Shown: positions 1-33,334 of the stretch, one piece after another
Layout of the letters: every line of letters starts with the position of its first letter
Position numbering within the stretch: the first letter of the stretch is position 1
From: an uncultured Desulfuromonadales bacterium
GTDB taxonomy: Bacteria > Desulfobacterota > Desulfuromonadia > Geobacterales > CAIOGM01
Direction: 5' to 3'
Assembly (NCBI GenBank): GCA_903929485.1
Contig: CAIYUY010000099.1
Location: 1-33,334 of the forward strand
Length of the DNA stretch: 33,334 nt
The notes under the pieces: model-generated
What the model was told of the DNA's origin: nothing
Database searches by the model: none
The model's input: only the letters and a program-made list of their open reading frames with translations
Translations under genes and position numbers: made by a program

Positions 1-363
1 AAATGGGCCGCCGGCGGCGGATGGAACGACGCCACGAACAATGTCTACCCCGATTGGATGCAGATCACCTTCAATGGACAAAAAATCATCGACGAAATAG
101 ATCTCTTCACGCTGCAGGACAACTATGCCGCGCCGGTTGACCCGACCCAGACAACAACCTTCACAAAATACGGCATTACCGCCTTTGATCTCCAGCAGTG
201 GAACGGCGCCGAATGGGTAACTCTGCCGGGGGGGAGCATCACCGGGAACAATCTCGTATGGCGCAAGATCACCTTTCCCGCCATCACGACGGATCGGATC
301 AGGGTCGTGGTGAACGACTCGCTGGGAGGGTATAGCCGGATTACCGAAATCGAAGTTTACTGA
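1..363 (+). CDS. C-terminal end of a protein with an F5/8 type C (discoidin)-like domain (partial)
   Basis: The reading frame is open from the window edge, so the 5' end is missing. About 120 residues are visible before the TGA at 361. They show a beta-rich pattern typical of F5/8-type-C/galactose-binding-like folds: an early Trp-rich Gly segment, WMQITFNG, then IDEIDLFTLQDNY, a central WNGAEWV turn, and a closing segment IRVVVND...SRITEIEVY. In this family the last strand commonly reads 'RITEIEVY' or similar, so the domain appears complete at its C-terminus. Such domains usually bind carbohydrate or cell-surface ligands in extracellular proteins. What lies N-terminal (enzyme, adhesin or repeat protein) cannot be seen. 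A strong terminator follows about 25 bp after the stop. Confidence 0.75.
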   Translation, partial: KWAAGGGWNDATNNVYPDWMQITFNGQKIIDEIDLFTLQDNYAAPVDPTQTTTFTKYGITAFDLQQWNGAEWVTLPGGSITGNNLVWRKITFPAITTDRIRVVVNDSLGGYSRITEIEVY

Positions 364-385
364 ACGATACAAACCGCTTAAACCG

Positions 386-427
386 AAAAGTCCGTTCGTC
401 TCCTCAAGAGACAAACGGACTTTTTTT
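386..427. terminator. Bidirectional rho-independent terminator
   Basis: A 17-bp arm (386-402) pairs with 408-424 around a 5-nt loop with one mismatch. It is flanked by A and T tracts, with seven Ts from 421. It sits between the convergent F5/8-domain gene (+) and the methyltransferase gene (-) and can serve both. Confidence 0.88.
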
Positions 428-467
428 GCACGGGCAGGAACAATAAACGACAGTATCGTCAATCGTG

Positions 468-1874
468 TCAAACACGTTCCAGCAATGCCACATTCTCCAC
501 GTGCGCCGTCTGGGGAAACATGTCCACCGGTTGGACCCGGAGGGTGCGATACCCCAGACGGGAGAGGATGTCCAGGTCACGGGCCAGGGACTCGGGGGAG
601 CATGAGACATAGATCATTCGCGCCGGTGACAGGCTCGCCGCATCCCGAAGCACGGCCTCGTCGCACCCCTTCCGGGGAGGGTTCAGGGTTATAAGGTCCA
701 CCTGCTGTCGATTTTTGCGCATCATTTCCAGATGGGTCGAGACGTCCCCCACAACGAAACGGCAGTTTTCCCGGCCGTTGAGCTTGGCATTCTCCTCCGC
801 ATCGGTGACGGCCGCGGCCACCGCTTCGATCCCGATGATCTCCAGCGCATTGTCCGCCAGAAAGAGCGCCAGACCGCCGACGCCGCAGTAAAGATCGATC
901 ACCCGTTCCCGGCCGGTAAGAGCCGCCCATTGACGCACGGTTTCATAGATTATCCCCGCGGCCCCGGCGTTGACCTGGAAAAAAGAGCGGGGAGAAAGCG
1001 TGAACCGAACCGGTCCGATGGCGGCTTCCAGGGAGTGCTCCTTGGTAAGAAAGTTATCCCGGTTTCCAATGATGACGTTGCCCGTGGTGGTATTGATGTT
1101 TTCGTCCACCACCGCCACCTGGGGGACGGCTGTCCGGACCGTCTTTGCCAGGTGATGAACCATGTTGTAGCTCCGTTCGGTGTTGACAAAGAGCACCATG
1201 GCCCGGTTTTTGTCCGGGGCGACCCTGACCACCAAGTACCGGAGTAACCCGGAACCGCTCCGTGGGGAGAAGACCGGAACCTTCCCCTTTCGAATACCCT
1301 CTTTTGTCGCGGCAATGACCCGGTTGATGATCGGGTGATGGAGCGGACAGGTTGAGATATCAATGACGTCATGACTGTTGCGGCGATAGATGCCGATGAT
1401 GGGGTCTGTAAATTTTCCGGTGACAACCAGCTTGGCGGTTGAGCGGTAACCCAGCCGCTCCGGCGAAGGGATCACCTCCCCGCACTCCGCACCGGCCAGG
1501 GAGAGATACTGAGCCAGAGCATCCGAGACTCGTGACCGTTTCCAGGCCAACTGCGCCGGATACCGGAGAGAAATGAGAGGGCAACCGTCACACTGAGGGA
1601 GGTGACTGCAGGGGGGTGAGGTGAGCCGGTGTGGCGAGCGCCGGAGCAGCGCCACGGTTTCAGCAAAATATGTCCTGGCGCCCACATGATTGATCTTTGC
1701 CCTGACCAGTTCTCCGGGGAGCGCCCCCGACACGAGCACTTGGCGATTTTCATGGGTGGCAAGGCCATACCCTTCTGAGTCCAGCGAGGCGATGGCGAAG
1801 TCCAGGAGCGTTCCCGTGGGAGCGCGGGATGGCCCCTTGGATACGGATTTTTGTTTTGCGATATCTTTTTTCAT
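468..1874 (-). CDS. rlmD: TRAM-domain 23S rRNA (uracil-5-)-methyltransferase, RumA/RlmD family
   Basis: This is a SAM-dependent m5U RNA methyltransferase of 468 residues, the usual length for COG2265. A TRAM domain covers about residues 20-77. Four cysteines, C89, C95, C98 and C176, fit the RlmD-type [4Fe-4S] cluster. The catalytic domain shows SFFQVNAG (298-304), the SAM-binding loop DLYCGVGGL (327-335), NPPRKGC (398-404), the nucleophile Cys425 in YVSCSP and the base Glu460 in AHVE. Family members methylate U1939 and/or U747 of 23S rRNA or tRNA U54, and the sequence alone does not fix the target. The ATG at 1872-1874 has no clear Shine-Dalgarno, and a good promoter places the predicted transcript start almost on it. 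It is divergent from the flagellin gene. Confidence 0.9.
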   Translation of the reverse strand: MKKDIAKQKSVSKGPSRAPTGTLLDFAIASLDSEGYGLATHENRQVLVSGALPGELVRAKINHVGARTYFAETVALLRRSPHRLTSPPCSHLPQCDGCPLISLRYPAQLAWKRSRVSDALAQYLSLAGAECGEVIPSPERLGYRSTAKLVVTGKFTDPIIGIYRRNSHDVIDISTCPLHHPIINRVIAATKEGIRKGKVPVFSPRSGSGLLRYLVVRVAPDKNRAMVLFVNTERSYNMVHHLAKTVRTAVPQVAVVDENINTTTGNVIIGNRDNFLTKEHSLEAAIGPVRFTLSPRSFFQVNAGAAGIIYETVRQWAALTGRERVIDLYCGVGGLALFLADNALEIIGIEAVAAAVTDAEENAKLNGRENCRFVVGDVSTHLEMMRKNRQQVDLITLNPPRKGCDEAVLRDAASLSPARMIYVSCSPESLARDLDILSRLGYRTLRVQPVDMFPQTAHVENVALLERV

Positions 1875-1880
1875 GCCGCT

Positions 1881-1909
1881 ACTAAAGAGGAAAGTGAGTG
1901 ATTTGTCAA
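1881..1909 (-). promoter_or_regulatory. Predicted sigma70 promoter of the rlmD-like gene
   Basis: On the minus strand a perfect TTGACA (1904-1909) is followed by a 17-nt spacer and TTTAGT (1881-1886, 4/6 to consensus). Transcription would start around 1874-1876, at or next to the ATG, which implies a very short or absent leader. Confidence 0.5.
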
Positions 1910-2264
1910 TGCTCTTTATTTTTTTTTACGGTCCGACGTCAATTCACTAAAGTTTTTCCGTGGGGGTACGATAAAGGGAAGTAGGAGATTATTTTCGTGA
2001 GTTGGCCGATGCATGCGGATTATTCCCGACGCTCCTCACCTAGCATCGGTGACAGGCGCGGCTGCTTCCGGCTTGTCCGGTCAACCCCACAATTTAGCAG
2101 TCACTATGCCGCAGGTAAAAAAGGAGGTGAAACACAAAATTAGTCACTATGAAGGTCTAAAGTAGAGTTTAAGGTCCTGAAAATGTAGTTATTATGGGCA
2201 AGGATTGCCTAGCTGATGACAGATGAAGCCGTTGAATAATGCGCGCTACTGTCACCGACCTCTC
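1910..2264. other. Long leader/intergenic region upstream of flagellin
   Basis: No gene is visible. On the plus strand it holds a perfect anti-16S match AAGGAGGTGA (2121-2130) with no start codon at usable spacing. A 10-bp direct repeat AGTCACTATG lies at 2099-2108 and 2142-2151. A GC-rich segment with a CCGG...CCGG hairpin lies at about 2068-2081. A GG/GC pair resembling a sigma54 site (TGGGCA...TTGC, 2195-2208) has spacing one base short of consensus, and no convincing sigma28 site with 15-bp spacing was found. No known riboswitch consensus (including GEMM) was recognised. Confidence 0.5.
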
Positions 2265-2277
2265 AAGGAGGATTACC

Positions 2278-3117
2278 ATGGCACTCTCAATTTACACCAA
2301 TGTAGCTTCAATCGACGCCCAGAGGAACCTGAGCGTATCCCAAGGACAACTCAGTAAATCGATGCAGCGTCTTTCTTCTGGCCTGCGCATCAATGGCGCT
2401 TCCGATGATGCCGCCGGTCTGGCCATCTCCGAGAACATGCGGGGACAGATACGAAGCATGAATCAGGCGGCGCGCAATGCCAATGACGGCGTATCAATGA
2501 TCCAGACAGCGGAGGGTTCGCTCAATGAATCCAGCGCCATTCTGGTCAGAATGCGTGAATTGGCCACGCAGTCCGCCACCGGCACCGTGGGGAGCACCGA
2601 ACGGGGCTACATCCAGAGCGAGATGAACAAACTCTCCAGTGAAATAGACCGGATCGCCAACTCCACCGAATTCAGCGGACAAAAGCTGCTGAACGGCGGA
2701 CTATCGGCTACGCCCATGTCATTCCAGATCGGCACGAGGAATGTCAAGAATAACGACACCATCAGCCTTTCAGTTAATAAGGCCGATTCTACCGCCATTT
2801 TCGGCGCTTCAGGGACGGTGAACGTCAGTGACCAGGCAAGCGCCCAGAAGGCGCTGGATACCCTGGATGCCGCCATTATAAGTATTTCCAGCGAACGCGC
2901 CAATCTGGGGGCCACGCAGAACCGGCTCCAGTCCACCATAAACAACCTGCAGGTGGGGATCGAAAATACCAGCGCCTCCGAATCCCGAATCAGGGACGTG
3001 GATGTTGCGTCGGAAACGGCCGCTTTAACGCGGGGTAACATCATGACCCAGGCAGGAACGGCCATCCTGGCCCAAGCCAATCAAGCCCCCCAGACGGCGC
3101 TCTCGCTCCTGAAGTAA
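2278..3117 (+). CDS. fliC: Flagellin (short, D0/D1-only type)
   Basis: This is the flagellar filament subunit, 279 residues. The start is the ATG at 2278, placed by AAGGAGG at 2265-2271; the in-frame ATG at 2239 has no ribosome site and would add residues absent from flagellins. The N-terminal domain shows INGASDDAAGLAISENMRGQ followed by the typical RNANDGVSMIQTAEGSL. The C-terminal domain ends ESRIRDVDVASETAALTRG...QAPQTALSLLK, the helical region needed for polymerisation and TLR5 or chaperone contact. The variable D2/D3 region is essentially missing, which is common for short flagellins of this group. The gene stands alone between divergent and convergent neighbours, with its own terminator. 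Confidence 0.96.
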   Translation: MALSIYTNVASIDAQRNLSVSQGQLSKSMQRLSSGLRINGASDDAAGLAISENMRGQIRSMNQAARNANDGVSMIQTAEGSLNESSAILVRMRELATQSATGTVGSTERGYIQSEMNKLSSEIDRIANSTEFSGQKLLNGGLSATPMSFQIGTRNVKNNDTISLSVNKADSTAIFGASGTVNVSDQASAQKALDTLDAAIISISSERANLGATQNRLQSTINNLQVGIENTSASESRIRDVDVASETAALTRGNIMTQAGTAILAQANQAPQTALSLLK

Positions 3118-3158
3118 AACGGTCGGGCACTCCCTGATTTCATAGGTTTCGCTCCTGC

Positions 3159-3193
3159 AAAAAAAGCCCCTACCGGATGGTTGGGGCTTTTTT
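3159..3193. terminator. Bidirectional rho-independent terminator between fliC and ftsH
   Basis: AAAAAAGCCCC pairs with GGGGCTTTTTT, and an inner ACC/GGT stem lies across a T-T mismatch. A run of six Ts follows the plus-strand hairpin, and an A7 tract serves the minus strand. Confidence 0.88.
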
Positions 3194-3217
3194 CAGTAAT
3201 AATGAGCGGATTACCAC

Positions 3218-5086
3218 TCATTGATTCTTATCGGCAGCGATAACCGGAAGTTTAATAATCTCATCCACCCGCTTTCCGTCCAGGGTCTCTTCCTCCGTCA
3301 GGGCGGCGGCCAGGGCCTCCAGCTTGGGACGGTTAGCCGTCAGCAGTTCTTCCGCCTGCTTTTCCGCCGCGCCGACAATCCGTGATATCTCCTGGTCCAG
3401 TCGCCAAGCCATCTCTTCGGAAAAGCTCTTTTCCTGAGCCAGTTTCATTCCCAGAAACGGGTGTTCCTCCCCCCTGGAGAAGGTTACCGGTCCGATAACA
3501 TCGCTCATCCCCCACTGGCAGACCATCTTTTCCGCCAGCTCCGTCGCCACCTTCAGATCGTTTTGCGCCCCGGTGGAGAGGTCGCCCAGGAGCAACCGTT
3601 CGGCCACCCTCCCCCCCAGCAGCACCACCAGTCGGTTCATCAGGTAACTTCGCGGATAGTAGTGCCGGTCATCGTCGGGTAGTTGCTGGGTAACCCCCAG
3701 TGCGCGCCCCCGGGGGATAATAGTTACCTTGTGGACGGGATCGGTTCCCGGCAGAAGCCGGGCCGCCAGGGTATGCCCCGCCTCGTGCAGTGCGGTGATC
3801 TGTTTTTCCAGCTCCGAGAGCGCCACCTTGCGCTCCCCTCCCATGAGCACCTTGTCCTTGGCCTGTTCCAGATGGTCGCCGGTGACCTGCTGAGCATTTC
3901 CCCGAGCCGCCAGGATCGCTGCCTCGTTGATGAGGTTCTCCAGGTCGGCTCCGGTCATACCGGGGGTTCCCCGAGCGATGACCCCCAGCTCCACATGGGG
4001 GTCCAGCACGATCTTTTGGCAATGAACCCGAAGGATCGCCTCCCTGTCCCGCCAGTCAGGACGTTCGATGACCAGATGCCGATCGAAGCGTCCCGGCCGC
4101 ATGAGGGCTTGGTCCAGGACATCCGGGCGGTTGGTGGCGGCAATGACCACCACCTCCTCGTGCTGATCGAAGCCATCCATCTCCGACAGGAGCTGATTGA
4201 GGGTCTGTTCCCGTTCGTCGTTCCCCCCCCCCATCCCCGCGCCCCGACTGCGACCCACCGCATCAAGTTCATCGATGAAGATAATGCTCGGGCTACTCTT
4301 CTTGGCAGTGGCGAACAGATCCCGCACCCTGCCGGCGCCCACCCCCACGAACATCTCGATGAACTGGGAAGCGGAGATACTGAAAAATGACACCCCCGCT
4401 TCTCCGGCCACTGCCCGAGCCAGCAGTGTCTTGCCGGTCCCCGGCGGTCCGAAGAGGAGTACCCCCTTGGGGACTTTTCCACCAAGCCGTTGAAATCTTT
4501 TCGGCTCTTTCAGATAATCAACTATCTCCCGTAGCTCCTGTTTTGCCTCCTCCATTCCCGCCACCTGGGCAAAGGTGATGCCGACCTTCTCCGGGACATA
4601 TTCCCGCGCACCGGACTTGGCAAATCCTCCCAACATCCCCCCGGCCCCCTGCCCCTTCATCCCCCGCAGGGCGAAGAACCAAACAGCTAGGATAATGAGC
4701 CACGGCAGGAGCGAAATGACAAGGGTGTTCAAGAAAGAGCTCTCGGTAGTGATGGCCGTCACCTCAACCTTGTGATTTTCCAGGTCACCCATGAGGCCGG
4801 GGTCATCGATAGCCGGCTTCATGGTGGTAAACGTTTTTACCCCCCTCCCCTTTTGTCCCTCGGCGGCGGGGGTGAGGGGGGTAACGGCCCGGAATTCACC
4901 GGTGAAAACACTCCCCTTGAACGTCACGTTTTTTATGTTGTCCGCGGTGAGTTCCTTCTTGAATCGGCTATAACTGATGGCCCCGCCCGTTTCACCCGCT
5001 TCCCCTCCGGTGAATGAATAAAAGGCGTTCACAAAAAAAATTACGAGAAGAACGGCAACCAGCGGTCTCCAAAGATTTTGGCTCAT
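3218..5086 (-). CDS. ftsH: ATP-dependent zinc metalloprotease FtsH
   Basis: This is a membrane-bound AAA+ protease that degrades misfolded and short-lived membrane and cytosolic proteins; 622 residues. The start is the ATG at 5084-5086 with a GAGGT ribosome site. A longer in-frame start would add 16 residues encoded by repeat DNA. Transmembrane segments lie at about 7-24 and 122-141 and flank a periplasmic domain. Walker A GPPGTGKT is at 213-220 and Walker B IIFIDELD at 268-274. The second region of homology is at 317-336, ending PGRFDRH. The zinc site is HEAGH at 434-438 with Asp510 as the likely third ligand. A Pro/Gly-rich insertion at about 70-83 of the periplasmic domain is a small oddity. 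An orphan cas6 lies upstream on the same strand, separated by repeat DNA. Confidence 0.96.
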
Positions 5087-5103
5087 GAATACCTCGATGA
5101 AAA

Positions 5104-5205
5104 CAATGGATAATGGATAATGGACAACGGACAATTTACAATGGACAATTTACACCATTAACTGATAATTTTTAATTGTCAATTATCAATTGTCAATTGA
5201 TACTG
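5104..5205. repeat. AT-rich degenerate tandem/inverted repeat (TGGACAAT/TTGTCAAT family)
   Basis: Short units related to TGGATAATGGA and TGGACAATTTACAA repeat directly across 5107-5153. The inverted form TTGTCAATT(A)TCAATTG follows at 5176-5200. The element separates cas6 from ftsH and also encodes the last residues of the Cas6 reading frame. Such low-complexity TTGTC/ATTA arrays are seen as dispersed intergenic repeats in many bacteria; the family assignment is inference. Confidence 0.7.
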
Positions 5206-6093
5206 ACCGTACCCCCACGAGGCGCCCTTACCGGCATGGAGATACTCTCCCAGAAACAGGTACGGCAGAAACGGCGTCAGGTTACCGGAGAGGGAAACGC
5301 TCCCTTGCACCCCTCCCCTGCTTGAACCGGTGGCGGGGACAAAGAAAAGGGCATTCCGTGTCAGCTTAATATCCCGGCTCAGCTCCGCCAGCAACCGAAA
5401 GTCGCCATCCGGTTCTCTTTCCCCATAGGCGGCTGCCAACGATGATACCCGACGGATGAGCCCTCTGAGAAAGGCGGAAGCATCCGGAGTCCGGAGCAGT
5501 CGCCCCTCCCGAAGCTGTCGGAACGGTGTTAAAAAAATGAGCGGCAACTCTTTATTGTCACCTGCCGGTTTTCCGGAGATGTCGTCAGCCGCCAGAATTC
5601 GGAACTCTCCGGTCAGTTCACCCCGCTTCGTCGTTTTTACCCATGAACTCTCGTCGTGTACTCCCCGTGACGAAACTCCATCCAGGGTAATGAGCAGCTT
5701 GGATCCGCCGCCGACATCATCATAGCACCGCTTGACTCCCCTGATAAAATCACCGGCATGGTTGATGGCGCTCCCCACCAGGGTGAGTCTTATCTCCAGA
5801 TCGGCTGCGGCGCGCGGACCCGGCGCAAGAAGCGGCGGTGCAAAGACAAAGGGGAGCGGCGGCTTTTGGTGCCGTCTCACCGCCTCGGGGTTTGTGGAGA
5901 GCTGCCGACCGAAAAGAGGAAACCAGCGACAACCGGTTGTCTCGGAGCAGTCGTCACAGGGAGCGGTTCGACCGCAGGTGACCTCCCTGAATGCCCGCGG
6001 AAAACGGCGAGACAGGTCGAAGAGGTAAAAAGAATCGGTGACCATGCCGTCAATGGTCAGGGAAAAGACAAGGTGGAGGAGATTCAGATCCAT
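5179..6093 (-). CDS. cas6: Cas6-family CRISPR RNA endoribonuclease (RAMP), stand-alone
   Basis: Its 304 residues match the COG5551/PF10040 type of Cas6, which cleaves pre-crRNA within the repeat. An N-terminal cluster CGRTAPCDDCSETTGC (residues about 40-55) supplies four cysteines characteristic of this subgroup and could bind metal. The C-terminus carries the Gly-rich RAMP loop GEYLHAGKGASWGYGQY (about residues 280-297). The ATG at 6093 is preceded two codons upstream by an in-frame stop, so the start is well bounded, but no strong ribosome site is seen. No other cas gene or repeat-spacer array is present in the window. The final codons (QLTIDN) fall inside an AT-rich repeat, so the C-terminus may have been altered. 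Either a solitary Cas6 acting in trans on distant arrays or a relic is possible. Confidence 0.8.
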   Translation of the reverse strand: MDLNLLHLVFSLTIDGMVTDSFYLFDLSRRFPRAFREVTCGRTAPCDDCSETTGCRWFPLFGRQLSTNPEAVRRHQKPPLPFVFAPPLLAPGPRAAADLEIRLTLVGSAINHAGDFIRGVKRCYDDVGGGSKLLITLDGVSSRGVHDESSWVKTTKRGELTGEFRILAADDISGKPAGDNKELPLIFLTPFRQLREGRLLRTPDASAFLRGLIRRVSSLAAAYGEREPDGDFRLLAELSRDIKLTRNALFFVPATGSSRGGVQGSVSLSGNLTPFLPYLFLGEYLHAGKGASWGYGQYQLTIDN

Positions 6094-6126
6094 AATCTAG
6101 AAAGAAAAGCCCAAACAGCGCGAGAG

Positions 6127-6169
6127 GTCAAGAAAATTCTGGCTGATGATCGCCTTCGATCTTCTTGAC
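6127..6169. promoter_or_regulatory. 8-bp inverted repeat in the cas6 / small-ORF divergent promoter region
   Basis: GTCAAGAA at 6127-6134 and TTCTTGAC at 6162-6169 are perfect inverted copies 27 bp apart. Each contains a TTGAC -35-like core, one facing cas6 (minus) and one facing the small gene (plus). A shared regulator site or simply paired -35 boxes are both possible. Confidence 0.45.
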
Positions 6170-6193
6170 AAGGTATCGGACAGAGAGTATATG
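6165..6193 (+). promoter_or_regulatory. Predicted sigma70 promoter with overlapping palindrome
   Basis: A perfect TTGACA (6165-6170), a 17-nt spacer and TATATG (6188-6193) form the best promoter seen in the window. Immediately downstream, GTCATTTG (6193-6200) and CAAATGAC (6211-6218) form a perfect 8-bp inverted repeat spanning the expected start site (about 6200), a good position for an operator. Confidence 0.6.
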
Positions 6194-6218
6194 TCATTTG
6201 GCTACTAAATCAAATGAC
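6193..6218. promoter_or_regulatory. Possible operator palindrome (GTCATTTG-N10-CAAATGAC)
   Basis: Perfect 8-bp arms sit on the predicted transcription start of the small gene at 6263. No cognate regulator is encoded in the window. Confidence 0.4.
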
Positions 6219-6262
6219 AACATCGGCAAGGTCGTTGGCCTCTACCGCTCCATGGTGTATGG

Positions 6263-6511
6263 ATGGAACAGATCAAGGAACTCATAAGGACCGCGGTTCT
6301 CTTCACCCCGGGGGAACCGATCAAGCCGGTCTGGTTCGACTGGCGCCGGCGACAACATCGGATTGTTGAGACAACCTACCGGTGGGAGGAGAAGCAGGGG
6401 AACCTCCTGCTCCTCCATTTTGCGGTGACCGACGGAGAGGCTCTCTACGAATTGGTCTACAACACGCAAGAGCAGCAGTGGCTACTTAATTTCCGGGAAC
6501 CGGCGGGGTAG
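6263..6511 (+). CDS. Small conserved hypothetical protein (DUF6504-like pattern)
   Basis: Encodes 82 residues with a beta-rich, Trp-containing pattern: PVWFDWRRRQHRIVETTYRW, then LLHFAVTDGEALYELVYN, then QQWLLNF. The order 'WR..rhrV...ryrW ... yeL.yn....WlL' resembles the DUF6504 family of small proteins that often sit near DNA polymerase or repair genes, but this match is from memory and not certain. A strong predicted promoter with a palindromic operator-like site lies 70-100 bp upstream, which supports real expression. There is no good Shine-Dalgarno before the ATG at 6263; the frame is open back to 6218, so translation could begin earlier at a non-canonical codon. Function is unknown. Confidence 0.6.
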   Translation: MEQIKELIRTAVLFTPGEPIKPVWFDWRRRQHRIVETTYRWEEKQGNLLLLHFAVTDGEALYELVYNTQEQQWLLNFREPAG

Positions 6512-6569
6512 CGGGAAAGGGTTGATCGGTATCAAGCACACTGCAACAGGAATACTCTTACGGCGATTC

Positions 6570-6815
6570 CGGGACAGGGGGTGGTGGAGCTATTCGGCGG
6601 CAGTTTCGTCCTTCACTCTTTGCCGGATATAACGCCCCATCACTGCGCTTGAGGAGATCTTCGCCGGTTTCATCCGCCGCCGATTGCGCCAGGCCGGCGC
6701 TCATGGAAACCGAAAGCGAAATCCCGGAAAATAAGGTCGACAAGGCATTGATACTGGTGATCTATTTCCGGGATTCCGAGTGTAAAACTTTTATTCCAGT
6801 AAAAACGGCATGAAC
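6570..6815 (-). pseudogene. Internally deleted hemerythrin-GGDEF diguanylate cyclase remnant
   Basis: Read on the minus strand, the first part encodes FYWNKSFTLGIPEIDHQYQ followed by CLVDLI, the start of a bacteriohemerythrin domain (W..sf.lGi..iD.qH..L..li). In another frame from about 6743 the sequence encodes SLSVSMSAGLAQ...EDLLKRSDGALYPAKSEGRN, the last third of a GGDEF domain (S.G.a....  .LL..aD.ALY.AK..GRN). The GGDEF active site and most of both domains are missing and the two parts are out of frame. An intact ancestor would have been an oxygen or iron-sensing c-di-GMP synthase. It lies downstream of, and on the same strand as, the adhesin gene. Confidence 0.75.
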
Positions 6816-6869
6816 GGCGCTCCTTTCGTTGCGCGGCGCGGCTCTGTTTCGGGAAGAAGGAGAGCGATC

Positions 6870-9815
6870 TCAAGGGTAGATATGGTCAAGACCGTCAGCG
6901 TAGACCAGGGTGATGGCCGCCGAACCAGTGGCATTCACCGTAATGTTCCCCCCCCCGGTTTTGGTAACGGTCACGGCGCCGATACAGTTGTTATTGATGA
7001 TAATGGCGCCGTTTCCGGGACCGGTCACGGTGACATCCACAGCCGCTCCATTGTTGTTGACTTTGATCGTTTCGTCCCCAGGGCCGGTTATCGTCGTCGT
7101 GACCGCCCCGCCGTTGTTTATGATGACCACCGTCCCGGCGCCGGGTCCGGTTACCGTGGCAGTTGAAACGCCTGTATTATTGGTAATGTCGATAGTTCCG
7201 GTTCCGGGTCCGGTCACCGCGATATTAACCGCCGAACCATGGTTGACGATGCCGACAGTTTCGGTTCCCGGTCCGGTCATGGTAGCAGTCACCGCGCCAT
7301 AGTTGAGCATCCGGAGTGTTCCGGTGTCGGGTCCGGTCAGCGTGGCGACGACCGTCGTACCATAATTGATTATGTCGATTATTCCTGATCCGGTCACCGT
7401 GGTTGCAATCGCCCCGCCGTGATTAATGATGTCGATTGTTCCGGAACCGGTCACCGTAGCCGCCACCGCACCGGCACTGTTAATGACACCGATTTTACCG
7501 TCGCCGGTTATGGTGCCGGCGACAGGAGAACCGCTGTTATCCACATTGACACACCCTTGATCGGGGATTGGAGTCACCAAGTAACCGGTGATTCCGCTCA
7601 CCGTGCCGGGACATCGACGGCCAATGACCATGGAGTAGGATTTTGATACCGTGTTGGCGCAGCCATCGGTTGTGCAGCGGTCTTTTGCTGAAACGAGGAC
7701 AGTATTGAAGGTTCCCAGCGCCAAGGGAGTACCGGTAATCAGTCCCGATGAGCTCATCGTAAGTCCGGCCGGCAGGGTGGTAGCCGGAAGCACCAGGCCG
7801 TTTTGCATAATGTTGGACGAACTCCAGCTCCAGTCGTAGGGTGCGGTTCCTCCCGTGGCTGTCATCTGGGCCGTATAATCAACCCCCACCTTGCCGGCGG
7901 GCAATGACGCCGGAGAAATCGCCGGACGTGGGCATGACCCGAAGGAGTCCAGAATAAAGTTGGAAATATAACCCAGTTGATGGGAGGGGCCGGTGGCCTG
8001 GGTGAAGCCGACTTTGAATTGGTTCATGGCGGCATCCAAGGGAGTGCAGTAGTTGATGTCGGGCGGTGTCACCGTGTCGTTTCCGCTAATATCCTTGTTC
8101 CCCTTGTCGATCCATATTTTTATGAGCGTCGAAGAATCCGACGTGGTGAAGCCGGAACAACCGGCGCTGCCACAACTGCTGCAATCGCTGTTGCAGCGGG
8201 TGATCTCCACCCGCGCCAGGTGATTATCCTTGGTGGCGTTGCATCCGTCCTCCAGCCAGGTGACCCCTTTCCAGGAGCCGTAGCTGCAGCCCGAGTTCGC
8301 ATGCGCGCCGTCGTTGCAGGAGGGATTATCCCCGTAACCATGACTGTTATCCCCATAGGCTCCCCCGAAAAAGCCGAGACTTTGTGACTTGACGACCGCC
8401 AGATGGTTATAATTGCCGGAGGGATCGCCCCGTGATCCGTCGGGATAGATGTCGAATTCCGCGGCTATGCTCCGGCCGGGAAGTCCGCAGTACGCAAGGA
8501 ATTCACCAAATCCGCCGGAACAATCAAGATGGGGATTGGTCACGCTGTCAAAGGTTGTTCCCGTCCCGCAGTAGGAGGTAGGATTGCTCCCCTGCATGAG
8601 CGCCAGGGTGTAGCCGTTGCCGTATGCCGTGCTGTCGCCTGATATCTCCGGCTTGGCAAAACAGAAATTCCAGGAGGCGCGGACGCTTCTCCCCAGTAAC
8701 GGGAAATTGTCGGGATACCAGATACACCCCGCGCTGTTTTCCACGGGGGTGGGGGACGCGGCTGTGGCATAGTCTCCGAACTGAATGAGACCATCACCGG
8801 TCACGGACCAGCTGCCGGGGACGCTGGAGGAGGTCGTCGTGACAACATTTAATTTCCGGTTAGAGACGGGATCACCGGTGTTGATTCCCTGGTTTCCACC
8901 GCCGCAGGCCCCTCCCGTCATAAAATTGAGAAGGTAGATTCTCTCCAGAGTGTTGGCGGTTGGGATTTGATGATCCTGAACGCCGAAGGTAAGCTGCGAC
9001 GTTGTTCCGGCGTCCGGTCCGTTCCCCGTGAGTTGAATGCTGGCATATGTTCCCGCGGAAAATGCAGGGCAGGCAGGAATGGATTCGGTCCCCCCCGTGG
9101 CGATGAGGGAAGAACCGGTAATAGGTAAACCGGCAACACACCATTTGTATTCATTTGAATTAAAAGGGATCCCCCCCGAGGCAAACAGAGACGCCGCATA
9201 GGGAGCGCCGGCGCACCCCCTGGGGAGTTCGTTGTTTAACAGAGCGAGTTTGCCGCCGGTCGCGCCATAACAGCCGATCTTGCTCTTTAACTCTTCAAGA
9301 GGCACCGCCCGGTACAGGTCTGATCGATAGTTTGTCAGATTTTGCGCCGTTGCCCCGCTTACCCCCTTTGTGGGGGGGGTGACAACCTGGCCGTTTACCG
9401 CCGTCTCAATGGTGGCGTCGTCACCACCGCTGATCAGCGCAAAGGCCAAGCAAGCGCCGGAGTCCTGGAGAAACGTGCTCGTTCGGCCGCAGAGAGCTCC
9501 GGGTGACGAAACCGTCAAGGAGTCATCATAAACATAGGCAATTTGCCTCCCCCAGGCATCCAGGGGGGGAGTGCCGCCAAACAGGGTGGCATACTCGTCC
9601 CCCCGGGGCAAACGTCCTTCCCGCGCGGCCCAGGCGGTAATCATTCTTACCTGGTTTTCCATTCCTTTCCTGCTGTCGTTGATCTTGCCGCGAGTAATGA
9701 GGGCGCCGTACATCCGCGCGCCGGAAACAGCCAGCGCGGCGATAAAGATAAAGAGAAAGAGCATGTTCAGGAGCGCCATGCCCCGTTGATTTCGCGCGCG
9801 CGAAGAAATTGACAC
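6870..9815 (-). CDS. Large pilin-like surface protein: L-type-lectin-like, He_PIG and beta-solenoid repeat domains
   Basis: Encodes 981 residues from a GTG at 9813-9815. The N-terminus (RNQRGMALLNMLFLFIFIAA, hydrophobic to about residue 36) resembles a class III-like pilin signal after Gly12 but lacks the FTLIE motif. Residues 37-235 resemble the neighbouring pilin-like protein (CGRTST, EELKSKIGC, NNELP, YKWC). Residues about 335-625 look like a bacterial L-type lectin: GYTLALM, IAAEFDIYPD, NHLAVV, VEITR, IKIWID and VGFTQATG...LGYISNF, plus many Cys. Residues 630-731 match a He_PIG Ig-like domain (PAGLTMSSSGLITGTP). Residues 758-981 are about eleven 19-22-residue repeats of the type INNGGAVTATVTGPGTGTI, expected to form a beta-solenoid. 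It is the last gene of a block with a pilin and a membrane glycosyltransferase, so a pilus-associated adhesin is the likely role. Confidence 0.8.
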   Translation of the reverse strand: MSISSRARNQRGMALLNMLFLFIFIAALAVSGARMYGALITRGKINDSRKGMENQVRMITAWAAREGRLPRGDEYATLFGGTPPLDAWGRQIAYVYDDSLTVSSPGALCGRTSTFLQDSGACLAFALISGGDDATIETAVNGQVVTPPTKGVSGATAQNLTNYRSDLYRAVPLEELKSKIGCYGATGGKLALLNNELPRGCAGAPYAASLFASGGIPFNSNEYKWCVAGLPITGSSLIATGGTESIPACPAFSAGTYASIQLTGNGPDAGTTSQLTFGVQDHQIPTANTLERIYLLNFMTGGACGGGNQGINTGDPVSNRKLNVVTTTSSSVPGSWSVTGDGLIQFGDYATAASPTPVENSAGCIWYPDNFPLLGRSVRASWNFCFAKPEISGDSTAYGNGYTLALMQGSNPTSYCGTGTTFDSVTNPHLDCSGGFGEFLAYCGLPGRSIAAEFDIYPDGSRGDPSGNYNHLAVVKSQSLGFFGGAYGDNSHGYGDNPSCNDGAHANSGCSYGSWKGVTWLEDGCNATKDNHLARVEITRCNSDCSSCGSAGCSGFTTSDSSTLIKIWIDKGNKDISGNDTVTPPDINYCTPLDAAMNQFKVGFTQATGPSHQLGYISNFILDSFGSCPRPAISPASLPAGKVGVDYTAQMTATGGTAPYDWSWSSSNIMQNGLVLPATTLPAGLTMSSSGLITGTPLALGTFNTVLVSAKDRCTTDGCANTVSKSYSMVIGRRCPGTVSGITGYLVTPIPDQGCVNVDNSGSPVAGTITGDGKIGVINSAGAVAATVTGSGTIDIINHGGAIATTVTGSGIIDIINYGTTVVATLTGPDTGTLRMLNYGAVTATMTGPGTETVGIVNHGSAVNIAVTGPGTGTIDITNNTGVSTATVTGPGAGTVVIINNGGAVTTTITGPGDETIKVNNNGAAVDVTVTGPGNGAIIINNNCIGAVTVTKTGGGNITVNATGSAAITLVYADGLDHIYP
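6873..7544 (-). repeat. Coding tandem repeats, about 11 units of 57-66 bp
   Basis: The DNA repeats a CCGGTTCCGGGTCCGGTCACCG-like core every 57-63 bp. Translated units share I-N-N-x-G-x-A-V-x-x-T-V-T-G-P-G-x-G-T-I-D. Early units are 19 residues with TGSG and later units are 20-21 with TGPGxGT, suggesting expansion followed by divergence. Unit number may vary between strains. Confidence 0.9.
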
Positions 9816-9830
9816 GTCGGTTTTCCTGCC

Positions 9831-10850
9831 TCAATTAGGGTTGATAGTCAGTACAAAAAGCTTCCGGACACAGTTGTCACCGGGAGCGCCGGAGCAAGAT
9901 TCCGTGGTAGCCGTGCCGGCTGCGCCGTCACGAGCGAATATGGTCACCTGATAGGAACCGGTGGTGAAATTGCCGAAGGTCGCTTTCTTCTGGAGAGAGA
10001 GTTGCGTCCCTTGAACAAAAGATGCCGCCGGTAACCCCCAACAGGTTCCCGCGCCCTTGATCCCGCCGGCCGGCGTCGTGTCGAACAGGGATAAGCCGGT
10101 TCGTGGCGCAAACTCCAGACACCATGTATAGTTACCACTGCCGGTAAGGGGGACACCGCCATCGGCCGAAATGGTGAAGATGTTTGAGCCCACTGCCGTG
10201 GATTGGGGGATATAGGGCAACTCGTTGTTAACGATCTTCAGCGGAGCCCCCTGGCAGCCGATCTTGCTCCGCAACTCATCCAGGGTGACCCAGGCGACAA
10301 TGTCGTTGGAGCTGTCGGCGTTAATAACCGTGGCTACGGAGAGCCCACCCGAGGTGACGGCGACTCCCCCCATGGTGCTGCTCGTCTTATTGTCGTCACC
10401 CGGGCTGAGGAGCAGATAAGCCACGTTGGTTATGGTCGCTGCGGGATTTTTGGAATCCATGAGGGAGAGGAGGGTGGAGCGGCGACCGCAAATGGTGTCC
10501 TTGGTGGGGGATGTTGTCCCTGTGGGCGCGAGATTGGCGTCATACAGGTAAAGGTAAGGTTGCACCCAGGCGTCGTTGGGAGTTCTTATGGTGTTGCCGA
10601 AACCGGCGCTGTCCGGGGCGATGGGGATAAGGGGAGGAAGCCGGTTATTGGCCGAGGCCCAGGCGGCGATGGCCTGCATGTTGGCCTCCAGGGAATCCCT
10701 GGTCTCGCGCACCCTGGTGGCGCTCATGAGCAGCCCCGTCAGGTTGGAGCCGAGACCGATCACGATCCCCACAATCACCAGCACCATGGCCAGCTCGATG
10801 AGGGTGAACCCCTGGGTGGAAAATTTCTTCCTCTGGGAACGGTCAGCCAT
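9831..10850 (-). CDS. Large type IV pilin-like protein
   Basis: Encodes 339 residues with a canonical class III prepilin signal: a basic 14-residue leader ending QG, then FTLIELAMVLVIVGIVIG with Glu5 present, for cleavage by a prepilin peptidase (not in this window). The roughly 290-residue globular part is much larger than a major pilin. It shares ICGRRSTL, LDELRSKIGC, NNELP and NYTWC segments with the neighbouring 981-residue protein, so the two are paralogous in this domain. Paired cysteines near the C-terminus (ESCSGAPGDNCVRK) may form a disulfide loop. The ATG at 10850 overlaps the end of the glycosyltransferase gene by 8 bp, and the adhesin gene starts 15 bp after its stop, indicating translational coupling. 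A minor or tip pilin role is likely. Confidence 0.85.
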   Translation of the reverse strand: MADRSQRKKFSTQGFTLIELAMVLVIVGIVIGLGSNLTGLLMSATRVRETRDSLEANMQAIAAWASANNRLPPLIPIAPDSAGFGNTIRTPNDAWVQPYLYLYDANLAPTGTTSPTKDTICGRRSTLLSLMDSKNPAATITNVAYLLLSPGDDNKTSSTMGGVAVTSGGLSVATVINADSSNDIVAWVTLDELRSKIGCQGAPLKIVNNELPYIPQSTAVGSNIFTISADGGVPLTGSGNYTWCLEFAPRTGLSLFDTTPAGGIKGAGTCWGLPAASFVQGTQLSLQKKATFGNFTTGSYQVTIFARDGAAGTATTESCSGAPGDNCVRKLFVLTINPN

Positions 10851-12498
10851 GGAGCTCCCTGTTCTCCTGAAAAAGTACTTCCCCCGTACCGCGGGAAAAG
10901 AGGAGCAGCGTCAACGGCAGAGGGGTGCGAAGGGAACCTTTGATCTCATCGTAGGAAATGATCCGCGCCGCCACCCGCTCATCCCCGGTCCGCTGGTACA
11001 GCTCACGGTAGAAGAGCCGCATGGTTTCGTACAGCCGCGGGGTATCTCCCTGTTCGGCTCGCATCTTCCCCTCCACGAAGGGAAACAGCTTCTCGTGCAA
11101 ACCCCGTCGCAGCAGATCTTCAGCCAGGGTCAGATCCTGCTCCGGGACGAACCGGTTGCTTGCCATGGCAAGGGCGATCCGCTGCTCCCTGCGGGCGCCC
11201 GCTTTGTCCCCTTTCGTGGCCAGCGCCAGCATGTAATACTGTCGCGCCCTCACAAACAGGGGGGCCTTCTCCACTGAATCGGCCATGAGAGCCACGTTGC
11301 TCAGCCACAAACCGTTCCGCTCCCAGCAGATGGCTGCCGAAACAAGGATGAGTCCGATGACTGCTGCGCTGGTGGCGCGGCTGGAGATCCGAAACCTCCC
11401 GGTCAGATCGTTCCCCCAGATGATGGCGGCCAGTATCCAGAACGGGAGTGCCGGATAGCCATAGCGCTCGGCATAAGGGGTCCAGGTCACGGCGTTGCTC
11501 ACCACCAGCAGCGCCGGAAGGATCAGGGAGGAGCCGGCCAGGAAAAGAACCGCCGGCAGGTCGCGGCGCCGGGCGCACCAGAGGCAGAGAAGAGCTTCAC
11601 CGATCCCCAGGGGGAGATACCAGGGGCTTATGACGGTAATGGTGAAATTCAAGGGGAGCGGCAGGAGAAATTTTTTAAGATAAAAGCCGGATGCGGCAAT
11701 CATGTCACAAAGGGTATCACCGGGTGCCCCCAAAATGAGCTCCACTGCGTGGGTGATGCGGCGGTCCATGGAGGTGAAAGCGGCTTTTCGCAGCAGCCAG
11801 GCGGCCAGCAGGAAGGCGAGAGTTCCCGCGACTCCCCATGCCGCCCGGCGGATCAGTTTACCCTGCATGCGGGGCGCATTGGTCGTTCCAAGAGAAGCCT
11901 CCCTCCGGGGGGTGAGGAGCCAGGCCGCGGCCAGGGGAAAGGCCAGCGCGGTTTCCTTGGCAAGGACGCCGGGAACAAGAAGCAGCGCCGCCATGACCAG
12001 ATGGCGACGCTTCCCCTTCTCGCGAAAACGGTACAGGAAGATGGCCGACAGTAGAATGAAAAATGTGGCCAGCAGGTCGGTGCGCCCCGATATCCAGGCA
12101 ACGGATTCGTTAACCAGGGGGTGAAGCGCGAACAGCAGGGCTGCGGCGAGAGGGGCGTACCCGCGACGCAAATCGTCGGCCAGGATCCGGAGAGCCAGAA
12201 GATACAGCAGCAGCACGTTGGCCAGGTGGCACAGGATATTGTCCAGGTGGAGCAGGGAGGGGTGCAGGTTCCAGAAGTGTTTCTCCACCCAGAAGGAGAG
12301 CCCGATGAGGGGGCGGTAGTAAACCCCGGAGCCGCCGCCGGGGAAGAATATGCTCGGCAGATCGAAATGCTTGGCTTCCAGCATCCCCTGGATCATCGTC
12401 ATGTCGTCCACCAGCGATATCTCCGCCAGGATGGTGCGATGAAATACGGCCGCAACCACGCAGAAAAGCAGGGTTATATGCAGTAGATGTCGTTTCAT
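10843..12498 (-). CDS. TMTC/PMT-like multispanning membrane glycosyltransferase with C-terminal helical repeats
   Basis: Encodes 551 residues with about 10-11 predicted membrane spans. Features match the bacterial GT-C proteins related to TMTC O-mannosyltransferases: the first luminal/periplasmic loop Asp pair (LVDDMTM, D31-D32), YYRPLIGLSFW, NESVAWISGRTDLL and LAKETALAFPLA. The region after about residue 400 lacks membrane spans and looks like degenerate TPR-type helices (FVRARQYYMLALATKGDKAGARRE). Such enzymes use polyprenyl-phosphate sugars and act on the periplasmic face. Because the downstream pilin-like gene overlaps it by 8 bp, the two pilin-like proteins are the natural candidate substrates, which is inference from context. 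Similar proteins also act in O-antigen or exopolysaccharide assembly. Confidence 0.82.
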   Translation of the reverse strand: MKRHLLHITLLFCVVAAVFHRTILAEISLVDDMTMIQGMLEAKHFDLPSIFFPGGGSGVYYRPLIGLSFWVEKHFWNLHPSLLHLDNILCHLANVLLLYLLALRILADDLRRGYAPLAAALLFALHPLVNESVAWISGRTDLLATFFILLSAIFLYRFREKGKRRHLVMAALLLVPGVLAKETALAFPLAAAWLLTPRREASLGTTNAPRMQGKLIRRAAWGVAGTLAFLLAAWLLRKAAFTSMDRRITHAVELILGAPGDTLCDMIAASGFYLKKFLLPLPLNFTITVISPWYLPLGIGEALLCLWCARRRDLPAVLFLAGSSLILPALLVVSNAVTWTPYAERYGYPALPFWILAAIIWGNDLTGRFRISSRATSAAVIGLILVSAAICWERNGLWLSNVALMADSVEKAPLFVRARQYYMLALATKGDKAGARREQRIALAMASNRFVPEQDLTLAEDLLRRGLHEKLFPFVEGKMRAEQGDTPRLYETMRLFYRELYQRTGDERVAARIISYDEIKGSLRTPLPLTLLLFSRGTGEVLFQENRELHG

Positions 12499-12560
12499 TC
12501 CCCTCGCTCACGGCGTAAGGTGATGTGCACTAAAGACGATACCCTGATAATTAAGGTAGT

Positions 12561-12633
12561 TGTCATTCTGAGCGATAGCGAAGAATCTGCTTCTGTTCTT
12601 ACAAACAGATTTTCACTTCGTTCAGGATAACAG
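12561..12633. repeat. REP-like palindromic element (GTCATTCTGAGCGA...GAATCTG family)
   Basis: The left arm TGTCATTCTGAGCGATAGCG plus AAGAATCTG pairs imperfectly with the right arm CAGATTTTCACTTCGTTCAG plus GATAACA across a short loop. The core GTCATTCTGAGCG...GAAGAATCT is widely dispersed in bacterial intergenic regions. It lies between the mshA terminator and the glycosyltransferase gene. Confidence 0.75.
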
Positions 12634-12693
12634 ACGGGCGGTATATTTTTTGTCCCACGTCACCAGGGGTGGGCGGCGCGGCCTTTGCGTTGC

Positions 12694-12726
12694 GATAAAA
12701 AAAGGGGGCGAATAACCGCCCCCTTT
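12694..12726 (-). terminator. Rho-independent terminator after mshA
   Basis: On the minus strand AAAGGGGGCG, a 6-nt loop and CGCCCCCTTT form a perfect 10-bp stem that runs into seven Ts (12697-12703 region), about 35 bp after the pilin stop. It separates the pilin from the downstream accessory genes. Confidence 0.9.
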
Positions 12727-12759
12727 CCCCTGCGCAAAGTAGCTCAGCTGTTCAACTGC

Positions 12760-13227
12760 TTATCTGAGTCGAACATACATGAAATTATTAGTGGCGTCCT
12801 GCGTTATGTCCCCCGAGGTGAGTGTGCCGTTGTCGTATTTTTTGTCGTAGTTGATGATCTGTTCCGATGTCAAACCCTCAACCTGAAGGCTGCCGAGTCC
12901 GGGGTTTGCAGTCGGCATTGAATATTTAATAACTACGTTTGTGGCGGATACGGTGGGGGCGTCAACGCCGATGTTTGCGACTATCAGGTCGCCAAGGGAG
13001 GTGGGAACGATTCCTTTCTTGTCGTAGTAGGTGTTGTACGCGGCGCGGATGGTATCGATTTCTCCCTTGATCTTCTTGTCGTTGGCGTTGGAGATCAGAT
13101 CACCCCCCTTGACCACCGCTCCGATGATGATGCCGATGATCACCAATACTATTGCCATTCCGATCAGAGTGAACCCTTTGCTGTCGCGAATTCTGGATGT
13201 GAAGGACGTTTTTCCGGGTGAAATCAT
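12760..13227 (-). CDS. mshA: MSHA-type major pilin with Gly at mature position 5
   Basis: Encodes 155 residues. An 18-residue basic leader ends SKG, followed by FTLIGMAIVLVIIGIIIGAV, the hydrophobic alpha1 segment of type IV pilins. It is placed directly after the msh biogenesis genes, has its own AGGAG ribosome site and strong terminator, and is of major-pilin size. After the helix come DLISNANDKKIKGEIDTIRAAYNTYYDKKG and a short beta-rich domain ending NNFMYVRLR; there is no C-terminal disulfide pair. The oddity is Gly at mature +5, where nearly all type IV pilins have Glu, used for subunit alignment. A related gene with Glu5 is present (9831-10850). Whether this pilin assembles is therefore open. 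Confidence 0.88.
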   Translation of the reverse strand: MISPGKTSFTSRIRDSKGFTLIGMAIVLVIIGIIIGAVVKGGDLISNANDKKIKGEIDTIRAAYNTYYDKKGIVPTSLGDLIVANIGVDAPTVSATNVVIKYSMPTANPGLGSLQVEGLTSEQIINYDKKYDNGTLTSGDITQDATNNFMYVRLR

Positions 13228-13369
13228 GCGTTGTACTCCTCTTCAACGGTAAACAGAGCGTAAACTAAATAAAATGGCTTCCGTTAAATAGCGCTCAAAT
13301 AGTGACGAAGTAAAGCTTTAAACAAAGAAATAAAGGTTTATGCAGTAATAATAATTGCATGTTGGTCTA

Positions 13370-14512
13370 TTATTCCATTACGCTAATACGCGTAAACCTT
13401 TCTCTCGCTTCCTTTTTAACCGCCGGGCTCGCGTTCCGGTTCGCCGCTGCCCGGCGGTAGGCGTCGGCGGCCTCGTTTCTGTTCCCCCGGCGCTCGTGGA
13501 TCCTTCCCATCCCCAGCTGTGCGTTGGGCTCCCCAACCGCCGCCGGTTTGGCATAGGTCGCCAGGGCGTCATCGAGCATGCCGCTCCTTTCCTGGAAAAT
13601 GCCCAGATTGACGGCCAAGCTGTTATTGCCGGGGTCGGCGGCGGCGGCGGCGGCAAAGAAGCGGAGCGCCTCCCTGGTTTCCCCCAGGGAGGAATGGGCG
13701 ATGGCGGCGTTGATCATGGCGGGGACGTACTCCTGCTTTTTTTCCAGAGCATGTTCGGCCTGTTGCGCCCCCTCCTGGTACAGTCCCAGGTTATTCAGCA
13801 CGGCGGCGGCGTTGTTCATGATCCGGTAGTTGCCGGGATCAATTTTCAGGGCTCGCTGATAACAGGTAAGCGCCCCGCGCCAGTCACCGGCTTGCTCCGC
13901 CGCTCGGGCGGCGTATAACAGTGCGCCGCTTGCGGCGGTGTCGATCTTGGGCTGGGCTTCGCCACCCTGGGGACTCCGGGCCGGAACTCCCGCTCTGTCC
14001 GCTGCCGACTCCCGGGAGCTATTCACCCTGGAGAGCGTCACCCCGGCCGTCTTCTTCTTCATCGATACCGGTGGCCTCTCATCGGCTCTTTTCGCCGGAA
14101 GCGGAGCCGCTTTTACCGCTGTCCGGGGGGACTCTCCGGGCATGGCGGTTGCGGCAACCGGAACAGGAGCGACGTAAGGGGGGGGCTTGGGCGGAGGGGG
14201 CAACCGCGGGACCGACTGGGGTGGTAACGACAGCCGCGGCGGCTTGCCCCCCTTCAGTCGTCCGGAGAAGATCATGCCCCCTATTCCCAAAAGAACGATC
14301 GCCAGTGACGGAACAGCAATCAGGAGGTATCTCCGGTCACGTTTCGGACGTTGCTCGGATTTATCGCGGACGTTGGGAATAAGAGGAGGTATCCCCTTGT
14401 CCATGGGGGATGCGTCCCCTTTTTCTTTTGCGAGAAGTTGCGCAAGAATACTTGTTCGCTGCTCCGATTTTCTCTTGGGAAAAAACATTTTTTTAAGGAG
14501 TTCATTCAGCAT
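13370..14512 (-). CDS. mshN: MshN-like bitopic protein with Pro-rich linker and TPR repeats
   Basis: Encodes 380 residues. A cytoplasmic basic N-terminus is followed by a transmembrane segment at 62-83, then a Pro-rich periplasmic linker (about 91-125, PPPPKPPPYVAP). About four TPR motifs follow from residue 196 (ALLYAARAAEQAGDWRGALTCYQRALKIDPGN and related repeats). The layout matches MshN, a periplasmic TPR component of MSHA biogenesis thought to help secretin or pilus assembly. It overlaps the end of the lytic transglycosylase gene by 11 bp. It is the last gene of the contiguous biogenesis run, and 142 bp separate it from mshA. Confidence 0.82.
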   Translation of the reverse strand: MLNELLKKMFFPKRKSEQRTSILAQLLAKEKGDASPMDKGIPPLIPNVRDKSEQRPKRDRRYLLIAVPSLAIVLLGIGGMIFSGRLKGGKPPRLSLPPQSVPRLPPPPKPPPYVAPVPVAATAMPGESPRTAVKAAPLPAKRADERPPVSMKKKTAGVTLSRVNSSRESAADRAGVPARSPQGGEAQPKIDTAASGALLYAARAAEQAGDWRGALTCYQRALKIDPGNYRIMNNAAAVLNNLGLYQEGAQQAEHALEKKQEYVPAMINAAIAHSSLGETREALRFFAAAAAADPGNNSLAVNLGIFQERSGMLDDALATYAKPAAVGEPNAQLGMGRIHERRGNRNEAADAYRRAAANRNASPAVKKEARERFTRISVME

Positions 14513-15041
14513 CGGTAATCCGCATTTCGGAAACCATCGGTATGGCGATCTTTCCCCTTGACGCCCGGCCTAAGCCCGCGTCGGCTTGGGTCACGCCGGC
14601 CAGGGGGAGCGAACGGGGTCCGGAGTTGTCCGCCTTTTGCAACTCACGGTAGACCTTCCAGGAATAGCCGGCCCTTTTGGTTCTATTGGTGGCGTTGTAA
14701 CAGCCGATTGCTTCCCAGTTGTTTCCCAGGCGATCCAGGCACTCCCTGAGAATCCGCGCCCCGGTCATGACGTTATGGCAAGGATTGCTCAGCAACTCCC
14801 GGGAATCGGCCCCCAACGGTTTCAACCAGGAGCTGTTGACCTGCATCAGACCGAAATCCATGCTCCCGTTACTGTTCCGGTGGACGGCGGCCGGGTTCAT
14901 GCCCGACTCCACGCCGGCAATGCTTCGCAGAAGCATCGGGCTGATACCGTACGCCCTCCCCGCTTCTTCAAAGCAAAACGGAGAGGCGACAGAGGGGTAA
15001 AGGAGCAGGGTGAGCAGCAGAAGAACAGGAAGCGGCGTCAT
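14502..15041 (-). CDS. Periplasmic lytic transglycosylase (SLT domain)
   Basis: Encodes 179 residues with a signal peptide of about 20 residues ending SVAS. The catalytic Glu45 sits in IAGVESGMNP, followed by SMDFGLMQVN and a later AIGCYN motif, the standard order of the Slt/IagB family of specialised transglycosylases. Four cysteines at conserved spacing could form disulfides. Such enzymes open peptidoglycan locally for pili and secretion machines. It overlaps the ATPase gene upstream by 4 bp (ATGA) and mshN downstream by 11 bp, tying it to pilus assembly rather than general cell-wall turnover. The C-terminal about 40 residues are unconserved-looking and Gly/Ala/Ser-rich. Confidence 0.9.
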   Translation of the reverse strand: MTPLPVLLLLTLLLYPSVASPFCFEEAGRAYGISPMLLRSIAGVESGMNPAAVHRNSNGSMDFGLMQVNSSWLKPLGADSRELLSNPCHNVMTGARILRECLDRLGNNWEAIGCYNATNRTKRAGYSWKVYRELQKADNSGPRSLPLAGVTQADAGLGRASRGKIAIPMVSEMRITDAE

Positions 15042-16042
15042 TGTCGGCTCACTCCGGCGGAGGAAAAGCTGCCCCCCACCCCCCGCTGCGGCAGAGCCTT
15101 GATGATGCTGGTTTTCGGCGCTGCTCCGCTGCTCCGGGTGAGATGGAAGCCGATCATCGCCATTTCCGCCATCAGTAGCGCCGCCGTCAGATAGATCGCT
15201 ACCCGGAGCCGGGAAGCGGCTTTTTTGGCGCCGGCTTCCAGGATGTCATCGGCGCCCCGGCGTACATGACGTTCGCCGACTTCCCGGCTGCCGTCCAGAA
15301 AAGCGGCCATGAGGCTTCGCGACGCCAGCAGGTTGACGGTGCGGGGTATGCCGCCGGATAAGGTGTAAATCAGCGACTTTGCAGTTGCACCGTACAACGG
15401 GGAGCTGTTTCCACCCTGGTTTACTCTGGCGCCGATGTAAACGGAACTCTCCGACGGGGTCAAACGTTCCAGCCTGACCCGAACCGCGATCCGCTGGTTC
15501 AGTTGCCGCAGGGACGGGACCAGCAGTTTGCTCCTCAGCTCGGGCTGACCGACGAGGATGATCTGGAGCAGTTTTTCCTTTTCCGTCTCCAAGTTGGAGA
15601 GGAGCCTCAACTCCTCCAGGGTGGTTTCGGGAAGTTCCTGCGCCTCGTCCACGATGATCACCACCCGCCGGTCACTGCCGGCCTGAACCAGGAGAAAATC
15701 GCGGAAATCCTTGAGCATGTCGTTCTTGCTTCCGCTCCTGAGCGGGATCTTGAGCTCCTCCAGAATCGCCGGTAAAAATTCCTCGGGTGAGAGCCGTGGC
15801 GTTATGATCTGGGCAATTTCCGCCGTCTGTTTCATGCTCTCAATAAATACACGCAGGGTCGCGCTCTTGCCGGTTCCCGGCTCGCCGGTGAGGATGCAGA
15901 AACCTTCCTTCTCCCTGACGCAGTACTCCAGCGCCAGCAGCGCGGCAGCCTGCCCCTGGGAAGGGTAGAAATAAGCGGTGTCCGGCGTCATCCGGAACGG
16001 ATTATCGTTGAGGCCGAAAAATGTAAGGTAATTTGAGGACAT
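15038..16042 (-). CDS. mshM: ExeA/MshM-type AAA ATPase
   Basis: Encodes 334 residues beginning NYLTFFGLNDNPF, the usual start of ExeA-like ATPases. Walker A GEPGTGKS is at 53-60 and Walker B VVIIVDEAQ at 127-135, followed by LEELRLLSNLETEKEKLLQI and a GGIPRTVNLL sensor segment. A transmembrane helix at about 278-301 anchors it to the inner membrane, as in ExeA. The ExeA peptidoglycan-binding domain is absent, leaving only a short periplasmic tail. In ExeAB and Msh systems this ATPase assists secretin insertion through peptidoglycan, which fits the transglycosylase gene that overlaps it by 4 bp. Confidence 0.92.
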   Translation of the reverse strand: MSSNYLTFFGLNDNPFRMTPDTAYFYPSQGQAAALLALEYCVREKEGFCILTGEPGTGKSATLRVFIESMKQTAEIAQIITPRLSPEEFLPAILEELKIPLRSGSKNDMLKDFRDFLLVQAGSDRRVVIIVDEAQELPETTLEELRLLSNLETEKEKLLQIILVGQPELRSKLLVPSLRQLNQRIAVRVRLERLTPSESSVYIGARVNQGGNSSPLYGATAKSLIYTLSGGIPRTVNLLASRSLMAAFLDGSREVGERHVRRGADDILEAGAKKAASRLRVAIYLTAALLMAEMAMIGFHLTRSSGAAPKTSIIKALPQRGVGGSFSSAGVSRQ

Positions 16043-16059
16043 TTCCGTCAGCTCTCCGG

Positions 16060-17274
16060 CTATCTGCCTATTTGGGAAACAAGGTCGTACATGGGGAGCA
16101 ATAGCCCCATGATGATGAGTGCGAACAGCCCTCCCACCACGACCATGACCACCGGCTCCACGAGCTTCCCCATGATGGCGGTGGCGTCATCCAGCTTTTT
16201 CGTGAAATGCCTGGCTAGAAAGTCCAGCTGGCTGTCAAGGGTGCCGCTGTTCTCGCCGATACCGATCATCCGTATGGCCAGTAGCGGCAGGAACTTCCCC
16301 TTGTCCAGCGCCTGGGAGACGGGGGAGCCGTCCATGATGTTCTTTTTGGCGTCCCGCAGGTTGACGGCAAAGTATTCATTCCCCACTGTGGGGACGATGA
16401 GATCGAAGATTCTGTCGATGCTCATGCCGGCCACCACCAGTATCCTGAACTGTTCCGCGAATACCGCCACGCTTTTGTTATAGATGATCAGCCGTACGAT
16501 GGGGAGCCTGACCAGGGCCAAATCCCGCAGGTATCGCACCCGGGGGTGCTTTCCCGCCAGAAAGATCCCCACCGCTGCGACTCCGGGGGAAAGGAGCAGC
16601 AGCAGCCAGTGCGCCTGGAACAGATTGCCGGCGGAGATCAGCAGGAGTGTCAGGGGAGGGAGCTTGACCCCCATGGATTTCATGGTGACAATCATCTTGG
16701 GGAGCACGAAGACGAGCCAGAATACCAGTGCGCCGCCGGTGGTGGTCATGGCGAACAGCGGGTACAGCATCGCCTGCTTGAGGGCGCCGGCCAGCCCCTG
16801 CAACCTCAGCAGGTGCTCGGCGGCTTCCCGCAGGCTTTCGTCGAAACGGCCGGTCTGTTCCCCCACGGAGACGAGCGTTCTGAGGATATGGGGGAAAAGC
16901 GCCCCCTGGGCTTCCAGCGCCGCGGAGACGGAACCGCCCCGCTCCACCACCTGCTTCACATCCTGGAGCACCGACTTGAATGTCTTGTTACCGCACGAGG
17001 CGATGAGATCTTCCAGTGAGGTGAGCATGGGCATTCCCGCCTTCAGCATGACGGAAAGGTTCTGGGCAAACTCGATAAAATCGCCGCGGTTGACGCGCAA
17101 CGCCTGGAACGACTTAAGCAAACGGGCCAGCTGATGGGATGTTTGCCGCAGGGAAACCGGGTAGAGTCCCCTGGAACTCAACTCCCTTGAGGCTGATTCC
17201 GGGCTGTCGGATTCCATCCTCCCCTTGACCAGTTGCCCCGTGGGGGCGATGGCGCTGTATGCATAGAAACTCAT
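16060..17274 (-). CDS. mshG: MSHA/type II inner-membrane platform protein (GspF/PilC family)
   Basis: Encodes 404 residues, standard for the family. It begins SFYAYSAIAPTGQLVKGRME and contains two T2SSF domains (about 65-190 and 270-395), each with the FAQNLSVMLKAGMPMLTSL or EQFRILVVAGMSIDRI helix. Membrane helices lie near 165-190, 215-235 and the C-terminus (VVMVVVGGLFALIIMGLLLPMYDLV). It forms the rotor or platform on which the ATPase acts to extract pilins from the membrane. Its start overlaps the ATPase stop by 4 bp. Confidence 0.95.
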   Translation of the reverse strand: MSFYAYSAIAPTGQLVKGRMESDSPESASRELSSRGLYPVSLRQTSHQLARLLKSFQALRVNRGDFIEFAQNLSVMLKAGMPMLTSLEDLIASCGNKTFKSVLQDVKQVVERGGSVSAALEAQGALFPHILRTLVSVGEQTGRFDESLREAAEHLLRLQGLAGALKQAMLYPLFAMTTTGGALVFWLVFVLPKMIVTMKSMGVKLPPLTLLLISAGNLFQAHWLLLLLSPGVAAVGIFLAGKHPRVRYLRDLALVRLPIVRLIIYNKSVAVFAEQFRILVVAGMSIDRIFDLIVPTVGNEYFAVNLRDAKKNIMDGSPVSQALDKGKFLPLLAIRMIGIGENSGTLDSQLDFLARHFTKKLDDATAIMGKLVEPVVMVVVGGLFALIIMGLLLPMYDLVSQIGR

Positions 17275-18923
17275 CCCGCCACCCTTTGAACCTCTTGAAG
17301 AGTGGTTTCTCCCGCCGCCGCCTTGCGCAGTCCGTCCACGTACAGGGGGATCATCCCCCCTTTCAGCGCCGTCTTGAAGATCGCGCCGGTGGAGGCCCCG
17401 GCGAAGATCATCTCCCTGATCTCACCGGTTACGATCATCACTTCGGCGATGCAGGTCCTGCCGGCATAGCCGCCGCCGTCGCAGCTGTCGCAACCGGCGC
17501 CGCGAAAGGCCCGGGTAATGGTTATTCCAGCCTTGCTGAAGAGCGCTTGGTCGACGACATCCAAGTCGTACTCCTCCTTGCAGCGATGGCAGATTCGGCG
17601 CGCCAACCGTTGGGCCATGACTGCCAAAAGAGACGAGGAGAGGAGCAGTTTGTCCATCCCCAGATCCAGGAGACGGGGAATGGCGGTTACCGCATCATTG
17701 GTATGCAGCGTCGAGAGGACCAAGTGCCCCGTTATGGAGGCTCGGATGGCGATCTGGGCCGTCTCGCTGTCACGGATCTCCCCCAGCAGCATGACGTCCG
17801 GATCCTGCCGCATGAAGCTTCTGGCTGAGGAGGCAAACGTGTAGCCGGCCTTCTCGTTGACTTCGGTTTGGCGGACAAAGTTCAGACGGTATTCCACCGG
17901 GTCCTCCACCGTTATGACGTTTCGCTCCAACAGGTCAATTTCACGCAGGTAGGAGTAGAGGGTGGTGGTCTTGCCGGAACCGGTGGGGCCGGTTATGAGC
18001 ACGATGCCGTGGGATTTAGCGAACAGGCGCCGCATGGTCGCCACCAGAGTATCGGAAAACCCCAGCGTATTTATTCTCATGAGTGATCCGCTGGTGGAGA
18101 GAACCCGTATCACGACTATTTCACCGTGAATGGAGGGGACCGTGGAGATCCTGAGATCGTATTTCTTGCTCAGGAACGCCAGGGTGTAGGAGCCGTCCTG
18201 GGGGAGCCTCTGCTCGGCTATATCCATCTGCGCCATGATCTTGATGCGTGACACAAGGGAGCTCTGAAATGCGCCGGGGAGGCAGTGACCGTAGGTCAGA
18301 ACGCCGTCTATGCGGTAGAAGACGTGGAGCACCTCCTTGGACGGGGTGAAATGGATGTCGGTGGCCTGTCGACGTATACCGTCCATGAGAAGCAGTTCGG
18401 TGAGCTCGGGAACGATGGCGCCCGGCACCACTCCGCCGTTTCTGAAACCGCTGTTCAGCTCTTCCAGCCTCCGATGTACCGGGTGCTCCACGAAATAGTA
18501 GGCGCTTTCCATGATGTCGTTGTAGGAATCCTGGTCCACCAGGTAGACCCGCGGACTCTTCCCCGTGAGGTTTCGCGCGCTATCCAACGCAACGATATTG
18601 CTGGGGTTTGTCACCCCGATGGAGAGGGTCCCCTCATGCAAAGCCAGCGGAATATAACCGTTTTTTTTTGCAACCTCCTTGGGGACGAAGCGAAGCGTTT
18701 CATCGGCGATGGTGACACTCCGGAGCTCCAGGTATTCCAGTCCGAACTGCTTGGCGATGGTCCGAGCAAATTCCGGCGCCGTCAGGAATCCCAGGGAGAT
18801 GAGGGTTTCGCCCAGAATGGCTCCGGTCACACGCTGTTGGATCAGCGCTATGTTAAGCTGTTTTTTGGAAAGGAGCCCCTTGGCGACCAGGAGGTCGCCT
18901 ATCCGGAGCGGTGCTTGAGCCAT
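17271..18923 (-). CDS. mshE: Pilus extension ATPase with N-terminal MshEN domain (GspE/PilB/MshE)
   Basis: Encodes 550 residues. The MshEN domain at 7-60 fits the c-di-GMP-binding pattern: RIGDLL, then LNIALIQQ (L23, L27, Q30), then LGETLISLG and a second distal Gln59. The secretion ATPase core has Walker A GPTGSGKT (312-319), the Asp box ITVEDPVEY (337-345), Walker B LLGEIRDSETA (379-389) and the His box TGHLVLSTLHTND (398-410). A zinc-binding pair CxxC is at C445/C448 and C478/C481. It is predicted to power pilus extension and to respond to c-di-GMP, as shown for Vibrio MshE. No retraction (PilT-like) ATPase is adjacent. It lies 22 bp after mshL. Confidence 0.95.
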   Translation of the reverse strand: MAQAPLRIGDLLVAKGLLSKKQLNIALIQQRVTGAILGETLISLGFLTAPEFARTIAKQFGLEYLELRSVTIADETLRFVPKEVAKKNGYIPLALHEGTLSIGVTNPSNIVALDSARNLTGKSPRVYLVDQDSYNDIMESAYYFVEHPVHRRLEELNSGFRNGGVVPGAIVPELTELLLMDGIRRQATDIHFTPSKEVLHVFYRIDGVLTYGHCLPGAFQSSLVSRIKIMAQMDIAEQRLPQDGSYTLAFLSKKYDLRISTVPSIHGEIVVIRVLSTSGSLMRINTLGFSDTLVATMRRLFAKSHGIVLITGPTGSGKTTTLYSYLREIDLLERNVITVEDPVEYRLNFVRQTEVNEKAGYTFASSARSFMRQDPDVMLLGEIRDSETAQIAIRASITGHLVLSTLHTNDAVTAIPRLLDLGMDKLLLSSSLLAVMAQRLARRICHRCKEEYDLDVVDQALFSKAGITITRAFRGAGCDSCDGGGYAGRTCIAEVMIVTGEIREMIFAGASTGAIFKTALKGGMIPLYVDGLRKAAAGETTLQEVQRVAG

Positions 18924-18945
18924 GGGTCGTTATCCTCGCCGGTAA

Positions 18946-20634
18946 TCAATCGTTGATCACGATATGCGGCCGGAGCATCAGCACCAGCTCCGACCTGGCT
19001 GTACTGTTTTTGATCCGGGTGAAAAGCTTGCCAAGATACGGTATCTCACCCAGGAGGGGGACCTTCTCTTCGGTGTTGTTCTCCTGCTTGGAAATGAGCC
19101 CCCCCAGGATGACGATCTGTCCGTCCCTCATGGTGACGGTGGTAGTCATTTCCCTCAGGTCGACGGTGGGGATACTGATGGTGGTCTGATTACCGGTCGC
19201 CCCGATACTCTTGTCCACCAGGGAAACCAGGTTGGAGGTGATGGGGGTGATGTTGATGGAGATCTCCCCGGAATCGGAGATGTACGGCACGATGCCGATG
19301 ATCATGCCGGAGAGGATGCTCCCTGTTTGCACGGTGAAGGTTGTGATGGGGGTAGCGCCGCTGCTCGTGGTGGAGACGACTTGGGATATGTAGCTGGTGT
19401 TTCTCCCCACGGTCAGGACGGAGGCGTGCCCGTTCATGACGTTTATCCGGGGATTGGAAAGGGTCTTGACCTCACCCTGACTACTTAGCGCGGTGAGGAG
19501 CGCCTGAAAATTGGCCCGACTTACCCCGATCTGAAACTGGGAAGCTGCGGCAGCCGCCGCCGTTGCGGTGGTGAAATCGCGGGTGGCGATGTTGAGGGCG
19601 CCGAGACCCGCGTTCAGCGTCCCCCCCAACCCGTTCACATTTTGCAGAAAACTCCAGTCGATGCCGAAATTGACCCCATCGTTCAACTGAACCTCGATGA
19701 TCCTTGCCTCGATCATCACCTGGCGGTTCAGGACTTTTTTTACATTATCCAGGTACCGCTCCAACTTCTCCATATTCTTCCGGGTGGCGGTGAGCATGAT
19801 GGTGCCGGTAAGCCTGTTGACGGTGACGCTTTGCTGCGGTTGCACCGGTTCAGACTGTCCGGCCCACCCCGAGGGTCGGTCCGTGCCGCTTAACTCCTGC
19901 TGGTTTTGTTGGCGGGGACGGAGATCGGCCGGCCGGAGTGTCTGGGGCGCCGGGGATTCTTTTTTCCCGATGATCCCCTCCAGGGATTTTTCCAATGATT
20001 CCCAGAAGTCGAAGGCCTTGCCGTCCCCCTTGCTTCCCGAGGTTATGGTCCCCTTGATGTTGCTGGAGCCTCCCGCCCCCGTTGCCGCCACCATGGCCCC
20101 CCCAAGGATGTCTCCCCCCACATCCACCGAATAGCTGCTGACCAGCGCCGGATGTCCCAGCTCGAAAATCCTGGTCCCCATGGATTCAACCCTGAGGACG
20201 TTGCCGGTGACCGTGTAGAAGCAGTCCACCGTGGTGAAAATACTTTTCAGGGCATCTTCCGCCAGTACGTTTTTCAGGGATAGGGTTATGGGCTGATCCA
20301 GGGGGACGTCCCGGTCTATGAGGAGGTTCAACCCTCCGGCTTCGGCCACCACATGGAGCAGGTCGCCCAGCGCGCTGTTTCTGACGACGACAGTGACCAT
20401 TTTCGTTTTTACCGGAACGATATCATCGGAGACCGGGACAAATGCGGGAGGCGGAGAGGGTTGTGGCGGGGCCGGAGCCCGCGTTTCCCACCCCTGCTGT
20501 TCCCTGGCGAAGAAGGTGTCGGGCTTCACCGCTGCCGGCGGAGCCGAGCAGGAGGTCAACAGTGCGGGAATGGCAAGCCGGACGAACCAGCAGGCCGCTT
20601 TTAACCGTCGTGTCGTTAATCGATGTTGAGCCAT
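18946..20634 (-). CDS. mshL: Outer-membrane secretin MshL
   Basis: Encodes 562 residues. A lipoprotein signal with lipobox LLTSC (Cys29) is followed by a Pro-rich segment. An STN-like domain follows (about 85-150, DLLHVVAEAGGLNLLIDRDV). Then comes a Gly/Ser-rich linker and an N1-type domain with VTVNRLTGTIMLTATRKNMEKLE. The secretin barrel (about 330-560) shows VKTLSNPRINVMNGHASVLTVG and the diagnostic VPLLGEIPYLGKLFT near the C-terminus. It forms the outer-membrane channel for the pilus. The start overlaps the mshK-like gene by 19 bp. Confidence 0.95.
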   Translation of the reverse strand: MAQHRLTTRRLKAACWFVRLAIPALLTSCSAPPAAVKPDTFFAREQQGWETRAPAPPQPSPPPAFVPVSDDIVPVKTKMVTVVVRNSALGDLLHVVAEAGGLNLLIDRDVPLDQPITLSLKNVLAEDALKSIFTTVDCFYTVTGNVLRVESMGTRIFELGHPALVSSYSVDVGGDILGGAMVAATGAGGSSNIKGTITSGSKGDGKAFDFWESLEKSLEGIIGKKESPAPQTLRPADLRPRQQNQQELSGTDRPSGWAGQSEPVQPQQSVTVNRLTGTIMLTATRKNMEKLERYLDNVKKVLNRQVMIEARIIEVQLNDGVNFGIDWSFLQNVNGLGGTLNAGLGALNIATRDFTTATAAAAAASQFQIGVSRANFQALLTALSSQGEVKTLSNPRINVMNGHASVLTVGRNTSYISQVVSTTSSGATPITTFTVQTGSILSGMIIGIVPYISDSGEISINITPITSNLVSLVDKSIGATGNQTTISIPTVDLREMTTTVTMRDGQIVILGGLISKQENNTEEKVPLLGEIPYLGKLFTRIKNSTARSELVLMLRPHIVIND

Positions 20635-21107
20635 ATCTCCCTTTCGGCCGTTTTCAAAAGAATCCGTTCTTTTTCTATCTTCAGGACTTTGCCGGCTGCC
20701 AGGGAGCCTCCCTGGGAAAGCACGTGACCGTCAAGGATGGCCATCTTCGTGGCTCCGTCGTTGTATATCATGGAGAGCCTGGGGAGCCGCCGGGGCTGAT
20801 CCGCCGGCCTGACAGCCGGGGCATTCCCGGGGGGAAGGGGACCGGGGGGAAATTGGACCCCGTCCGATTTTGCCGGGGCAGGCCGGGTGACGGTGGGCGC
20901 CGGCTGTACGAGGCATTCCAGACCGGAAAAAAAAGTCCGCGGTTTCCGAGGGGAAAGCGCCACGTTTTGGCAGGAAAAAGTTATCAACTCCTGCTCCACC
21001 GGGGAGATGCGGGGAGGAGGCATCTTCCGGAAATAAACTGCCGCGGGAACGCTCAGCAGCAGCAAGGGCGCCAGGAGCAGGGTCGTGATGGAACTGCCGA
21101 TGGTCAT
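20616..21107 (-). CDS. mshK: MshK-like bitopic pilus assembly protein
   Basis: Encodes 163 residues with an N-terminal transmembrane or signal segment (about 7-25), a Pro-rich low-complexity linker (about 65-100), and a C-terminal beta domain. That domain (LSMIYNDGATKMAILDGHVL...GKVLKIEKERILLKTAEREIWLNI) follows the PilP/GspC-HR/MshK pattern: a small 'oil-and-vinegar' module that links inner-membrane components to the secretin. Assignment to MshK rests on position between mshJ and mshL plus this pattern; primary similarity in the family is low. It overlaps mshL by 19 bp and mshJ by 4 bp. Confidence 0.7.
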   Translation of the reverse strand: MTIGSSITTLLLAPLLLLSVPAAVYFRKMPPPRISPVEQELITFSCQNVALSPRKPRTFFSGLECLVQPAPTVTRPAPAKSDGVQFPPGPLPPGNAPAVRPADQPRRLPRLSMIYNDGATKMAILDGHVLSQGGSLAAGKVLKIEKERILLKTAEREIWLNID

Positions 21108-21658
21108 GGTTTGCTCCCTTCGGGGAGGACGACCGTCCCTTTGATGATGAAGGAGATCCCCCCCCTGCCATTCTGCTCCACCTGGGAGACGGCAAGGGAG
21201 TTGACCGGAGTAAAGAGGGTAGTGGAGTGCCGCAGATAGGCGACGGCGTTAAGGAGGTCGCAATAACCAGGATCAATGAACGTAAGGCTGTACTGCAGCG
21301 ACAGTTCCCCCCCCTTCTTTACCAGCGTGGCGATGGTCATCTCATCCGGTTTGAGCCGCGTCTTGATCTGGTCTATCCTGCCATAAATAAGCCCTTCCGG
21401 CGAATCGCTCCCCGGTTCCTCCGGGAGTGCGCTCCGGAGCGCCGTCAGGACGACTCGCCGGTTGGCGGCAGCCTCCATGACCCGTGACTGTCCGTCTTGG
21501 GCGCGCAGATATTCCCGGTACTCTTTTTCAAGGATGCGCCGGCTTCTCTGCTGATCGGCCCAGAGCGTGGTGACGGTAAGGCAGAGGAGGAAGACAATCC
21601 AGAAAAGCATTTTTGGTCGTTTGAGTCCGTTTTCATACCTGCCGATTGTGGGATTCAT
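21104..21658 (-). CDS. mshJ: MshJ/PilO-like inner-membrane alignment protein
   Basis: Encodes 184 residues with one transmembrane helix (about 17-35), a coiled-coil stretch (QQRSRRILEKEYREYLRAQDG) and a ferredoxin-like periplasmic domain in which LSLQYSLTFIDPGYCDLLNAVAYLRHS corresponds to the PilO/GspM core helix-strand unit. PilO-type proteins pair with the PilN-like domain encoded just upstream and tie the cytoplasmic ATPase ring to periplasmic MshK. ATGA overlaps on both sides (21655-21658 and 21104-21107) indicate strict co-translation. Confidence 0.75.
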   Translation of the reverse strand: MNPTIGRYENGLKRPKMLFWIVFLLCLTVTTLWADQQRSRRILEKEYREYLRAQDGQSRVMEAAANRRVVLTALRSALPEEPGSDSPEGLIYGRIDQIKTRLKPDEMTIATLVKKGGELSLQYSLTFIDPGYCDLLNAVAYLRHSTTLFTPVNSLAVSQVEQNGRGGISFIIKGTVVLPEGSKP

Positions 21659-23097
21659 GGCGCCGGCCGGCCACCGGCCGCGCTGTAGCGGGCGTCGATG
21701 GTGAATGTTTTTAATTTTACGTCAACAGTACTGGAAGCCACGACGTATCCGGGGATCGTATTCACCTGCCGTACCACCTCCTCATAAACCGACTGGGTTT
21801 CCCTGAAGCCTGAACCTGCGATATCTCCCTTGATGCCGACCTCCACGAAACCCGCTCCCGACCGTAGCGACACCCCCTTGATGGCGTACTCCGCTCCCTT
21901 TGCCAATGTCAACGAGGCGAGTGCGGCTCCCGGATCCGTGGAGTCACTGCTCCGATTGAGGTACTCCAGGATGTGAGCCTTTTTCGTCGTCTGTTGATCA
22001 AGTTTCCGGTAATCGGACAGCTTCTTTGCGGAGTTTCCCAGACGCGCCTTTACCTCGTCGATCCTTGACCGGAGGAGCATTATCTTTTCCCATTCGGTGA
22101 AGAGTAATCCTCCCATAATCAGGGTGACAAGAATCATGGCCAGCGTCCCCAGGGCGATGATTTTTTTGTTTCTCGTGTACGTTACGTACTCCGGCGGGAG
22201 GATGTTCCCCTCATCGGGAGAGTCCCTGTGATGCAGGGCCGCGGCCAAGGGGGCCAGGTATTCGGAAACTATCTGGTGAGGTATTCCGCCCAGGGGAAGG
22301 GGGGAGAAGGATTTGATCGGGACTGTGAGAGGCAAAGCCAAGTCACCTGGATTAAGCATGATCGCTTCCGCCGGCTTCAGGCGTAACGTTTGGAAACAGT
22401 AATCGATGGTCATGTTGAGGTTCAGGATGTCATCGGGGAGCAGCATCCTGTTCTCGGAAGGAAGTTTGCGGATGAATCCGAGTTCGTTGTTTTCGCTCAA
22501 TAGGAACAGTTTCTCGCCGGGAAGGGCGGCAATGAAGATGCGCGTCACGGTTGAATCATCGACGCAGGCGGCGGCCGCCAGCCTGAAGATAGGGTATGGC
22601 GCGGCGTAGAGATGGGTAATGACTATTTTGCATCTGTTGAAGAGTGCCATGATCTCGGCAAGGGAGATGTCGGGATAACTGAATGCGGCGATTTTTCGGT
22701 ACGGCGCTCCATCAGTGGTGGTTTCACCCAAAGTACGGTGAAACAGGGTGAAGGAGTCCAGCCCTGGGTGATTTTTCACCACCTCGGCGGCGACCAGAAC
22801 GTCAAGAAATTTACTTGCCGCGGGGGGGAGATACAGGACGTCGTGCAAAAATGATGCTGGGTTGTAGGAGAGAATACAGCTTTTTTCCCGACAGGATGCG
22901 AGGTTGGCCGCCAGTTCCCCGTAGGGGAACGTTCTCATGTCACTGACCGATATTTTGCCGCCGGAAAAAGTCGTCTTTACGCTCTGCACAATCGTTTCGT
23001 CAATATAAAAACAAAGCAAGCATATTCCCTGAGTACCGTTTAGCTTCGTGATCCCCGCTAAGGCATGCCGGATATTTTTTCCCGGTTCCGGCGGCAA
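21655..23097 (-). CDS. mshI: MshI-like PilM-PilN fusion; annotated start (TTG) is doubtful
   Basis: Encodes 480 residues. The cytoplasmic half (to about 300) resembles the actin-like PilM/GspL fold (FIAALPGEKLFLLSENNELGFIRKLP, then a hydrophobic helix). A transmembrane helix at about 311-333 (IIALGTLAMILVTLIMGGLLF) is followed by a coiled coil and a PilN-like ferredoxin domain. The only in-frame start after the preceding stop is TTG at 23095-23097, with no ribosome site. In another frame an ATG at 23124-23126, 8 nt after a strong GGAGG (23135-23139), encodes MKQIRRFRLHCRRNREK and then runs to a stop at 23058. A one-base shift at the A6 run (23075-23080) would join this basic N-terminus to the main frame. 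The true N-terminus is therefore probably at 23126 with a frameshift. Confidence 0.8.
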   Translation of the reverse strand: MPPEPGKNIRHALAGITKLNGTQGICLLCFYIDETIVQSVKTTFSGGKISVSDMRTFPYGELAANLASCREKSCILSYNPASFLHDVLYLPPAASKFLDVLVAAEVVKNHPGLDSFTLFHRTLGETTTDGAPYRKIAAFSYPDISLAEIMALFNRCKIVITHLYAAPYPIFRLAAAACVDDSTVTRIFIAALPGEKLFLLSENNELGFIRKLPSENRMLLPDDILNLNMTIDYCFQTLRLKPAEAIMLNPGDLALPLTVPIKSFSPLPLGGIPHQIVSEYLAPLAAALHHRDSPDEGNILPPEYVTYTRNKKIIALGTLAMILVTLIMGGLLFTEWEKIMLLRSRIDEVKARLGNSAKKLSDYRKLDQQTTKKAHILEYLNRSSDSTDPGAALASLTLAKGAEYAIKGVSLRSGAGFVEVGIKGDIAGSGFRETQSVYEEVVRQVNTIPGYVVASSTVDVKLKTFTIDARYSAAGGRPAP

Positions 23098-23126
23098 TGC
23101 AGCCGGAACCGGCGGATCTGTTTCAT

Positions 23127-23425
23127 GACCGAATCCTCCGTGCTAAAGTACGGTGCCACTCTACACGCGCCCTTGGAGTAACGCAAGAAATATGATAGAA
23201 ATATCAACCTTTTACGTATTATCCCTCATTGTGTGCACTGAGTCTCTCCATAAAGATGCTGTTTTGTTAATTTATAGTCGGTTATCAGCTCGCACCGTAA
23301 AAGAGGAATGCTTTATATGAAGTTCCGGCAACAGGGAAAGAGAGAGCTAAACAGTAAAAACCGCTCCCCCTGGCGGGAGGAACGGTCTCATTTATATCCG
23401 ATGCTTTTATGGTGCGACTGAAGAA
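23127..23425. other. Intergenic region upstream of the msh operon
   Basis: The region contains the dehydrogenase terminator (23354-23386). The remainder is AT-rich on the msh side. The only promoter-like words are weak: a GATAAT/TAATAC cluster near 23220 without a good -35, and a TGGCAC...TTTAGC string (about 23144-23156) whose spacing is two bases too long for sigma54. No RNA motif was recognised. Confidence 0.4.
23354..23386 (-). terminator. Rho-independent terminator after the beta-hydroxyacid dehydrogenase
   Basis: On the minus strand ACCGtTCCtCCC and GGGgGAgCGGT pair around GCCA and run into TTTTT (23356-23360). It lies 40 bp after the dehydrogenase stop and upstream of the msh operon. 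Confidence 0.75.
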
Positions 23426-24292
23426 TTATTTCCTCAGCACCTTCACCACCGCGGAATAATCCTCCTCGCCACGACCATCCTTCACCCCCTGATCGTAAAG
23501 GGAATAGGCCGCCTCCACTCCGGGAAGCTTCAGGCCAACGGTACTCGCCGCCTCAAGGACCGAACCAAGATGTTCGTGAACATATTTCAGCGCAAGATTG
23601 CGGGTGAAGTCCCCCCGGGCGATGGTACGCCCCTTGGAGTGAAAGAGGGGTGAGGCAACACCGCCCGAATCAAGAACCTCCAGTATCTTGTCGGGGGCGA
23701 AACCGAGCTTCTCGCCTAAAACGATTCCCTCGGCCAAGGCCTGCATCAGTTCGGCCTGAACCAGGTTAACGATGAACTTCATCCTGGTGGCGTCGCCCAC
23801 AACCCCCACATGAATGATGTTCAGGCCGAAGAAGGAAAAAATCTCCCGACAACGTCCGGCGGTGGCGGAATCTCCCCCCGCAAGGATGGTGAGAAGACCA
23901 TGGGCTGCGTGCTCCTTGGTCCCCCAGACCGGCGCCTCCAGAAAGAGTACGCGATGATTGATCGCCTCTTCCGCCATCTCCAGGGTGCTTTCCAGGGAAT
24001 GAGTCCCCATATCCACAAAAATCGTCCCGGCGTCGATCCCCGCAAAAACACCATCCTCGCCATAGATATCCGGGCGGAGACGGTTTTTTTCAGGGCGGAT
24101 CATGATGACGATGTCCTTCCCCTTGGCAGCCTCCTTCGGCGTGGCGGCCGCGGTTGCACCCAAGGCGACCAGTTCGGCCACGGTTGCCGGGTCCGTATCA
24201 TAGACGGTCAACTTATAATTTCCCTTGGTCAGATTGGCGGCCATATGCTTGCCGACGGTTCCTAACCCCAGAAAACCGACATTTTTCAGCAT
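23426..24292 (-). CDS. NAD(P)-dependent beta-hydroxyacid dehydrogenase (succinic semialdehyde/glyoxylate reductase type)
   Basis: Encodes 288 residues from the ATG at 24290-24292, chosen because AGGAGGGG lies just upstream; a longer in-frame start adds 24 unlikely residues. The Rossmann motif VGFLGLGTVGKHMAANL is at residues 5-21, followed by DTD at the end of strand 2. The substrate loop is VDMGTHSLEST (93-103) where most relatives have DxST. The region EAPVWGTKEHAAHGLLTILAGGD (119-141) fits the GHBDH/GSSAR subgroup. The catalytic Lys172 in MKFIVN with Asn176 is conserved. The enzyme would reversibly reduce small aldehydo- or keto-acids such as succinic semialdehyde. The Trp in APVWG (commonly Ser) and GTH in place of the usual ST suggest altered substrate choice. 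Confidence 0.88.
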   Translation of the reverse strand: MLKNVGFLGLGTVGKHMAANLTKGNYKLTVYDTDPATVAELVALGATAAATPKEAAKGKDIVIMIRPEKNRLRPDIYGEDGVFAGIDAGTIFVDMGTHSLESTLEMAEEAINHRVLFLEAPVWGTKEHAAHGLLTILAGGDSATAGRCREIFSFFGLNIIHVGVVGDATRMKFIVNLVQAELMQALAEGIVLGEKLGFAPDKILEVLDSGGVASPLFHSKGRTIARGDFTRNLALKYVHEHLGSVLEAASTVGLKLPGVEAAYSLYDQGVKDGRGEEDYSAVVKVLRK

Positions 24293-24335
24293 GCGAAACC
24301 CCTCCTTATAGTGGTGCGTCGTAGAGATGACGGAT

Positions 24336-24364
24336 AGTTTACCTTCTCTTGCGTTGGGATACAA
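24336..24364 (-). promoter_or_regulatory. Weak candidate sigma70 promoter for the dehydrogenase
   Basis: On the minus strand TTGTAT (24359-24364), a 17-nt spacer and TAAACT (24336-24341) lie about 45 bp upstream of the ATG. The -10 is 4/6 and the -35 matches poorly beyond TTG. Confidence 0.3.
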
Positions 24365-24397
24365 CTGAAAAGCAACTAAAGCAGAATACCGTTTTAC

Positions 24398-25039
24398 TCA
24401 TCGCCGGTTCCCCACACCGTTTCGAGGGCAGAACAAAGCCACGGGACAGATGGAACAGCGAGGTGAAACGGGAGTACAGAGATTCTGCCCGCACATGACC
24501 AGCAGGTCATTGATCCCCATCCAGTATTGGGAGGGGAGTTTCGATCTGAGAACAATTTCCGTCTGGTCGGGACTCCCGGTGACGACATAACCGAGACGGT
24601 TGCAGATCCGGTGCACATGAATGTCCACGCAGATCCCCGGCTTGCCGTATCCCAGGGTCACCGTCAGATTGGCCGTCTTGCGCCCTACCCCGTTAAAGGT
24701 AAGGAGTTCATCGATCTCGTCCGGCACCCTTCCACCGTAGTCGTCCCGGAGCCGACGGGCGATGGCGATAATTTGCATCGCCTTGACCCGATAAAACCCC
24801 ACGGGATAGATGGCCTGCTCCACCTGCTCCAGGTCAAGCTCCGCCACCGTCGCGGCATCGGCCCCCAGGGCGAAAAGTCGCTCCGAGGCAGGAGCGGTGG
24901 TCCGATCATGAGTCCGAAGGGAGAGGATACAGGAGATGAGAACCTTGAAAGGGTCTCCCTTGGTCACCGCCGGCGAAACCCACTCCCGTGAAGCCTGGGA
25001 AAGGAGCTCCATGACATCATGGATATCCTCGTCTCTCAC
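24398..25039 (-). CDS. nth: Endonuclease III (DNA glycosylase/AP lyase)
   Basis: Encodes 213 residues, the normal size, from a GTG at 25037-25039 preceded by GGGGGAG. The helix-hairpin-helix motif FNGVGRKTA holds the catalytic Lys121, and VDIHVHR supplies Asp139, equivalent to E. coli K120 and D138. The C-terminal iron-sulfur cluster loop C188-x6-C195-x2-C198-x5-C204 is intact. The enzyme removes oxidised pyrimidines and cleaves abasic sites in base-excision repair. The gene lies 60 bp downstream of the kinase-BON gene and 105 bp upstream of the dehydrogenase, possibly in one transcript with the former. Confidence 0.96.
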   Translation of the reverse strand: MRDEDIHDVMELLSQASREWVSPAVTKGDPFKVLISCILSLRTHDRTTAPASERLFALGADAATVAELDLEQVEQAIYPVGFYRVKAMQIIAIARRLRDDYGGRVPDEIDELLTFNGVGRKTANLTVTLGYGKPGICVDIHVHRICNRLGYVVTGSPDQTEIVLRSKLPSQYWMGINDLLVMCGQNLCTPVSPRCSICPVALFCPRNGVGNRR

Positions 25040-25099
25040 CGTCTCCCCCGGTTTCTCACAATCCGCGGGCGGAACAGCCCGATCATGGCAAACGGAGAG

Positions 25100-25927
25100 T
25101 CACTTTTCACTTCGGTACCGGCGGTATTCAACGACCTGGAGATGGTCGATGACTCGAAGGACGCCGTTAACCCCCTTGGTTATGGAAAGCGCCGACTGCC
25201 GCTCTGCTTCGTCATGCACGTGGCCGGAAAACGTAACGTTCCCCTTTTCCACAACGGCGCGAAAGTGAAGATATTCCACGGAGCCCGACCGGAGCAGCTC
25301 GGTCTCGATCTTCTTGCAGAGAATTTTATCTTCCAGCAAACGGAGAGAATCGGCATCAGCCGGCGCCAGACGGGGATCACGAGCCGCGGCGACTATGCTT
25401 TCAACGATAGAGCCCGGTGTCAGGGAGCAGGTATTGAAAACCAGATCATACCCCAGGGGATCGTTCCAATCACGCTCGAAGTAGTAGGAAATAAAGCCGC
25501 TGCGCTGATGATCGCTTTTGCGGATCAACGTCTTGGCCAGATCCGGATCGAGCCACTCCCGCTCCGCGAAGGTTTCCACTCGGATGTCAAAGGGAGCCAC
25601 GAATCGGAGCCGAAGCAGGTTGTCCAACCCGGTCAGGAGATCCTGCGCCCCTCTGCCGTAGATGACCACGTTGCCGTGTCGACAGCATTCCAACAGCAGC
25701 AACTCAATGCCGCTGAGAAGCGCGGCGTAGCGTCGATCCTGGTCGTTGATGGCCACGGGGGGCTTCTCATCCACCCATTGAATCTCCTCCTTGCTAAGGC
25801 CGTAAGCCCCGGCAAGCTCGATAATCTTCCCATCGTCAATGAGAGGATACTTAAGACGCTTCGCCACATCGGTGGCGATCTGGTGAGCTCCTGTCCCCAT
25901 CTGTCGGGATATGGTTATGATAGCCAT
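25100..25927 (-). CDS. Cytidylate-kinase-like protein with C-terminal BON domain
   Basis: Encodes 275 residues from the ATG at 25925-25927 with AAGGAG upstream. The N-terminus AIITISRQMGTGAHQIATDV is the P-loop-like signature of the Cytidylate_kin2 (AAK-type) family, followed by YPLIDDGKIIELA, VVIYGRGAQDLL and FERDWNDPLGYDLVFNT. Residues about 195-268 form a BON domain (KKIETELLRSG...VEKGNVTFSGHVHDEAERQSA...GVNGVLRVIDHLQV), normally found in periplasmic or lipid-binding proteins such as OsmY, here without a signal peptide. The substrate of this kinase family is not established, and nucleotide phosphorylation is only suggested by fold. The start region is tandemly duplicated just upstream (47-bp unit). 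Confidence 0.85.
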   Translation of the reverse strand: MAIITISRQMGTGAHQIATDVAKRLKYPLIDDGKIIELAGAYGLSKEEIQWVDEKPPVAINDQDRRYAALLSGIELLLLECCRHGNVVIYGRGAQDLLTGLDNLLRLRFVAPFDIRVETFAEREWLDPDLAKTLIRKSDHQRSGFISYYFERDWNDPLGYDLVFNTCSLTPGSIVESIVAAARDPRLAPADADSLRLLEDKILCKKIETELLRSGSVEYLHFRAVVEKGNVTFSGHVHDEAERQSALSITKGVNGVLRVIDHLQVVEYRRYRSEK

Positions 25928-26003
25928 GCTACGCTCCTTGTCCTCACGTGGCGGGAGATGGTGATAATAGCCATGCAACTCTCCTTGTCATCACGTTTGG
26001 CTC
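25916..26003 (-). repeat. 47-bp tandem duplication of a ribosome site and start region
   Basis: Two 47-bp copies, about 40/47 identical, each hold GTGA(T/G)GACAAGGAG and an ATG followed by GCTAT(T/C)AT(C/A)ACCAT(C/A)TCCCG. The upstream ATG (25972-25974) reads MAIITISRHVRTRSVAWLS and stops, overlapping the true start. Three of the seven differences are synonymous third positions within MAIITISR. Confidence 0.85.
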
Positions 26004-26077
26004 ATAGTATCATGAACACCCATTACGCACAAGGGGATCATCCCCGCCGGCAACCACCACCAACGTGAGAGCGTCCC

Positions 26078-26656
26078 ATGCCCGACATCGTATATCGCTT
26101 CCTGCTGTTCGCCCTCATCCACTCGCTGCTGGCCATGGAGAGAGCGAAGGAGTTCCTCTGCCGCAACCGTCCCGCAAGAACCCGCTGCTACCGTCTGGCC
26201 TACAATCTCCTGGCGTTGGGAAGTTTTGCCTGGGTTCTGGCGGCGCTCGCCGGATCACCGGTACTCTACACCCTTTCCGGGTATCAGGGTGGGACGCTCC
26301 GCGCAGTGCAGGGGTGCGCCCTCATTCTTCTCTGCCGGTGCGCGGCCCAGACCGGTCCGGGGGAGTTCCTGGGTATCCGTCAGCTGCTGACAACGGCGGA
26401 ACAACCGCCGTTCCTTACCCGGAAGGGATGTTACGGTCATGTCAGGCACCCTCAGTATACACTGGCAGTCATCATGCTCCTGGCCGCGCCAACCATGAAC
26501 GTAAACTACCTCCTCTTCACCTCTCTGGCGATTCTCTATTTCATCCTGGGAGCATTGGTGGAGGAGTCGAGGCTCTGCCGGCTTTTTGGAGAGGAGTACC
26601 GAAGGTATCGACGCGAAATCCCCATGTTCCTCCCCACTCCACTCAAAAAAAGATGA
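26078..26656 (+). CDS. Membrane methyltransferase of the ICMT/PEMT-like family
   Basis: Encodes 192 residues with about five membrane helices. The C-terminal signature GCYGHVRHPQYTLAVIMLL...LYFILGALVEESRLCRLFGEEYRRYRREI is typical of isoprenylcysteine carboxyl methyltransferase-like and phospholipid methyltransferase-like proteins (RHPxY and the EE...YxxY SAM-binding elements). The acceptor is unknown in most bacterial members. The ATG at 26078 has a GAGAG upstream. The gene is divergent from the kinase-BON gene and lies 12 bp before the DUF2889 gene, so the two form an operon. Confidence 0.85.
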   Translation: MPDIVYRFLLFALIHSLLAMERAKEFLCRNRPARTRCYRLAYNLLALGSFAWVLAALAGSPVLYTLSGYQGGTLRAVQGCALILLCRCAAQTGPGEFLGIRQLLTTAEQPPFLTRKGCYGHVRHPQYTLAVIMLLAAPTMNVNYLLFTSLAILYFILGALVEESRLCRLFGEEYRRYRREIPMFLPTPLKKR

Positions 26657-26668
26657 AAGGTTCTCCTT

Positions 26669-27151
26669 ATGTCACAACTGAATGCCATGGAAAACTTCCG
26701 GCGGGACGTATCCTACCATCTCCTCCGACAGGAGGACGGCACCATCCTCCTCAGCGCCACCCTCAACGACCGCTTTCATGATATCCTCCTGGAGGTGGTA
26801 GTGAACGCCGAAAGCCTGATGGTGAACTCAGCCTCCGTGGAGTTCCGTAAAGCCCCCTCCCCGGATTGCCCCACTGCGGCAATTCGTCTGAAGCAGCTGG
26901 CGGGGACGGTCATCGGCCGGGGGCTAAACCGAAAGCTCATGGAGCTTTTTAGCGGCAATCAGGGGTGCGGCAATCTCCGAGCTCTTCTGGTCGGATTGCT
27001 CCCTCTGGCCATGAATGTCAAGGCCTCCGCCGGGATCACCGAAGAGCAGGAACTCCTGGAGACGATCCATAACCGCCTCGCGGGGAGTTGCGCCGGCTAT
27101 GCAACTCCTCTCTCCCTCAAACCTCCTCCCGCTGGAGGCAGAGGATGGTGA
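26669..27151 (+). CDS. DUF2889-like protein
   Basis: Encodes 160 residues. The pattern FRRDVSYHLLRQEDGTILLSATLNDRFHD, then LMVNSASVEFRKAPSPDC, then LKQLAGTVIGRGLNRKLMELFSGNQGCGNLRALL fits DUF2889: an 'R.i......dg....l.D..H' start, a central Pro-x-x-Cys, and a GC.nL..L C-terminal helix. The conserved Cys pair (Cys68 region and the GCGNL Cys) is kept. The function of the family is unknown. It follows the membrane methyltransferase by 12 bp. Its 3' end overlaps the convergent phosphatase gene by 35 bp, which is unusual and means the last 11 codons are double-coding. Confidence 0.78.
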   Translation: MSQLNAMENFRRDVSYHLLRQEDGTILLSATLNDRFHDILLEVVVNAESLMVNSASVEFRKAPSPDCPTAAIRLKQLAGTVIGRGLNRKLMELFSGNQGCGNLRALLVGLLPLAMNVKASAGITEEQELLETIHNRLAGSCAGYATPLSLKPPPAGGRGW

Positions 27152-28868
27152 CATCGTCGTCGTAATCATCCCGCCCCCGCCACCGTCGCAGCTCATCTTC
27201 CACCAGCTCCATGAGTTCGGACAGGGGACGATCAGCCCCTTCACAAAGGAGCTGCTTCAGGAGATCCTGGGGAAAGAAATCGCCGTTGCGATCCGTGCAT
27301 TCGGTAACGCCGTCGGAGCAGAGAATCAGCCGGTCGCCCGGTGCGAAGGGAATCGTGATCTCTTCGTAGGTCATCCCGTCCAGAAGCCCCACCGGCGGCC
27401 CGCCGCAGCCGATTTTTTCCACCTGGCTGCCGGTGATCAAGAGAGGATGAGGGCTCCCGGCCTGGACCAGGGTCAGGTAATGAGCGGTTAAGTCGATGAG
27501 CCCATAGGTCATGGTGAAATAGGATGCCACATCCAGGCCGCTCTGGAACTGCCGGTTTAGTTCCGCCACAACTTCAAGGGGGGGGATGATCTCGTATCCC
27601 GGCTGGCGGGGAATCAATCGCCGCAGTTGGCCGTTCCTGGGAGAGAGAATAGTGCTCAAGGTAAAGGAGAGCATGGCCGCCGAGACTCCATGGCCTGCCA
27701 CATCGATGAGATAGAAGGCGAGGTGCGTTTCATCCAGCTGAAAATAATTAAAGACATCACCGGCCACGAAACAGCAGGGGATATAGCACCAGGCAAAGCG
27801 GAAGCCGCGGATTGCGGCGGGAGGAGGGAGGAGATGTTTCTGCATCTCGGCGGCGGCGCGTAATTCCGTGCGGGCACGTTCATAGGCCAGAGCCAGCTGC
27901 CGCTCTTCGTGCTTGCGCCGACTGATGTCACGGGCAGAGGCGATGGCGTACTCGTTGTTTTCCAGTTGCAGGTAATTGATCGTCACCTCCACCGGAAACT
28001 CGGAACCATCCTTGGTCCTGAACCGGGTTTCCCGGGTAACTGCTCCCTGCTTCCTTATCTTTTGCCAAAAGAGGGGCCAAACGTTATCCGGAAAAACGAA
28101 CGCAACGACACCCACGGTCATCCCGGTGAGTTCCGCCCGTGAGTATCCCAACAGCCGGACCGCCAGCTCGTTAACATAGAAGAGCCGCCCTTCAACGTCG
28201 ATCCAGAAAATGATATCCGAGGCCCGATCCACGGCAAACTGAGTCAACCGGAGCGACTCCTCCACACGACGCCGTTCAACCATCTCACGAACCAACTCCT
28301 CGTTGGCGGTCCGGAGTTCATCATAGGCTTCCCGGAAGACGCTGTAACCGGTGATCTCATTCTTAATCACCAGGGCTGCGTAGTTGAAAAAGGAGGAGAG
28401 ATGCTCCAGCGGTTCGCCGTTGTCGTAAAGGACCCCTTCCAGCCGGAGCACCCCCACCAGTTCCGGCCCCACCAGAAGCGGCTGGGCCCAGATGGAGAAC
28501 TCCCGCGGATCCGGAGCGGTAAGCCCCCTTTTAGTTTTTGTCACCGGACTCTGCTGGAAGCACCGCGTTACCAGCACTTGCCGCACCAGGGGGTCGTCAG
28601 CCTCCTCCAGACAACGCCGTCCCCCATGCAGATCCGCCACCCAGAGTTCATCCCCCACCGGATAGTAGAGAGAGATCGCGCCGCAACCGATACTCTCCAG
28701 CAGCAACTGGAGGATGGTCTCCACCACGTTATCCAGACCGGGAACCTCGCTAAGCCGATTTATCAGCTCGGCCGCCACTTGGAGTCGCGACGTATCCCGC
28801 GTCAGTTTACGGAGCCGCTCCTTGAGGGAATCCAACTCCGCCGTTGCAATAGTTATCATCTCTGTCAT
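27117..28868 (-). CDS. GAF-PAS-SpoIIE (PP2C-type) serine phosphatase
   Basis: Encodes 583 residues. A GAF-like sensor spans about 30-180, a short coiled coil follows, then a PAS domain at about 215-330 (RASDIIFWIDVEGRLFYVNELAV, ending in the PAC motif EYAIASARDISRRKHEE). A SpoIIE/RsbU phosphatase domain follows at about 345-583. It has AAEMQKHLLPP, VAGDVFNYF, FYLIDVAGHGVSAAMLS, RLILCSDGVTE and DDYDDDVTIL, which hold the metal-binding Asp residues. Such proteins dephosphorylate anti-anti-sigma factors in partner-switch signalling or control c-di-GMP and biofilm. No anti-sigma or STAS partner is encoded nearby. It follows trpS by 22 bp. The start (ATG at 28866-28868) lacks a strong ribosome site; ATG four codons in is an alternative. 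Confidence 0.9.
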   Translation of the reverse strand: MTEMITIATAELDSLKERLRKLTRDTSRLQVAAELINRLSEVPGLDNVVETILQLLLESIGCGAISLYYPVGDELWVADLHGGRRCLEEADDPLVRQVLVTRCFQQSPVTKTKRGLTAPDPREFSIWAQPLLVGPELVGVLRLEGVLYDNGEPLEHLSSFFNYAALVIKNEITGYSVFREAYDELRTANEELVREMVERRRVEESLRLTQFAVDRASDIIFWIDVEGRLFYVNELAVRLLGYSRAELTGMTVGVVAFVFPDNVWPLFWQKIRKQGAVTRETRFRTKDGSEFPVEVTINYLQLENNEYAIASARDISRRKHEERQLALAYERARTELRAAAEMQKHLLPPPAAIRGFRFAWCYIPCCFVAGDVFNYFQLDETHLAFYLIDVAGHGVSAAMLSFTLSTILSPRNGQLRRLIPRQPGYEIIPPLEVVAELNRQFQSGLDVASYFTMTYGLIDLTAHYLTLVQAGSPHPLLITGSQVEKIGCGGPPVGLLDGMTYEEITIPFAPGDRLILCSDGVTECTDRNGDFFPQDLLKQLLCEGADRPLSELMELVEDELRRWRGRDDYDDDVTILCLQREEV

Positions 28869-28890
28869 AAGAAAACAGGGCGCTCCCGGC

Positions 28891-29976
28891 TCAGATCTCC
28901 ATGTTCATGACTCTCCGGACCTGGGAGAGTGTCTGCTGCGCCACGTCCCGCGCCGCGACAATCCCCTTTCGGAGAACGTCCCTGATATGCTCGGGATCTT
29001 TTTCCAGTTCCCGACGCCGGGCTCTCAAGGGGCGCAAGTATTCGTTGAGGGATTCGGTAAGCTGCTGCTTCACTCTTCCTGCTCCCTGGTCACCGATCTC
29101 TTCGGCGATCCGGTCCGGCGTCCGATCAGAGCAGAGCGAACAGAGGAGGAGCAGATTGGCGACCTCGGGACGATTGATGGGGTCATAGGTAATGGTTCGC
29201 TCCGAATCGGTCTTGGCCCGCTTGATCAGGTTGGCCGTCTCGTCCTCGGTCGCCCCCAGCATGATGGCGTTGTTCCGGCTCTTGCTCATCTTCTGACCGC
29301 CGTCCAACCCCATGATCAGGGGGGCCGAGCTCAGGAGCGGATGCGGTTCGGGGAAAACCGGCTCATTTCCCGCGAAACGTTCATTGAACCGGCGAGAGAT
29401 GACCCTGGTCAATTCCAGATGGGGAATCTGGTCTTTTCCCACAGGGACCAGGTTAGCCTTACAGAAGAGGATGTCGGCCGCCTGGTGGACCGGGTAGGTA
29501 TACATGCCGGCGTTGATCCGCTGCTGACCGGCGGCCAGGATCTCTTCCTTCACCGTGGGGTTCCGGTCCAGTTCCGCATTGGTCACCAGGGTCAAGAAGG
29601 GAAGCAACAACTGGTTAAGCTCCGGAATGTGGCTATGAGGAAAGATGAAGGTATGGCCGGAATCGGGGTCCAGTCCGGCGGCCAGGTAATCCACCGTCAG
29701 CTGGTGGACATTCTGGGAGATATTCTCGAATGAGTCCCGATCCGTAAGAACCTGATAATCAGCGATGACGATATAGATGGGGACCCCCAGATTCTGCAGG
29801 CGAACCCGATTCTGAAGCGAGCCGAACAGGTGACCGATATGCAACGAACCGGTGGGACGATCGCCGGTAAGGACACGGAATTTTTTTGGGGAAACCAGTA
29901 GCTCCTGCTCCAGGAGGGCGCTGCGCGCCACTGTGGCGTCATAGGTGCCGTATTCGAGTTTTTGTTCATGTTCCAT
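28891..29976 (-). CDS. trpS: Tryptophanyl-tRNA synthetase
   Basis: Encodes 361 residues. A class Ib catalytic domain shows LTGDRPTGSLHIGHLFG with the HIGH motif at 46-49 and the KMSKS motif at 229-233 (GGQKMSKSRNN). In between are ADYQVLTD, NAGMYTYPVHQAADIL and VPVGKDQIPHLELTR, the tRNA and Trp-AMP contact regions. An N-terminal extension of about 30 residues before the usual start is unusual; the ATG at 29974-29976 has GGAAGG upstream, so it appears translated. It is of the shorter bacterial TrpRS subgroup with 'TGDRPTG'. The phosphatase gene follows in the same operon. Confidence 0.96.
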   Translation of the reverse strand: MEHEQKLEYGTYDATVARSALLEQELLVSPKKFRVLTGDRPTGSLHIGHLFGSLQNRVRLQNLGVPIYIVIADYQVLTDRDSFENISQNVHQLTVDYLAAGLDPDSGHTFIFPHSHIPELNQLLLPFLTLVTNAELDRNPTVKEEILAAGQQRINAGMYTYPVHQAADILFCKANLVPVGKDQIPHLELTRVISRRFNERFAGNEPVFPEPHPLLSSAPLIMGLDGGQKMSKSRNNAIMLGATEDETANLIKRAKTDSERTITYDPINRPEVANLLLLCSLCSDRTPDRIAEEIGDQGAGRVKQQLTESLNEYLRPLRARRRELEKDPEHIRDVLRKGIVAARDVAQQTLSQVRRVMNMEI

Positions 29977-30019
29977 GGGAAAGACCTTCCTTACAGGGCA
30001 AAATATTCAGTGTAGTGGC

Positions 30020-30048
30020 ATACTACGCAGAAATCAGCGCTGAGGCAA
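30020..30048 (-). promoter_or_regulatory. Predicted sigma70 promoter of trpS
   Basis: On the minus strand TTGCCT (30043-30048), a 17-nt spacer and TAGTAT (30020-30025) lie 44 bp before the trpS ATG. The -10 overlaps a small hairpin (GTAGT-ggcat-ACTAC). Confidence 0.5.
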
Positions 30049-30075
30049 GAGAGCAAAAGAGCTCTGCGCATTTTT

Positions 30076-30104
30076 TTGAATTGCCCGTCATTTTCCGGTA
30101 GTAT
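30076..30104 (+). promoter_or_regulatory. Predicted sigma70 promoter of the molybdopterin-relic/glycosyltransferase gene
   Basis: TTGAAT (30076-30081), a 17-nt spacer and TAGTAT (30099-30104) precede an AAAAGGA ribosome site and the ATG at 30139. Confidence 0.55.
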
Positions 30105-30138
30105 GGCTGCAATGGACAAATCGTAAAAGGAAACAGCC

Positions 30139-30329
30139 ATGCCCCCTTTCATCCATCGCTCCGTCCGCCCCCATGACTGTCCCGACAGCTGCGGCCTGCT
30201 GGTGACCGTGAACGCCGGCAGGGCCGTCCATGTCACCGGCGACGCCGCTCCCAGCGACTCACCAACCAGGGAAACGGGAATACGTTCCACGACAACGGGG
30301 TGGAGCTCCGCCCCGCCGAACCCGCCTGA
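30139..30329 (+). pseudogene. Molybdopterin oxidoreductase relic (N- and C-terminal scraps)
   Basis: From the ATG at 30139 the frame encodes SVRPHDCPDSCGLLVTVNAG and then RAVHVTGD, the N-terminal [4Fe-4S] segment of molybdopterin oxidoreductases (CPxxCPDxCGLL.V..GRAV.V.GD). In the +1 frame, sequence from about 30249 to the TGA at 30327-30329 encodes SQRLTNQGNGNTFHDNGVEL followed by RPAEPA, a typical extreme C-terminus of the same family. Essentially the whole enzyme between these ends is deleted, including the Cys-rich third ligand region and the molybdenum cofactor domains. The promoter and ribosome site remain. Confidence 0.8.
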
Positions 30330-31419
30330 CGTGGAGAGCCGGAAACCGGACTGCTCCCTCGTCGTCCCGCTCCTCAACGAAGCCGAGACGATCCGAAAAT
30401 TTCTCCTCATGCTTGCCCGACAGGAGAGGATCGACTTCCAGGTAATCCTTAGTGACGGCGGCTCCAGGGATGACACTCTCCTCCGGGCAAAGGCTCTCGG
30501 GGAACTTCTCCCCTACGATCTGACCATCATCACCGGCGGCCGCGGCCGTGGGCGACAGATGAACAGCGGCGCGGCCGTTGCCCAGGGCGATTGGCTCCTT
30601 TTTATCCACGCAGACTCGAAATTTTCCGACCCCTTGGCTCTCTACAAGGGACTCTCGGCCGTCAAGGAGAGGGAGGTCGCCAAGGGAGAGGGGCGCACGG
30701 CGGGCCGTTTCGCCATCAGGTTCGACACCGCCGGCGCCTCTTCCGGTTTCGGTTACTCATTCTGTGAAGGGAAAGCCCGACTCAATCGGTCCGGCTGCAT
30801 CCTGGGTGACCAGGGGTTCCTCCTGTCACGAAAACTCCTGGAGAGAGTCGGCTCTTTCGACGAATCACTCACCGTCGCCGAGGATCCGGATTTTGCGGAG
30901 CGACTGCGAGCTCACGGGGAGTTCATCCTTCTCCCTGCTGAAATCCTCAGTTCACCCCGACGATTCGTGATGGAGGGGTATCGCTCCCGGCAGACCCTCA
31001 ACGCCCTCCTCATGGGGCTCCTCTTTTCAGGACACTCCTCCTTTCTGGCCACCCTTCCCGGCAGCTATCAACGACATGACCGGGCCCGACGTCTGAGCCT
31101 GGAACCTATTTTCAGGGAGATCGCCCGGCTCATCTCCACCCTACCCATGAGGAAGCGGCTCCTCTTCTGGTACAAGATCGGCGCCTATGTCCGCGGCAAC
31201 ATCTGGCAGTTGGCCTTTGCCCTGGATCTGTGGCGAACCCGGCGCGGGGGGGTGGAGGGGGCGCTGCTGGCGTTGTATGATAAGTATCTGGACCGGTTAA
31301 CGAACCATCCCCCCGGGAGATTGCTGGTAGCCGGCATCGTTTGGCTCTGGTTTTTTTCGGCGCGGCGCTGGAGATGGCTCAGGGAGGGGAAACGGGAGGA
31401 CGTAAAACGGGCCGGCTGA
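30139..31419 (+). CDS. Family 2 glycosyltransferase (TIGR04283-like) fused downstream of a molybdopterin oxidoreductase relic
   Basis: The open frame is 426 residues, but only residue 65 onward (GTG at 30331) resembles a glycosyltransferase: CSLVVPLLNEAETIRKFL, VILSDGGSRDDT, GRGRGRQMNSGAAVAQGDWLLFIHADS, GDQGFLLSRKLLERVGSFDE and VAEDPDFAERLR. These fit GT-A enzymes of the TIGR04283 type (the GRxRQMNxGA signature). The first 50 or so residues derive from a molybdopterin oxidoreductase start, and the ancestral stop TGA (30327) sits one base before the GTG, the arrangement of two coupled genes. Deletion inside the upstream gene has placed its start in frame with the glycosyltransferase, so either a chimeric or a GTG-initiated protein is made. 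A C-terminal extension of about 120 residues ends in a likely membrane-proximal helix (GRLLVAGIVWLWFFSA). Confidence 0.85.
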   Translation: MPPFIHRSVRPHDCPDSCGLLVTVNAGRAVHVTGDAAPSDSPTRETGIRSTTTGWSSAPPNPPDVESRKPDCSLVVPLLNEAETIRKFLLMLARQERIDFQVILSDGGSRDDTLLRAKALGELLPYDLTIITGGRGRGRQMNSGAAVAQGDWLLFIHADSKFSDPLALYKGLSAVKEREVAKGEGRTAGRFAIRFDTAGASSGFGYSFCEGKARLNRSGCILGDQGFLLSRKLLERVGSFDESLTVAEDPDFAERLRAHGEFILLPAEILSSPRRFVMEGYRSRQTLNALLMGLLFSGHSSFLATLPGSYQRHDRARRLSLEPIFREIARLISTLPMRKRLLFWYKIGAYVRGNIWQLAFALDLWRTRRGGVEGALLALYDKYLDRLTNHPPGRLLVAGIVWLWFFSARRWRWLREGKREDVKRAG

Positions 31420-31434
31420 TGAGAGCCGACCCGT
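31407..31434. terminator. Hairpin at the glycosyltransferase stop codon
   Basis: ACGGG(CC)GGCT and AGCC(GA)CCCGT pair around GATGAG, overlapping the stop of the plus-strand gene. No T tract follows on plus. On minus it ends TTTTA, so it may back up the 31439-31475 terminator. Confidence 0.45.
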
Positions 31435-31438
31435 GGTC

Positions 31439-31475
31439 AAAAAAAACTTATTAGCCCGCCATCAGCAGCCGGCTA
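31439..31475 (-). terminator. Rho-independent terminator after the Cys-rich protein
   Basis: On the minus strand TAGCCgGC, a 7-nt loop and GCgGGCTA form an imperfect stem, followed after 5 nt by eight Ts (31439-31446). It lies just past the stop of the Cys-rich gene. Confidence 0.6.
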
Positions 31476-31482
31476 CCCCTTT

Positions 31483-31893
31483 TTACTTCTTGGCGGGTGC
31501 GGCAGCCTTGGTGTCGACGACCTTACTCATCTCCTTGCCGCAGCCGCACTTGCCCGGCTTCTGGCTGATGGTCTGGCAGTCGCACTGGGCGCCGCAGGCG
31601 CAGTTGTACTTGCCGGCGAGGAGGACGGAAGCTTCCTTACCGTCCTGTTTGTAGAAGGCCTTCCCTTTTTCCACTTTGTCCACCGTCACCTTCAGCAGAG
31701 CCTGACCGCAGGAGCATTTCCCCTCTTTTTTGGAGACGGTGTTGCAGCCACACCCGTTGCCGCAGCCGCAGACGTAGATCTCATCGCCTCCCTTCACCTC
31801 CAATTTCCCCCCCTTCAACGGCTCGGAAAACGAAAGCGCGGAAAAACCAAGGCCCAAAACCATGATCATCAAAACTACCAGAAACTTTTTCAT
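31483..31893 (-). CDS. Exported Cys-rich protein with two 6-Cys repeats
   Basis: Encodes 136 residues from the ATG at 31891-31893 (AAGGAG 9 nt upstream); a longer frame adds 20 improbable residues. A clear signal peptide KKFLVVLMIMVLGLGFSALS is cleaved near residue 24. Two homologous motifs follow: CGCGNGCGCNTVSKKEGKC plus SCG, and CACGAQCDCQTISQKPGKC plus GCG, each with six Cys in a CxC-x3-CxC-x8-CxC pattern. They are separated by a Lys-rich beta segment (VTVDKVEKGKAFYKQDGKEASVLLAGKY). The tail is Ala/Lys-rich. Twelve Cys in a small exported protein suggest metal (Cu, Zn) binding or an Fe-S-like role. No haem motif (CxxCH) is present. It is a single-gene unit with its own promoter and terminator. 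Function is unknown. Confidence 0.8.
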   Translation of the reverse strand: MKKFLVVLMIMVLGLGFSALSFSEPLKGGKLEVKGGDEIYVCGCGNGCGCNTVSKKEGKCSCGQALLKVTVDKVEKGKAFYKQDGKEASVLLAGKYNCACGAQCDCQTISQKPGKCGCGKEMSKVVDTKAAAPAKK

Positions 31894-31941
31894 GTGGCTA
31901 ATCTCCTTGTGGTGTGATGCTCGTGGCATCAATTTGGTTGC

Positions 31942-31971
31942 ACTGTAAATCAAACGGGAATTATTTGTCCA
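31942..31971 (-). promoter_or_regulatory. Candidate sigma70 promoter of the Cys-rich protein
   Basis: On the minus strand TGGACA (31966-31971), an 18-nt spacer and TACAGT (31942-31947) lie about 50 bp upstream of the ATG. Confidence 0.4.
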
Positions 31972-32007
31972 GTTTTTTATGTCCGGTCCTCTGAAAAAGA
32001 TGAAAGC

Positions 32008-32880
32008 TCAGACGATGAGCCGAAACAGCTGCTCCACGCAACTTATCCGCATCGGCGAATAACAGTAATAATCACCGTCAATCTGAACCGCTTTCCTGCC
32101 GGTCACCACCAGTTTGGCGGCGCTGAACCGGCGGACATGAGGAGTATCGGGATAGCTGCCCGCCAGGGTACTCAGCGCCAGTTTGAGATAGGACATTCTC
32201 CGGTCATCCTTCACGCAGACAACCTGGAACTCCGGGGCGAAAAGATCGGCGTGAGGGGCCAGGATAACTCCGCCCCCATAAGCGGCGGCGTTACAAATGA
32301 TGACCCCGTGGCAATCGATGCGCATCTCATCCACATAGAGCTCAAGACGCTCCCGTTCCCATGCGGCAAAGCGGCGTAACGCCGCCAACAGATATGCTCC
32401 CTTGCCAAGAAGTCTCAATTCCGGGGAGCGGACACTCTCGCAGATGAAACCGTCCAATCCAATCCCCGCCATGAGAAGAAAAAACTGTTTTTTCCGTTCC
32501 ACCTGGAGCAACCCCACGGCAGGGGAGCGGGTGGCGCCGTTGACGATCCGCGTTAGGGCGTTCTCCAGGGAGCTTATGCCGATCTCCCGGGCCAGCAGAT
32601 TAGCCTTCCCCATGGGGATTACCGCCAGGGTAGCCTTACCGAAAGTAATCCCGTTGATAACGCCGTTGATGGCGCCGTCTCCCCCCCCCACGATGATGAA
32701 AGGGTGCTCCTCGCCGGCGCAGATACGATTGGCGCAGCGGGCCACCTCTCCCGGTTCGGTCACGGCATGAAGCGTCAGCGTGATGCCGGAAGCCGCCAGG
32801 GTACTGACGACCTGATTTACCCGGTGGCGGCTATAGGAACCGGCCAGGGTATTGATGATAAAATGATACTGACGGGGCAC
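32008..32880 (-). CDS. Diacylglycerol/lipid kinase-like protein (YegS/LCB5 family)
   Basis: Encodes 290 residues from a GTG at 32878-32880 with GAGGG upstream. The catalytic domain has the start FIINTLAGSYSRHR (relative of NPxSG), the nucleotide loop VGGGDGAINGVING (GGGDG at 65-69) and VIPMGKANLLAREIG (88-101), where most relatives have PxGTxN; here Thr is replaced by Lys-Ala. The C-terminal beta domain contains ILAPHADLFAPEFQVVCV, corresponding to the P.A...DG.l.v motif, and VQIDGDY near the end. It would phosphorylate a lipid such as diacylglycerol or a sphingoid-like substrate. The changed PMGKAN and APEF (usually DG) positions leave the substrate uncertain. Confidence 0.88.
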   Translation of the reverse strand: MPRQYHFIINTLAGSYSRHRVNQVVSTLAASGITLTLHAVTEPGEVARCANRICAGEEHPFIIVGGGDGAINGVINGITFGKATLAVIPMGKANLLAREIGISSLENALTRIVNGATRSPAVGLLQVERKKQFFLLMAGIGLDGFICESVRSPELRLLGKGAYLLAALRRFAAWERERLELYVDEMRIDCHGVIICNAAAYGGGVILAPHADLFAPEFQVVCVKDDRRMSYLKLALSTLAGSYPDTPHVRRFSAAKLVVTGRKAVQIDGDYYCYSPMRISCVEQLFRLIV

Positions 32881-32970
32881 TGCGAACCCTCACATGTAAT
32901 GGCGATGACAATCGCAGGGGATAGGAGGATCAGATAAGAACAGGAGTTAATTACACCTGACGGATAACCT

Positions 32971-33109
32971 TTGAACCGCAAAGACGCAAAGTACGCGAAG
33001 AAAACAAAAGAGAAACGACGGAACCTGGATTCTTTTATGGTTTACCTCAAAAAAAGGTTTTTTCTTTACGGTTCCTTTACGTCCTTAGCGTCCTTGCGGA
33101 GAAAATGTT
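32971..33109. repeat. Palindromic intergenic repeat (CCGCAAAGACGCAAAG...GCGTCCTTGCGG family)
   Basis: The left arm CCGCAAAGACGCAAAGTACG (about 32975-32994) is mirrored by CGTCCTTAGCGTCCTTGCGG (about 33079-33099). Between them lies an inner AAAAAAGG...TTTTTT. This family is scattered in many bacterial genomes and produces false ORFs beginning NRKDAKYAKK. Confidence 0.75.
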
Positions 33110-33126
33110 TTCGTTTTTTGTTGTCT

Positions 33127-33152
33127 CTTGTTCCCAAGCTCCGGCTTGGAAA
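33127..33152. repeat. Short hairpin repeat GTTCCCAAGC-TCCG-GCTTGGAAAC
   Basis: The arms GTTCCCAAGC and GCTTGGAAAC pair with a single mismatch around TCCG. This is a common dispersed palindrome (GTTCCCAAGCT...AGCTTGGGAAC). Confidence 0.7.
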
Positions 33153-33236
33153 CGAGAAAATAGAAACAGCAAAGAATCGCATCGGTTAGCTCTTTAGGTG
33201 ATTCGCGACAAAGAACATACCCGACAGAAACCTGTT

Positions 33237-33330
33237 CACCCTTCGACAAGCTCAGGGCGAACGGATTCAGGTTTAATAACCGCCTTATTTTCCGTTCGTG
33301 GTGAGCCTGTCGAACCATGAACGGAAAATC
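33237..33330. repeat. Palindromic repeat (CTTCGACAAGCTCAGGGCGAACGG family)
   Basis: CCTTCGACAAGCTCAGGGCG plus AACGG at about 33240-33264 is inverted against CCGTTCGTGGTGAGCCTGTC plus GAAC at about 33293-33317, with a further ATGAACGG. This is a well-known dispersed element that yields spurious peptides such as FALSLSKGE and MVRQAHHERK. Confidence 0.8.
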
Positions 33331-33334
33331 GATA

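Follow-up and report, generated by a model that had tools for sequence, protein, structure and literature searches.

Gene fusions created by deletion

Gene fusions that are born by deletion have been described in a preprint by Kaul et al. (PMC12803068) for the Escherichia coli long-term experiment, for the Mycobacterium tuberculosis complex and from a wide screen, with yjcO-lysU as an example from the E. coli experiment and acrR-glcD and mlaE-htpX as examples from the M. tuberculosis complex. In the sections of that preprint considered here, the evidence brought forward includes expression of a fusion or its presence in several isolates, and no clear novel beneficial function is reported for the fusions. 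Gallant et al. (2020; PMC7671302) described chimeric protein-coding genes that resulted from multigene deletions in M. tuberculosis isolates, one of which was seen by mass spectrometry.

The case described here belongs to this known kind. It was found in a stretch of 33,334 nucleotides (the window) from an uncultured Desulfuromonadales bacterium, the genome of which is termed G000 in the following. Positions 30139 to 31419 of the plus strand form an open frame of 426 codons with zero internal stops, in which residues 1-35 (MPPFIHRSVRPHDCPDSCGLLVTVNAGRAVHVTGD) look like the N-terminus of a molybdopterin oxidoreductase (MoOR) and a family 2 glycosyltransferase (GT) begins at residue 72; the start of one open reading frame and the end of another make up one new open reading frame. 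Like in the fusions of Kaul et al. (PMC12803068), as far as they are covered here, a deletion has joined the start of one frame to another frame, and an out-of-frame piece, which is possible also there (mlaE-htpX), lies in between, but the downstream enzyme is complete, its constraint looks normal, and the case is known from one fused genome. With the cases of Gallant et al. (PMC7671302), likewise considered in part, it shares the origin of a chimeric protein-coding gene by deletion, whereas other genes in another organism are concerned, only part of a single gene has been deleted and the recipient gene is whole. The locus is thus distinguished by its complete recipient enzyme together with the readability of both remnants. 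It is very likely that the deletion joined the start signals of the MoOR gene to the GT frame and that the fused GT is made from the ATG at 30139.

Both ends of an oxidoreductase at one locus

The preliminary description of this DNA had recognized the two ends of one MoOR in the locus, and this is borne out by searches of the whole G000 genome with the intact MoOR of the congener G003. Residues 2-36 of that protein match 30142-30246 (74% identity, E 3.4e-10) and residues 647-672 match 30246-30323 (65% identity, E 8.9e-4), and each of six different intact MoORs recovers both pieces in the locus. The out-of-frame C-terminal peptide thus aligns with MoORs, which had been set as a test. The N-terminal piece (30139..30243, plus strand) comprises 35 codons in the fused frame with 77% identity to the G003 MoOR. 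It contains a partial Fe4S4 motif, the first cysteine of which is changed to arginine, and Pfam Molybdop_Fe4S4 matches residues 13-36 of the fused protein weakly, under the gathering score, as it does the isolated MoOR segment (E 2.3e-4, below the gathering cut-off). The deletion junction consists of the 5 bp GCCGC (30244..30248, plus strand) in place of 1,836 bp in G003, with an ambiguous exact breakpoint; G003 is too diverged for a breakpoint microhomology to be placed. The C-terminal piece (30249..30329, plus strand) comprises 26 codons and the ancestral TGA (30327-30329), with 69-78% identity to the MoOR C-termini of G003 and G001.

Within the fusion, this C-terminal stretch is read in a frame different from its own. 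The frame that contains 30249 reads SQRLTNQGNGNTFHDNGVELRPAEPA up to the TGA, and the MoOR C-terminus in the window is LTNQGNGNTFHDNGVELRPAEPA, followed by the same stop and, one base later, by a GTG at 30331. The preliminary description was right about the stop, its distance to the GTG and the out-of-frame position, but it had quoted the peptide three residues too short, and its "+1" label depends on the reference: the C-terminal piece is in frame +2 relative to the ATG at 30139, and the GT is in frame +1 relative to the C-terminal piece.

The remnants no longer belong to a functional MoOR. The window holds only the partial Fe4S4 segment, and the Molybdopterin and Molydop_binding domains, both present in the intact G003 protein, are missing; with the G003 MoOR as query, the middle part was found nowhere else in the G000 genome, the next best matches being paralogues at ≤32% identity. 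When 16 intact MoORs were compared at 55 remnant positions, 30 positions were invariant, and the window departs from the invariant residue at five of them, each intact MoOR in a leave-one-out comparison (n=16) at zero to one. The five changes are C10R (the first Fe-S cysteine) and Y12H in the N-terminal piece and D to N, S to N and Y to H in the C-terminal piece, Y12H being the weakest, as more distant MoORs often have histidine there. Read in the MoOR frame, the remnants give a dN/dS of 0.42 against G003, compared with 0.18 over the same stretch for the intact pair of G003 and G001, both values being rough for so short a stretch. The deletion of the MoOR middle at this locus is real, and the remnants have mutated since.

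The intact arrangement in relatives

G003 has a full MoOR of 673 residues between the same flanks as in the window, in the order trpS, MoOR, GT and lipid kinase. In the window, the flanks are a divergent trpS (28891..29976, minus strand), which as a left flank is conserved in G003, G002 and G001, and a YegS/BmrU-type lipid kinase (32008..32880, minus strand) on the right, which is near the GT also in these three congeners. Between GT and lipid kinase, there is a small cysteine-rich open reading frame (31483-31953, minus strand), which starts with a hydrophobic stretch and contains a pair of similar repeats of CxC type (CGCGNGCGCNTV...CSCGQ and CACGAQCDCQTI...CGCGK), for which all metallothionein matches were insignificant, and short inverted stretches with the look of a dispersed repeat (CTTCGACAAGCTCAGGGCGAACGG / CCGTTCGTGGTGAGCCTGTCGAACC) lie at the contig end (33200-33334).

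In G003, the stop of the MoOR and the start of the GT overlap (ATGCCTGA). A MoOR match at E 1e-120 was obtained in 101 and a GT match at E 1e-40 in 109 of the 141 genomes of the order that were searched. When the two match lists were compared by eye, about 38 genomes had the GT downstream of the MoOR in the same orientation, at a distance of up to about 1.3 kb. The existence of relatives with both full genes adjacent had been set as a further test, and they are found: apart from the overlap in G003, the genes are directly adjacent, within about 60 bp, in G074, G015, G007 and G027, making five genomes in which they touch or nearly do so. At two loci with a wider spacing (L160 and L161, of G060 and G051), the gene between MoOR and GT resembles, judged from its sequence, a CheV-type chemotaxis protein, and a gap of this size (about 0.8-1.3 kb) separates MoOR and GT in many other relatives.

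Relatives thus keep the two parental genes separate. The fused open reading frame of G000 gave the sole match covering query residues 1-426 among the 141 genomes searched, and a scan of named genomes, from which records very near the window were possibly excluded, returned mostly N-termini of unrelated oxidoreductases and no fusion. With the long MoOR in 101 of the 141 genomes, the short form in G000 only, and mutated remnants, the deletion is the derived change, and not an insertion or the splitting of a gene.

Origin of the fused frame

In the ancestor, trpS would have been divergent from a unit of two genes, in which the stop of a full-length MoOR overlapped the start of a TIGR04283-like GT. 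About 1,831 bp net, the size being taken from G003 (1,836 bp against the five bases GCCGC), would then have been deleted, and with them the MoOR from about residue 36 to residue 647. Since 1,831 cannot be divided evenly by three, the frame changed. Just before the GT, there is a short segment free of stops in the GT frame, and as the right breakpoint would lie within it, the MoOR start codon and the GT are now in one frame. Ribosomes most likely start at the ATG at 30139, and the product would be the GT, presumably still active, with about 64 extra disordered residues at the N-terminus, 35 from the MoOR start and about 28 from the MoOR tail, which is now read in another frame. The start codon that the congener G003 has for its GT is absent, and the MoOR remnants have mutated after the deletion. 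At the position of the G003 start, the codon alignment has CCG-CCT-GAC in G000 against ATG-CCT-GAC in G003 (CCG at 30322..30324, plus strand); the G003 start thus corresponds to this CCG and not to the GTG at 30331, where the preliminary description had the glycosyltransferase homology begin.

The same description had the deletion of the middle, the frame change and the joining of the MoOR start to the GT frame correct, but it regarded the capture of the promoter as new, whereas the GT follows directly behind the MoOR, and overlaps with it, also where both genes are intact. Given this overlap in G003, with both genes on one strand, the MoOR promoter probably served the GT before the deletion, as the second gene of a coupled pair, and it was thus translation initiation that would have changed, not transcription. 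A candidate sigma-70 promoter inherited from the MoOR gene, TTGAAT-17-TAGTAT, is at 30076..30104 (plus strand). It is proposed solely from its conservation, with identical hexamers and spacing in G000 and G002 and TTGAAT-17-TATGAT in G003, as the candidate lies under the threshold of 9/12 of a consensus scan, at which no promoter was found. In G002 the motif was located by its pattern, since inserted DNA had misplaced the block in a global alignment of the upstream regions. For translation, a Shine-Dalgarno sequence AAAGGAA (30126..30132, plus strand) precedes the ATG at 30139 by 6 nt, with an anti-SD duplex of -5.6 kcal/mol compared with -8.1 at the MoOR of G003; this energy is at about the 25th percentile of random sites and hence moderate, not exceptional. 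The fusion as the main product is the economical reading of these sequence features.

State of the glycosyltransferase

The GT is complete (30352..31416, plus strand; TIGR04283, E 6.4e-51). It shares the family 2 domain with the TIGR04283 family (NCBIfam), but it carries a foreign N-terminal tail and, at 173.1 bits, does not reach the curated cut-off of 182 bits, which is passed by the GTs of G003 (189 bits), G002 (184.6 bits) and G001 (192.7 bits). By its sequence, it is an orthologue of TIGR04283 members that is itself just under the cut-off. In the AlphaFold model, most of the GT domain has a pLDDT above 80, and a Foldseek search with the model of the fusion returned family 2 glycosyltransferases (E 1e-12 to 1e-9). 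Residues 1-58 and 60-64 have a pLDDT below 50, so that the region of residues 1-64 ahead of the GT is predicted to be disordered; a functional role of this tail was considered and found to be unsupported. A literature search on arsenosugar genes gave nothing useful for the GT.

The pairwise dN/dS values of the G000 GT against its congeners are 0.30, 0.31 and 0.30, within the range of all pairs (0.24-0.31), but as they mostly reflect the time before the deletion, they are weak evidence on selection since then. At columns otherwise invariant among 22 sequences, the G000 GT differs at four of 49, tied for the most, and all four changes are conservative.

The GT evolves faster in G000 and G002, which lack the MoOR, than in G003, which has it, although this is a lead only, as several rate tests were run and the p values are uncorrected. 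With a consensus outgroup, private changes number 20 in G000 against 4 in G003 (p 0.0015) and 19 in G002 against 5 in G003 (p 0.007), and with G001 as outgroup the counts are 44 to 29 for G000 against G003 (p 0.10) and 47 to 26 in the G002 comparison (p 0.02). Three neighbouring control genes differ not significantly: trpS and a PP2C-like gene have no such difference, and the lipid kinase has 24 to 13 for G000 against G003 (p 0.10). Some relaxation of the G000 GT is possible. That the new tail or the shift in initiation usefully changed the GT, and that MoOR and GT act in one process, by which the independent MoOR losses in G000 and G002 would repeatedly alter selection on the GT, is unlikely.

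Repeated loss of the oxidoreductase in the genus

Also G002 has no MoOR at this locus, and there the GT has retained its own ATG. The interval between trpS and GT keeps the promoter motif and, near the GT, a YRSVYPYD stretch like the MoOR start; G002 lost the MoOR separately from G000. At this locus (L103, about 2330-2520), inserted DNA separates the promoter motif from the trpS side, and the reverse strand of this insert resembles part of an Hpt domain (VFRSAHVIKGGAVTFGF). In G001, the MoOR is beside trpS on one contig (C32, locus L117), where a radical SAM gene of TIGR04167 follows downstream (C32:7703-8605), and the GT is on another contig (C159, locus L104), next to a gene that by eye resembles a tyrosine recombinase. 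With the MoOR gone in G002 and apart from the GT in G001, it has been repeatedly lost or separated from the GT in this genus. MoOR remnants ahead of the GT were also looked for in another 12 genomes of the order, the majority of which lack a strong MoOR match. None were found, the only weak match being at L171 (E 0.009), in a search that misses short remnants, as the 8-residue remnant of G002 itself falls below its threshold.

Alternative explanations

The deletion may be real and the GT nevertheless translated from the internal GTG at 30331..30333 (plus strand), the fused N-terminus then being absent or made in traces. No other start codon lies near the former boundary between the genes, the predicted disorder ends close by, and the start signals are weak likewise at the GTs of G001, G002 and G003. 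The GTG has no Shine-Dalgarno sequence, though (anti-SD duplex 0), and a strong local fold of -19.8 kcal/mol compared with -8.2 at 30139. Ribosomes from the ATG at 30139 run in the GT frame and therefore do not terminate at the old MoOR TGA, which closes a reinitiation there to them, and translational coupling, in the part of the literature considered (PMC10666635), requires overlaps or very short gaps. An internal start is thus rather unlikely, and translation from the ATG at 30139 is preferred. It is quite improbable that the GT itself is a decaying pseudogene with an incidental fused frame, as the slight excess of changes in G000 and the loss of the MoOR might suggest, because its 362 codons have no stops or frameshifts, its dN/dS of 0.30 is as in the congeners, and 45 columns invariant across 22 orthologues are kept.

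A misassembly or binning artefact that joined the ends of an intact MoOR might be suspected in a draft genome of 369 contigs, but such a joining would not create changes at otherwise invariant sites, as are found in both remnants; also, the MoOR middle is nowhere in an assembly that is 99% complete, and G002 lacks the MoOR at the same place. An artefact is therefore very improbable and was rejected. The chance that the two peptides resemble a MoOR by accident is practically negligible: the fragments are short, and the C-terminal one reaches only E 8.9e-4 genome-wide, but they are both ends of one protein, on one strand, in the correct order, 5 bp apart and in synteny with the intact gene, by which this explanation is refuted.

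Significance

Deletions have recently been described as a route to new proteins, and the locus clearly exemplifies this route in nature. It is unusually well resolved, as the two MoOR ends can still be read together with the former stop and the former boundary between the genes, a congener has the intact arrangement, and the recipient enzyme is complete. The loss of one gene in one genus has had two outcomes, a fusion in G000 and a retained GT start in G002, and the case bears on how deletions, which are usually viewed as losses, may extend or re-start neighbouring proteins.
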